Positions 1-64,000 of a stretch of 64,000 nt of DNA are shown here, piece after piece. The stretch covers positions 2,914,001 to 2,978,000 of the forward strand of contig NC_070565.1 of the NCBI RefSeq assembly GCF_026914185.1, written 5' to 3'. Source of the stretch: Puccinia triticina. Its lineage: Eukaryota; Basidiomycota; Pucciniomycetes; Pucciniales; Pucciniaceae. A program made the position numbers and the translations under genes. Position 1 is the stretch's first letter, and every line of letters begins with the position of its first letter. Below the pieces are notes generated by a model. The model saw nothing but the letters and a program-made list of their open reading frames with translations, was not told the origin of the DNA and ran no database searches.

Positions 1-1272
1 ACTCTAGTATAATTAAAATAAGAGGGGCCTGCAAGCAGGGGTGGTTTAGATCCCTCTAAGGTATCGTGCAAAGGCAGAAGATTTAGGTACCTGTTAGTAC
101 TGGGGCCTGCAAGCAGGGGTGGTTTAGATCCCAGCAAGAATAAAGCTGAGAATCTCAAGAGAAAGGGGTTAAACTCACTAGGATTAAGCCCTTAGAGTCT
201 TGAGGTTCTTCAGGGGAGAATCTGAGCAGATTCAGACGAAGGAATGAAGCTAAAGTCAGCAACTAAGGATCTTACCAGGCAGAGAACAAGTGTTGAGCAC
301 GTGTTGGAAGCGGGTAATAATCAGAGTAGGTGTAATAGCATGAGGGAGGGTCTTTTGGAGCGCACAGAGGGCCCTTTAAATAGTCATGAAAGCCCTCTGG
401 GGGCGCTCAGGGAGACATATAGCTACTGGCCAACTTGTGGGCGTAATTCTGGCTCAATTTGGCAGTTGGCCAACTTGTGGGCATGATTCTATACCAATTT
501 GGCAACGCTACAGGAGGACTATTTCTTTTTGGGGCGTGCAAATGGCTGCAAAAGTAATGTTTGGCCGTATCAGGATTAGTCTAAAACACTTCTAACTAGT
601 AGGGGCTGTCACGTGTGTCCTATCTTCTAGATTGGGCCACTTATGATGCTTCTGTATCATAATTAGTCTGAAACACATAGTAATTGTTTTAGATTAATTT
701 ACAAGTTACATAATGGTAATTACTGTTTGGGACATGTAGGCTGTCATTTGTGGCCAATTGTTCTGATTTGGTCTACATAATGACATAACATGTACCAATT
801 GGTTGGTACTTCTTATCTTTGTGCGTCAAGAATGTTTTCATTACATCATTACATATGTAATGGAACATTCTAGGCGCTCATGGGACTCAGAAGGTGTCAT
901 ATCTTCATAGTATGGCGTGATTACGGCCTTTTGGGTGTCTGTGACGCTTACAAGCATATGCACATGAGCATATAAGCATAAGCGCTACCTTATCCGTGAT
1001 AACTGGGTACATTTTTCATGTGTAATTTACACAGGGAAGGAGTAAGAGTTTAGGGTACGTTGCAGTGGGATACCCTACTTTATTTTAGGCGTAGATTAGG
1101 AATCTGAAGTGATATTCTACAATTTACATATGTAAGAGTACGTAATAATGTCTCTTTCTTTTTTATAGTGTTACGTATGTGGGAGATTAGTAATAATGTC
1201 TCTAACATATGTAACAATTTTCTTTTCTGTGATATTATGTCACAGTGGCTCTGACATAGTAGCCAGATGACA
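1..1272 (-). repeat. Truncated LTR related to the downstream Gypsy LTR
   Basis: The first 135 bases hold two copies of a GGGGCCTGCAAGCAGGGG block followed by TGGTTTAGATCCC, the same architecture as the 1461-2344 LTR (GGGGCCTGC..GGTTGGGATCCC). The right end, GTAGCCAGATGACA at 1259-1272, matches the terminus GTAGCCAGCTGACA of that LTR. The left end lies outside the window, so solo LTR versus the end of a longer element cannot be decided. No gene is seen inside; the short open frames near 244-595 look like chance. Confidence 0.6.
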
Positions 1273-1460
1273 AGGGCAGCCTTTCAAGCACCCTTGTAGC
1301 ATGTCATTATCTATGTCAGTGACATCTTACATTTTCCCATCCAAGCTCATACTTGCTGTTGTGTGAGATCTCCACAGTGGGCAGGAATATACTGAACTAA
1401 CCTAAGCATGCATTAGCAAAGAATGGACAGTTGTTGCATGGATAAAATTATTACATCTTG

Positions 1461-2344
1461 TGTCAGGTTCAGTGATGCTAAGAGGATATCTCTTCTGGCG
1501 ACACCGACTGATAGATAACAAGCAGACGTGTAGTCTGGGATTGGAGTGTTTTATTTCAAAGAAATAAAGAAGAAAAGACAATAAAAAAGGAGGGGCCCGA
1601 CGGAGCGGGGGTGGTTTGGATCCCTCCTAAAAATAAGACTGGGGCCTGCGAGGCAGGTGTGGTTGGGATCCCAGAAGGTAGGTGGATGGGGAGAGCGCGT
1701 CGGAGCGGCTGAAGGAATGCTTACTTACTTGTATATGTCCTTCCGGTTGCGACGCGGTACTTGGCGAGAGGAGAGGAAGTGCGAATGCTTAAGACAACGA
1801 GATCCGGAAGGCGCTTTGGAGCTGAGTCTTGACAAAAAGGGTATCAAGAAGTTAGCAGTCGAGGCGGTCAGGTTTTCGAGTGGGTGTAATAAGCTGAGGA
1901 ACCAAGAAGGAGGGGAACTCACCTCTTTAAATATCCCATTGGCTCCCTTGGAGAGATTCTTCTTGCGGAGGATGCTTTGGTCGGAAGAATATTTATTTGG
2001 AATAAGTCATACTCTGTCCAATCTTGGGAGTATGACTGGCTTTTTTAGGATTTTTAATGACAGGTAGTGTAGAGTCCTGTCATTAGATTTGATTAAATGT
2101 CACTTGTTTGTCTTGAGTCCTTGGTACTACAGTACTGTGACAGTTTTTATGATGTAAGAGTTCTATTATTATTTACCTCGGTGCGCCGGTGTTCGCTGCG
2201 GTGTACCAGAGGTAAAGCATATGATTTTAAAGTAGTTCTGCTTTGCGCGCGCTAGGCGCTAATTAAATTATACGTAATAATGTCTCTAATTAATATTTAT
2301 TACAAGTTTTGTCACGATGGCTCGTGGCACGTAGCCAGCTGACA
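1461..2344 (-). repeat. Gypsy 3' LTR (left copy)
   Basis: This 884-bp LTR has terminal TGTCA/TGACA inverted repeats. It is 4 bp shorter than its partner, through a 3-bp and a 1-bp indel around 2185-2235. Because the element reads on the minus strand, this is the 3' LTR. Confidence 0.93.
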
Positions 2345-2356
2345 TTTCCTCCCCCT
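2345..2356 (-). other. Polypurine tract of the Gypsy element
   Basis: Read on the minus strand, the bases abutting the 3' LTR are AGGGGGAGGAAA, a purine run directly before TGTCAGC. This is the expected plus-strand primer site for reverse transcription. Confidence 0.8.
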
Positions 2357-2391
2357 AAAGATGAGGTTACTCAAAACCTGTTTACTTAGGC

Positions 2392-3126
2392 TTATTTAGT
2401 CCTTTTAGAAGCTCTAAAAGTCCGCAGATGAATGAGTCCATCTGGGATGTTGTTCTCCGGTAGCCATTCATCTTTATCTGCTGATTGGTTTTTATACCTT
2501 ACCAGATACAGGCGAATATCTTTTCCGTTTAATCGCTCCTTTTTCTCCTTGAGTATTTTTTGTACTTGTAGTTTTGGCAAAATGATGGGTTCTTCCATCA
2601 GAATTTCCTGCCTAATGTTATCCGAGTCTCCTTCCCTGGCTTTCCAGGGTTTGATCAAACTCAAAGGAAACACAGGATGTTTGCGCGTTAACTCTTTGCT
2701 GAGTATTACTTCAACCGCGTTCTTTCCGTGGAGTTGTTTGATGACAAACGGTCCGATGAAAGAAGGTTTGAGCTTTTTATTTCCTCCTAAATTATTAAAG
2801 TTAACCGTGGAGAGTAATACTTTTTCTCCAATTTGAAATGTTGGTTCTCTATGGCTCTTATCCCATTGATTTTTGTTGTACTCTACGGCTTCTGATACAC
2901 ACTGGTTAGCGTGATCTTGCGCAAAATCTAGCATTTTCTTAAAGTCTGATGCTGTGGGATGAACATGAGGTAATTGGTCATTGACTGTGTTCCTTGGCAT
3001 CCTAGGAATCCAACCTCTTTCTAGCACATAGGGGGCGTCTTTCGTCGTGGAGTGTTTGCTACTGTTATATGCTATTTCTAGGGCTGGAAGAAGACTTACC
3101 CAGTCATGAGTATACCCGTCTTGATT
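2392..3126 (-). pseudogene. Gypsy integrase C-terminus (GPY/F module) and chromodomain
   Basis: This is the in-frame continuation of the integrase downstream of a TAG at 3127-3129. It contains the integrase C-terminal GPY/F-type module (GPFVIKQLHG, then HPVFPLSLIKPW) and ends in a chromodomain-like segment with LYLVRYKN and DEWLPENNI, which in chromoviruses directs integration to heterochromatin. The frame is the same as the preceding RNase H/integrase part, so a single nonsense change separates them. It is probably untranslated in this copy. Confidence 0.85.
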
Positions 3127-4500
3127 CTAAAATTCTAGTCCAAAGGAACAGAATCTGCGGAGCATATCTTCCAGAGTTTGGATCATGCGTTCAGCTAACC
3201 CATCCGTCTGCGGGTGATAGGCTGTGGAGAAGGCTAGTTTAGTTCCTAACATGTCATGTAGGTTGCGCCAGAATTCCGACGTGAATTTTGGATCCCGGTC
3301 ACTGATAATGATTTTTGGGATCCCTACATCAGACATTACTCTGTTCCAGAATAACAGCGCCACCTCCATCGCGGTGTCGTCTTTGTGATTGGGGATAAAT
3401 CGTGCTCTTTTGGAGAGACGGTCCACTATCACTAAAACCGAGTTAAAGGAGTAAGCGCCCGCAGGTGGGAGTCCAGTCACAAAGTCCATGTTGATAATCT
3501 CCCACTGGCGAGTAGGCTCCTTGATTTTTTGCAGGAGGCCAAACCTTTTACCCGTTTGTTTGTTGGATTTTTGGCACACATCGCAAGACTGGATATATGT
3601 CTGGGCTTCTTTTAGCCAATTTGGCCACCACACCGTATTCTTTATTCTTTCTAATGTTCTTTCTTCCGACAGATGTCCTGAATTCACATTATCATGACAT
3701 TCTGCTAGGATATCCCGTATCTGTGTCTTGTCACTGAGTACCAGAATACTAGAATGTTTATGCCTGTAGTATAATAATCCGTCTAACAGGGTGAATCTAC
3801 CTAATTTGTAGTGCTGCGATAAGTCCGAATGCAAGCTAGCAATTAACTCTGGGGGACTGTTGTCATTCTTAAGTATTTCTACTAATGTCAACAAGTCTGC
3901 ATTACTATTGTAACTACTTCTTACTAGGTCATAAAAGGCTTCATCTAAATCGCAAACGTGAATTCCCAGGATGGGAAAGATGTCCTCATCCTCCGGATCA
4001 TATGCGGGGTTGTCCGGAGTGTTTGGAAGTGCCCACCTGCTCAATCCATCGGCGTTTCTATGCTTTTTGCCTTCTTTATGAACAATAGTCATATGCCCGC
4101 GGTACTGCTGAACTGCTATTTGCCATCGGAGCATGTGCCTATTTGGGGTCTTCATGTTCATCAGAGTTCTTACTGCCATGCAATCGGTTATGACTACAAA
4201 GTAAGAACCATCTAAGTAGTAATGCAATTTTTCTAACGCCCATACTAAAGCAAGACACTCCATTTGACTTGCTCCGTACCGCTTCTCGGACTCTTTGATC
4301 TGACGAGAGATAAAAAGAATTGGTTTTTCCACTAACTGGTCGTCCTCCATGAATTCTTGATGAAGAGCCGCCCCTAACCCATCCATACACGCATCGATAT
4401 ACAGAATAAAGGGTTTATCATAATCTGGTTGAGCTAATACTGGCGCGGTAGTTAGTAATCCTTTTAGTTCTTCGTAGTTTTGTACTCTTTCGTATGTCAT
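3127..4500 (-). pseudogene. Gypsy RNase H and integrase segment of Pol
   Basis: The N-terminal part is the RNase H domain ([17 protein letters not shown], then ADGLSRW). The HHCC zinc-binding region ([11 protein letters not shown], then CDVCQKSN) and the integrase core follow, with the three acidic residues visible in [17 protein letters not shown] and GLAERMIQ. The segment is in frame with the reverse transcriptase part upstream, separated only by a TAG at 4531-4533, and is closed by a second TAG at 3127. It belongs to the same polyprotein as its neighbours. Confidence 0.92.
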
Positions 4501-4530
4501 TTCAAAAATTGTATCATCATTACATAGGGC

Positions 4531-5028
4531 CTACAAGTTTTTACTGACATTTGCGAATTGGGGAATATACTGTCTATAGTAACTACAGAAACCAAGAAAA
4601 GACATCATTTCCTTTTTATTGACCGGCATAGGTTTCAGTAGGACCGCTGCTACATTATGCTGGTCCACTGCCAGCCTGAGGCCCGAAACCATTTGACCTA
4701 AGGTTTTCAGCTCATCGTATCCGAAGTTACTCTTCTTTATGGACATTTTTAACCCTACTTCAATAGCTTTTTTCAGGACCAAGTCAATCTTCTGTTTATG
4801 ATCTTCCCAGTCGTCGGAGTAAATGATAATATCGTCAATGTACACCATCATCCATCCTTGCCTGATGTAAGCTCCAAAAACAGAGTCCATCATTCGCTGA
4901 AAGTGGGAAGGGGCATTTTTGATCCCGAACGGCATTCGGAGATACTCAAATACTCCAAGATGGCAAATAATTCTCAAGAATTTGCGGCTTTCAGGGGCTA
5001 TAGGTATCTGATGAAAGCCTTTTAGCAC
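4531..5028 (-). pseudogene. Gypsy reverse transcriptase palm segment
   Basis: It contains the RT motifs GFHQIPIAPES, MPFGIKNAPSHFQ, the catalytic YIDDIIIYSDD (YxDD box) and FLGFCSYYRQYI. It starts in a different frame from the Gag-protease ORF: a small deletion at about 5025-5030 shifts the frame and removes the residues just before LKGFHQ, where motif A normally carries a catalytic aspartate. It ends at an in-frame TAG (4531-4533), beyond which the same frame continues into RNase H. Confidence 0.9.
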
Positions 5029-7657
5029 TTGTTGTAATATACTTTGCTTTTGATAAGTTATGCAAAGCGTGATCTATCCTGGGGATAGGGTAGTGGTCCG
5101 GTTTTGTGTAAGTATTCAACGCGCGAAAGTCTCCTACCATCCTGGACTTCTCGTTATGCCAGGCTATCATGACCGGTGTAGTCATATCAACCTGCTCGTT
5201 GTGTCCTATTTTCCGGATTACTCCTAGGTCTAATAGTTCAGAAATGTGGTTTCCCAAGGCCTCCCTGGACTTGGGGCTTGAGGGGTATGGAGCTTTCCTC
5301 AAGATAGGCGGGTATGGAGCTTGTACCGTGAGTTCAATGCTCATATCATGATCTTTTATGTTCCCAATAGGATCATCGCTGGTACAGAAGGCTGACTTAT
5401 TCTCAAAGCAAATTTGTAAGATGTCTTCCTTCTGCTCCGTACTCAGTTTGTCGTTGACCGCTGCTTGGTCTAGATAGTCTGATTTAAAGAGCATTCTCTC
5501 TTTCTGACTCCCAACATTTTCTGCCGTAAGAGCATCCAGTAGTCGGGTATTAATATTGCAAATAAGGAACTTCTTTTTCCAGTTGCCCCCTATTGTATAG
5601 TGCCTTTCTTTGCTCTGGAATACATCAATGCCGTACATGCAGAATGTGTCGTTGCCCAGGATAAGGTAATCGCACACTGCATCCTTCAGAACCACGAATT
5701 CTACCACAAGTCTGACTGATCCTTGCGTGTGAGGGAATATTAACGGCATGGATACTATTCCTACTGGCTGCATCGCTGAACTACAACTGCTGAATTTTGC
5801 TTTTGGTAGAGGGAGCAAATTATTCCTCCAAGCAGGGTAACAAGAATCAAGGAAATCTTGACTTGTGCATGAGCAGAAGGCTCCTATATCCAGTAACACC
5901 TTCAATTCTGCTCCGGAGAACAAAACTGTAGTGTAGCTGGATTTACCCAGAGTGTAATTTTTTCCTAACTCTGGTTTGTTAGTGAGGATCTTAGTGTCGG
6001 TTACATGGCCCACTCCCATACTTGGATCCCATTTCTGGGGCAAGTGAGATTTGCCATGAATGGTATTTACGCTAAGGTCATTGCCGATGTCTGCTTGTAT
6101 AACACGTACTCGGTAGTCATCCTCATGATCATTGACTATCAAGTTAAGCTCTGATGCATCATCCAATTCTTCTCCCGTATTGGTGTCTGATTCTTTCTCT
6201 ACATTCATAATCTTTTTACGAGGATGGGGACAATCAGGTCTCTTGTGCCCCTTTTCACCACAGTTATAACATTCGGGCTGCTGTACTTTCCTGAGAGGCT
6301 CTTTGCTAGGTGCAGCCTTATCCTTTTGAGGCATTTCCGTCGGACTTGTCTCCTTCTCTGGCATAGGTTTAAATCTTCGGTTAAAACCCGTGTGCTCGAC
6401 TACTTCTTCCAGAGTAGTGATGAAATCTGCTAAGTCCACGCTTCTATCGCCTATCCGGCATCTCATAGGATGTTGAATATTATACCTCAGTTGATTAAGC
6501 ATCCAATCGTTTCTTTCTTCCAATGTGGCCAAGGGATGTATTGCGTCGATGTGCCTCTTTTGGACAAGGCACCATTCATGTGCAACATGTCTTGTGGGAT
6601 CAAAGAAGTCTTTATCTAGGGCTAAGCGGACCCCATTTCTCCAATGTCGGGTACCAAATCTAGCCTTTATTAGCTCTTTCCATGTTCCCCAAGATTGTTC
6701 TCCTACTTCTTCTTGCTTGTTCACAAACCAATCTAATGCTACTCCTTCAAATAGGCGGGGCAACCTGACAACGGCAACTTCATCATCGGCTCTGTACAAA
6801 GTTAACATATGGTCTATGTACCGGATAAAATTGACGTGATCATAGTCTCCTTGCCCTGTGAATTTGGGCCAGTCTTTGATGGGGGGGAGTAGCTTGTGTA
6901 TGGCTGCGTTATCCATAGTCCTAAAGCTAGTAGAATGACGAGGGCCATTGGAGGGGTTATTATGAGAGCTGTTTCTGTTTTCATCATATGGGCTATTGCT
7001 ATCCTTCTGATGGAAACTATTACTTTGTTCTTTATGTGGCGCCTCATCTCTCATGAAGGGGTTGTTGTACTTCGCAGTGTTGTTATCTGCGCGAGGAGAG
7101 GGGGCGCACTCAGTTTTTCTCATAAGGATTTCCTCTGTCTTAGCTTTTAGCTGCTGCAACTCGTTGTTTACTAAGCTCATCTGTTTGTACATTGCGTCAG
7201 ATACTAGTTCTAAGTTACTCATTCGTGATCCTTGTTGTATCAAGAGATTTTTTATGTCTGCTAACGTATCCTTGTTCTTTTTTTGATTAATGATAATATC
7301 TTGTTTTAAAGAAGATATTACATAGTCTGAGTGCAAAGATATCATAGCTTCGATCTTGCTCAACAGGTCGTACTGAGACTCTTTACCAACATCTTTTAGG
7401 CTCATTGAGAATTTATTCAACAAATTCTCAGTTTTGTTGGATGTTTTCCTCAGCTCCTCACTTTCTTTAAGTAATTTCTTAAGTATCTCCAGGTGCTGGG
7501 GTTGGAATTCAATTGGCAAAGGTTTCTCGACACAATTCAGGATATCAGAAGAGTTTGCTCGATAATCAGACTTAAGATCATGAAGGAGGGAATCACATTT
7601 ATTTACAATGGTCTTCAGGTTGGCTTCACTATTTGCATCAAGAGTGGAAATGTTCAT
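4991..7657 (-). pseudogene. Gypsy Gag, protease and start of RT
   Basis: This 888-codon frame starts at ATG 7657. The first ~180 residues are coiled-coil-like. A retrotransposon Gag capsid domain follows at roughly 255-400 (DWPKFTGQGDYDHVNFIRYI, GTWKELIKARFG), then a CCHC zinc knuckle near 460 (CYNCGEKGHKRPDC) and a retropepsin-like active site near 585, where the usual D-S/T-G reads LLDIGAF. The last ~60 residues enter RT (MVGDFRALNTYTKPDHYP). The frame is open about 70 nt upstream of the ATG and overlaps the end of the leader ORF in the -1 frame. The tail is nonsense because of the deletion near 5029. Confidence 0.9.
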
Positions 7658-7704
7658 GTTTACTACATCAAGGGAGTCAAGTATGGTGGAAAGGAAAGAA
7701 GTAC

Positions 7705-8609
7705 TTAGTCCATGTTCTTGTAAAGGCCTTCAGCTATCTTGAGCATGTTGCCGATCTTTCTCCATTTGTGAGGGTTTTCGAAGTTGATCGAAGTCGAGCT
7801 GCGGCGCTTGCCTTTGTCGGTCTTGGGTGGAGCGGGAAAGAACTTCTTCTTCTCAGTCCACGAGTTCCATCCCTTGACGAAGTCTTCGATCTCGTCGTTC
7901 GGGATCAGTTTCTGGAGGGCCTTCTGGCTCTCTTGGGCTTTGGTTAAGAGGCTTCGGAGCTTCGGCGTTGCCCCTAGTAATGCCTCCTTGAGACATTCCT
8001 TCCAGATATCCACGTGCTTTTTGACTCGGAGTTTGGTCTGTTCCTTCTCCGAGAGCTCGGATATTTTGGGCGTGCTGTGGCGTGCTGGGATAGCGGGGAT
8101 GATGGGGCGTGCTGGGGTAACCGCCGAGGATGCGGAGGGGGCTGGATCTAAATCCATCGCCATCTCCTTTGAAGTATCCTTCTCCGGGATCGGAGCTGGG
8201 CCTTCCTTGCGGGTTAGGGGCGTGAATTTCATCTTCTTGATCCGTTCTTGGAGCTGTCTTTCCTCTAGCTCGAGTTGGGTCAGGGAGGAGTCCTTGGAGC
8301 TTGGGTTTGTTGGACCTAGTGGGAACAGTCATGTTTAGAGGGAGGTTAAGTGATTGTCGTGTTTAGTGTAGCGGGTGTTTGAAGTATATAACGGCTTACT
8401 GTTCAAGGTTTCAGCGGGCTTTTCGGCTAAAGGACCGGTGGTGTTGCTGTTCTCGCTAGCAGGAGCAAGTGTATTGGTCGATGCGTTGAGATCTCCGACA
8501 ATAGTCTGGGCAGATTTGGTGTCAGAGGCCACTGAGAATATAGAGAATACCGTTTCAGCTTAATATTTACGAAAGAACTCAGAACGGGAATAGGGAGACA
8601 AAGCTTACT
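7705..8609 (-). CDS. Spliced leader ORF of the Gypsy element, unknown function
   Basis: Three exons are supported by frame continuity: a first exon ending at A8609, exon 2 at 8531-8400 and exon 3 at 8315-7705. Intron 1 (8608-8532) has GTAAGC..CTCAG ends and intron 2 (8399-8316) has GTAAGC..CACTAG ends. Joining A8609 to TG at 8531-8530 produces ATGGCC in a good initiation context; no ATG exists on this strand between 9119 and that junction. The protein begins MASDTKSAQTIVGD, is Pro/Ala-rich in the middle and ends in a basic helical region (TEKKKFFPAPPKTDKGKRRS). The frame upstream of 8609 is also open and rich in charged residues to about 8860, so a non-AUG or LTR-encoded N-terminus is the alternative. 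It matches no Gag domain I recognise. Confidence 0.6.
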
Positions 8610-9095
8610 GGCTTTAAGCTTTCTTAACCTTCTTTGTTCTTTGTGATAGGCTCGATGTTCTCTTACAAGGGCGTTAATCTCGAGTCGGGCTTGAATGTCT
8701 TCTTGCTCGTGGATATGAGCGTGGTAGACGGCTAACTGGATCTGTTCTTCTCGGGTGAGGGTCTCCCAAGGTGTCGGAACGTAGTTGCGGTCGCGTTCTT
8801 CCTTCCTTAATCTGAGGTAGCGGAGGTAGTAAGCGATTAGTTCTGCGTTCTCCTGTAGATTCACTAGGTGTTTGAGGGACGAGATGAAGGGATTTTTAAG
8901 AGTTGGTATGAGTAAGATGTTTCGAGAGTAGATTAGACAAAATATACGAGATAGAGAAGTGAGATTTAGGTGGTAGGTTCTACAGATCAAGATGTAAATA
9001 ATAAAAATGTAGAGAGAAGATATTTTTTGGAGTTTTTGGTTTGGTTTTTTATAAAGTGAAATGGATAGAGATAGGATCCGAGAACTGTCAAGGAT

Positions 9096-9116
9096 GCGTT
9101 CCCGGCCAGACCCCCA
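9096..9116 (-). other. Candidate primer-binding site of the Gypsy element
   Basis: On the minus strand, two bases after the 5' LTR, the sequence starts TGGGGGTCTGGCCGGGAACG. TGG complements a tRNA CCA end, as in a primer-binding site, but the rest does not match a tRNA I can name with confidence. Confidence 0.35.
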
Positions 9117-9118
9117 GT

Positions 9119-10006
9119 TGTCAGGTTCAGTGATGCTAAGAGGATATCTCTTCTGGCGACACCGACTGATAGATAACAAGCGGACAAGTAGTCTGGGATT
9201 GGAGTGTTTTATTTCAAAGAAATAAAGAAGAAAAGACAATAAAAAAGGAGGGGCCTGACGGAGCAGGGGTGGTTTGGATCCCTCCTAAAAATAAGACTGG
9301 GGCCTGCGAGGCAAGTGTGGTTGGGATCCCAGAAGGTAGGTGGATGGGGAGAGCGCGTCGGAGCGGCTGAAGGAATGCTTACTTACTTGTATATGTCCTT
9401 CCGGTTGCGACGCGGTACTCGGCGAGAGGAGAGGAAGTGCAAATGCTTAAGACAACGAGATCCGGAAGGCGCTTTGGAGCTGAGTCTTGACAAAAAGGGT
9501 ATCAAGAAGTTAGCAGTCGAGGCGGTCAGGTTTTCGAGTGGGTGTAATAAGCTGAGGAACCAAGAAGGAGGGGAACTCACCTCTTTAAATATCCCATTGG
9601 CTCCCTTGGAGAGATTCTTCTTGCGGAGGATGCTTTGGTCGGAAGAATATTTATTTGGAATAAGTCATACTCTGTCCAATCTTGGGAGTATGACTGGCTT
9701 TTTTAGGATTTTTAATGACAGGTAGTGTAGAGTCCTGTCATTAGATTTGATTACATGTCACTTGTTTGTCTTGAGTCCTTGGTACTACAGTACTGTGACA
9801 GTTTTTATGATGTAAGAGTTCTATTATTACTTACCTCGGTGCGCCGGAGGTGTTCGCTGCGGTGTACCAGAGGTAAAGCATATGATTTTTAAGGTAGTTC
9901 TGCTTTGCGCGCGCTAGGCGCTAATTAAATTATACGTAATAATGTCTCTAATTAATATTTATTACAAGTTTTGTCACGATGGCTCGTGGCACGTAGCCAG
10001 CTGACA
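9119..10006 (-). repeat. Gypsy 5' LTR (right copy)
   Basis: This 888-bp LTR has the same termini as the left copy and is followed by the TSD TCTTG. It is the 5' LTR because the element reads leftward, so it should hold the promoter. The leader transcript would run from here into the internal region. Confidence 0.93.
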
Positions 10007-10084
10007 TCTTGTATGGCTATTCCTCACCAAACTCTTCCTTTGTTATGGCCCTCGCTGATTTGACCAGAAAATCAGTGACTTAGT

Positions 10085-10410
10085 GTTTAAATGGGTTGGG
10101 CCAACCCAAAACCAACCCAAGACCTTTTGGGTTCCAACCTGTTCCTAAAGAAAATGACATGACCCAAACCCACCTTGTAAAGCTGTTGGTTTGGGTTTGG
10201 GCAGCCTATTTCCTAATTGGGTCAGCCTGCGACCCAACTATGTTGCCTCCAGCGCCTAATAGGTTGGGTCAACCCAAGACCCAAAACATTATGACCTTGG
10301 ATTGGGTTTGGGCAGCATATTTTAAAATCAGCCCCAACCCAACCCAACCCATGCTAAATGTTGGGTTGGGTTTGGGCACTGTGTTTTGACCCAAACCCAA
10401 CCCGTTTACA
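10085..10410. repeat. TGGGTTGGG / CCCAACCCA-rich block
   Basis: The motif TGGGTTGGG and its complement recur about every 20-40 bases in both orientations, giving many small inverted repeats. The block sits between the Gypsy target site and the foldback structure. It is not a regular telomeric array. Confidence 0.6.
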
Positions 10411-10836
10411 CCCTGAGGAGAGAAGTCTCAGTTTAACCTGAGATTTGTAGTTGCGTAGGTTGACGGTCCTTCCAGACTGAACCCAAACAAGTTTGACCGG
10501 AAAACTATTGGTATAGCGGCCTATCAGCGGACAAGGCAAGGCGTCCTTTTGAGTCCCAACCTGAGGTGCCAGAGGTGTGGTTAAATCAATGGTGTATTTC
10601 CAGTATTAGTGCATACCACCCTCCGGCTCTGGCAACTCTTCTTCCTGGTTGGATGGATGGTCAAGGGCCAAATCTGCCGCGGTCAAACCGGTGTTGCCTG
10701 CCCAATCCCAGGCGGCCTGCACAGCATCCAAGTTGCTGAGTGGGGCCTCCCCAACCCCCTCTGGGCCAATGTCAGCCACAAAGGCCTCCGTGTTGTTGTT
10801 GATTTCATCATGACCGTAAGCAACTGTGGCCGCGTT
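10411..10836. other. Intervening sequence without a recognised gene
   Basis: Both strands were read and no conserved coding, TIR or LTR end was seen. Short open frames here have no recognisable motif. Confidence 0.4.
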
Positions 10837-11944
10837 TTTGGCACACTCCTATAACAGAGTGTGCTTTGGCACACTCCTATAACAGAGTGTGCTTTGGCAC
10901 ACTCCTATAACAGAGTGTGCTTTGGCACACTCCTATAACAGAGTGTGCTTTGGCACACTCCTATAACAGAGTGTGCTTTGGCACACTCCTATAACAGAGT
11001 GTGCTTTGGCACACTCCTGTAACAGAGTGTGCTTTGGCACACTCCTGTAACAGAGTGTGCTTTGGCACACTCCTGTAACAGAGTGTGCTTTGGCACACTC
11101 CTATAACAGAGTGTGCTTTGGCACACTCCTGTAACAGAGTGTGCTTTGGCACACTCCTGTAACAGAGTGTGCTTTGGCACACTCCTGTAACAGAGTGTGC
11201 TTTGGCACACTCCTGTAACAGAGTGTGCTTTGGCACACTCCTGTAACAGAGTGTGCTTTGGCACACTCCTGTAACAGAGTGTTCTTTGGCACACTCCTAT
11301 TACGGAGTGTGCTTTGGCACACTCCTATTACGGAGTGTGCTTTGGCACACTCCTATTACGGAGTGTGCTTTGGCACACTCCTATTACGGAGTGTGCTTTG
11401 GCACACTCCTATTACGGAGTGTGCTTTGGCACACTCCTATTACGGAGTGTGCTTTGGCACACTCCTATTACGGAGTGTGCTTTGGCACACTCCTATTACG
11501 GAGTGTGCTTTGGCACACTCCTATTACGGAGTGTGCTTTGGCACACTCCTATTACGGAGTGTGCTTTGGCACACTCCTATTACGGAGTGTGCTTTGGCAC
11601 ACTCCTATTACGGAGTGTGCTTTGGCACACTCCTATTACGGAGTGTGCTTTGGCACACTCCCATTACGGAGTGTTCTTTGGCACACTCCTATTATGGAGT
11701 GTGCTTTGGCACACTCCTATCATGGAGTGTGCTTTGGAACACTCCTATTACGGAGTGTGCTTTGGAACACTCCTATTACGGAGTGCCCTTTGGAACACTC
11801 CTATTACGGAGTGTGCTTTGGCACACTCCTATCTATTACGGAGTGTGCTTTGGCACACTCCTATCTATTACGGAGTGTGCTTTGGCACACTCCTATCTAT
11901 TACGGAGTGTGCTTTGGCACAGTCCTATCTATTACAGAGTGTGC
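10837..11944 (+). repeat. Left minisatellite array: 16 + 19 units of 28 bp, 4 units of 32 bp
   Basis: The unit starts TTTGGCACACTCCTAT and ends GAGTGTGC. Sixteen 28-bp units of the AACAGAG type (10837-11284) are followed by nineteen of the TACGGAG type (11285-11816), then four 32-bp units with an extra CTAT (11817-11944). Within a unit GCACACTCC pairs with GGAGTGTGC, so each unit is a hairpin. The long open frames across it (repeating LLRSVLWHTPITECALAHS) are a by-product of repetition without stops. Confidence 0.95.
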
Positions 11945-12112
11945 GTTGGGATACAGGGTATCCTGGATATCCAACTCAGGATATCTGGTAGTGGTTGAAG
12001 TGGCCAAAAAACAATATTCAGTACCTCCAGAACTGGAGCAATATTTTTTTAATCCTAAACAAGCCCTACATCAAGATCAAAGCTGACAACCTGAAACAGG
12101 ATCCAACTATAT

Positions 12113-12496
12113 TTGATTCTCTATGTTGAAAATCATGATGATGAAGTGTGTCAAAGAATCAACTCAAACTCACTTTCCCATACACCAGAAAAATGTCTTG
12201 TGGAAGATTTCTTTGGAAAATCCAAAAAGAAACCATCAAACCAGTTGTTGGTGTGGAAGCTCAAGAATTGGCCACCAGAAGCTGACTTTGAATCTGAATT
12301 CAAACCACTTTTTGACAACTTCCGTAATTCACCAGGTGTTCTGGCAGCACACTGTCCCAAGAATGCCAATGCACCTGACCAAGTCACTTTCTTTTCTCCA
12401 GGAAGCCTAGTATTATTTTACCATCCTTTTGGCTCCTGCTCACATGCTGATTTGGACTTTTTATGTAGTGGCCCAAAGGTTAGCATATATAGCTAA
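12113..12496 (+). pseudogene. Fragment resembling a KDM3/JMJD1-type JmjC protein, left arm
   Basis: A 127-codon open frame runs without an obvious ATG. It contains VWKLKNWPPEADFESEF and, after a gap, LAAHCPKNANAPD, which resembles the stretch around LKLKDWPP and the following LN-LA segment in KDM3/JMJD1-family histone demethylases. The residues expected between those two blocks are missing, so the fragment is internally deleted. The catalytic Fe(II) site is not included. It is repeated inverted at 12794-13177. Family assignment is from motif resemblance only. Confidence 0.45.
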
Positions 12497-12529
12497 GAAC
12501 AGGCAATTGCTTCTCAGCGCCCAACCAGC

Positions 12530-12790
12530 AACAAAGAGCTATACAATCTTTGACTTGCTTCCTTACGCAACACTATTGAACGCATATTTGGATGTGTTAA
12601 GAGAAATCTTTGCATCCTTTCATCCACACCAGAGTTGGACCTCAAGAAGCAAATACGCCTTATATACACTCTCTGCATGCTTTGGAATTTCATTTGCAAG
12701 CATGAAGGCCATGACCCCATTTTGGATGATTCAGAAGAGGAGGATACCAACACTGACACTGAAGCCATTGTGATCCAACTTTCACAGTTC
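12530..12790 (+). pseudogene. C-terminal remnant of a PIF/Harbinger-like DDE transposase
   Basis: One frame reads NKELYNL, stop (TGA), LASLRNTIERIFGCVKRN, then LCILSSTPELDLKKQIRLIY and TLCMLWNFICKHEGHD. The pattern NxxELxNLRHxSLRNxIERxFGxxKRRxxIL followed by a Y-x-LC-xLxNFI helix is typical of the C-terminal part of DDE_Tnp_4 (Harbinger-type) transposases. The stop sits where an Arg is expected (CGA to TGA). The DDE catalytic core is absent. It occupies the exact centre of the foldback. Confidence 0.65.
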
Positions 12791-12793
12791 TTC

Positions 12794-13177
12794 TTAGCTA
12801 TATATACTAACCTTTGGGCCACTACATAAAAATTCCAAATCAGCATGTGAGCAGGAGCCAAAAGGATGGTAAAATAATACTAGGATTCCTGGAGAAAAGA
12901 AAGTGACTTGGTCAGGTGCATTGGCATTCTTGGGAAAGTGTGCTGCCAGAACACCTGGTGAATTAGGGAAGTTGTCAAAAAGTGGTTTGAATTCAGATTC
13001 AAAGTCAGCTTCTGGTGGCCAATTCTTGAGCTTCCACACCAACAACTGGTTTGATGGTTTCTTTTTGGATTTTCCAAAGAAATCTTCCACAAGACATTTT
13101 TCTGGTGTATGGGAAAGTGAGTTTGAGTTGATTCTTTGACACACTTCATCATCATGATTTTCAACATAGAGAATCAA
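12794..13177 (-). pseudogene. Fragment resembling a KDM3/JMJD1-type JmjC protein, right arm
   Basis: This is the inverted duplicate of the left-arm fragment at 12113-12496, also 127 codons. It differs by only a handful of residues (for example NFPNS for NFRNS, AAHF for AAHC, PGIL for PGSL). The near-identity shows that the two arms are kept similar or duplicated recently. Confidence 0.45.
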
Positions 13178-13350
13178 ATATAGTTGGATCCTGTTTCAGG
13201 TTGTCAGCTTTGATCTTGATGTAGGGCTTGTTTAGGATTAAAAAAATATTGCTCCAGTTCTGGAGGTACTGAATATTGTTTTTTGGCCACTTCAACCACT
13301 ACCAGATATCCTGAGTTGGATATCCAGTAAGAAATCTAGGATACCCTGTT

Positions 13351-14245
13351 AGGAGTGTGCCAAAGCACACTCCGTAATAGATAGGAGTGTGCCAAAGCAC
13401 ACTCCGTAATAGATAGGAGTGTGCCAAAGCACACTCCGTAATAGATAGGAGTGTGCCAAAGCACACTCCGTAATAGATAGGAGTGTGCCAAAGCACACTC
13501 CGTAATAGATAGGAGTGTGCCAAAGCACACTCCGTAATAGATAGGAGTGTGCCAAAGCACACTCCGTAATAGATAGGAGTGTGCCAAAGCACACTCCGTA
13601 ATAGATAGGAGTGTGCCAAAGCACACTCCGTAATAGATAGGAGTGTGCCAAAGCACACTCCGTAATAGATAGGAGTGTGCCAAAGCACACTCCGTAATAG
13701 ATAGGAGTGTGCCAAAGCACACTCCGTAATAGATAGGAGTGTGCCAAAGCACACTCCGTAATAGATAGGAGTGTGCCAAAGCACACTCCGTAATAGATAG
13801 GAGTGTGCCAAAGCACACTCCGTAATAGATAGGAGTGTGCCAAAGCACACTCCGTAATAGATAGGAGTGTGCCAAAGCACACTCCGTAATAGATAGGAGT
13901 GTGCCAAAGCACACTCCGTAATAGATAGGAGTGTGCCAAAGCACACTCCGTAATAGATAGGAGTGTGCCAAAGCACACTCCGTAATAGATAGGAGTGTGC
14001 CAAAGCACACTCCGTAATAGATAGGAGTGTGCCAAAGCACACTCCGTAATAGATAGGAGTGTGCCAAAGCACACTCCGTAATAGATAGGAGTGTGCCAAA
14101 GCACACTCCGTAATAGATAGGAGTGTGCCAAAGCACACTCCGTAATAGATAGGAGTGTGCCAAAGCACACTCCGTAATAGATAGGAGTGTGCCAAAGCAC
14201 ACTACGTAATATATAGGAGTGTTCCAAAGCACACTCCGTAATAGG
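13351..14245 (-). repeat. Right minisatellite array: about 28 units of 32 bp, inverted
   Basis: This is the same unit as the left array read on the opposite strand, with an exact 32-bp period (AGGAGTGTGCCAAAGC followed by ACACTCCGTAATAGAT). Twenty-seven full units run 13351-14214 and a degenerate one ends near 14245. Units are almost invariant, unlike the mixed left array. Confidence 0.95.
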
Positions 14246-15177
14246 AGTGTTCCAACTACCTCATGATCCTCTGTCTCTTTCCAGCAGGTCTTGTTGTACC
14301 TTCTGATGCCAACGTACAAGGAGACTTGGCAGCCCACGGGATTTTTTGGCCGCCGGTAGCTACTTGGTCCAGTAGCTAGTCAAAGACTAACTCAAAGTAG
14401 AGATACTATGATTCATTTCTTTATTTATAGCAATGCAATGTTATGGGGGGCCATGCCCACCCCCAAGAACCTATTGAATTATATGTGTGTGCTCTGACCC
14501 TTGGTCAAGCGCCAGTACCAAAAGCCCCGCCCACGTGAGTCCCATGGGCCCTGCAGTTGCTTTTGACTCATCAGAGTTCCGCAGAGCATCCACCTGCCAT
14601 CAGTCACCAGCATGATCCAATTGATTTGGATCCCAATGGATCCGGCATACATTTTTGGTGCCAGATCAAATAGCTGCGGGTTGCTGCTGAGCGCCTCCAG
14701 GGACCCGGGTCAAATATCCGCAGGTCGCCGCTCAGTGCCCCAAGGGCACCGGATCAACTATCCGCTGGCAGCGGCTGAGCGGTCCCCAACCTTGCCATAT
14801 CCAGCAACCAGAACGCTCCAGCAGCGTGGTCCTCATTCCCATGGGACGCCCAAGGGATAATCAAGGGCGTGTTGCTGTGGCGCGCCAATCCCATTTCCGC
14901 AACAGGTGCGTGATCAGATTGGGCAACGGGGATGTTTTGTGACGCCTCAGGTGCGTCACAGTGGTGCACCCCTGGGACATGTCAAGATTGAGTGCCACCA
15001 TTGTGGTCATTGACTTGCAGGGTCCCAGGGGCGCAACCCAATTGCCCTCCGGGCACTCCATCGGCCTTGGGGTGTACATTTCAAAAAAATTGCACTGCAA
15101 TTTTTGCGCAAGTTCAAAAACTTTTGAAAAATATCTCAAAAACACATTTATAATTGGCACCTAAAACAATGTTTGAC
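14246..15177. other. Gene-free stretch with a 3-copy ~47-bp repeat
   Basis: At 14660-14800 a unit beginning (G/A)GATCAAATA and containing CGCTGAGCG is repeated three times with divergence. Upstream, 14340-14655 looks like decayed retroelement sequence (ATTTTTGGTGCCAG near 14651 resembles an LTR/primer-site junction), but no second LTR was found. No coding sequence is recognised. Confidence 0.4.
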
Positions 15178-15180
15178 TCA

Positions 15181-16844
15181 GGCCCCGTTTGGCAGCAGTG
15201 ATGTTATGTAATAACCACTGCTTTTCTATAGCCGGGCCTCACCGAGGCCATATTGTATCACTCGCATGTTTGGGAGATTTGAGAAGTTATGAGGGTCATC
15301 ACGACTTTCCTCATCACTCCCCATCATCCCCGCCATTTCCGATATAGTACCCCTGGGGGTGTATTTGGGGTGATATTGGCACCCTTACACAACACACCCC
15401 CAACTCTACCTCTGTTACTCCCCTCAATGGCTGGTACAGACTTTGTGCCGGTCATCATAAGCCAAGTACACACTCCAATCAATGGGCCAACACAACCAGT
15501 CATCAAGATTGATGACCGATCCAACAAAATCGGCCATCAATGACTGATGGTCATCAAAGGGACATTCCCCTCAATGACCATTGGTCATTGAAGGGCCCAT
15601 GTATTTCCCCAATGACCATTGGTCATTGAAGGGACTATGTATGTATTCCCCTTGATGACCATTGTTCATTGAAGGAACTGTGTATTCTCCCCAATGACCA
15701 TTGGTCATCAAAGGGACTATGTATTCTCCTCAATGATCATTGGTCATCAAAGGGACTGTGCACATATTCTCCTCTAACTTAACACAAGTCCCCCCTGGTG
15801 GGAGGCTCGCTGTGGCTGGCCGCAAAGCGGCCCCTCCCGCAGGGAGGGCCTTGCGCGTAATGTCAAAATTTTGGCTGGGAAAGAAATCACAATTGGCTGG
15901 AGGGAAAATATTAACCCTCAGCCAGCCTCCCCCTCAGGTCCTGTGGACCTGCCCCAGAGCCAAAAGATACTTCTGGACCTCAGCTTTCATTTGGCACTGG
16001 TCTCATCTCCTCAATCCAAACCATTTGCACTGTACCAATGGTTTAAAAATAAAAAAACATGAAGAAATGTAAACTAAGGATGTGCAACCATCATGCCTGG
16101 TGGATCCTGGATCCACAAACCCGCAGATCCTACACATGGAGTGTTGCATTTTGTTGCAGAAAGGAAATTCAATTGTGCATATTATCAGAAAATCCAAAAA
16201 TGGATCTTCAGAGCAATGTAATATCCTTCAGGGTTCCTTTGACCTTCAAAACGGATTCCTTCAATCAGTTTTGGGTCTTTTTGCTCAAATTTTTGGGTGA
16301 GGGTGCGCATCAGCACTGCCAATGAAATTGTCTATTCAGTTTTTTTTGTACATGTTTTGCTGATTTTTAAATAATTATTTAGTGATTTTGGGGTTGAATA
16401 TCCTTCCTTTCCCTGCCAGACTTCAGACATTAGGTGTAAGCCTCTCCTGCGGAGAGCCCTCCGGGCAGGGTCCCCCGGACCCTCCGTTCGAGAGGCTTAG
16501 TTAAGCTAGTATTCTCCTCGATGACCAGTGGTCATCCAAGGGACCATGTATTCCCTTCGATGACCAATAGTCATCGATGGGACTATAATGTGTTCCCCGA
16601 AAGGGACTCTGTATTACCGTGTACTGGCCATCGTCCAGAGGAGTTAAACACTCGATTGGCCTTGCCGGTATGTACGCTCGATGGCCGGTATTTACCGGCC
16701 ATCAAGCTTTTATGTAGGCAAGCTGTATGACACAAGTGGAAGACAAACACTCGTTATGTTGAAAGATGTGAAATTCAAGAGTGATGCGTATCACATTAGG
16801 TAAGTGCGGGGCATCACATAACATGATTGCTGCCAAACAGGGCC
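15181..16844. mobile_element. Non-autonomous TIR DNA transposon, 1.66 kb
   Basis: The left end GGCCCCGTTTGGCAGCAG and the right end, read inverted as GGCCCTGTTTGGCAGCAA, form terminal inverted repeats of about 36 bp that continue through ATGTTATGT. Each end is flanked by TCA (15178-15180, 16845-16847), a 3-bp target duplication. The GGCCCYGTTTGG ends and 3-bp TSD resemble PIF/Harbinger-like elements, although those prefer TWA. No transposase is present. The interior holds degenerate repeats and GC-rich palindromes near 15790-15850 and 16440-16495. Confidence 0.8.
15541..15770. repeat. ~50-bp degenerate tandem repeats with palindromic cores
   Basis: Five units contain AATGACCATTGGTCATT or a variant followed by GAAGGGAC and TATGTATTC. 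Each core is a palindrome. Related units recur at 16515-16640, and a more distant relative fills 33930-34440. Confidence 0.7.
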
Positions 16845-16931
16845 TCAGTCTTTTGTGCATCCACAATGATACAGTCTGTTGAAATCGATCAAGCTTGAAA
16901 TGTACCCTCAACAGCATTTCGTCCCCCCATT

Positions 16932-18158
16932 TTCTGAAACAAGACGAGAACGCTGTCAGTTGCATGGGGATTGACAGGTCAAAGAGTATTTTTCTACTCA
17001 CATCCGAATAAGTCAAGTCCCATGTCCTCATCCTCCTCTTCCTCGGGTTCTGGTTCCTTGGCGGCGGCGGCAGCAGGGGCGGCGGCAGCAGCAGCAGCAG
17101 GGGCAGCGGCAGCGGCGAAAGCGTCGGCTGAATTTTTCAATAACATAGGGTCAGTAGACGCAGGGGATCGTGGCAAGGATGGGGAGACTTACGGTTTTCG
17201 AGGTAGTCTTTGGCTTTCTGTGCCCCTTCGAACATGTAATCTGTGGTGAGAGCAATGGCGATGAGGTTCTTGTAGCTGTTGACAAGGCTGTGGGGGATGG
17301 ATGCGACGGTGGGGTAGTTGATCGCAAGCGAGATGGCGGCAATCGTCTTAATTCCACTCAAGAATTGGTCGATCAAAGTCTGCTCGTCGATGTCCAATAC
17401 GCTGGGAGAGAAGACGTTTCCGTTGTCATAGATCGAAACAACGGTCATCCCGTATGTGAAGGGAGAGATCTTCAACAAGTTGAGCAGCGTGGCTTCGGAT
17501 GCTCCAACACGACTTCCGGCAGTGACAATTTTCATGTCAGAGACAATTTCGATCGTACCACGAGCAATCTAAGAATCAGAGGACATGGAAATCAGAATTC
17601 TGCAAAGAGAGACACCTGATCGATTGATGGAAATTTACCTTGGTTGGGATTCCCAAAGCCTGGAAGAAAGAGGTCTTCCCGGGCTCCATACCAGTGTTAC
17701 CGGCAGGGATGTAAACATCCAACGGAGCAAAAGCACCAGCTTTGGCCGGGGCAGCAACCTTGTTTGCAGTGATGATGTTGCGAACATCCTTCAAGTCGCC
17801 ACTGGTGAAAACGAAACCGATGTTTCCTCGGACGAGAGGGAGGATACGCTCGTACTGAGGGTTGTCGGCCAAGATGTTTCGGATGGCACGTCGGACCATG
17901 GTGTTCTTGCCCATCAAGACGGTACCCTTACCACGGAGAGCTTGTCGGATTTGGTGCATCTGGTTGGACCCGACATTGTCAACGTTGACAATGAATGCAG
18001 AGGGGAACTCGGCCATCAAGTCTTTCAACTTGTTGAAGTAGGCCTCTGTCAAAGCGCAGGATCGGATTTCAGCGTCATCATTTCAATAATTGATATTCCG
18101 GACAATTCGACGTAGATTGCAGGATCTTGTTACCTTTGAATTCTCTGGTTTTGCCCAT
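16932..18158 (-). CDS. RPP0: 60S acidic ribosomal protein P0 (uL10)
   Basis: P0 anchors the P1/P2 stalk on the 60S subunit and recruits GTPase translation factors. Exons: 18158-18134, 18045-17639, 17568-17193, 17127-17002, 16933-16932 (311 aa). The start [12 protein letters not shown], the uL10 rRNA-binding domain ([31 protein letters not shown]), the SVLDIDEQ region and the Ala-rich hinge lead to the stalk tail [18 protein letters not shown]. Introns are 88, 70, 65 and 68 nt. The last intron (17001-16934, GTGAGT..TTTCAG) splits the stop codon: T17002 joins AA at 16933-16932 to make TAA. If it is retained, translation adds two residues and ends at TAG 16994. Length and tail match the family. 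Confidence 0.95.
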
Positions 18159-19249
18159 CTTGAGTCTTGAGAGTGGATTGGGTGAAGAGGGACGAGTGCA
18201 GCCTAGCTACAAAATCAAGTTTTGAAGCCGAGTTTAAAGGCTGCTGGGAGGTAGACTTGGTGGGTTGATGTCTGGAGTCAGACGGCGGCCGGAGGGGATG
18301 AAACCATCTCGCGGCCCGAGTGAACCGGTTAGGTTTACTCTGGCTGGCTCACCGGTGCTGCGCAGCCCCCGCAGACTCTCACGGCGAGGGACATGTCACA
18401 GGAGCTGACTGTGCTGACACCCCGAACTTGACGCGAAGCCCTCGCTGCGGGCGTGCGTCTCGCGAAGCGAACTGGCCCCTCGGCAGGAGGGACCGAACTT
18501 GTGGAAGTCCCTCTTCTGCGGGGGGGGGGGGGGCGGGCAGCCCTGGTCGCGGAGCGACTCTAAAACTGACTTACAACCGCGTCACGGTTGGCCAGTTATG
18601 GTGTAGCCGACTTTTGGACGGCTGCACCTCCTGTACATCCATCTCCCCGGAGGTAAAAAGTTGGGTCAGAGATAGAGGAGGATGGTGCGGACGTCCTCAT
18701 CCACTTTTCAAAAGAAAATATTGAAAATTGGAGGAGCAGGAATTTTTTCAAGATTTTGAAAATCTGAAAATCTGACTATTCAGGATTGAACTGAAGTTGA
18801 TTCTTGGCTTCTCAACCAGGATCCCTCCTTCACAAAATTCCTCAAAAAAAAATCTGTTTGATATCCTGGGATGGCCATCTTGTCCTCTATTGATTACATA
18901 AGGAATGGTTTGGTTTGAAGAAAAAAAAAAAAGTCATGTTGAACTAAAATTGGCTTGTAAAAAATCCTACACATACAATTTTTGAAAAATTCAAAATCCT
19001 TCTTGATGGGGATGAAGACCCCCATCTTGAGCACACCCTGCCCAACATTATCATTGACTGGGTATTTGGATGTATTTTATAGGATTTTTACAAAAAAAGG
19101 ACCTCAGAAGCCCAACCGTGACACGCGAGCATGCGCACTTTAGACACAAGCCTCTCCCGCACTTTGTGCGGTTGACGGAGAGGCTGTACACGCTCGAGGA
19201 GGGACTTGCAACCACCAAAGCCAATTCCAAAAAGTCCACCAAATGTAAA
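18159..19249. other. RPP0 upstream region and GC-rich repeat
   Basis: 18159-18260 is the RPP0 leader/promoter side. 18300-18680 is GC-rich, with a 14-G run at 18520-18533 and pieces such as CCCTCGCTGCGGGCGTGCG that resemble the GC-rich repeat at 52735-52880. 18720-19080 is AT-rich. A short inverted pair CCTCTCC..GGAGAGG lies at 19151-19184. No gene is recognised. Confidence 0.4.
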
Positions 19250-21046
19250 TAGTTGAATTCAATGTTGTAATCCGTAATAGATCTTGAACCTTGAGGTAAT
19301 ACTGAAAGTTTAGCCCTAGCCTCCTCAATTTCTTTGTGATTCAAAAACAAAAACTCCAAGGCCTGCAGAAACACCTCCAAATCCGCGAGCTCATTGATAA
19401 CAAAGTCATTCAAAGCTGAAGCCCGTAAAACCAGAAGACCCTGTTTCTCTGCATTTTCCTTTAAAGGTCCGCGCCACCAGTTATACAACGGACAATCCTC
19501 ACCCAAATTTTCCGACGCCGCCCTAAAGTAGGAAGCAATCCAAAGAATCTTTTGAAGTTCCGTAGAAAAGTTATTGGGAAACTCCCTCATAGTTGCACAA
19601 AATTGGTAAGTTTCTTTAATATTCCCTGAGAAATATATAGGGGCTTGGAAAAACAACTCCCAAGCCCTAGGAAAAGAACTCCCAAAGTTGGTTGACTTCC
19701 GTGCGACTGTTTGCAGGACAGCGGCAAATGGTTGCGCTGACCAAATCCTGGGTTGCAGATGTTTTGGGAGTCAATTTCCCATTGTGGATGCGCAATTGGG
19801 AGTCGTTGAGATACACTCCCCAGCAATGACCTGGAGGGATCCCTCCCGGTCAATCGAGGCTGTCTGACCTCAAAGACTGGGACAGATCACTCAACATTGC
19901 CTCAACAATCCCTCCCGGTTGACAGAGGCTGCTTGCCTCAACAATCAGGAGGTTTTCCTTCCAATCAATCAAGGCCACTCGCCTCAACAACCGGGAGGAA
20001 TTCCTTCCAGTTGACCAAGGCCGCTTGCCTCAGCGACTGGGAGGTATTCCTCCCAAATCTCCCTTGGTCAATGGGGCTGATCCTTCCCGGTCATTGAGGC
20101 AAACAGCCTCGATCGACCAGGAGGAAACCATCCCTGTTTTTGAGGCAAGCAGCCTCTGTTGACTTGGAGGGATTGTTGAGGCAATGTTGAGCAATCCGTC
20201 CCGGTCTTTGAAGGTCAGATAGCCTTGATTGACCAGGAGGATCCCTCCATGTCATCGCTGGGGAGTGTATCTCAACGACACCCAAAACATCCGTGACCCA
20301 GGATTTGGTCAGCGCAACCATTTGCGGCCATCCTGCAAACAGTCGCGCGGACGTCAACCAACTTTGGGAGTTGTTTTCCTAGTGCTTAGGAGTTGTTTTT
20401 CCAAGCCCCAATCAATATGAGAAAAATGTGGGGGTTCAGGGTGAGACTTCACTAGATTTTGATAAAAAGCCAGGTCCTCCAAAGCGGCCAAGCAAGAATT
20501 GATGGGGTTGCTAACTGTATCCACTGAATTTTGGACCTTTAAAAACTCTTGAGAGTAATGGAGTTTCATCTGTGTGAAGCCATTTGCAAATACCAATAGC
20601 TGAGACAACTCCTTGATAGTCTCATAATTCTTGCAAATAGTGTCTTCATTTTTCCTGGCTTGAAGTTTGAGAGACATAATTGCTTGACAATTAGAGAAAA
20701 TGATTTGATCCCTATTGGGAAGCTTATTGACATCCAAACCGGCAATCAATCCCAAAACTTCATCCTCCGGACACATAGAAGTAGATCCTCCCAATTGAGG
20801 AGATTGATGAGGCCCTGGAGAAGTCAAAATAGGCAAGGAATCAATTGGTTAAGGTTCAAAACCGGCTGGAAAAGGGCCGAGAGGAGGAAGAGATCATTGT
20901 GCATTGTCCAAAACCTTAAAATTTGGAAGAGGGCTTTGAAAAAGGGTCACAAAAGATTGACCAGCAAGATGTGCAAAAGAGTTTGGATTGGGAGAGGGGG
21001 TTAGTGACATGCAAAGAGGGAGTTGTGGAGAAGAGTTGTCAGACAT
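19250..21046 (-). pseudogene. Retrotransposon Gag pseudogene, interrupted
   Basis: The frame begins MSDNSSPQLPLC at 21046 and carries in-frame TGA and TAA codons within the first 80 positions. It continues as a helical Gag N-terminus (DVNKLPNRDQIIFSNCQAIM) to about 20410. The coding sequence resumes at 19639 with GNIKETYQFCATMREF, CPLYNWWRGPLKENA and a helix ending GSRSITDYNIEFNYL near 19250, typical of the capsid part of fungal LTR-element Gag. The gap is the 770-bp TIR element 19640-20409. No protease or RT follows, so this is a relic. Confidence 0.7.
19640..20409. mobile_element. 770-bp TIR element inserted in the gag relic
   Basis: The ends GGGGCTTGGAAAAACAACTC are inverted repeats that extend, with mismatches, for about 270 bp on each side (for example CAAATGGTTGCGCTGACC on both). 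The middle (19905-20140) is a degenerate tandem repeat of about 45 bp around TTGCCTCAAC / GGGAGG. Long TIRs and no coding suggest a MULE- or foldback-like non-autonomous element. The gag motif TTTCTCA occurs within about 10 bp of both ends, compatible with a target duplication, but its exact limits are unclear. Confidence 0.7.
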
Positions 21047-21417
21047 GATTTTAAGATAAACAAAAGCTTGATTTTAAGCATTGATTATGAAGATGATGAG
21101 ATACTGAGGATAGTGTTTAAATAAATCTGAATGAAAAACTTGAGTCAGACGTTTGATAATTGAGAAGGGAGAATTAAGATTGGATAAACCAAAGATGACC
21201 AAAAAAAATATGTGGAATCTAAGGTTGAACATCACAATATAATTGTGAGGACCTGTCTATACTCTCACTTCTTAAATGGCTATGAACAAAATTCAAGAGA
21301 ATCCGTTGCCTATGTATGTATGTTCAGATGTATCAGGGGTAGTTTATCTTTGGAGCAAAGAATAAACTCTTGAAAGGATGTTTAATAGGAGTTTGAATTT
21401 ATGCAACTTAATGATGA
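21047..21417. other. Gene-free stretch between gag relic and Helitron end
   Basis: AT-rich sequence upstream of the gag relic; it may be part of that element's leader or LTR, but no partner LTR lies in the window. Confidence 0.35.
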
Positions 21418-21429
21418 CTAGGGAAATTG

Positions 21430-21440
21430 TGGCTGCGCCA
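21430..21440 (-). other. 3'-terminal hairpin of the outer Helitron
   Basis: TGGC-TGC-GCCA on the plus strand, 8 nt from the terminal CTAG. It has the same spacing and loop as the hairpin of the inner Helitron at 21800-21812, which puts both in one family. Confidence 0.65.
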
Positions 21441-21554
21441 TGGAAAAAACAGTTGGCAAAAAATCAATTCAATGCCATGAGAACAGCTTCTTCAACTCTG
21501 ATACAGATCTATCAACATCTCCAGGTGAGGAATCAAACAGAATAGAATACATTA

Positions 21555-21787
21555 GGGGGTTTCACAATAAGGAAACCCGGGAACAGCTGCTAAAACTCTG
21601 ACAGATGTAGCCCTAGGCACAGCTACATACAACTGGCCATGGGCAAAGAAAGGGCAATGTAGAAAGAATCCCACATGATATAAAGACTGGCCCTATGAGT
21701 TGCTGATATTCATTACGAATCCACTCACCACTGGGAACTGGAATCTGGAAAAGGAGCAGGCAAACTCCATTTCTGGTTTATATTTAA
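21555..21787 (-). pseudogene. Helitron helicase, C-terminal block
   Basis: Translation gives YKPEMEFACSFSRFQFPV, then FVMNISNS, a stop, and GQSLYHVGFFL, then FAHGQLYVAVPRATSVR. This is the helicase tail pattern FxRxQFPVxxxFAMTINKSQGQS ... FSHGQLYVALSRATS of Helitron PIF1-like helicases. One in-frame stop and several substitutions make it non-functional. It directly continues the block that ends at 24610 once the inner Helitron is removed. Confidence 0.75.
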
Positions 21788-21799
21788 CTAGAGGCCAAG

Positions 21800-21812
21800 G
21801 CGGCTGCGCCGC
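21800..21812 (-). other. 3'-terminal hairpin of the inner Helitron
   Basis: GCGGC-TGC-GCCGC, a perfect 5-bp stem with a 3-nt loop, 8 nt from CTAG at 21788-21791. Confidence 0.75.
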
Positions 21813-22286
21813 TGCAGGGTCTCAAGAGAAATGGTTGTCTTGCTGCACTGGTATACAATTGGAAAAACCACTGGAAAACCAAGAATTACTCCTGGAATCT
21901 CCAAAATTGATCAAAAAAGATTTCCCATCTTGTTTGGTTTCTTATGCAAAAAGTGATACAGTTTGCGGCCATTTTCCTACTAAGCCCTTTGCACACCCCT
22001 TATATTTCATTCTCTGGTGAAACACCATTGCAAATAGTTTATCAGCTCAAATAATATGCAACATTGAAGAATTCCTGAAAGTTTTGGACTATGAGTCTGT
22101 GTGGGTGTGTAACAACAAATTTATATGTGTTAGCAGTCATTTTACTACTAATCCTGCAGGTTACCCCTTATATCTCATTTTAATTTCCCTGTTATAAAAT
22201 AAACAAGAGTGGTATAGGAGCGTATGGGTGATGTTTATGCATGTACGATGAGAAATGAAAAAAGAGGCGCGACGAGTTCTGGTGGA

Positions 22287-22619
22287 CTATTTCAACTGTT
22301 TCCATTTCGACAAGTTCTGGAAAAACGAAGGGGTCTTGAAACCCAGCGATGTAGGATCAAGTGGTTCTAGTGGTGTGAGCTTCAGCCGAAGTTTGTGTGC
22401 TGATTGAACGAGTGCGTCGACTGCTCTGTTTTTCAGTTTTGCAAGGGTGGTGATCATGAATCGCCGCGAAGCGATCGTGAGTTCTATCAATACTGCTCTG
22501 CAGCGAGCCAATAGTTTATCCCGTTGACAAGCGATCCTGTCTTGTACTATCACCAAAACGTTCTGGATAATAGTCGAGGGCGGCTGCTGGCTCGTCTGTC
22601 TTAGCTTGACGGAAATTGA
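22287..22619 (-). other. In-frame open extension downstream of the GEP4 stop
   Basis: After the TAA at 22620-22622 the same frame stays open for 111 codons (LVIVQDRIACQRDKLLARC.. to FFQNLSKWKQLK, stop at 22287). The composition is coding-like (basic, helical). Either the true protein once continued here and TAA is a decay mutation, or a short intron removes the stop; no convincing donor was found. Confidence 0.4.
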
Positions 22620-23807
22620 TTAATATTTCGTCTGGCAGTCTTGTTTAGCTTGTTCGGCCTTCGAGATAACCCGAGCCGCAGAGGACAGGGATTGCTCAAA
22701 TGTCTGGGAAATCCGTTCTGGTGACAAGGTGAGATTGGGAAGCTTTCGTGATGAGGATGGCTCGCTTCCATTCATTGATGAATTTTGATGGGAATATTGT
22801 ATGACGAGTTTCAACGCTCGATTTTCAGCCCATCTCATAAACCGAGTACCCAGTTTCTCTTTCTGCCAGATGTTTTGAGTGAGCACGGAACAAACTGGGT
22901 TCGATTCGCCAGAAGAGGAATTCGAGGAGGATTGATGGGTTTGTAGAAACGCGCGTAAGCGAGAGGCTAAGATGATATCGGTCGTCACTCGATCGCCGAT
23001 GACCATCAACTTGAGGGGTGTCGGATCAGCCCGACTTCGAGAAGGAAGGCGCGGACCGTACATGGATGAGTGTGAGGGATAAATCACAGGAACGAGTCGA
23101 TAGTCAGCGGTAAAGTATTTGTGGATTGCTTTGACGACTTTTTGGCCAGGTTTTTTAGTCTCATGCACCAAGACGGGCACGCCAAGATGACGAGCAACGG
23201 ATTCGGCCTGTAGAAAGGTCAAAAAAGGTTAGAGGCGCAGGAGGATGTCAAGAGAATTCAGCAAAAAAGAGGGACTCGCGTGGATTAGAGACGGATCTTC
23301 AGCCGTTCCCGCAGAGTTGCCAACGAGTAGAACTCCCGAGTTGCCGAATGTGGCAAGGCAGGACTGCCAGGCATGCTGTAATTCTGGAACCAGCTGATCG
23401 TGGTAAGGCTTAGTCTTCGGAGATGACCGCCGATGAACAAACCCATGCCAAGCAAAAAATACCAGGGTTCGGTTAGTTTATGTAACAGTAGAAAAAAAAA
23501 GAAGAAAATGGATCGGCCTGATGACTCAAACAATACAGTTGTCCTTATCAATCACGACGCCCACGTATCCCTTCCGCCTAAGTTCCTTCCAATCGACGCA
23601 CCGTATATCTGATTGATCAAACGGAGACAAAAAAACAGTCTATCAGTAAGTGCAACGGATATTCTCGATATTTCCAGGTGATTTGGAACAGGTTCGAACG
23701 AGGGGAAATGTGTATAGACCTCGCCCATGCAGGGTGGGCAGCAGAGTCCTAGGTGTTGCCAGGCATCTTAGCGATGCGACGATGCCAGTGAGGTTGAGAT
23801 TGGGCAT
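22620..23807 (-). CDS. GEP4: Mitochondrial phosphatidylglycerophosphatase GEP4 (Helitron-borne copy)
   Basis: Gep4 is a HAD-family phosphatase of the mitochondrial inner membrane that converts phosphatidylglycerophosphate to phosphatidylglycerol in cardiolipin synthesis. Exons: 23807-23720, 23608-23532, 23414-23280, 23207-22620 (about 295 aa). The N-terminus MPNLNLTGIVASLRCL matches the family. HAD motif I is VVIDKDNCI, motif II VLLVGNSAGT, the motif III lysine lies in HETKKPGQK and motif IV is MVIGDRVTTD, so catalytic residues are present. Intron 3 (23279-23208) needs a GC donor (CAC|GCGAGT) to keep frame. Donors of introns 1 and 2 (GTCTAT, GTTTGA) are weak. The gene lies wholly inside a Helitron, so it may be an extra copy beginning to decay rather than the resident gene. 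Confidence 0.85.
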
Positions 23808-24609
23808 GGGATCCAGATGGAGAAATTAAAAACGTGAAGACTTCTCCGGGCGTCCAGGTTTGTACAGGCCTGAAATGGGCCTAAGAAACAGAGAGAAGTG
23901 AGTTTCCATGCGCAGGTCTCATCACTTGGGACCCCGGCCACAACGGGTGGACGGCTTCCTGGGGGAGGTTCAGAAACCCCTATTTTGTCTGCTTAGGTGC
24001 AGGGCCCGGGCAACCAAGCTGAGGTGTTCATGGCGATGGTCGTCCTCATGGTGCTGACAACATATTTTGATCCAAGGGTCCTATTGCGAATGCCAAGGGT
24101 GGAAACGCGGCCGCAAAAGCGAGAGATGGAGCACCATTGTGTATAAAAGGAAGGGCTTGATGAACATCAATACCCCCAGGGCGTCCTCTGCCGCTGCACT
24201 TCCAGCGGACGGTTCGTCCCCGCCCCCCTCCGCTGTTGCACGTGCGCAGTCTGAGGGGCTGAAGAGTGGGCCCCCCACGGGTCTGCAGCCTTAGCTGCGG
24301 GCCGGGGGCCTTCACGTCCATCACTTTTGACCCGTGCGCTTGACGCGGGCTGGGTGGTGAGCCTGGGGGCACAGCTTTGCTGATGTTGGAAGGCTGGTAG
24401 AGATTTACTTGTCAATAAAATCCGATTTTTCTTATGTAAAATCCCCCTTTTTTTGTATCCTGGTTTTTGTAGTGGGAAAACCCCACCTGTTTTTTTTTTT
24501 TGGACTTTTGTTGATGGGGAAACCCATGATGTTTTTTTTTCTCATTTTGTATAATTGTAAGGGGGAACCCTTGATATTTTTTTTTGATTTTGGAAAAACT
24601 GTGTCTTGA
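23808..24609. other. Helitron interior upstream of GEP4
   Basis: This includes the presumed GEP4 promoter. 24425-24600 has repeated GGGGAAACCC-like blocks separated by T-rich runs (TTTTTTTTTT) every ~50 bp. No further gene is recognised. Confidence 0.4.
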
Positions 24610-25526
24610 ATAAACTTGGATAGTTATTTGGGTTAAAGCTTTGTCTTTTCCAGTGAATAACTGTCCCTGTCAACACCTTGAGTTGTAGAACCGTCCTTTT
24701 GATGCTGAGAAATAGCAATTTTGTCCCGTTTGCTAATCCATCTTCCAAACATAGATTTTATAAAAGAAAAAAGGGTTGACCAACCTGCATCTCAAGGCAA
24801 TTTTCAGGAAGATTTGGCACATTAATCTTAGTGAGGAATTCCTTGGGCAAAGCTTTTTTGGAAGAATTGGTCATCTGATCCATATAAACTGATATATGGA
24901 GCTCCAAAGGCAAGACTCTGAGGTACTATTTATCAATTTACTCAAAAGCTGGGGGATAAAATTGTCAAAGGGTATCTGAAAAGGGGGAGATGTATAGGCC
25001 CACTGCATAAGTACCATCTAGAGGCAGGAGGAACGATTGAGTGGACTCTGGAGTGATTTAAATGTGGTAATTATTGCATGATTCTTGTAGTATTCTCTCA
25101 GAAACTGTTCAGAAAAGTTTGGGTCCTGGCAAGTCAAATCTCTGTAGATGAACTTGATCATATCTGAGCTGAGCGGATGGATTGAGGTGTTTGTGCAAAA
25201 ATTCACAAACCGCAAAGGAATCTGGTTGATCAGATCCCTTTGAATGATGCCTTCACCAAGATTTAGCTGTAATTCATTGAATTCAACTGCACCTGGTTTG
25301 ACTTAGTGATTGCCAGATCCTAACAGTCGGATGTTTGCCACAGGTGAAACTTTGTTACGCTCTGCCATAGAGAAGAGTTTAACATGAAAATTTCATTGGG
25401 CAATCAAGTTCCCCCCCTTGAAAACTGGAAGTGTCTGACAAAAATCTCCACTGAATTATCACCTTGATGCCACCAAAAGGAATATTTAGATTCTTCAAGT
25501 CCCAAAAAAACCTATCTAAATCTTTG
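24610..25526 (-). pseudogene. Helitron helicase, middle block
   Basis: Reading leftward it starts DLDRFFWDLKNLNIPFGG (helicase motif region after WDxIS), then passes LIxFIYRDL, YYKNHAIITTF, PKEFLTKINVPNLPENCLEM, QVGQPFFLL, a stop, NLCLEDGLANGTKLLFL and VLTGTVIHWKRQSF. These follow the order seen in Helitron helicases (LIDFVYPDL, YFKNRAILT, LKVGxPVMLLRNL, GLxNGTRL, VLTG). Many stops and frameshifts show decay. The right edge is the Copia target site CTTTG. Confidence 0.75.
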
Positions 25527-25628
25527 TGTTGAGGGGTGTGCAAACTCCAAATCTGGAGTGCCAGGGGAGTCAAGAGGTGGAGTGCGGGAGCAATGACACG
25601 TCAAGGGTTTTTCTCTTCAGTCACAACA
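25527..25628 (+). repeat. Copia 5' LTR, 102 bp
   Basis: Perfect TGTTG..CAACA terminal inverted repeat; preceded by CTTTG. Among the shortest LTRs of a full-length element. Confidence 0.93.
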
Positions 25629-25696
25629 GATTAAGAGTCAACTCCTCGCACCGTCACTAGCCTATCAGATCCACTCTTTGGATACTGGATCGTTGA

Positions 25697-28600
25697 ATGG
25701 TAAACACTCGTCGAGACAAAACTGAACTTCAAGGACCTCTACCCCCTCCAACTCGAGCAAAAAGGCCAAAGCAGATGAAAGCCTACAAAGCTCTACTTGC
25801 TCTTCCTCCACTACCACCGTCTCCCCCGCCGGAATTGGACACTCCAGCGGCTACCCAAGTACAGCGAAACAAGGACCCTATCTCTTCTGAAACGCATTCA
25901 TCCTCCGCGTTCAAACTCAAAAGTCAAATCAACGGCAATTTTCCGTACATACCAAATCACCTTTTTAAACCTCTACTCGTCCAGACCCAGGTACCTACAG
26001 ATCAAAGCTTGACCCTAGACGATTTATCCGTCTTATTTTCCCAACTCAAACTATCCAATTTCCAAGCCTCATTTTCTACGATGTCTTCTTCGAATTCGGG
26101 AGCCATTGAGATCACGCCCCGCGCAAAATTCTTATCAGAACCAATCAAGTACAAAGATTCAATTGAAATGCTCCTGGCAGACGGTTCGAATTTTAATCAA
26201 TGGAAAAGAGCCCTGAATCGGACCATTCGTTTAACACTTGGACATACAAATTTTTTTGATACTTCGGACGGTCGCCCGGTTCTAACCGCACAGGAATCTG
26301 CTTCTTTGTTATTTTTAATCCAAGTTACTGTACACGATGAACTTTCTTCAATGGCGGATTCGGCAGCAAACGCTATCGAGGCCTTTGAAGCAATTCAGAC
26401 AAACTTCCAAGGTTCCCTTTGATTTTGCCAGATCGATCTGCTCGACAAAGTTTTTGAACTCAAGGCTGCTGATCCCCCGGCCGACCTTGCGCAACTCCAG
26501 ACAAGATTCAACAATCTCTTCCAACTCTTCTCTGATCTTAAGGAGGTTGGAGTCACGCTGAGCCCAGTCCTTGAGTCACTTTTTGTCCAGATTATCATCC
26601 CAGCACCAATGACGATGACGCGCTCTCAATTCTATCAAACAATCTGTCTTCAACTTGGCAACAAAACAGATGCTACCGCTCGCAAGGTACAAACAATAAT
26701 AAACTCGATGTACGGGGAGGCAGCCCGTTTTGATACCCAGGGCTCGGCGCAGGGTACCATCTTTCGCACTTATCAAGCTCCGCAGCCACCAATTTCACGA
26801 GGGAACCAGGTCAACCAACACCTACCATCAGGATCAAATAGACCTTCACGACATCCCCCGACTCGACCAAACAACAATCAAGCTCCGCCAAATCAACGGA
26901 AGATGCCGACAGGTGACGACGTTATTGCGGCAATCAGCAATATTCGCCGCGGTAATCCTGCTCCTCCTCCGCATCTATTGGCACGGAACAACTCGTGTGG
27001 TTATTGTGGCGGCAAGGGACACTGGCGCTCAAACTGCCCAGTGTTACGTGAGGATGCACACCTCCCGCCGCCAATCCCATCTGGTCGCCCCGCTTCCGGT
27101 TATGCCCAACCACCTGCACCCCAATCTTCGGCGAACATTCGATCAATCACCGGACCAACAAACGGAGGGGCGGGGGTTGATGGCGCTGTTGTGGACTCTG
27201 GGGCGACCACTCACGTGAGCGGATCTTTCCTTTATTTTTCTTCCATGATCCCGCTCAAACAAGAATTGAAGCTAAATCTGGCTTCAAATGATGCATTGAT
27301 GATTGCGACTCATAGGGGGAACCTGCGAATATCGAGTGGAGATGGGACCTGGGAGATTCCGGCAGTCCTTTACAGCCGGCAAATGATGGGAACCATTCTT
27401 AGCTTGGGACAGCTTCTAGATTCCGGTTTCATCCCATCTTTCTCTCAAAACAACGATCTTTTTCTTCATTTGCCCTCATGTATTATATTTGCCCCTTACC
27501 GAAACAGAACCTGGACCATTGGCTCTATAATTGCGACATCTCCAACAGTGCAGGCGGTGACTTGATCGCAATCTACCATTAATCAAGACCAATCCCATTC
27601 GACTCCCCACACTCCTCAAGAACCACTCTCCGAGTCATATTACTGGCACTGTAAACTCGGACACGTCTCAGATGATGTTGTAAAATCATTTCTCAAGCTA
27701 TATGTCCCTTCCTTCAATCTCAAGTCTTGGTCACCATTTGTATGTGAATCCTGTCGGACATCCAAAAGCGAGAGGCGTCGAGCAAAAATTCCGGAAATAA
27801 TCCCCCGGGATTCCAAGCTCGCTCTCCTGGTCTCCGACGTTCTGGGACCTTTAGATCCGGACATCCACGGAAACCGCTATATCCTCACCGCTCGAGATCA
27901 TCACACCACCTATTCCTTCGCCATTCCAATGAAGACCAGGGCTGAAGTTGTCCCACATCTTATTTCTCTCATACGAACATTGAAGAATCGATTTGGTTTG
28001 GCACCAAAATTTTTACGATGCGACAATGCTCAGGAATACCACTCAATAAACTTGTCTTCAGCTGCATCGGAACTCGGCACTCAAATCATCTTTTCATCTC
28101 CGTACACCCCCGAACAAAACGGTGAGGCGGAACGTCTGAACAGAACTCTGGGCGACATGGCCCGGACAATGCTCCTTCAGTCTAAACTCCCTCAAAACCT
28201 CTGGTCTTATGCATATACATGCGCATGCTGGATCGCGAATCAAATACCCAACTCAAGAATAAAAGATTTGACACCACTGAAACTCTGGTCTGACAAGGAC
28301 CCACATCCTTCATCAATTTTTCCATTTGGGACACGTGCTTCAGTTCATATTCCAAAAGAAAAACGACGGAAGCTCGACGTTCGAGGTTGGATCGGTCATC
28401 TCATTGGCTATCAATCAGATGGCCGAGGCTGGATATTTTGGAATCCATCAACATCAAAAACGTACGTCTCGGAATGTGCTACATTCCTTGACTTCCAGGG
28501 CAAACCGTTGGTTTCCAATCCTATCTCGCACCAACACATTCGGTCAGCCCTTATTCTTGGCCAAGTCCCGACAGAGAAGATTTGTGAAGATCAAGATACC

Positions 28601-30151
28601 ATGATCGAGAAAATCCCGACCAGCCATGATATGGAGATCCCCAATAACCTCAAACAAGCATTATCATCGCCCAGAGCCAAATACTGGCGCAACGCATGCC
28701 TGGCGGAATGGAGACAACTCGAGGACATTGATACGTGGGAGGTGGAGGATCGTGCCAAGAAATATTCGATCGGCACTAGGTTTGTTTTTGATTTGAAACG
28801 TAATTCAGATGGAAAAATTGAGAAACCCAAGGCCCGTTTTGTAGTTCGTGGATTTAAACAACGTCTGGGTCGCGACGTCAAGTCCACATTTGCACCAACG
28901 GCATTGCTATCCTTGCTCCGCCTTCTGTTTGCATTGGCTATCAAGTTCAAATGGTCCATTAACGCTTTCGACATCACGGGAGCTTTCGTACACAGTCCAA
29001 TTGATGAGCTCATCTACGTTGATCCCCCGGTAGAACTGTTCCCTCACTTGAAAGGGAAGGTCCTGAGACTCAAGAAAGCTTTATACGGCACCCGGCAAGC
29101 CAGCCGCTGCTGGTGGAAACATTTCAAATCACTTCTAGAACAATGGGAATTCACTTGCGACGAGGTAGAAGAATGTCTTTATAAATTCCAGAATGGAGGC
29201 CACATAGTCATTGTATGGATCCACGTCGATGATGGAATTGTCTTCAGTAACTCTGCTGCTCATGTCCAAATACTACGTGAGAACCTGGAAAAATCACTTT
29301 GAGTAAAATGGTTTGACAAACCCGACAAGATAGTTGGGTTAAAAATTGAAACGTCAGACAACAAATTGACATTGTCCCAACCGTTATTGACGGATCAAGT
29401 CTTGATGAAATATGATCAACAATTCAACTTTTGTCATTACACCACCACGACACCAATGATTTCATCAGATCTTGTGTCATCAGAATCGGAGTCCATCAAT
29501 TCGACCGACTTCCAATCTTATATCGGGTACCTCAATTATCTTGCGCTGGGTACCCATCCAGATATCTTGTACTCTGTTAACTACCTGGCACGTTTCAGCT
29601 CAAAACCAAACAACACACACTGGAACGCATTGCATCACCTGATGCGATACATCAAGACAACGAGGAACAAAAAACTGATCTTCAAACCCGACGATACAAT
29701 ACTCACGACATGGACAGATGCTAGTTGGGGAGGAGAATTTCAATGATCCACCTCAGGATTTATCATCAAACTGTTTGGCTGTCCCATTGCCTGGGGATCC
29801 AGGAGACAGAAGACTGTTGCAAAGTCGACTTGCGGCGCAGAGTTCATTGCGTTAGGCGGCGCGGTAGAGTTCAAGTTATTCATCCTTCACATACTTCAAT
29901 CAATAGTTCCAAATGCCAAATGCAAACTACTTTGTGATAACAAGGCCGCTGTTCTTGTAGCGGACGATAATGGTTCAAGATCAAGTCTCAAAAGCATTGA
30001 AAGAAAATTCTTTTTCACCAACGACACAATCCGACAACACAAGATTGACATTGACTGGGTACCAACCAAACAAAACTTGGCAGACTTCCTCACAAAAGTC
30101 TTAGGCGCTCATCAACATCAAGATCTCATTTCTCAAGTCCCTGTTTCCTAA
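25697..30151 (+). pseudogene. Copia Gag-Pol polyprotein with four in-frame TGA codons
   Basis: A single frame of 1,485 codons starts ATGGTAAACACTCG. Order: Gag (to ~26950), CCHC knuckle CGYCGGKGHWRSNC, protease AVVDSGATTHVSG, integrase with HCKLGHVSDD..CESCRTSK and acidic residues in VSDVLGPLD, LRCDNAQEY and EQNGEAERLNRTL, RT with NAFDITGAFVHSP, KALYGTRQAS and IHVDDGIVF, and RNase H starting SWGGEFQ, stop, STSGF. Stops are TGA at 26420, 27563, 29300 and 29744. At 29744 an Arg is usual in the family, consistent with CGA to TGA changes. No frameshift is needed anywhere, and the final TAA is at 30149. Confidence 0.92.
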
Positions 30152-30363
30152 CTTCTTTTCCATTCCCTTTCTTCCATCATCAACATAATCTTTCATATTC
30201 TTTTCCATGTTTTTCTGATTACTTATCCATTTCTCCATAGTTTCTCTTCAAAAAAAAAAAAAAAAAAAAAAAAAAGATCCATATCCTTGTTTCTCTATCT
30301 ATGACCACCTCTTGTTATAATTTTCTTTCCTCTTTCTTACTCATCATGTATTTAGTCTTAGGT

Positions 30364-30381
30364 GTGGAGTTTGAGGGGGGG
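30364..30381 (+). other. Polypurine tract of the Copia element
   Basis: GGAGTTTGAGGGGGGG-type run ending directly at the 3' LTR, as expected for second-strand priming. Confidence 0.7.
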
Positions 30382-30483
30382 TGTTGAGGGGTGTGCAAAC
30401 TCCAAACCTGGAGTGCCAGGGGAGTCAAGAGGTGGAGTGCGGGAGCAATGACACGTCAAGGGTTTTTCTCTTCAGTCACAACA
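30382..30483 (+). repeat. Copia 3' LTR, 102 bp
   Basis: Differs from the 5' LTR at one position (AAACCTGG versus AAATCTGG); followed by CTTTG. Confidence 0.93.
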
Positions 30484-30850
30484 CTTTGACAGACAATAAA
30501 TTCTGCATTGAGATTTTGTCCCAATTCATCACTTCTACATCCAACAATGCGCCTCTTAGGGCTGTCACTGATTGTGGCTCCCAAACACAGGATGAGGATG
30601 AATTAATTTTCAAGGGGATTTTGAACTTGGTGTGAGCTGTCATTGTGTTATGTAACACTAAGGAAGCAATGCCAGATGACACCACCACTGCTAGTCTGAG
30701 TCCTCTTGCAGTGAAATGATCAATTAGTGTGTTCAGACAAAAGTTTTGGCAGTTCTGCCAGGCCCAGAAATATACACCATCCAAGGACCCTGTTCCACTG
30801 TTCCAGAGTAAGCTTTGAGTATTTTTCATTTTAAATTTCAACAGGATCAT
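30484..30850 (-). pseudogene. Helitron helicase, ATPase-start block
   Basis: Translation gives NSGTGSLDGVYFWAWQNCQN, FCLNTLIDHFTARGLRLAVV, SSGIASLVLHNTMTAHTKFK, IPLKINSSSSCVW and NWDKISMQNLLSVK. This follows the Walker A to motif II region of Helitron PIF1-like helicases (GTGKTxLYNTL, ASSGIAALLL, TAHSxFKIPL, WDEISM). The Walker A glycines and lysine are destroyed and motif II is WDK. It is continuous with 24610-25526 when the Copia is removed. Confidence 0.75.
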
Positions 30851-32090
30851 AGCTCAGATCTGTTTCTATTGCTAAGACTTGTGAAAAATTGATCCATGAA
30901 CTATGGTCTTCCATAGTTGAGCCAAAATCTTCAAAAGACGTAGAATTCTTCTTTAGCTGAATTCAAATTCTGAGTTTGGTTAAGGCAATGCAATTTTCTT
31001 GTGTGGGTTCAATGCCTCCGGGAATGTTCCGTAAAGGGTACTTTGAATCATCACCCAATATACATATCAATGAATTTCTTGAGCAGACATTGCGGATTCA
31101 GTGGCGGGCTATGCACAAGCATTAGGTAGAACAGGGCTCTTAATCCGGCGGATAATATCCAAAATGATTCCTATTTGACTCTCAAATCTATGTTTTTGGT
31201 GGCAATGATGAAAAAGAGAGTGGTATGCCACGGAAAAAATGTGGGGGCCAAGTTGATTTCAATATCCTGAACCAGATCCAGAGATTCATCTCAACAAACC
31301 ATTCCTACACTAAGTATTGTGGACATTTAAATCTGTGTCAAAAGGTCTTTCCTCAACTATCTTGTCCATGTAAGGACTCAACTATTGAGTCCTTCACTGT
31401 GCAGTACTCGGGACGCAGGAGGGGAGCAACTGGTCTCGCAGACAAGTCTGGTTCACGGGGGTGTTATTGCAGAGGGGAAACGAGCTAGCCGGGAGAGATA
31501 TCAGTCGGGGGATCTCTGAGTAAGTACATGAACAAGTGGGAGAAGGAGAACAACCAAAGAAGAAAGGAAAAAGGAGAAGAAGGAGGAACGGGTTACCTAG
31601 CTGGGAGAGATATCAGTCAGGGGATCTCTGCCGGCTAGGAAGTGGGGAAGGACTGGAATATGTAGTCAGCTGGGAAAAGGGCCTGTGATTTCTCTTGTGA
31701 AACCTTGGGGTGCGCGGGGGCTTCACAGTCCACCACCAAGCCAACTTGAAGGCAGCCATGTACCGTGGATTAGCTGAATCAAGAGAGCAGAAAGAGGGAT
31801 AAATTATGGGAATCCTTTGTTTTGCTTCTGGCAATGGCGGTGATGTTAGCTGGTTCTGGCCATCATTGAGGCAAGTAACTGTGGTACATATGTAGTGGTA
31901 GGAGTTGGTGCTGCCCGCTGCTTGGTTTAATCTACCACATAGGGCAAAATTGATGAGATGAGGGCACGGAACGCACAGCTCAGTTTAAGCAATCACCCAA
32001 AGCGGGGTTTCCAATGATTGAGTATATGTACATACTGTGCCTCGCTTGACCCGGTCTTTCATGTGAGGTGAAAGCGCAGCTCACAGGCCA
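30851..32090. other. No recognised gene; one 38-bp direct repeat
   Basis: 30850-31250 may be more decayed Helitron (minus strand, CGFNASGNVP) but is not diagnostic. GGGAGAGATATCAGTC followed by GGGGATCTCTG occurs at 31491-31518 and again, with one change, at 31604-31631. Nothing else was supported. Confidence 0.35.
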
Positions 32091-32094
32091 ACTG

Positions 32095-32182
32095 TGTTCA
32101 CGTGAGCCGGAGTTCAATCCAGTGTCCAGAGCTCGGAAGTCTTGCATGTCAAGCCAGACTCTATTGAGCTAGACCAGCACGC
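32095..32182 (-). other. tRNA-like sequence, candidate SINE head
   Basis: On the minus strand an A-box-like TGGTCTAGCTCAATAG and, about 45 nt further, a B-box-like GGATTGAACTCC have the spacing of an internal Pol III promoter. The acceptor stem does not close well, so a functional tRNA is unlikely. A tRNA-derived SINE or tRNA pseudogene is the inference. Confidence 0.35.
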
Positions 32183-32204
32183 TGTGGATGCAGAGCTATG
32201 TTGC

Positions 32205-32395
32205 CAAGGAGCTCACACTACGTATTTATCCCTGACGGAAAATGAGGAAATGGTGTCAGATTGCCAGCAGCTCTGTTGTTTTTTGCAACGGGATAATCTC
32301 GAGGAGCTCACACTATGTATCCCTTACGGAAAATGAGGAAATTCTGTCAGATTTCCAGCAGTTCTGTTGTTTGTTGCAATGGGATACATAATCTC
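32205..32395 (+). repeat. Two direct copies of a ~95-bp unit
   Basis: AGGAGCTCACACTA..GAAAATGAGGAAAT..CAGATT(G/T)CCAGCAG..TTGCAA(C/T)GGGATA occurs at 32207-32296 and 32299-32388 with small differences. Confidence 0.7.
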
Positions 32396-32399
32396 ATCC

Positions 32400-32730
32400 C
32401 ACATATGCGGTGGTTTCTTGGCACCAGGCTTGAACCAAGCAGCAGACTGATTGGAACGGCCAGCAGATTGGTCAAACCAGGCAAGCAACTTTTTCAGACC
32501 AACCAACAGACTGCTTGGACCAAGCAGGCAACTGCTTGGATTGGTGAAAATTGCTGGGACCAAACAGGCAATTTTTTTCAGACAGGTGAGGAAACTGCTT
32601 GGACCAAGCAGGCAACCGACCGGTTCCAGGCAAAGGAGCAGACTGCTTGAACCAGCAGGCCTTTTTGTGGGAATACTGCTTGGATCAAGCAGGCAACTAC
32701 TTGGGCTGATGAAAGTTGATGAGACCGAGT
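32400..32730 (+). repeat. Imperfect short repeats around GCTTGGACCAAGCAGGCAA
   Basis: The palindromic core CTTGG(A/T)(C/T)CAAGCAGGCAA recurs at least five times with irregular spacing. It is not coding. Confidence 0.6.
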
Positions 32731-33929
32731 AGGTTTCTTATTTTGGACTGTTCAGCATCATCCCATGTATTGTGTCACAAAAGCCAAAGCCTACCTAATC
32801 AGAGAGAATAAGATAGAGGTTTAAAGACATGTTGAGAAAAGTAACTGACCACAGGTCAGTAACAATAGAAATGAATAAGCACAAATTAAGTAGAAGCGGG
32901 TTTGTTTTGGATTGGATTAAGATAGTAATACAGGAGAGTGAATGTGGGGGCATGTTGAGCAATGTAGCAACAATTTTGGAACAATGAATATGTGGAGGAG
33001 GGTTGCATTATGGAATAGGCAACTGAACTGTCCAGCGTCAGTGGCGAGATTGGTGCAGTTTAGGCGAGCGAAGCATAAAAGACAAGGGTTTTGAGTGCAG
33101 TGCTAAGTACGCGAGGTAGAGGAGGGGAGATGAGATTGAGGGAAATGAAGTGTTCTTATTTTGGATTGAACAAAGAGTCGAGTTCCAGTAGGTTCTGGTC
33201 CTGGGATTGGCTTTTTTGTGAGAAAAGGGAGCAATAATCATTGAATTAGGCAGGGAAAGGAAGGAAATGGGGATACAGATTTAAGCTGAACAATGGGAGG
33301 ATGTCCTGAGGAAACAAAGCAAGGTCAGTAGACAAAGGAAACAGATGAGACAAAAGATTCAGGCACCGGATTGAGGGAGAGATGAGCTTTTGGGGAGAGA
33401 GCAAAGGATATAAATAGAACGCCTCGGACAGCAGAGGAAAGTCAAGGCACCCGAGTTTCAGACTCACTATGGTAGCCTTCAGGAGGGGAAATGCTGGATT
33501 TTTTTTTCCAAGAACTGGGAAATCTCTGTAGGAGATGATAACAAAGAACAAAGAATATCGCGATGAAGAAAAGAGAAAGAGGAACAAAGCAACGGAAGAC
33601 AATTGGGTTTATAATAAAGTGCTCAGACCACCAGACAAAACCATCATAATTAAAGACGAGATAAAAATTAGTAAAGCGTGTTAGTGGTTCCCAGCATGAG
33701 CAACACGAATCTCCGCTCATTAATTAGCATATAATTCCCATGAGTATTAGTAACAAAGAAAATGTTACACCACTCCCACTCCCAGCAATGTCGCGCGAAC
33801 CTGAATGTAGCCAAAACAAAGATCACCAATATAATTTGGTTGTGGATTTGCAACAACAGCAAAAAAAAAGTGCAACAAAAAAAAGCGACCGACATGCCGA
33901 GTAGCCTCCCCGGGAAGCGAGTGCTTTAA
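32731..33929. other. Gene-free stretch
   Basis: AT-rich sequence with only low-complexity open frames (Phe/Leu/Ser-rich on the minus strand at 33246-33720). No ends of mobile elements were recognised. Confidence 0.35.
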
Positions 33930-34440
33930 CTGCTGGAACGGACCAGTCATTGAGGCTCAATGACCGGAACGACCTGGCCATCAAGGGAGTTGTGTGTTCC
34001 CCCTCCCCGTGGCCGGTTGTACCGCTTGGCGCTCATCTACATGTGTCAGCATATATCGGCGATCACGCTTGATAGCTGGTCCGTACCAGTCATCAAGGCT
34101 GAACTCTTGATGCCGGGTGTGTATATTCTACTTTCTCATACATCTGGCCATCGAAAGGAGTGTGAAATGTCCTCTCAATGGCTGGGGTCATCGAGAGCAA
34201 CACACTACTTGATAGCCGGCCATCAAGAGGGTGTACACACTCCCATCGATGGCCCGTCTATTTCAGTCATTGAGGGGAGTGTGAATCTCCTCTCGATCAT
34301 TGTCAGGTACACACTCCCTTTGCGACCTGCCATCCGGCCTTCAAGAACAACTCACCAAGCCTTCAATGGCCGACCCCGACCGGTCATCGAGAGGGGATCA
34401 AACTACTCCCCTCAATGAACATTTCATTCCGGCCATTCTG
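33930..34440. repeat. Degenerate ~45-60-bp repeats with TCA(A/T)TG(A/G)CCGG cores
   Basis: Units such as GGCCATCAAG, CCGGTCATCGAGAGGGG and CACACTCCC recur through the block. They are distant relatives of the units in the TIR transposon at 15541-15770. Confidence 0.5.
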
Positions 34441-34448
34441 GTCCGTTC

Positions 34449-34497
34449 CAGTATGACCAATACCCGCGCCGGCGATTGGTATCGGTCATACTGGATG
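34449..34497. other. Hairpin: CCAGTATGACC / GGTCATACTGG
   Basis: A perfect 11-bp stem around a GC-rich loop that itself has a CAATACC/GGTATCG pairing. It lies about 350 bp past the 3' end of DEG1; role unknown. Confidence 0.6.
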
Positions 34498-34844
34498 AGA
34501 TCCGCCCGCGGCTGGGTGGGAGGGTGGGCACCTGAGATGGTCAGCATACGGACTTGACATTTTTTTTGTGTGTACATAACCACGGTGATTCTACCAAAGC
34601 AGAATTGCTTAGGCTAGATTCATCTCCCCCACCTTCTTGCTTCCCTTTCATGAGTACAAATCCCTTTCGAAAAAAAGCGCAGCGGGTGTGTATCGAACGT
34701 CCCAATGAATTATGTATGTATGCCCTTTTGGGAATTCAAACAAACAATCTCAAGATTAAGAAAGAAGTCGGGGAGGATATAGTAGGGAAGTAGACAATGT
34801 CCCACAAGGTCTACTACGCAGACCCCTTGAAGCAAACAGAAGGC

Positions 34845-36356
34845 TTATAGGGGATGGCGCTTAGCGAGCCTGCGAGCGCCGACCTTATTCCACCAGGCCT
34901 TATTAACGGCCGAGAAGTGAGGCCCGCGGGGTCGTTGGATGATGGGGACATAGGCGGCGGAGGCGCGGCCGGCGGCGTTTCCGAGCGGCTGGAAGACCCG
35001 AGGCGGGGCAGAGGAGGCTGAGGGAGGCACGGCTTGGGCGGGCGGGCCGAGTTGGAGGCGGGCGAGCTCGGCGCGGATGCGGGCGGAGGACCAGTGGACG
35101 AAGGGCTCAGCGGCGGGCGGACGGGCGGAGCCGAGGGGCGTCGGGTACCACCGGAAGCTGTCCTCCGGGTACACGCATCGGTACAGGACCAGCGGGAGCG
35201 CACTCGCGTGGCCGTACTCGGGCTTGCTCTCCACCGCCTCTACCAGCGACGAGGGGGCCGGCCGGCTCGGGTCCGCGTGCAGCAGCCGGTCCACCACCGT
35301 CTCGTCTTCCAGCCCGCTCCCGACCAGGAACAGGATCGCGACGATGTGGCGGACCATGTTGTAGAGGAACGCGGTGCCGACGAGGTCGAGGACGAAGAGC
35401 GGATTAGTCTCTGGCGCCAGCGACTGGGGACACTGTCCGGAAGGAGCGGTTCCTGGGATGGAGGGAGGAAGGACGGGGGAGATGTGGGCCTCGATGATCC
35501 TGCGCCGGAAGTTGTCGAGTTGCTTGGACGGGTCGATCCTGCAGAAGTTGCGGAAGTCGTGCTCGCCGACGAGCCGGCTGGCTGCGCGACGCATGGCGGG
35601 GATGTCGAGGGGCGGGGCGAGGGGCGCCTCGTAGTGGGCGAAGAAGTACTTGTAGTGGCGGGCGAGGCAGGAGAAGCGGGCGTCGAAGTCGGCGTGGACG
35701 GGCGACCAGGCGAGGACGCGGACGGAGCTGGGCAGGAGCGAGTTGAGGATGATGTGGTACTGCAGTTCCTGGGCGTCCCCCGATCGAGCAGAGGGGGGGG
35801 AGCCGGCCGGGTGGGAGGGAGCCCGGAAGCCGAAGGGGCCGTCGACCGCCGCCAGCTGGCTCCGCACCCACAAGCTCACCACCTGGCCTGCGCCACTCAC
35901 CCCGGCATCCGTCCGTCCAGCACGGGAGTACCCCCACCGATTCAGATCCACCCCGCCCCGCCACCACTCCGTCTCGTCGCCACACGCTGGCCCCGTCGTG
36001 GCCTCGGACGCGCCCTCGACGAGCCGGGCCACCAGGAGCGCCCGGAACAGCTCGCCCTCGACCGTGCTCAGCGGCGTGATGTCCGGCTGCCAGGCCAGCC
36101 CGCCGTGCAGCTCGCCCTGGTACGAGACCATCAGCGCGATCTTCCGCCTCGGATGCCGCCCGAAGTCGAGTTCCTTGGTCTTCTTCTTCTTCTCCCGCGG
36201 GTCGGCTGCCGGCGCTTCGAGGGGGTTGCTCGGCTCGGGTCGCCTCGTCTGCTCGAGCTCGCGCTTGAGCTGCTCGATCTGCCCGATCAGCTCGGCCCGT
36301 GACAACGAGGAGTAGCCGTCGTCGGAGGCGTCCTTCGGCGGTGTGTCGGCGTCCAT
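34845..36356 (-). CDS. DEG1: tRNA pseudouridine(38/39) synthase, Deg1/Pus3 type
   Basis: This enzyme isomerises uridine 38 and 39 in the tRNA anticodon arm. The 503-aa single-exon frame starts MDADTPPKDASDDGY and has the N-terminal helix of the family (RAELIGQIEQLKREL), the catalytic-Asp motif YSRAGRTDAGVSGAGQVVSL, LNSLLPSSVRVLAWSPV, then FDARFSCLARHYKYFF and EHDFRNFCRIDPSKQLDNF, and GTAFLYNMVRHIVAIL. RTDAGVS carries the nucleophilic aspartate of the TruA superfamily, and the ARFSC..YKYFF segment favours Deg1/Pus3 over Pus1. It is very GC-rich, unlike most of the window. It is transcribed divergently from the 36497 gene across 140 bp. An upstream in-frame extension lacks family similarity and was not used. 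Confidence 0.92.
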   Translation of the reverse strand: MDADTPPKDASDDGYSSLSRAELIGQIEQLKRELEQTRRPEPSNPLEAPAADPREKKKKTKELDFGRHPRRKIALMVSYQGELHGGLAWQPDITPLSTVEGELFRALLVARLVEGASEATTGPACGDETEWWRGGVDLNRWGYSRAGRTDAGVSGAGQVVSLWVRSQLAAVDGPFGFRAPSHPAGSPPSARSGDAQELQYHIILNSLLPSSVRVLAWSPVHADFDARFSCLARHYKYFFAHYEAPLAPPLDIPAMRRAASRLVGEHDFRNFCRIDPSKQLDNFRRRIIEAHISPVLPPSIPGTAPSGQCPQSLAPETNPLFVLDLVGTAFLYNMVRHIVAILFLVGSGLEDETVVDRLLHADPSRPAPSSLVEAVESKPEYGHASALPLVLYRCVYPEDSFRWYPTPLGSARPPAAEPFVHWSSARIRAELARLQLGPPAQAVPPSASSAPPRVFQPLGNAAGRASAAYVPIIQRPRGPHFSAVNKAWWNKVGARRLAKRHPL

Positions 36357-36496
36357 CGGGTAGTTGCTCTGCCGGCCACCCCGGGGCCTGATTTTCTCTG
36401 CCTCTGCTCGGCCCCCCGCCGCGCAGCCCTCGCCGCAGCACTGGCCACCCCCCGTGCGCAGCCGGCCTAACTCCGCCAAACGCCCGACCCGGCCAT
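36357..36496. promoter_or_regulatory. Shared intergenic region between divergent start codons
   Basis: Only 140 bp separates the DEG1 start (36356, minus) from the next gene's start (36497, plus), so both 5' leaders and core promoters overlap here. The region is GC-rich with no TATA box seen. Confidence 0.5.
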
Positions 36497-38910
36497 ATGT
36501 ATTCGCAGTGTGAGGGGCAGCAGCCATCTGCGGCGAACACCACTCCCACCACTGCCACGGAGGCCCCTGATACGCCAATGACTCCCACGCCGGGCCCACA
36601 AGACGGACGCAACCGCGGAGCGAGCCGTGCTCGCAGCGGGGCTGGATCCTGCACGCCTGTCCCTGGGGCCGACCTGCACCCTCCCATCGCCTTCTCCGCT
36701 TCCCGTACGCGTCTTGCCCAGTACGCCGTGCAAGCACCCGGTGGCTGACCTGTATCTCTCCTCGGAAATGCAGCCGGGCAGGACAAGCAAGCGCTTGCGG
36801 TGTTCATCGAGAGCCGGGCGTCCGCGGACGTGTTTGCGCGCGAGCCGTACGACGCGCGCAAGGACCGCTGGCTGGCCCGGCTGGGCCGATACCTGGCCTT
36901 CTTCACGGGCCGCAAGACCGCGTCCACGGCTGGCGTCTCGGGCTGGCCGATCACCAGCGAGAAGGTGCTGCTCTGGATGGCCCGCGTCGCGCGCCGACCT
37001 ACCGGGGCCAAGCTCCGGGCCAACCTGCAGGCCCTCGAGGCTGCCCGCAGCGCCACCCACCACCTCTTCGCCCCCCGCTTCCCCGCACTTGCCGATACCT
37101 CCCTCCTGCTCGTCCCGGAGGTCCAGCAGACCCTCGCTGCCCTCCAGGCCGACAAAATCGCCGCCTCTTCTGCGAAAACCCGCTCTAAATCGGCGCCGAG
37201 CTCTACGCGGATTGCGCCCAGCACCCCTAAGCCGAGCAGCGCTGCTACTGCCCATACTGCGAGCTCTCTCGCAGACCTTACTGCTGCCGAAAACGCCCCG
37301 GACACGGGCGAGACTGGCTGTGCTCAAGCTGCCCGCGTTATCACCACATTCAGCCCGTCTACCGCCAAGGATACCAGCACTGCCGCCAACAACGTCGCCG
37401 TGGACACCGGCAGCTCTTCCACTCAAGCCACGCGCGTTATCTCGAGATCCAACAGGTATACTGCCCGGAGTACAAGCCGGTCGAGCGCCAAAAACAGCAC
37501 CGGTCCTGCTACACCTTCACTCCGCCCTCAGGAAACAGGCGAGGTGAAGAAGCCGCGCGTCCTTCCTGCCCCACCGGGCAACCAGAAGAAGAAGGAAAAG
37601 GAGGCCCCAGATCCGCCGTCGTTGCCGCGACAAGCCCGGCCCCGGGGCAAGCCACCTGCGCGAGCCTCGGGCGGCTGTAAACGCGACCCGCGGACGAAGC
37701 TACATTACGAGAGCTCGGAGCACGAGCTGGACATCGCGTATGGCGACGATTACCGGCCGCTTGTCCGGCCGCTCCCGAGACAAGCGAGCCCGAGGACCGC
37801 CGGGGCGACGGCGGCGCCGAAGCCGCGCCGACGGCTGTCCGAGAGCTCGTCCGACTCCCCGCTCGCCCTCCGCCCCGCCCCGCCCCCTCAGCGCAAGAAA
37901 CCCAAACCCTGCCCTCCCCGCGACCCCCCGCTCCTCTCCGGGGAACACGCCCACCTGCTCGTCCCAGCGCCGCCCCTCTACCACTCCATCTCCGTCTTCG
38001 CCGAGACCCGGCGGCCTGATGTCCGCGTCCGGATCCTTGAGGCGCTGCGGAGAGACCATCCCTGTCAGTTCTTGCTTCCTAGAGCAGCCCTCAGGAACCG
38101 AAGATGCTGATTTTTGACTGTGGCGATGTGCAGATAACGGGGATATCGAGGACGTGCTCGCCGGGTTAGAGGTGCCGATGCAGCGGCTGACGGGGCCCGA
38201 TGGCGAGCTGGGAACGCTCGGGAGCGCGGACGACCTGACAGCGTGTGTGGCAGCGTATCTGGAGTACTGGGCGCGGGAAGGCGTCGCGGGCTTCCCGATG
38301 GCCGCGATGAAGGTCAGTGTGTGGCTGGCCTCGATCCCCGGCGCGACGGCGACGGAGACGGGGGACATCGCGTGGAGCTTCGACCGGCTGGCTCGCGCGC
38401 TTGCCGGCCAGGCCGGCCCGGCCTATGTCTATCCGCGCTCCTTCCTCGACGCCCCGCTGTGGCGCGACTTCTGCGCCGAATGCGGCCGCCCCGCCGCGCT
38501 CGAGCCTCCCCTCGACCCGGCATCACACGAGGAGGATCCCGCCGCGTGCAGCCCCTCGGCCTCGACGTCCGAGGGCCCCCTTTCGTCGCTGCATCCGCCC
38601 TCCCCGCTCGTCGACTCATCGCTCCTCGCCCTGGCGGCGCTCTTCCCTGCCGGCCAGCCCGGCCTCCCCTCCCCTCCCGTACGTCTCTCTGTCTCTTCCT
38701 GCCCCCGATCATCCAAAGAATACTCATTTCTGGATCGTCTTTTTGGCGCAGAAACTTGCGCGCATGGACGCCCTTGCAAGCCCCGACCTCCAGGCTCTCC
38801 TCACCCCCGAATCTTACCGCCAGCTCTGCCGCAAACGGGACGCGATCGGCTCACTTGAGCACCGCAAATTCCTGCAACACTTGCACCGCTTCTTGCATCT
38901 GCTCTCCTGA
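36497..38910 (+). CDS. Unknown 733-aa protein with a duplicated helical domain
   Basis: I do not recognise this protein. Exons 36497-36704, 36774-38063, 38134-38678 and 38752-38910 join in frame (734 codons with stop); introns are 69, 70 and 73 nt with GTACGC, GTCAGT and GTACGT donors. An N-terminal disordered segment precedes a helical block (DKQALAVFIESRASADVF.. YLAFFTGRKTASTAGVSGWP, KVLLWMARVARRPTGAKLRA). A long Ser/Thr/Pro/Lys-rich disordered middle follows, then a second copy of the block (DDLTACVAAYLEYWAREG, FPMAAMKVSVWLASIP, SFDRLARALAG). The block pattern of YLxFW, GFP, KVxxWL and Ax.A resembles helical DNA-binding or core-binding folds, which is only a guess. It is extremely GC-rich. 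Confidence 0.75.
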
Positions 38911-39239
38911 CCCCCCGCCCCCGTCCCCTCCTCTTCGGTTTTTGCCCTTGTACAATTATCCACTGTAGCCTCCTCTTCGGTTTTCGCACTGTACAATTAT
39001 CCACTGTAGCCTTTTTTCTTGGTTGCCCGGTCGACCATTGTCTTACTTACCGCTTCCCCGCTTTCTTTCGGCCGTGTACAATAATGTGGCCCGCGTTTTT
39101 GTTTTGTATGGCCTTCCTCAGCCTGGATTACTGCCACATGAAGCAGGATGTATTTAAAGCAGACCGAGTCGCCTTGTACACCGTTGCACAGCTCCTCAAA
39201 GTATTCTCCGCAGAACACGCTGCAATAAGCTGGAATCTG
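38911..39239. repeat. 3' flank with a 41-bp direct repeat
   Basis: CTCCTCTTCGGTTTT..TGTACAATTATCCACTGTAGCC occurs at about 38928-38969 and 38970-39011, with a partial third copy (GGCCGTGTACAATAATGTGG) at 39071-39090. It marks the abrupt end of the GC-rich island; no gene follows until 41908. Confidence 0.6.
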
Positions 39240-39415
39240 GAACTCTGGATCACTTCGGGGATCTTCGGGGACCTAGATTTCCCTGCAAAATCTGATATCT
39301 GGCGGCTCAGATCTGACTTTAGTCCTCCAATGGAGGACTCCCCATCAATCTGGGAACCCCTTCCAGACCCAGATCTGAGGCAAATTTTGCAGGGAAATAT
39401 AGGCTTTGGGACTCT
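39240..39415. repeat. Imperfect inverted repeat, MITE-like
   Basis: ATTTCCCTGCAAAATCTG on the left and its complement (CAAATTTTGCAGGGAAAT) on the right frame a ~60-bp centre, with GGCTCAGATC / GATCTGAG pairing further in. No target duplication was resolved. Confidence 0.5.
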
Positions 39416-39924
39416 GGGAGCCTCCAAGATCCCTCTCAGATTGCAACAGGAAGTCCTCCAATATCCTCAAAAAAAAGGGGGGGCTGCTAAGTATCCAACG
39501 TTGGCACTTGTCAAAATTCCTTCCCAACAGAAACCCTTTTGTTCCTTTTTGATCTCAACATGCCAAACTTGAAACAGGGCAGTCTCAACAGCAACTAATG
39601 CCCTCCAATTCCCTCTGCCTGGCACAGAGGGAGTCTCATACCAGTTGCTGCAGGAAGCAGTAGCTAAGCGCAGGGCCACTACTGTGTCAAAATTTTGTTG
39701 AGTATTATACTCAGGGTTTGTTTCTTTTGTATGCTTCTCAAATTTCACAGCCCTGTTACATGTTGTATGTAGACTACCTGAGGCAGCAGGCGTGGAAGGA
39801 CTCCTTTCATCATCAGAGCATAGCACATGAAATTGATTTGATTTGAGTATTTGTATTTGAATTTGATTTGAGTCAAATAATGCCTGGGCAAATTTAACCT
39901 CAAATATTCAAACAAATTTGAATG

Positions 39925-40020
39925 ATGGCTCAAAGGGGCGCGTAGAGGGCCAATGCAAGCTTCTCTGGGGCCCAAAGGCCCCAGATGAGTTTGCACAGGC
40001 CCTCTACCAGCCCCTTTGGT
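39925..40020. repeat. Near-palindrome, ~95 bp
   Basis: CAAAGGGGCGCGTAGAGGGCC pairs with GGCCCTCTACCAGCCCCTTTG, and the centre holds GGGGCC-CAAA-GGCCCC. Flanking ATTTGAATTTGATTTGAG tracts recur near 39836-39880. Confidence 0.7.
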
Positions 40021-40035
40021 GCAACACAAAAAACA

Positions 40036-40290
40036 AATCTGCCTCTGGCACTTTGAAAATTGTGTCTGCCACTACAAAAAGTGTGTCTGCCACTATGAAA
40101 AGTGTGTCTGCCACTTTGAGAAGTGTGTCTGCCGCTTTGAAAAGTGCATCCGCTACTATGAAAAGTGCGTCCGCCACTATGAAAAGTGAGTCCGGCACTA
40201 TCAAAAGTGCGTCAGGCACTCTGAATAGTGAGTCTGCCATTATGAGATATGCCTCTGGCAATATCATAAGCACCTTTGGCACCATGATAT
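40036..40290. repeat. 21-bp tandem repeat, about 12 units
   Basis: The unit AAAAGTGTGTCTGCCACTATG is repeated with increasing divergence to the right. Being a multiple of three it is open on both strands (plus SVSATMK heptads at 39918-40367; minus FIVADAL heptads at 40004-40417). I treat these frames as repeat by-products, not genes. Confidence 0.8.
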
Positions 40291-41907
40291 TTTTGATGGA
40301 TGAACCCCTCAAAATTATATGGCCCAGAAATGGGCCAAAAAATAAGCCAAAAACACAAAAAATGTAATTTTTTGGTGTTTTTAATATTTTGGAAGTTTTT
40401 CTGTTGAATATCTCCAAATACTCAAATCTTTGACAAATCAGTATTTGAGGGGCCCAAAAAGCGCGTCAAATACCACTGTGCTATGCTCTGTTCATCATCC
40501 TTCCACAAACCTCAAACACTGTCCCGCATTGTGCCTGCTGTTCTCAGTTCTCAGCCCAGTTCAGCTCATCAAATTTTGGGCTGGGGAGCTAGAGGCAACC
40601 GCTGCACTGTGCTATACTGCTATAATCACTGCTTCCTGACACATAGAGCCTCTCTTCAGCCTTGTAAATAAGAGGTGATTTTCAGAACTATGTACTTGGA
40701 TTCCAGGACCACAAATGGGTGAGCGGATCTGGCTGTCTTTTTCCTAGTGCCACTCTTGAATTTCTATACTGCCAGACTGACTGCAGTATCTATGTGATTG
40801 GTTATCAAATGTGAAACAGGTAAGAAAAACTATATTTTTTTGCAGTTGGTTTATTTTCTGATGGTACATTTCATGTCTGTCCACATGCAATGTTGAACTG
40901 CAGCACTTCTTTAGTGCATTCTATATTGGCTTCCCAATTTGAAACATGCAAAAAAAATTTACTCTGTTTTGGGTCTTGGTGGAACAAGTCTCAATATTTA
41001 CTGGGATACATTGAATAAAACAGGGAACAAATACTTTTTTTTTTCTGATGTTGTTTTTTGTTTTTTGTTGAAACAGCTGTTTTTGGTCCAGTTCCAGTAC
41101 AGTATCTGAATGTGCTATGTACCAAAGTTAAAAAAAACTGCTTTTGATGCACAGCTGGTGTTTCACCATTTCAGACTGTAGCCCCTATGATTATTGCAGG
41201 CAGAAGGGGCTACAAGACTTGAAGCAGAAGAAATATCTGTTTTTTGGTGGCACATATAATGATGGTTTGAAACAGTATTTCTTTAGGTTGTGGTGACAAA
41301 GATGATGTTGGTCCAGTTCCATGTCCAGACTGTAGTCTGTAGTGGTTTACCAACTCCCAAATAGAAAAATATACTGCTGTATGGGGGAATGCCTGATGGC
41401 ATACCCAGGAAACTACATACCTTTTCACATTTCACAATCTCCCACTATGTCTATTTAAGTGCAACCTCTTTAGAAAATGCACCATTTCCCTTCAAGCTTC
41501 AAACAAGAATAACTCTTTCATGAAAAAATAAATAATAACAATCCTCTGGGAAGAATAAAGACAACTCTAACCTTAGTAATATTTAGAAAACATTTCATTT
41601 CCACACCCTCATTATCTACTTGCTTTTCACTACCATCAAAGACTGAGTAATCTTTGGGTTAGTTCTGAGCAAATTTTTTTAAAAAAATCCTAACATTGTA
41701 CTTTCTCCTGAGAACAGATTTTTATCTGCTTGGCTAGCATTTTCTTCCCTTACCATCCAGGTTTGTTACAAAGACTACTGGGACCCAAATTTACATCCCA
41801 AGTAAGTCCATTGAGTAATCACTATCATGAAATGGCTGTTGCACTGATATGTTTAATATGCACATACTTTTATATCTGCCAGAAGCTTTTCAACTGCAAA
41901 AGAGGTC
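40291..41907. other. AT-rich gene-free stretch
   Basis: No coding signal, LTR or TIR was recognised. CAAATACTCAAATC near 40415 is the complement of the GATTTGAGTATTTG tract near 39840, so 39836-40430 may be one short element enclosing the palindrome and the 21-bp array. Confidence 0.35.
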
Positions 41908-42747
41908 ATGTTTTTAAAATTGATAGTTTTTGTGCTGATTTGCAACATGAGCCATGTCTGGGGGGTCAAACGATTTCAGTACATGATGGTAGATCCTTCA
42001 AGGGAATATGTAAGAGTGCAATACACAACCACTGAACTATCCTTCAGAAGTGAAGATATAAGAACCAGAAATTTGGACCTGAAAGAAGTATGTTGTGCCT
42101 TAGAAGAGAAAACAGGTGGGGAGAAAGCTTCAGAGAAACTAAAAGATATTACCCAAGGTAAATGGGCAGGTCAAACTCATTTGATTGTGGATTACAAAGC
42201 TGGGAACTTTGGAAGACATTGGAAGTAATTCAATTCACAATATTTTATAATTAATGCAAATTAAAAAATAGCAAAGCTGATCAATGAAGTCTGCACTAAG
42301 CAACTCAACACCCAACCATCCATCATCATTATTCCTTCAAAGGATTTTGTACACATTCAACATCCAATGGCCACCACAAATTCTAACACAGGAAGCTACC
42401 TCATACACAAAGGTGTTCAAACCCAAGAGTTACTGTCTGCATTGGAAAAAATACCACATGCTCATGAATCTTTTCAGGAGGGAATTTGTTTGAACTCAGA
42501 TGAAGTCAGTCTTTCAGTTCAAGATGAATTAAGCAAAGAAATGTCACACTTAGAATCAGATGGAATGTGTTGGTCACATCAAGACAACTCAATAAAATTG
42601 GTTGAGATGGATCACAAAGAGTCAAAAATGGTCCGTGAAGCATTTTTTCAGCAAGTGGGAAGTCTTCCTCAACTCCCTGGGTACATAGGCCACAAAATTA
42701 AACCAAGGACTGGCACATTGATGCAAATAACATTCCCCAAAACCTAA
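41908..42747 (+). CDS. Secreted protein of unknown function, 241 aa (effector candidate)
   Basis: Two exons, 41908-42157 and 42272-42747, join in frame across a 114-nt intron (GTAAAT..AATAG) to give 242 codons with stop. The N-terminus MFLKLIVFVLICNMSHVWG is a convincing signal peptide with hydrophobic core. The mature part starts VKRFQYMMVDPSREY and has few cysteines (CC near residue 65, then three scattered singles) and no domain I know. The gene stands alone in AT-rich, repeat-bearing DNA, the setting usual for rust effectors; that role is inference. If the intron were not removed the first exon would end as a 106-aa secreted peptide. Confidence 0.6.
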
Positions 42748-45255
42748 TATAATATCTTGCAATCAAGGCTACTTCCCTTTCTTGACCAATATTTTGTTAT
42801 ATCCCCAAGAATATATCAAGCCTGTGTTTTCATGATTTGATTCTTATCTGCAGAAACCAAGTGCCTGATATTAAAATTCTCTCTTTTTAAAATCATGCTC
42901 AAAAAAATTTCTTCTTTTCAACTTAAATTGTTGGAATTTCACTTGTCCTTGATCTCCTTCTTCTTCTTTCACACACCTGTCAATATTTTTTTTCTATCTG
43001 CCATGCATGTGTTTTCTTTTTCCTATTCAGTATGCCTCATCGTTTTGCCCACAAGCTCAACATATTTTATCTATTCTATTTAGAACATGTTAGATAGTAA
43101 TAGATACAGTGTTTCAGCCCAGGTAATGAAAGATTTCAGAAGACTAAAAGATTTATTTCTTGTTAGAAAAACTAGTCTAGATATATAAAGACGTGAAATA
43201 AAATCTAGTTTGGATTTTACCTAAAAGCAGGCAAGTAGACCGCTGCCTGATTCAATGAAGAATATAAAAAGAATTTATTGGAAAGAGGGATTCTCTTTCT
43301 CTGTGACTGAGGATGAGTTCAATCTGCGGCAATAGTCACTTGATTAGCATCTTGTCTCATTCCTCTCTAAGGATATTTGTCCTTACTAGAGCTGCCCGGT
43401 GGGGCTCTTTTTTCCATTTTGCTGGGAGTGTGTGAAACAACGTATGAGCGCTTCCACTTCGTCTGTATTTATGTGACGGGAATTTTTGCCTTTGAGTCTT
43501 TTGTTTCTGCTTTGCACTTCTATTTTCCAAAGAGACTACTCACTGATTTGTTCTCCAGCTCTTTGAGCGGAATCAGTTTGGTCCGTCTTTTCCTGTTCAA
43601 TGTCTGCGGAGGTTATTGGGATGCAGAATTAGCACAACATCTGGGTCAGCACGTCAGAAGTTTATTCAGCCGCTTACCTTTGGCGCTAGCTTTGGATATT
43701 CTATCTGCAAGTGATTGACAATTGGGATTTTCCTTGAGTCTGATTTTTCTGCTTGCTGGAGTCAGACCTGCATAAACCAAATTTGGAGTTTCAGTTTTAC
43801 AACTCTGTGCGGCCTTTTTGGACTGCGGAAGTGGTTCGCTTTGCTTACCATGTTCGCAGCTGATGTAGCTCTTGGCTGCTCTCTCAATTTATGAGCGTTG
43901 CACCGTTTGCCTGAGTTTTTATTCTCACAGGTAACTGTAAGCCTGCCTCCTGTGAGCTCACAACAACAGTCATGGTAGTGCTGTTGAGTGTAATTTAGGA
44001 CTAGTGCATGTTGAATATGCATTGTTGTGTTTGCACGGGAACGTACGGGTGCATTTAAGTTTCATCTCTGAAAATTTTCTTCCCTCACTTCGGTACCGCT
44101 CTCAAGTCATTGGGATTGTGGGCAATCAATACTTCAAGACATCAAGTCAAGAAAACACAAGAAGAAAGTCACGGGGTACAGCCATTCTTGAAAAGCTTGC
44201 GGGCTCGAGGCTGAAAAAAGATTTTTTTTTATTTCAGCCAAAGGCCTGTACAGCTTCACTGTACAGGCAGTCAAAATCTCTTTGGGCGGCTGTTTGGCTC
44301 GATGAGGGTGTGGGGCTGGCCACAGGGCAGGGGAGGGGGATGCGGCAAAGGGTCCCATGAGTGTAAAATTGGTCCAGGATTCCGATGGTCCAACCCTTGA
44401 GGCCCCAAAGTTAAAAACAAAGAAAGTAGTGATTTTCTTACAATCACATTACTGTATGCAGCCTGTCATACAGGGGCTATACAGGCTTTGAGGCTGAAAA
44501 TAGCAGTCCAAAAGTTGGGCCTATTCAACCGCAAGCTTTTTGAGAATGGCTGTAAAGATCAAATATCAATACATTAAACTTGTCAATCAACTTACACTTC
44601 TCATCAATATTCAATCATCTAGTCAAGTCACCAAAAGGTCAACTTTTTTAGGAGGAGCTACTCAACAAAATACTCTAGGTTCACATTATGTTTGTGTATT
44701 GTCTGAGTTGGTTTTGATTAGAGTAACTACTAAAACTTGTTTTCTCTTTAGTGTGTTTTGTTCTAGTCTTGTTTTCTCAAGTGTCATTTACGCTGTTCAG
44801 TTTCCAGTATAGATAGCATCTTTGCTCTGTGTGTTATTTCTTTTCTTCTTTTCTTTATTGATTGTGTGATTCTCAACTTATCATATTTGCTTCATTCATT
44901 ATTTTGTTTAGTCCATTTATCTACTACTACTGACTGGAAAAATAAATAACAGATTCCAAACAAAGAGTGATTCACGTCTCATCACAAGTGCCACAGGCCC
45001 ACCTCTAACAGAGTACTTAGGCCTTGACTCCCTGTACCCTCCTAGCTCAGTAAGGAAGTATTGACCACTTCCCCTGAGCTAGGTGAGCATTCCCCTCTTC
45101 CATTTACTTCCTCTTCTTATCTCTAGTTTTATATAGCTGTGGAGGGAAGTACTGGGCACTTCCCCTGAGCTATCCTATTTGAAAATTCAGAGATACAGTG
45201 GTTCTAGAATCCCTCCAAGGCCATTGCCTTGTCCCACTCCCAGAATCCGCTGGGC
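42748..45255. other. Intergenic; one inverted-repeat element at 44225-44505
   Basis: CAGCCAAAGGCCTGTACAGC and CTGTACAGGC at 44236-44271 pair with the complements at 44461-44500 (GCCTGTCATACAGGGGC, CTATACAGGC), suggesting a ~280-bp MITE-like unit. CACTTCCCCTGAGCTA recurs at 45068 and 45157. Open frames such as 43377-43718 show no family features. Confidence 0.35.
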
Positions 45256-45636
45256 CTAAGCTCGCCGCGTGGGAGGGGGCAAAATTATGGAGGCCCTGAA
45301 CCGCCAGTCTGGCCAGTTATTTTTGACAACTCCGGATTTTGAATCCCTCCGCCAAAGAAGCCAGATGAGGTGAAATGGCCAATTGAAGAGGTTCACCATA
45401 CAAGCCATACTGCGGTCCGTTAAAGGGGTGTTTGGAGAAGGAGTACCCGAGCTCACTCCCCTGGAACTCCTCAGGGAAGAGGTGGACCGTAAGAAGAGGG
45501 GAGAGAAAGAAGAAGGCTCTCTCCTCTCCGTCCCATCCACGGGCAGCTTGAGACGAAAGTGAAATTCTGTAAAAATCCCCAGAGGAGGGCCGTGTGAAAA
45601 GCCAGATAATGCCCCCACGCGCCAGTATGAAGACAT
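45256..45636 (-). other. 126-codon open frame, possibly repeat-derived
   Basis: It contains GALSGFSHGPPLGIFTEFHF and a Ser/Arg/Pro-rich body. I do not recognise a domain. The GPPLGIF-type string and the lack of introns or a partner make a repeat-derived frame as likely as a gene. Confidence 0.25.
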
Positions 45637-45869
45637 ATCATGATGAAGTAGACAGCGGTAGCTCAGCCTCAGCGCCCGCCTGTAGCAACTAAGAAGGTGG
45701 AGTTGTGACCAGATTTCTGCTCATCAGATGCCACAGGTCAGCATAGCTTAACGTCCTAAACAGCCAATATATGTAGCCGAAATGCCGCTAAATGTAATTA
45801 TTATTGAAGAGTTGCATGTTTGGTTGAATACAAAAGTTATGAGTGTGTCTCGAAAAAAAGAAAGATAAT

Positions 45870-48393
45870 TTAGAAGGCTATTGAACCAGACCAATAATTA
45901 AAATTGTAAGTTTTTGGGAGAGCATCGACTGGTCGGCCTTGTAAGCTGATCAGCGTTTCGCCTTTATCATTCAATAATTCTAGCAGCTGATTTCCAGGCT
46001 CGAGAGGTGCAGAAATCAAGATTCCGGTACCATCTACCTCTGCTTCGTTATTGTTTGATAAGTCTTCGACAATCTGACAAAGGTTTGATCCATTCACGGA
46101 GGGTGAAGTTTCGTTGAGAGGGAACAATGCTTGCTCCAACACTTGGTACCCTGACAATATCCTCACCGCGCTCACCGTGGTGTTTGGAGCTGGAATCACG
46201 TATCCGTATATTCTATCCTCCGTCGTGTTGGCAAAGGCTATTGCATAGACAGAGAAAAGACAAGCCACGGCGGTGAGCCTTGGGTTTTATAGTGCACGGT
46301 TCTTGGCATTCATTACAATACTGACCTGGAGCAGGGAGAAGATCATCAGTGGCAGGTGCGTTTTTTACGTGCGGTCTGTACCAGATGTACATTGTCGTCC
46401 TGATGTGAAATGGGGACTCCTGATCAGATTTCTTTCGAGTGAAGTAAGAAACTGTGAGCAATCATCTCTATTTGACGTACTGGTTCATTACGGGGGGAGT
46501 TCCGGTCTTGTACCACCTTCCGTTTCAAAATAGATAGATGGTTTGTAAAATGAGGAAATTGATCAATCAGCACTACAACCATGTGGTGGACCAGATACTC
46601 CTAGAGTAGAAGTCCGCTGTTGACTCACTGATTGAAATAAGATAGCATGTTTAAAAAGGCCGTATGTGAAAACCCGTCAACGTATTGGAGGGAAGAAACC
46701 ATTCCCGAGGGTAAGTTAGCTGAGGGTTGGGGATCTCTCAAGTAATGTGACTCTCCCTACGAAAAAAGAAGCCAGTTAGTCATCATAGGGATCCAGTTGG
46801 GAAGATCATCGTCGTTATCATCAAGGGTAAGAGCACGAATTTCTCCTTCCCTTACTTCACATGAGACTGACTCACATAGTCATTCCAAGTCAGCAGTTCA
46901 ATAAACTCAGGTGGGACTCGTTGTTTGATCAAGTTGGTGTAGCGATTAACCATCATCCAATCATCACTGCGGTAGATATAATTGTCGGTCGGAGAGGGAT
47001 TGATATGCTTGAAAAAAAGTGGAGCGACGGGTGCAGCAAAGGTTTTGTGTACGGCCCGACTGGCTAACATGGAAGCTTTGTCGGGAAAATAAAGGGTCTC
47101 TTGTGCAGTCACGTTCTCGTTAACTTGCTCGAAATTTGCCGGCTCTATGTCGCTGTTGTGCGGCCAGGCATCCCACGATAAAAGGCCATCCGCACATCGG
47201 CTAGTTGAGGGTTTGATACCAGTCCAACCTGGGCTATATAAAAGCATGCAGAAAGACAATCGGGAAAGGTCGGATCAATTTCTTTACCCCTGGTCAATAA
47301 TTGTCCCTGATAGACAAATGTCCTCGTGGGAGATACCCAAAGCGTCGCCGTTGCTCACACAAAATAGGTCTGAATTCATGTGGCATTTCATTTGTTGGAT
47401 CAGTGAAATTGCTTAATGCAATGTCATCAACAAACAATGTGAAAGACTTACATCAACACCTTGTCCGCGCAATGAAGCTTTCAAAGTGCACCAAGCAGCT
47501 GTGTAGTTTTGGTTAGCATCCTGAAGATATCGAAACCCAATGTGAGAAAGGAAAAAAAATCTCAGACATCATTTCGTAATTCCCCTTCAGAGTCTTAGGT
47601 TTCTACCAAGAAACACATTCTCACCATAAACGTTCCTGGTACCTCACCAGAAAACGTTGAAATAAACGTCTTTTTACGATACTGAAATCGAGCGGGATGC
47701 TTTGCAAACTGCAACACGCGCTTCTGGATGTCTTTTGAAGACCCAGGGTAAGCGTAATAGTTCATATCAAATGCTACGACGCGGCCCCAGTTCTTATCAT
47801 CAGTCGAATTGCTGAGGATCTCAATAGATAATTTCCTGTAGAAATGATATCGAACTCAACACATGAAAACCTTGAATCCAAGTGATTTAGCCGATTCATA
47901 GATCATGGGCAGTTGAACATCATTAGAAGCATCTGTTCCGATGTTGATCGCAAAAGCATCGATGTGTGCTTCTTGAGCAGTCCTCACTAAAAAAACACAT
48001 TCATTCAAAAGGCAAAAGAAGAAGAATGTTTCGAAACCATCAGTTTTTTTGGCGTCTCTCAATCGAGATCTACCTTGGTTGATGGTGCGCCCGAGATAAT
48101 GAAAGGAAATAAAAATCTTAACTGTCTGAAATCCATTGTTCCTTGGTGTAGTTTTGAGCATTCCCCGCTACGACATGTGCAAAAACGTAGCGCTGAGTTT
48201 TTTTGACTCTTTTCTGTTGTTCTTCGACCTCGATTTCCTCTTTTGATAGTGTCTCATTCAGGTCATGCGTTTCTTCTGAGCTCGAATTAGTCGCGAAACT
48301 TTCATTATCATAGATGGCCGCCTCGGAAGATGGCCGACCACGAGTTAGTGAGGCCACCCAAAATCCCCAGATCAATCCGGTTATCAGCCGCAT
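45870..48393 (-). CDS. Secreted GH71 alpha-1,3-glucanase, 541 aa, 10 exons
   Basis: GH71 enzymes hydrolyse alpha-1,3-glucan, a fungal wall polymer. Exons: 48393-48123, 47986-47861, 47773-47625, 47520-47452, 47369-47359, 47233-46876, 46756-46629, 46516-46477, 46431-46326, 46237-45870. All junctions keep frame (1,626 nt). MRLITGLIWGFWVASLTRG is a signal peptide. Family landmarks: RYVFAHVVAGNAQNYTKEQW, AHIDAFAINIGTD, SLGFKVFMSFDMNYYAYPG, KTFISTFSGE, PGWTGIKPS, DGLLSWDAWPHN, LLTWNDYGESHYL and TMYIWYRPHVKN, in order. Exon 5 is an 11-nt microexon coding TYF plus part of V. Intron 8 is only 45 nt. The enzyme may remodel the fungus's own wall; expression timing cannot be read from sequence. Confidence 0.9.
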
Positions 48394-50192
48394 GTTTCAA
48401 GCTGAAAGTTATGAGGTTTAAGAACATCAATCCATGCGCAACCAAACCAGTATCAGCGGGCGGGACATCATGATTGATGGATTTGGAGGCAAAATTGACT
48501 CGACTTACCAAAGACAAGTTCACTAGGAGGAATTCTGCTTAAATTGAAGCTCAACGCAAGCCAAGATTTAACTGAGCGAAATTTCTGTCGGCCAAGTTTT
48601 TCGGGAAAATGGGCAGAAGTTTGTCCGGTAAGCTGTAGAGATAGCTTGAACTATGATAGTAGTTGAGAGCAGCTGGTGATGAAGGAATGATCTACTGAGT
48701 GCGGTGATGTCCAAAGGCCGAGAGCTTTATGCTTTATTACAAGGGCTTCTTTTCGTCAAATAGGTGCGGTGAGCTTACTATAGCCCGAGGAGCTGGCATG
48801 AAAACGACGGACATTGCAGATAAGTGGGTTGTTTTCTTTTCAGGTATTCAGGACGGAGACAAGCTGCATTTCTCCTTGTCGCTCCTTGTAATCCATGACG
48901 CGTTTGCATGAGTTTGCATACTTACCAAAATGTGCCCGCCCTAAGATAGCTTGGGGGCCATTGCTGGAGTCGTCTTCGATGCGATCTCCGAGCGTTCGAA
49001 GGAGGGATGGCCTGACCTGGCCTGACAGCAAGGAGTTGTGAACAACAGAAATGTACTTTGCCCTCCAATTCCTCCCCCAGACCTGGCCCTGGGCAAAAGT
49101 GCCTTGTTCGCCTTGTGTGGCAGTAGGTGGCAGACCGCATGATTTTCTTAGAGGCAATCGCCATGATAACGCGATGTTTGATTATTCTTGCGGGATGATC
49201 AACATGTTACCATGACATGTCTAGACGGGATATGCATCAGCTCACCACCCCGGTTGTGTACTATGAAGGTTTGTATCCGTTTACACAGGTCATATCGCTT
49301 CCGACTTGACATAAGTGTGCATGTATCTCTGATTCTGGCTGATTTTGCGGAGCTTTTTGTCTCGCGCCAAGTAATGTCCTTTCAGAGGTCCTGACTCCTT
49401 TCAGCATGATCTTGAAGGATATATTCATAGGACATATTCATATACCGAGCAGACGCCATATTTGAGGCACATTGTTTTGTCCTCCAAGGATTGCTACGCT
49501 CGTGCAGATTGCCCATGACCTCCCAGCTGACACGCATATCCAGCTCACGATGATTGTACGCGTTTTTTGGATGTATTCCTGATATCACGTAGAGAGGACC
49601 AGGCTTGACTTGCTCCCCATAGTCAACCCGAAACTGCACGTCAACCAAAAAAACGGAAGGTTTAAGGTTTGAACCGACGCAAAATTTTGTTCGTCTTTCT
49701 CCCTAACTGTGTATTCATGTAAATCGTAATATTGAGGGGCTGGTTATGATATGTGAGCTTAGGGACTTTTACCAAACAGCAACCAAGCCGCGAAAGCGCT
49801 CGCTGCCCATGGGGGATGGGAGGGTGGGCTTCAGCTGAAAGAGGAATTATCAATCATCATTGGAGCATTGGCTTGGGGCAGAGGCCAGTTGTCTTGTAAT
49901 GACATTCCAGCCTCCAGGTACCTAAATTTAATTTTGATGCAAGAGTCAATCAGAATGGATTGGCTTGGCTTGAACCTTGAGTGAAAAGTATCAAAATCTA
50001 GAAGGACTGAGAGAGGTGCTATATAGGCTCAGGGATCTCATCCTCACAAAAAAGTAGCACACATTGGGGCCCCGGGCCGGGGGCAACCCTCACCATTTGG
50101 CATTTCTAGCAAGATGTGAGATGAGGAGTGAGATTTATGATTACAAGATTTGAGTGAGGAACTAATCTACAAGAATTGGGATGAAAACCTAG
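48394..50192. other. GH71 upstream region and orphan coding-like segments
   Basis: 48394-48840 is GH71 leader/promoter side. Further up the minus strand, two segments look coding: 49157-48915 (KYISVVHNSLLSGQVRPSLL, DSSNGPQAILGRAHFG followed by GTAAGT) and 49635-49520 (FRVDYGEQVKPGPLYVISG, NHRELDMRVSWE) preceded by a GTGCAG acceptor. I could not join them or name a family, and no start codon was settled. They may be exons of one unrecognised gene. Confidence 0.3.
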
Positions 50193-52001
50193 TCACTGCT
50201 GATGTTCTTCAAGGATTTGTTTGATTTGTTGAGTCAAGTTTTCACACCCGTAGAAAAAAACACTATTAAAGAAGTGTTTGAATGCTGTGGGGAGTTTTTT
50301 ATCATTTCTCATTCTTAAATGGACCCAAAGATCTTGGTGTTCCATTTTCATCCAAGCTTCTACAAAATGCCAAAGAATGGCACATGATGTCACATTTGCC
50401 CGTATTTTACCTTTAGCATAATCCAACATTGTCATCTTTTTCTCATTGAACATTTCATTTTCCTCCAAAGGGTTTTTTATACAGTTTTGGAATTCTTTGA
50501 ATATTCTTACAGCTCTCTCCATTTCCTTTTGATAGTATTTTTTCTCATTATCTTGTTGATCTATCTTGTAAGGGAGGATTGCAATAATCATCTCAACATA
50601 AAATAAGAAAACTGGGAAGATATGGGGAAGATCAAACAAAACTGTGTCTCTCTTCAATTGCTTGACATCAATATTTGCTTTTTTGTTCCAATATTTATAC
50701 CACAGTCCCACATCATTCATGAATTCCAGCATTTTTCCTGGGATCTCGTTTGATAGTATTCCTTTGTGATCCATTTTCAAAATCTTACAAGCTCTGAAAA
50801 GTAAAGGTTTAGTTATTAAAAATTGCCCTTTCTTAGGTTTAGGCATTGATTTCAGGATATAGCCTAGATGTCTTCTATGAATTTCTTGATCCTGGGGCAT
50901 ATTTCCATTTTTAAAAATATCCATGTAAAAGTTCAGCCTTTTTAAGTTGTTGCATGAGGTTTCTGGATCAAGACTTTTAATCTTTGCTGAGATATTCTCT
51001 CTTGCTCTGCAATTTGCAAGTGATGTTTCTTCTTTCACAAAATTAGGAAGAAAACTTGATGATCCTTTTGAATATTCAGACATTCCTACACCTGAAATTG
51101 TTCCTGAAATATTGCCTTGGATCTTGAGAATGGAAACCTTGTTTTCATTTCCATCAGAGGGCTGTAAATAAGATGAGGCTCTCAGTGATTCATTTTTCTT
51201 TCTTTTAGAACCCCTGGGACCACCATTCATTTTTACTGACTCAATTTTCACAAGAAATCCACCAGGATCAGGAGATGCTTGGGTGAAAAAACAAGCATTT
51301 CCCAATGGCTCTTTCTTCATAAGAACTAAAAACTCATCTGTTGCCTGGATTCCTGGTTGTGTTTTTAAAGATTTTACCTGGTGTTTAGCTGAATTGCATG
51401 TGTGGTCTTGGCCAAACCCGTAGACCAACTCTTTTGCAGTCCAACTGGATTTTGGATTTCCTTCTTGTAAGCTGGGTTGAAATATATAAGGATTGGCAGT
51501 CTCCTTCAAATTGGGTGCTGTTGCAGATACCAATGAAGAATATCCCAAAGGCTTGTGAAACAGTCCAGCTGATTGTGGTTTTAATTTGTCATCTGTGCTT
51601 GTGGTCAGCATGGTTTCAGCATGTTTCTGTTTTACAAACTGCCTGTCTTCAACTTTTTCCTTCTTTATCATGGGGGTATTAACATTCAACTGAGTTTGCA
51701 TTAAACAGGCCTCTGGAAAACCAATTTCATGAATATTGTGATGTTTTGTTGAGACGCCGACTTGGCCTTCAACAAAACTGGTAGTGATAGGTTCAGAAGA
51801 AACAAATAGGAAATCATCTGTGGGGCACTTGCTGTATACATTGACCTTATTGGAATCAATCCGTTTTCTTGTTGGATTTGGTGTCAAGCAAGATTTGGTT
51901 GAGGGATCCACAAGCTGTCTGCCAGGAATTTGAAAGTCATCAGTCCCCCTCAGGGCACAGATGAACAAAAACCCAAGAAGGAGATGTATGTGCTGTTTCA
52001 T
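50193..52001 (-). CDS. Secreted protein of unknown function, 602 aa (effector candidate)
   Basis: A single uninterrupted frame starts MKQHIHLLLGFLFICALRG, a clear signal peptide, followed by TDDFQIPGRQLVDPSTKSC. Residues ~20-330 are Ser/Lys-rich and probably disordered, with an alternating Lys-Glu/Lys-Lys character (MIKKEKVEDRQF). The C-terminal ~230 residues are helical and look folded (NLKRLNFYMDIFKNGNMPQD, DLPHIFPVFLFYVEMIIAIL, CAILWHFVEAWMKMEHQDLW). I recognise no domain. An intronless, large, lineage-type secreted protein next to repeats fits rust secreted families; the effector role is inference. The 70% AT composition matches its surroundings. Confidence 0.75.
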   Translation of the reverse strand: MKQHIHLLLGFLFICALRGTDDFQIPGRQLVDPSTKSCLTPNPTRKRIDSNKVNVYSKCPTDDFLFVSSEPITTSFVEGQVGVSTKHHNIHEIGFPEACLMQTQLNVNTPMIKKEKVEDRQFVKQKHAETMLTTSTDDKLKPQSAGLFHKPLGYSSLVSATAPNLKETANPYIFQPSLQEGNPKSSWTAKELVYGFGQDHTCNSAKHQVKSLKTQPGIQATDEFLVLMKKEPLGNACFFTQASPDPGGFLVKIESVKMNGGPRGSKRKKNESLRASSYLQPSDGNENKVSILKIQGNISGTISGVGMSEYSKGSSSFLPNFVKEETSLANCRARENISAKIKSLDPETSCNNLKRLNFYMDIFKNGNMPQDQEIHRRHLGYILKSMPKPKKGQFLITKPLLFRACKILKMDHKGILSNEIPGKMLEFMNDVGLWYKYWNKKANIDVKQLKRDTVLFDLPHIFPVFLFYVEMIIAILPYKIDQQDNEKKYYQKEMERAVRIFKEFQNCIKNPLEENEMFNEKKMTMLDYAKGKIRANVTSCAILWHFVEAWMKMEHQDLWVHLRMRNDKKLPTAFKHFFNSVFFYGCENLTQQIKQILEEHQQ

Positions 52002-52884
52002 GTTTGCTGAGATGACTGCTCAATCCATAGAACAAAGAAATTGTGATGGGTTTCCCCTTGTATAAGCAGATCCAGTGTTAAAGAAGGGTGATGCACTGAG
52101 TCAAACTACTTGCCAGGTAGTGGATAGAACTGTGGGGAAGAGGTTGTGGGTCAGACAGGGAACCATTAGCCAACATACATCCGATTTCAAACTGGAAGCT
52201 ATGTATTAATAACGCACCTTGTAGAACTAACCCACATGAAACTTGCAACCTCGACACCCATCAAACAAGAGTCTTCAACCAAGGGTTTCGTTGTGCGGGC
52301 CTTCAAGTTAGACGGTGGTCATTGGTCCTGTTGGAGGCCGGGGTAGAGCCAATGTGGTAAACTTAGCAAATACCAAGTTTATTCATCTTTATGCATGTAC
52401 TTCCCGTTGTACATACATACTCTACTGCGGCTGCGCCCATTTGTACCTAGTCTAGTCCAAGGCGCCCGGTAGCGGTTCCACTCTTTCCTCACCGAGTTTG
52501 GACCGATACCGGGGCGCACTTGAGCTAATCACCTCGACGCACATCTTATCGTCAGAGTGCATTCTCTGAGGAGTCTTACAGGTCCAAGTCTTCGGCGTGT
52601 CGATAGGTCTCGTCCATCATCCATGACAACCGGGCACAACAGGCATCGGCTAGCAATGAGGAATCCTCCCCGGCGACCTGCTCCTGCTATGTACCCCGGT
52701 ATACAAGGCAAAAAGGAATGGTGTGTGCCCACTGTCAAGAGAAAGCCTGAGACCCTGCGGGGCCCTCCTCTGAGAGGCTTTGTTAAGCTCGCGCAGGGTC
52801 CGTCTCTGGCGGGGAGTCGCACTTGGTGCGAGGCGCTTCGCGCCGTGCCCCCCGGCAGGCGAGGGCGAGGGACGTGTGGCAAGT
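52002..52884. other. Gene-free stretch with GC-rich repeat and possible Helitron end
   Basis: 52429-52450 has GGC-TGC-GCC, nine bases, then CTAG and T, resembling the Helitron 3' ends at 21.4 and 21.8 kb but on the plus strand and with a shorter stem. 52735-52880 is GC-rich (GAGAGGCTTTGTTAAGCTCG..) and resembles 16480-16505 and 18430-18500. Confidence 0.35.
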
Positions 52885-53206
52885 TCCCGGAACTCAAGAC
52901 TCAATCTGAACGAGACCGATTCAAGGCTCTCCACGCCAAGCATGATGATCAAGCCCAGGTATCCGGTCGACTTTTCGTTGCAATTCGTGAGGAGTGTCAC
53001 AGACAAGCAATTGCTGTTCTGTAGCTCGGAATGAACCAAGAATCATCACTTACATCCAGCAGCGGCGACAAGTTTATTGAATAACTGGTCTTGATCGTCA
53101 TGCTCGTCGTGGAGGGCCTTATTAAATTGGTCTCGTTCAGCTTGAGTCTCGAGTGAGTCGGCTTTGGGTTGGATAGCTTGTGATTTCTTCCTTATCCGCT
53201 GAGAGG
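52885..53206. other. Inverted pair of exon-like segments
   Basis: The minus strand 53206-53052 reads QPKADSLETQAERDQFNKAL, HDEHDDQDQLFNKLVAAAG, bounded by a CTCAG acceptor and a GTAAGT donor. The plus strand 52885-52970 reads ELKTQSERDRFKALHAKHDD, QAQ. The two are inverted, diverged copies of the same coding piece, ~80 bp apart. Parent gene not recognised. Confidence 0.45.
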
Positions 53207-53739
53207 TTCGAAATAGGGACTAATACCGACGCTGGCCAGGGTGCTCATCCATCCCATCGTGCGTGGTCGTGTTTAGTCGTGGTCGGATGTGGGGTGGTTG
53301 GTGGTCGAGAGTGGCTGGGACAGCAACATTCAATTTGTCAAGTGTTCAGGGCCTGCACCATACCCTCAGCCTTTGGTCAGATTTTCCTACATAGATATCA
53401 ATCCAGTTTTCGGATCAATTCAATTGTTTCCTGCTGAGGTCCAGCACACTCTACTCGAACTCCCTAATCTCACTGGCGGTGACAGGAATACTCACGCTGG
53501 CTCTGTTGATTGTTCCATTCTGGATTGATTTTAAAATGGGGCTTTCTGTTCTCTGTTAAACATACACTTTCACTTTGTCTATGCGTTCTTAGTATGATTT
53601 TTCTTGGTTTTTCACAAAAATGCTCTACAAATCTATTGAAAAAGAGAAACATTTGCCTACATCTCTATTGAAAACTACAAACACATGTTTGACGGAATAT
53701 TTTTACAGCGGACCAAAACACCTCAATCAAAAAGTCTGT
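53207..53739. other. Downstream flank of the acyl-CoA oxidase gene
   Basis: AT-rich; no gene, repeat or terminal inverted repeat recognised. Confidence 0.35.
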
Positions 53740-56705
53740 TCACAATTTTGGTAAAGAGGGTTCGCCGATAGCGAGTTCGTTATCCCAAGGATTGACGTTA
53801 AATTTGACACCATTGAGCGGTTCCTTCGATGCGAAATCGACCAATTTTTGGTAAACGTTTCCGTCTGATCTGCCCAACTCGGAGTTTAGCAGGTAATCGG
53901 GGACCGCGAAACTATCGCATAGGGCGACCGCTTCTGGTCTGATTTGAGCCAACAAGGAATAGACTCGGTTCCTCAATAAGACGTGCTGCTTGGGGGAGAT
54001 GTAGCCGGAGGCTAGGAACTCGCTTGCTTCGACATCCATCGTGTAACAAGCTAGTTCATGGTTATGCGAAAAAAGAAAAATCAGTTTACACGGGTGCATA
54101 TGGTTAAGGTTGAATTTCAGGCAAGCGCTGACCATAGAGCTCAAAAACAAGTTGAATGACATGGTGAAGCGCAGGTTTGGCCTTGAGTGCTTCGTCGTAA
54201 AGTAAAACCCGGGCAAAGTTTCTAACCATCAAGAACTGGCAATGCGCCACCTGTTGAAATGGAGACACGAATTGTCAATTGCATCTGATTGAAACTCGCC
54301 CACGATAATGAAGAAAACTTACGGAACAGCGATAAATGTCTACCAACAGGCTGTTCCAGGTTCTTCGCTCAATGTCTCTCTTTCGAGTGGCTTGTGCCAC
54401 CATGAAAGCCGCCCGGTGCCCATACGCCCAGATAAATGCTTGAACGTCATGGACTAACCTCCGGAAGGGAGTTGGAAATTCTTTAGTCTGTGAGAAAACA
54501 CGCCTTCAAGCGTTTGGGCAGCTTACAATCTCCACTGTATTCAACTTTGGATTTCTCGTTAGGATTTTCCAAGTATCTCAAGATGTATTCCCCGGTGACG
54601 TTTTCTGCAGATAACTTGGCATTGCGATCTTGAAACAAGGTGCGCATGGTCTTGAAGAGATATCTACCCGTTTGTTGGGTGATCATATAACTGTCACCTG
54701 GAGTTGTAAGATAAGTGATAATGTCAGAACATAAGTACATATGCCGATAAGAGTTGGAGGGCCTACCTTCCCAGGTCACTTGAGGTAAATAGTCTGCATA
54801 TAACGCCCCGAGTCCAGAGGCTTGTGAAAAGCCGTGACCCCCACAGGCTCGACGACACTCTTCTATTGCTTGTGCGGCCATGATGGTGCAAAGGGACTTA
54901 AGTCCGGATGAAGAGGCGTGAACATCGGCCAGTAAAGAGAAATCTCCTTCACTCATGTTTTTCTGACTCTCATTGTATAATCGAAACATTTCAAGTCCCT
55001 ATTCGAAAAAGATACCATCTTAGACTCGATCGACACCACAGGTGTTTTAAGTTTGCGCAGCTGAACGGTGACTCAACTGTGTAATGACAAGCGAAAGCTT
55101 GTGCCAAGATTGGAAAAATGCGATATTGTACCATCTGATAGTCAAGCACTGGATTTTCAGCTGGCTTTTTACCATCCAACTAGGAATCGATCGATCCGAG
55201 AAGTCAACTACGATCATCGCAATCGGGCAAGAAATCAAACCGGTATGTAGAGTCAGCGGAGGGGCTTACCACTGGCGCATCCTTATCGGCAAACTGCCTT
55301 CTAATGGCGCAATATCGAATAGCTACTATAGCTGAACGAGCCAATACCATTCTAGCTTGTCGGACAAGTCCCGCTCGAATATACGTCATCGTGCCATAAG
55401 CCAACTTGGCATTATCAGGTTTGATGTATTGACCGCTATGCGGATCGACCCGAGAAAAGCGGGCGAGCAAATGGTTGTGAGGAATTCTGACTTGATCAAA
55501 TAGCATCATACCATTATCGGTAGTTTGGTACCTAGTAAAGAATTACATACGTCAGTGATCTAGCAATTAGCGGTAAAATAGAAGCTTGTTACCCTAGCTT
55601 AGGCCCTACATCACCAATGACTCGGCCAGGTAAAGGCTCGCGAGTCTGCATGTCACGGATTGGTACGACAAAGGGATGAGGTCCATATTTTTTGCCATTG
55701 CTGTATAGCTGCGCCATAACCACTGCGTGGTCAGCAGCGCGACCAAGACCACCTGGGAGGTTTGAAAAGAGACATATGAATACTAGGCCGAGCTGCTGAA
55801 TCTGAAATGAATGTGACTGACCAATCCACCATTTCGAAGCGGTCAAGGATGGGGAATGTATTATGAACTCTTGAGTAGACTTGTCGTAGGTAGCCGTAGT
55901 TTCAAGCCCTTGGACATTAGAGCCATGTCCCAACTCGGTTTGTGCATAACAGCCAATGATTTGATACTGCGTAAGATTTGATTCGGGACCGAGCAGTCAG
56001 TAAAGTTTGAGCTCGTCATGAATTATAATGGAGGAAACTGGACGCTCACGTTGAGGGCGGGTTGCGTGAACATTTTTTGTTGTTCCTCGTCACCTTGTTC
56101 TTGAAGAGTCTTGAGGAACATGCTCTTATGCAGACTACTAAATAATCAGAAACTCGGTGGAGCCAAACTCAGTATGAGATCCGGACACAAAATGCGCAAA
56201 ATGAAGAAAGAAAGAGTTCTCACAATGGACCGGGCATATCAATCAACATTTCGGCCATTGACATATCTTCTTCATTCCATTTGTGCTCCTTAGCGATCTG
56301 AACGAGTCTTTTCTCCTTCCTCAAGGCATGTCTGAAGCGAGCATCGCGACCTTGATAGTTGAGGCGTTTCTTATCGAAGGCTTCTTCATCTTGAACGATC
56401 GCCAGTATTCTATTGAGTTGCTCCAAGTATGGGGTGCCGTAGAGGTAGAGTGACATGGACTTTGAATCAAAGCTAGCATGACTACGTTCGATGTGCAATA
56501 GCTTTGATCCGGGTGTGCCTGTGGGCTTCAAGTGGGCCGGGACTGGGATGTTGAAGGCCAAGCCGGAGTGGTCGTCCGATTGGCCAGGTGGGGGCGAGAC
56601 ATCATGGGAATCAAGCGATGGAGACTCGTTGAAGCCGATCTTCGAACCGACAGGAGGCAGGGAGGGGTCAGGTGGACCCACAGGAGCTATTGATCGGTCA
56701 GACAT
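53740..56705 (-). CDS. POX1: Peroxisomal acyl-CoA oxidase, 738 aa, 11 exons
   Basis: It catalyses the first, FAD-dependent step of peroxisomal beta-oxidation, oxidising acyl-CoA to trans-2-enoyl-CoA and giving H2O2. Exons: 56705-56224, 56137-56050, 55966-55822, 55752-55593, 55531-55270, 55179-55078, 54998-54767, 54697-54546, 54487-54323, 54250-54133, 54050-53740 (739 codons). Landmarks: [20 protein letters not shown], the FAD/substrate segment [53 protein letters not shown], the catalytic-Glu region [22 protein letters not shown], and a C-terminal PKL that is a PTS1 variant. The exon 8/9 junction is the one weak join (donor GTTGAA); a better GTAAGC donor nearby breaks the frame. The exon 2 acceptor is tandem (TTTAGTAG). 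Confidence 0.92.
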
Positions 56706-57119
56706 GGGCTGCTGGAAGGTTGAAAGACTGGAGGAAAGGTAGCAAGGATAATGCTCGAGGGTCAAGCTGAGTGGTAATCTGATGGGGACCAGATGGAAAG
56801 TTGAAATCTGGAAGTGAAGGGTTCGGAGTTCTGATTCGGAAGCAATCCCTCCTTCTTGACCAATCGGTTAACGATGATGTCATCGATTCACAAAGACCGT
56901 ATTTCGCTTGTGAAAACTCAGCCGACGTCTGACCGCGCCACTTCAAAGTTCACCATTCTTCCAACAACCCCTTTTTCTTGCACAGTGCAGGGTACCTGGG
57001 TCCACAAGATTTTTGGCGCGGGCCCGTCCACCAGCGCATCCTCATCCTCCGTTAACGACCGATGCCGCCGACAACCCTACGACCTACCTGGACCCCTGCC
57101 CTGGGAAACCATACACTGG
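56706..57119. promoter_or_regulatory. Upstream region of the acyl-CoA oxidase gene
   Basis: Likely 5' leader and promoter. No clear regulatory motif was identified, and an intergenic boundary cannot be drawn. Confidence 0.35.
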
Positions 57120-57300
57120 AGTCAGGATGGCTATAGGGCGGGTCCGGGCAGCCCATGGGCTGGCCCATTGTGGCCCGCGGGCTGAGCGGACAGGCCAGAT
57201 GGGCACTGGGCCCGCCCATGGGTTGTCCATGGGCTCTGGGAATCCGGGTTGCCCATGGGCACCCGCAGACTGCCCATGGGCCAGAATCTCAGTAATCCCA
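57120..57300. repeat. GCCCATGGGC-rich degenerate repeat
   Basis: The palindrome CCCATGGG, or a one-base variant, occurs at least five times in 150 bp (57153, 57218, 57228, 57255, 57273). Confidence 0.65.
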
Positions 57301-59171
57301 GCTTGGTAGGTTATTTTTACAATTACAATTTTTTGGCAGAGAAGGATGGGAAGGGGGGGGGGAGATTTGTTGCACAAAAACAAAACATAAAATAAAGTCT
57401 TAAGAATTTCTGTTCTGAGCCACTTTTATCCAATCTTGAGTACACCACAGGAGCAGCTCAACATTCTTTTGACACTCTGCCTTCGCGTCCCCCGAACGTT
57501 GCTTTCCTCCGCAGGGAGCAACTTTCTGACGCGGTCAGAAATTACCACAAAAGGATTGGTTGGCGTGGTTTTGGTTGTCACAACAGCATCCCGGCAAAGA
57601 GGGGCAGGCACGCCGACATTGTTGGACCAACAAGGGTTCTGCACCTAACTTAACAAAGTCCCTCCATTTGAGGGGGGAAGCTGTCCCGCAGGGACCCTCC
57701 AAAGAAGGGACTCCCAATGTCCAAGTTTGGGCTGACAGAATCAGAAATATGCCTTTTTTCAGATGTTTCTGGCTTCACCCTTTCCCATTGGGCAGCAAAG
57801 GCTTAAGGGAACAAAAGATTTGCAAGATCAAGGAGAATCTCTCCAAATTTTTCTGAATTTTTCAGGGCCTTCAGAACCCCTCAGATCTGTTTTTTGTGAC
57901 TATCTGTGGTCTGCTTCATCCTATATTACAAAGATCACACTATACAGAATCCAAAACTCATAATGTTACCAGGGACATTGCACATCAAGAAGACAGCTTG
58001 AATTTGGTCATCGTGGAAATGCAAACAATAGTGAAGTTGGGCAGGAAATGGATGGGTGAGAGCAGTTTTAAAAAATTCTCCACCAAATAACAAAATTCTG
58101 TCAGCCTGTAAATCTGTTTAGCGCGTAAGTCCCTCCCTCCAGCCGGCGCGATGCGACCAGTGTTTTACCACTTCACAGGTAGGACTTGGGTAAGTTAGGT
58201 TCTCCACCTTTGTTTGCCAATCACTCCGGCAACGTTAAGTTGACACCTTTCCCTCTGCGCTCTAGAAGCGTGTTGAGGGATCAAGCCCAAAAAGTTGGCA
58301 ACAGGTCGATCCTGTAAGTGTAGATAGACAAAAGGAACTCCCACCAGCTCAAACCCGCAACACATTCTTCCCAGGAGGCTTCCTTCCAAGGAGCCTCTCT
58401 GCAGTTACAGTACACAACACTGGCTATACCTGTCAAGTGGAATTGGCACCCTTAATACCTAAGCAAACCAGTTTGCTTCCACCGTTCCACAAAAAAAAAA
58501 CTCAAAGGTAAAAAGAAAAAAAAATCAAAATCAAATTGTCTTCTCAAACGCTCACTTGGAAAAGCATCTTTGCAGGTGAGCGCAGGAAAGCAAAAAAAAA
58601 AAAGTTTCTGCAACCTGAGCGTCCAGAACCGGTTGATCAGACCATCACGTTCCAGCAATGCTCAAGTTGGGGTACCTTGCTGTCATGGTGAAGTTTTGGT
58701 TAATTAAAACGTCTTTTTGACGTTTTGTCAAGCCGTCCCAGGAACCCAAGCATCCTATTGAAGATTGCATCCTCAATGCGTTGTTTGGACGCTTGAGCAG
58801 GCTGTCCTTGAAACCCAAGCGTCCTATCAATTGCATGGCTTCAGCAAATGACCTACAGACGCCGGTGAAAGCGTCAGGATAACACAGGTATCCCAAGAAC
58901 GGCTGGGTTGAGGCCACTGTTATCTCAACGCCAAGTCTTCTATCAAAGAGACTTTGACATCCCAGAAACCCCAGATCACGCAACCATCCCGGTTGATGAG
59001 GACGTCCATGAATAAATTTTGTCTAAAAGTGCCCTATGGCCAACAAGACAACCACAACGTTCCATGGCGGTCCTAGCAGTTGCTAGGACGCGTGATTCCT
59101 GCAGCTGTTTTGGCAACATCCTGGCTTTTCTCAATCACTCCTGTGGTGTACACAACAAGGCATCAACTGTC
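57301..59171. other. Gene-free stretch with short GC-rich and tandem fragments
   Basis: 57455-57710 has GC-rich inverted bits (GACGCGGTCAG, CCCGCAGGGACC). At 58735-58830 a ~65-bp unit with AACCCAAGC(A/G)TCCTAT is present twice. No gene was recognised. Confidence 0.35.
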
Positions 59172-60905
59172 CTTTGGGGGCTTTTTAACATTTTGTCAAC
59201 AATATCTTGCAAGAATCTTCACTCTGGGATGAGATATAGTGGTAGAAACACCAAGAAACTATCAAATTAGTGATACTTGGCAACTGATCATATTGTAGCT
59301 GCTACATTTGGGGGTTTTGTGGCCAGTCAAGGTACATAATGAAGCTGTGGGGGCTTGTTCAAATTTTGGTAACAATATCTTGCAAGAATCCCCATGTTGG
59401 GATGAGATATTGTGCCAGAAACACCAAGAAACTATCAAATTAGTGATATTTGGCAACTGATCATATTGTAGCTGCTACATTTGGGGGTTTTGTGGCCATT
59501 CAAGGTACATAATGAAACTTTGGGGGCTTGTCAACATTTGGTAACAATATATTGCAAGAAACTCCACGCTGTGATGAGATATAGTTTCAGAAACACTAAG
59601 AAACTACCAAATAAGTGATATTTGGCAACTGATCATATTGTAGCTGCTACGTTTGAGGGTTTTGTGGCCATTAAAGGTACATAATGAAGTGTTGAGGGAT
59701 TTTAAACAATTTGATCACAATATCTTGGAAGAATGCCCATGCTGGCAACGATGGGAAGTTACGTTATCCAGTCCGCCTAGGTGTGATTTAGTTATCCAGT
59801 ACTCTTGGGTGTGAAATCCAACATAAATTGAATCTGTGGGTGTCAAAAGAAAGGCTGAATGTTGATTAACAGTATGGTCCCACTTTTTTTCAAATATACT
59901 CCTATTTTTGATGTTGAAATATCACTTTTCTGACCAAAAATCAGTTATCTGGGTAACTTAGACCAGATAACTGATATTTGGTCACAAAAGAATTATTTTA
60001 AGATCAAAAAGAGGATTTCCTTGGAATAAATTGGTGTCCATATTGTTAAACAACATTATACCTTTCTCTTGACACCCACAGATTCAATTTATGTTGGATT
60101 ATACACCACACACAACCGGATAACTGAATGACATCTAGGCAAACTGGATAACGTAACTTCCCATCGTTGATGCTGGGATGCAATATAGTGTCAGAAACAC
60201 CAAGAAACTACCAAATAAGTGATATTTGGCAACTGATCATATTGTAGCTGCTACGTTTGAGGGTTTTGTGGCCATTAAAGGTACGTAATGAAGTGTTGAG
60301 GGCTTTTAAACAATTTGATCACAATATCTTGGAAGAATGCCCATGCTGGGATGCAATATAGTGTCAGAAACACCAAGAAACTACCAAATAAGTGATATTT
60401 GGCAACTGATCGGATTGTAGCTGCTACGTTTGAGGGTTTTGTGGCCATTAAAGGTACATAATGAAGTGTTGAGGGCTTTTAAACAATTTGATCACAATAT
60501 CTTGGAAGAATTCCCATGCTGGGATGCAATATAGTGTCAGAAACACCAAGAAACTACCAAATAAGTGATATTTGGCAACTGATCGGATTGTAGCGGCTAC
60601 ATTTGGGGGTTTTGTGGCCAGTTGAGGTCCATAATGAAACATTGGGGGATTTTAAACAATTTTGTCACAATCTCTTGGAATAATTCCCATGCTGGGATGA
60701 TATATAGTGGCAGAAACACCAAGAAGCTACCAAATATGTGATATTTGGTAACTAATCAAATTGTAGCTGCTACATTTTGGGGTTTTGTGGCCAGTCAAGG
60801 TACATAAGGAATCCCTTGGGGCTTGGAAACATGTTTGTCAAACTATCACGGAAGAATTCCCACGCTGGGTTTAGACATAGTGGCAGAAACACCAAGAAAC
60901 TAACA
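59172..60905 (+). repeat. 173-bp satellite array, about 7.5 copies
   Basis: The landmark GTAGC(T/G)GCTAC recurs at 59295, 59468, 59640, 60244, 60417, 60590 and 60763; intervals are 172-173 bp, and the 604-bp interval becomes 173 after subtracting a 431-bp MITE plus target duplication. Units share AACACCAAGAAACTA and GGGTTTTGTGGCCA. The array starts near 59172 and breaks off at 60905 against an LTR-like TG end. Confidence 0.92.
59746..60169. mobile_element. 424-bp MITE inside a satellite unit, 7-bp TSD
   Basis: The ends CAACGATGGGAAGTTACGTT are inverted repeats that continue for about 130 bp (AACATAAATTGAATCTGTGG on both arms). The satellite sequence ATGCTGG is duplicated at 59739-59745 and 60170-60176; the neighbouring satellite units show the uninterrupted target. 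No coding. Confidence 0.92.
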
Positions 60906-60906
60906 A

Positions 60907-62226
60907 TGTCAGCCTTAGAGTCAACACAGCTGACCTAAAAGCTGCCTTTTCTACCTTTTTACATATGAATTACTTCATATCTTTTTCATCTTAAGAGATA
61001 TTTTTTTTTTGAATTCAGATTCTGTTTCCCCATGCAATTTTAAGCCAAGTTACAACTTATCATTTCTTTGTGACTCTACTCCTTCCCTGAGTTCTTGAGT
61101 TGTGGCGCGCATGCGCAGTTGTGATGTGTAAGCGCTACCAGGCGCGCCAAACCACGTGTACATATATAATTACATAAGCAAACTGTGAAAATTTTTGAAG
61201 TCAGGATCCCCCTTGCCTGAGGAGGATCTACAGACTTCAGCACACCAGAACCAACAAAGGGTAGTTACGTTACGTTGCATTATCCGCACAATTTTGGTAA
61301 TGTAACTACCCCCATTACTTTACTAGTAACGGGGTCATTTCAGGCCCCGCGCGTAACGTAACGCCGTTATCGCGTTATCCCCTGGATAACGCAATAACGG
61401 ACCATTTAAGGCTTTTTAGCCTCATTTTTTGCCCGTTCTCAAGGGCTCCGCGCGCCCGGATAACGCAACAAGCATCAAAAAACCGGCTCAACGTGTTGTG
61501 ATAACATAATCGCACTGCCGTTACATGTAACACGTAGATAACGACAAAAATTTCGTTACGTTACCGTTATCTACGCGTTACACGTAGCGTAACTACCCTT
61601 CATTGCCAGAACCACACCCCCAGATAGCCCAGGAATCCGGATCACCACCAAAGAGGATACCACGCTCCCAGTATACCTACCGTCACAGGCGCCTAGGATA
61701 TTGACAGTAAGTATCACTCTTTCACTGAACCCTGTTTATCTCAGAGGAACAACTCTGTGTCTGCTTGATTGCTCTTCTTTTTCTGGCCTTTGCCCCATCT
61801 TTGATCACAGGTGTGCACCTGTCTTAACTTCATCAATCAAAGGATTCTGCTTCATTAAATCGTTCTTTTGCTGTGGTTTTTGTAAGAAACAAACCACATA
61901 GGTTTCCCTTTAAAGAACCTTGACTATCCAGAAGGAAGATGAAAATTTTTGGCTGGATTAAACTTGTCTAATCCAGAAGCCCTCCACGCTTCTTTGGTGA
62001 GAGGAGGCTGTAGCACTCTCTAGCACAGCTTGGCAGCACTCCCTTAAGGAGGTAGCATTGCCAGTGGAAGTTAGTACCCACCAGAATAACCTTGAATATC
62101 TGATTATCTTGAATCTGCTCAGTTTCTCTCTCTCTCTTATATTTGTATTTTCTTTATCAAAAGAAATCCAAATATTGCCCCCCGTTTTCTTGTGTCCTGT
62201 TGTCACTATAGAGACTCAGGCTCACA
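60907..62226 (+). repeat. Probable LTR (5' part of a retroelement)
   Basis: It starts TGTCAGCC exactly where the satellite breaks and ends ..AGGCTCACA before ATTGGGGGCCTCATTGGG. TG..CA ends, a following leader of ~780 bp and a short Gag-like ORF at 63006 suggest a 5' LTR. It encloses the MITE 61252-61605. The partner LTR is not in the window, so this remains inference. Confidence 0.4.
61252..61605. mobile_element. 354-bp MITE with 7-bp TSD, related to the one at 59746
   Basis: The ends CAACAAAGGGTAGTTACG (left) and, inverted, CAATGAAGGGTAGTTACG (right) are flanked by CCAGAAC on both sides (61245-61251, 61606-61612). The interior is rich in TAACG/CGTTA (GTAACGTAACG, CGTTATCGCGTTATCC). Termini share CAAC(A/G)A(A/T)GGG..AGTTACGTTA with the MITE at 59746. 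Confidence 0.88.
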
Positions 62227-63005
62227 ATTGGGGGCCTCATTGGGAAAATTACTCATCCTCTTCAAAATTCTAGGCTGCTTAAAGCCAAGGACTGATCATC
62301 CTGATTAAATCAGACAAAAAATTCATAAAAGTTTTGAAAAATCACTTAAAAAATTCTTCTACATATCCTACTGACGTCAAAATTCTCTCAAAAAAACATT
62401 CTAAACTGACTCTATATTGATAAAATTGCTAACTGGACCCTTGAAAAAAAATTTATGTCCTGTGTACTCGTGAAAGTGCAGAATTGCGACTCTACTGCAA
62501 ATCTATTTATCCCTTCATTGGACTTATCCTCACCGGAATCCACTATACCTTTGGATCCAGAAGAGATAGCAAAAAACGGAGTCTGCTAAAAAGATTCTCC
62601 TCCTTCTTAACTATAATTGCCAACAGTGACCGCAAAACATTTATCAACGGCGCAGGCCAGCGCAGAAGACAAAAACTACAATGATAAACGCGCAGGAAAT
62701 CCGCAAAACGGCAACTGGATTAGTAGTGACGCTTGGACCCCTATAGCTACAGCTAAAGCTCCAAAAAATCATCAAAAGAGGACTATAGCTCCTGTCAACA
62801 TAGCCAAGTGGACCTCAAATTCCTCAGAGCAAAGTCAAGTGCAAAGGAAAACAAGAAAAAAGCTTCTTCTACTATGAGAAAAAGCAAAAGAATATCTGCT
62901 AAATCTAAATCTGCAGGTATATAATTCTCAATAAACCTTATTCTCTTTTTCCTTCTTGATTATCTTTCTCCAGACCCTTAATAAACATGCCTCCTCACCT
63001 TAGAA
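62227..63005. other. Leader-like AT-rich sequence
   Basis: Between the probable LTR and the 58-aa ORF. Short frames here (62484-62877) are Lys/Ser/Thr-rich without a recognised domain; they could be decayed Gag. Confidence 0.3.
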
Positions 63006-63182
63006 ATGGCAGAGACCTCTCAGCAGAACAGCGCCTCCGCTACCGCCTCAGTTGCGCAGCAGAAGAACGGCTTTGAAGGGCTAGAGTCAGCCTTGCCGGA
63101 TCTGCAGGAGGACTTCCTCAAATTCCCAGAAGAGGAACCGCTCCTTCCAGATACAGGGATCCCTCACTTCAAGGATAATTAA
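63006..63182 (+). CDS. 58-aa ORF, acidic, possible truncated Gag N-terminus
   Basis: ATG at 63006 opens MAETSQQNSASATASVAQQK, then an acidic amphipathic stretch (ESALPDLQEDFLKFPEEEPL) and a stop at 63180-63182. Codon use is GC-richer than its flanks, which suggests real coding. No domain recognised. Its position after a leader and LTR-like sequence suggests a retroelement Gag start, cut off by the repeats that follow. Confidence 0.4.
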   Translation: MAETSQQNSASATASVAQQKNGFEGLESALPDLQEDFLKFPEEEPLLPDTGIPHFKDN

Positions 63183-63239
63183 ATTTCCCAAAAAAAATAC
63201 TCAAAGTTTGAGGTTGGGAAAATCATTGAAAAAAAATCA

Positions 63240-64000
63240 CTCTGCACTGAGAAAAAATGCAAACTGAGCGTGCTCAGCCAAAAAAATAAAAATGTGTCAG
63301 ACTGAGTAAAAAACAATGGGGCACATTTTTGGGGTGATTTTTTGGACGGCTTTGCACAAGGCCCGCATGGGCCCCTAACAGGCCCGTTGGGCCCATTGAA
63401 AAAGTAGTATTTGTTTGGAATTCCGATGCTCTGCTAAAATGTGAAATGGGTAAAACTGAATAAAAAACATGGGGGTACATTTTTGGGGAGAGTTTTTGGA
63501 CGGGCCTGAATGAGGCCCACATGGCCCCCACAAAGCCCACTGGGCCCATTGAAAGAGTAGCCTTGGTTAAGAAAGCATATGCTCAGCTAAGAAATAAAAT
63601 GTGTCAGACTGAGTAAAAACCTTGTTGGGGAGGCTTTTTGGACGGGCCTCCATCAGGCCCGTACGGGCCAACAGGGTTCCAAGGAAAAGGAAAGGGCCTG
63701 GACATACATTCTGTGAGTGCACAAATGTCATACAGATGTCAGAAGCCCTTCAATATCTTCTGTTGATTAGTGGTCAATTGGTTCTGTTCTGAAACATCAT
63801 ATGGACATTCTTAACCAAGACTACTTCTGGGTTGGCCAAACCAGCTTTGGGTGGGCCCTGACGGGCCTGATGCAGGTCTGTCAATAAGCCCTCCCCAAAA
63901 GTGTGGCCCCATGTTTTTTACTCAGGTTGACACATTTTTGTTTCTTAGCTGAGCATAGGCATTCTTGACCAAGGCTACTCTTTGGTCAAGAATGTCGGAG
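63240..64000. repeat. ~155-bp tandem units and an inverted copy
   Basis: TGTCAGACTGAGTAAAAA followed by CATTTTTGGGG, TTTTTGGACGG, GGCCC and TTGGGCCCATTGAAA recurs at about 63294, 63448 (variant) and 63600. At 63790-64000 the same blocks run inverted (TTTTTTACTCAGGTTGACAC, CTTAGCTGAGCATAGGC). The repeat continues past the window edge. Confidence 0.75.

What the first reader, a model, noticed from the sequence alone, without database searches (positions are those of the whole stretch)
21788..24609. A Helitron carrying a whole GEP4 gene, inserted precisely in another Helitron's helicase
Seen: two helicase blocks (24610-25526 and 21555-21787, minus strand) are adjacent parts of one coding sequence. 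Between them lies a 2,822-bp segment beginning TC and ending hairpin-8nt-CTAG; deleting it joins the helicase in frame (PSL then FKYKPEMEF) with no duplicated target. The outer element's own end (21418-21440) has the same hairpin loop and 8-nt spacing. Inside is the complete four-exon GEP4 gene with all HAD motifs and its introns, so it was captured as DNA, not via mRNA. Known: Helitrons capture gene pieces, but complete, possibly expressed housekeeping genes are rare. The T^T insertion site differs from the usual A^T. Inference: this could be the resident gene trapped by a Helitron, or an extra copy that can be moved.
Basis: partly seen in the sequence, partly recalled or inferred. Interest (0 to 1): 0.9.

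Follow-up and report, generated by a model that had tools for sequence, protein, structure and literature searches.

The report
Helitron carrying a decayed GEP4 copy
In the wheat leaf rust fungus a jumping-gene element (a Helitron) contains a second copy of the GEP4 gene, introns included; this copy has an early stop and a changed active-site residue, so it is predicted to be non-functional, and it was likely stitched in from the normal gene on another chromosome during DNA repair.

Summary
The window is Puccinia triticina Pt15 haplotype A, chr 8A. A GEP4-bearing Helitron inside a degenerate helicase copy is real, but three details change. (1) The element is 21788-24620 (2,833 bp), not 21788-24609. 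Genome-wide, 521 of 522 exact copies of the family's 5' word follow A and 521 of 525 exact 3' ends precede T, so insertion is canonical A^T, not T^T. (2) The gene is an extra copy: a 97.7% identical GEP4 lies on contig C6, with no Helitron end at the borders of the captured stretch (the nearest, a diverged 5' end, is 2.5 kb downstream). (3) The captured copy is not intact: an in-frame TAA at codon 296 of 406, motif-II serine changed to glycine (serine in 37 of 37 homologues aligned), and an altered splice donor. The element is a three-part mosaic: 5' module of one Helitron subfamily (siblings carry an oxoprolinase-gene fragment), GEP4, and 3' module of another subfamily, with 1- and 3-nt junction matches. 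This favours break repair with template switching ('filler DNA') over end bypass. It is a new, well-documented member of a known kind; maize ZmCDA3 is the closest precedent. Expression and presence in haplotype B were not testable here.

The parts
21788..24620 (-). Non-autonomous Helitron, 2,833 bp, starting TCCAAGTTTATT and ending CTCTAG, flanked by A and T
   Evidence: Ends shared with sibling loci; flank statistics; coordinates checked
23841..24620 (-). 5' module from Helitron subfamily B
   Evidence: 96-97% identical to L010, L011, L012, which continue differently past the join
22201..23840 (-). Captured GEP4 stretch: 33 bp upstream of the ATG, four exons, three introns, 86 bp downstream of the resident-type stop
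   Evidence: 97.7% identical to C6:1921389-1923026
21788..22203 (-). 3' module from Helitron subfamily A; shares TTT (22201-22203) with the GEP4 source at the join
   Evidence: 15 other copies at 96-99%; join
21788..21815 (-). Helitron 3' terminus: short hairpin, 8 nt, CTAG
   Evidence: 525 exact genome copies, 521 followed by T
24605..24620 (-). Helitron 5' terminus, one base different from the family word
   Evidence: 522 exact copies of the family word, 521 preceded by A
23720..23807 (-). GEP4 exon 1
   Evidence: Model by comparison with the resident
23532..23608 (-). GEP4 exon 2 (HAD motif I)
23280..23414 (-). GEP4 exon 3; motif-II position 87 is Gly; altered GC-type splice donor at its end
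22287..23207 (-). GEP4 exon 4 as in the resident, interrupted by a stop
22620..22622 (-). In-frame TAA, codon 296 of 406
22596..22670 (-). Stretch removed as a 75-nt intron in the public model PtA15_8A268; coding in database protein P0001
24621..25525 (-). Upstream part of the degenerate outer helicase
21555..21787 (-). Downstream part of the degenerate outer helicase, with an in-frame stop
21418..21440 (-). Probable 3' end of the outer element
   Evidence: CTAG followed by T; 44-bp match elsewhere ending at the same base

Best explanation
This is a non-autonomous Helitron, inserted at an A^T site in a degenerate helicase copy, that carries a DNA-level copy of the whole GEP4 gene; it was likely assembled by template switching during repair of a break, and its GEP4 copy is predicted to be non-functional. 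Shown: the ends, the A and T flanks, the three-part make-up (subfamily B 5' module, GEP4, subfamily A 3' module), a second GEP4 with open frame on C6, and the stop, motif-II and splice-site differences. Inferred: a broken Helitron was repaired by copying the C6 GEP4 locus and a second Helitron, switching templates at 1- and 3-nt matches; RepHel protein made elsewhere moved the product; the copy, with only 33 bp of the gene's own upstream sequence, has since drifted.
For: Terminal words and A^T flanks genome-wide: 521 of 522 and 521 of 525. Uninterrupted homologues of the target at 7 loci read. Source pieces: B 96-97%, GEP4 97.7%, A 96-99%. 1- and 3-nt shared bases at the joins. C6 GEP4 has Ser87, no early stop and differs from database protein P0001 at one residue. 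Captured copy: TAA at codon 296; Gly where 37 of 37 aligned homologues have Ser; Gly at residue 28 where 37 of 37 have V or I. Subfamily B carries an oxoprolinase-gene fragment (over Pfam's cut-off at 2 of its 3 loci), so the family captured before.
Against: Only one example of the mosaic exists in the genome, so repair cannot be separated from later recombination between elements. Matches of 1 and 3 nt are no more than end joining or chance could give. A related Helitron, diverged, starts 2.5 kb downstream of the captured stretch at the C6 locus, so that locus is not free of Helitrons. dN/dS between the copies is about 0.25 and differences are clustered, which is not simple neutral drift of a dead copy. 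Transcription was not tested, and a 75-nt intron in the public model would bypass the stop. No RepHel gene with the same ends was found: none of L029-L042 (1.5 kb flanks) carries the 3' word with up to 5 mismatches.
Confidence: 0.8

Rival explanations
1. End bypass: a B-type Helitron upstream of a GEP4 copy missed its own 3' end and stopped at the 3' end of an A-type Helitron downstream, carrying the gene between.
For: End bypass is described as supported by an active reconstructed bat Helitron (PMC5148889 passage). The element keeps one 5' end and one 3' end. A diverged Helitron 5' end lies 2.5 kb downstream of the captured stretch at C6.
Against: B's interior and 3' end are missing: the B module stops at 780 bp and joins GEP4 directly. 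At C6 no 5' word (up to 3 mismatches) lies upstream of GEP4 in the 4.4 kb read and no 3' word (up to 6 mismatches) lies in the 10 kb; the one 5' end found lies on the wrong side.
Confidence: 0.12
2. The mosaic was built at the target: separate nested insertions and deletions in the old helicase brought B, GEP4 and A together, and the unit never moved as one Helitron.
For: Nested and head-to-tail Helitrons occur in this genome.
Against: The outermost bases are one proper 5' end and one proper 3' end at a single A^T site, and uninterrupted homologues show no leftover bases at the site; GEP4 itself has no ends of its own.
Confidence: 0.06
3. The captured copy is an expressed, functional or pseudo-enzyme gene under selection.
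For: 14 silent against 11 changing differences, dN/dS about 0.25; public model PtA15_8A268 of 381 aa; a 560-column stretch with only 2 differences.
Against: Ser87 lost, V28 lost, early stop, altered splice donor, and only 33 bp of own upstream sequence. Low dN/dS can come from the constrained resident branch, because silent changes could not be assigned to a branch.
Confidence: 0.08

Closest known systems
Maize Hel-BSSS53-z1C1 carrying ZmCDA3 (PMC1657028; passages read)
   Same: Helitron with TC and CTAG ends in an AT site, no helicase of its own, a gene copied with its donor still in the genome.
   Different: ZmCDA3 is reported with an intact coding sequence; the GEP4 copy has an early stop and a lost motif residue. 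The element here joins two Helitron subfamilies around the gene, and the host is a fungus.
HELPO1 Helitrons of Pleurotus ostreatus (PMC4289320; abstract, section 7 and passages)
   Same: Basidiomycete Helitrons with AT insertion, T[C/G] and CTRR ends, hairpin and cargo genes.
   Different: [quoted passage not shown] here the source locus is identified.
Sfru_Hel1A stepwise acquisition in insects (PMC6544945; passages)
   Same: Internal captured pieces with short shared bases at the joins, read as filler DNA.
   Different: Junctions of 2-13 bp and pieces of sequence there; 1 and 3 nt and a whole gene here.
FoHeli Helitron2-type elements of Fusarium (PMC5148889; abstract and passages)
   Same: Fungal rolling-circle elements.
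   Different: Non-canonical ends and insertion sites; the rust element has canonical ends and A^T insertion.

Membership tests
Canonical Helitron (Helitron1), non-autonomous | 5' TC end | tested here: met
   TCCAAGTTTATT at 24620
Canonical Helitron (Helitron1), non-autonomous | 3' CTRR end with a hairpin shortly upstream | tested here: met
   CTAG; hairpin word conserved in 525 exact copies; fold energy alone not significant
Canonical Helitron (Helitron1), non-autonomous | Insertion between A and T without target duplication | tested here: met
   A and T flanks here; 521 of 522 and 521 of 525 in the family; uninterrupted homologues
Canonical Helitron (Helitron1), non-autonomous | Mobilised by a RepHel protein from a partner with the same ends | tested here: inconclusive
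   No 3' word within 1.5 kb flanks of L029-L042; whole RepHel elements were not fetched
Helitron2/Helentron | T-rich (TT) insertion site and non-canonical ends | tested here: not met
   A^T site and TC/CTAG ends
GEP4 / mitochondrial PGP phosphatase (PF09419) | Match to the family model | tested here: met
   107.8 bits for the captured copy up to its stop, 116.5 for the resident
GEP4 / mitochondrial PGP phosphatase (PF09419) | Motif-II Ser/Thr | tested here: not met
   Gly in the captured copy; Ser in 37 of 37 homologues aligned and in the resident. Motif name recalled, not from a call
GEP4 / mitochondrial PGP phosphatase (PF09419) | Open frame over the resident's full length | tested here: not met
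   TAA at codon 296 of 406
Filler-DNA (break repair) capture | Short sequence matches at the junctions and source without Helitron ends at its borders | tested here: inconclusive
   1 and 3 nt; no end at the borders, a diverged 5' end 2.5 kb downstream

The most novel reading that the evidence does not exclude
The gene was captured at a break left by another transposon. The subfamily A tail joined to GEP4 begins within 1-2 nt of the 8-bp target duplication (TTATTTTA) of a 758-bp inverted-repeat element that sits in a sibling Helitron (L022). Excision of such an element would have broken a Helitron at that point, and repair would have copied GEP4 and then a second Helitron's 5' module, writing a new three-template Helitron in one event.
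Probability: 0.12. Interest if true: 0.6.

Novelty: new member of a known kind. Interest (0 to 1): 0.42.

Why it matters
It is a Helitron gene capture in a fungus whose three source sequences are all still present in one gapless genome, so models of capture (end bypass or break repair) can be compared at base level. It also shows an annotation hazard: the broken mobile copy is in the public gene set as PtA15_8A268, while the closest database match to the resident protein (P0001) is listed with ENA as its only source.

Tried and rejected
Resident gene trapped by a Helitron: rejected, a GEP4 with open frame and motif-II serine is on C6. T^T Helitron2/Helentron: rejected. Capture through mRNA: rejected, the three introns are shared with the C6 locus. 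L010 first looked like a second chimera; the B sequence there resumes 5 kb on with a 4-base overlap and the stretch between holds Copia-like ORFs, so I read it as a nested retrotransposon. A Sec10-like fragment in L028 scored below Pfam's cut-off and is not claimed. The oxoprolinase fragment was below the cut-off as one peptide but above it at 2 loci in the genome search. My note says 18 subfamily A copies; one search lists 15. The PF09419 search of the genome scored one exon of the resident (3 candidates), so it neither confirms nor excludes distant copies.

Full report
Identity of the window. The genome held has 122,823,596 bases in 18 contigs and the window lies on a contig of 7,485,535 bases. 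These are the totals given for Puccinia triticina isolate Pt15 haplotype A, and the contig length equals its N50 (PMC9927501, passages read). A public protein from a contig of that same length is named PtA15_8A268 and has the captured copy's residues. So this is wheat leaf rust, chromosome 8A.

Boundaries. Sibling elements in the fetched loci start with the same word. Genome-wide there are 522 exact TCCAAGTTTATTAAAG, 521 of them preceded by A, and 525 exact 3' ends, 521 of them followed by T; the patterns read backwards give 0. The window's own 5' end differs from the word by one base. In the 20 loci, with mismatches allowed, 28 of 28 3' ends are followed by T, and 24 of 26 5' ends are preceded by A. 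The other two have G; the one read directly, in L016, follows another Helitron's CTAG without a gap, which argues that the A is target, not element.

Insertion site. The upstream flank finds 14 loci, one of them the window itself. Of the other 13, 8 match both flanks. I read 7 of the 8 base by base and left out L041. The window's 4 remaining extra bases lie upstream, and its downstream helicase block has an in-frame stop. The outer helicase copy is degenerate; whether it was so before the insertion is not known.

Make-up. Three sources meet. Positions 23841-24620 match the 5' part of subfamily B (L010, L011, L012; 96-97%). Positions 22201-23840 match C6:1921389-1923026 (97.7%), the only other match for the gene, where 40 of 1,277 candidates were scored. 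Positions 21788-22203 match the 3' part of subfamily A (15 other copies, 96-99%; a lower bound). A and B are about 70% alike over their first 450 bp and 93-97% over their last 29 bp (which used the 10 of 15 A copies with both ends found). The joins share T (1 nt) and TTT (3 nt) with the neighbouring source.

The resident. C6 carries GEP4 beside an ORF resembling SGF29 (below Pfam's cut-off; the rest of that gene recognised by eye). No other piece of the element matches in its 10 kb at E 1e-5. A more sensitive look found a diverged Helitron 5' end at L009:8574, 2.5 kb downstream of the captured stretch and in the same direction, followed by repeats like those inside subfamily A (about 73%), and no 3' word with up to 6 mismatches. 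So no Helitron end adjoins the captured stretch, but the locus is not free of Helitrons. The spliced resident protein is 406 aa and differs from database protein P0001 only at residue 168, where P0001 has the captured copy's M. P0001 comes from a 1,730-base ENA contig, possibly a transcript; this was not verified.

State of the captured copy. There are 25 differences in 1,221 coding bases: 14 silent, 11 changing the protein, one of them the stop at codon 296. Residue 87, serine in 37 of 37 homologues aligned (P0003-P0039 of 59 hits; 20 weaker hits were not aligned), is glycine; residue 28, V or I in 37 of 37, is glycine; residue 100, Q in 34 of 37, is H. The GC-AG donor of intron 3 has lost its last exonic G. 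The public model removes the stop with a 75-nt intron in a stretch that is coding in P0001 and has counterparts in Puccinia homologues. At residues 276 and 332 the captured copy agrees with some other Puccinia rows (2 of 6 and 4 of 6, rows P0003-P0008) against the resident, so capture may predate those resident changes. dN/dS of about 0.25 speaks against neutral drift on both branches; silent changes could not be assigned to a branch. Differences are clustered: 38 in 1,637 columns but 2 in one 560-column stretch (0 of 500 shuffles as low; stretch length chosen after looking), longest clean run 318 (p 0.0125). Ectopic gene conversion would explain it; untested.

How it likely arose. End bypass needs a Helitron 5' end upstream of GEP4; none was seen at C6 and subfamily B's interior and 3' end are missing from the element. 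Break repair with template switching (filler DNA) needs only short matches, as seen, though 1 and 3 nt are weak evidence by themselves. Both models were read in passages (PMC5148889; PMC6544945; PMC4289320). Subfamily B carries a fragment of an oxoprolinase-type gene, over Pfam's cut-off at 2 of its 3 loci; the resident gene is at C7:3861949-3862978. Capture is therefore recurrent in this family. In sibling L022 a 758-bp element with near-perfect inverted repeats and 8-bp target duplications sits where the A tail begins in the window element. One such coincidence, noticed afterwards and in AT-rich DNA, is only a lead.

What is known. Helitrons are given as 2.6% (3.2 Mb) of P. triticina haplotype A (PMC12210899, passage read). 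A whole host gene in a Helitron with identified donor is known from maize (PMC1657028, passages read). In Pleurotus the cargo had no outside copies (PMC4289320, section 7 read). A review of capture in plants was read in passages (PMC13317346). My searches listed no title on GEP4 or on host-gene capture by Helitrons in rusts; most of those papers were seen as listings only, and most subscription journals are not held.

Verdict. This is a real and unusually complete record of gene capture, of a known kind. The claim of a working mobile housekeeping gene is not supported by these data.

Noticed in passing
L022 (C5:3989000-3998999), element positions 1682-2439: 758-bp element with about 60-bp near-perfect inverted repeats and 8-bp target duplication TTATTTTA inside a subfamily A Helitron, at the position where the window's A module begins.
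   Followed up: partly
L010-L012 and C7:3861949-3862978: Subfamily B Helitrons carry an oxoprolinase-type gene fragment (PF01968); a resident gene is on C7.
   Followed up: partly
window 22204-23840: Differences between captured and resident GEP4 are clustered, as if gene conversion had acted.
   Followed up: partly
L009 8574 onwards: Diverged Helitron 5' end and subfamily A-like repeats 2.5 kb downstream of the resident GEP4 stretch.
   Followed up: partly
L016 position 4432/4433: Head-to-tail Helitrons: one element's CTAG is followed directly by another's TCC.
   Followed up: no
window 11219-14379: Long open frames made of one short repeated peptide, from minisatellite arrays.
   Followed up: no
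window 25697-29302: Copia-like retrotransposon ORFs directly beside the outer helicase, recognised by eye; may truncate it.
   Followed up: no
window 17576-18082, minus: ORF resembling ribosomal protein P0, recognised by eye.
   Followed up: no
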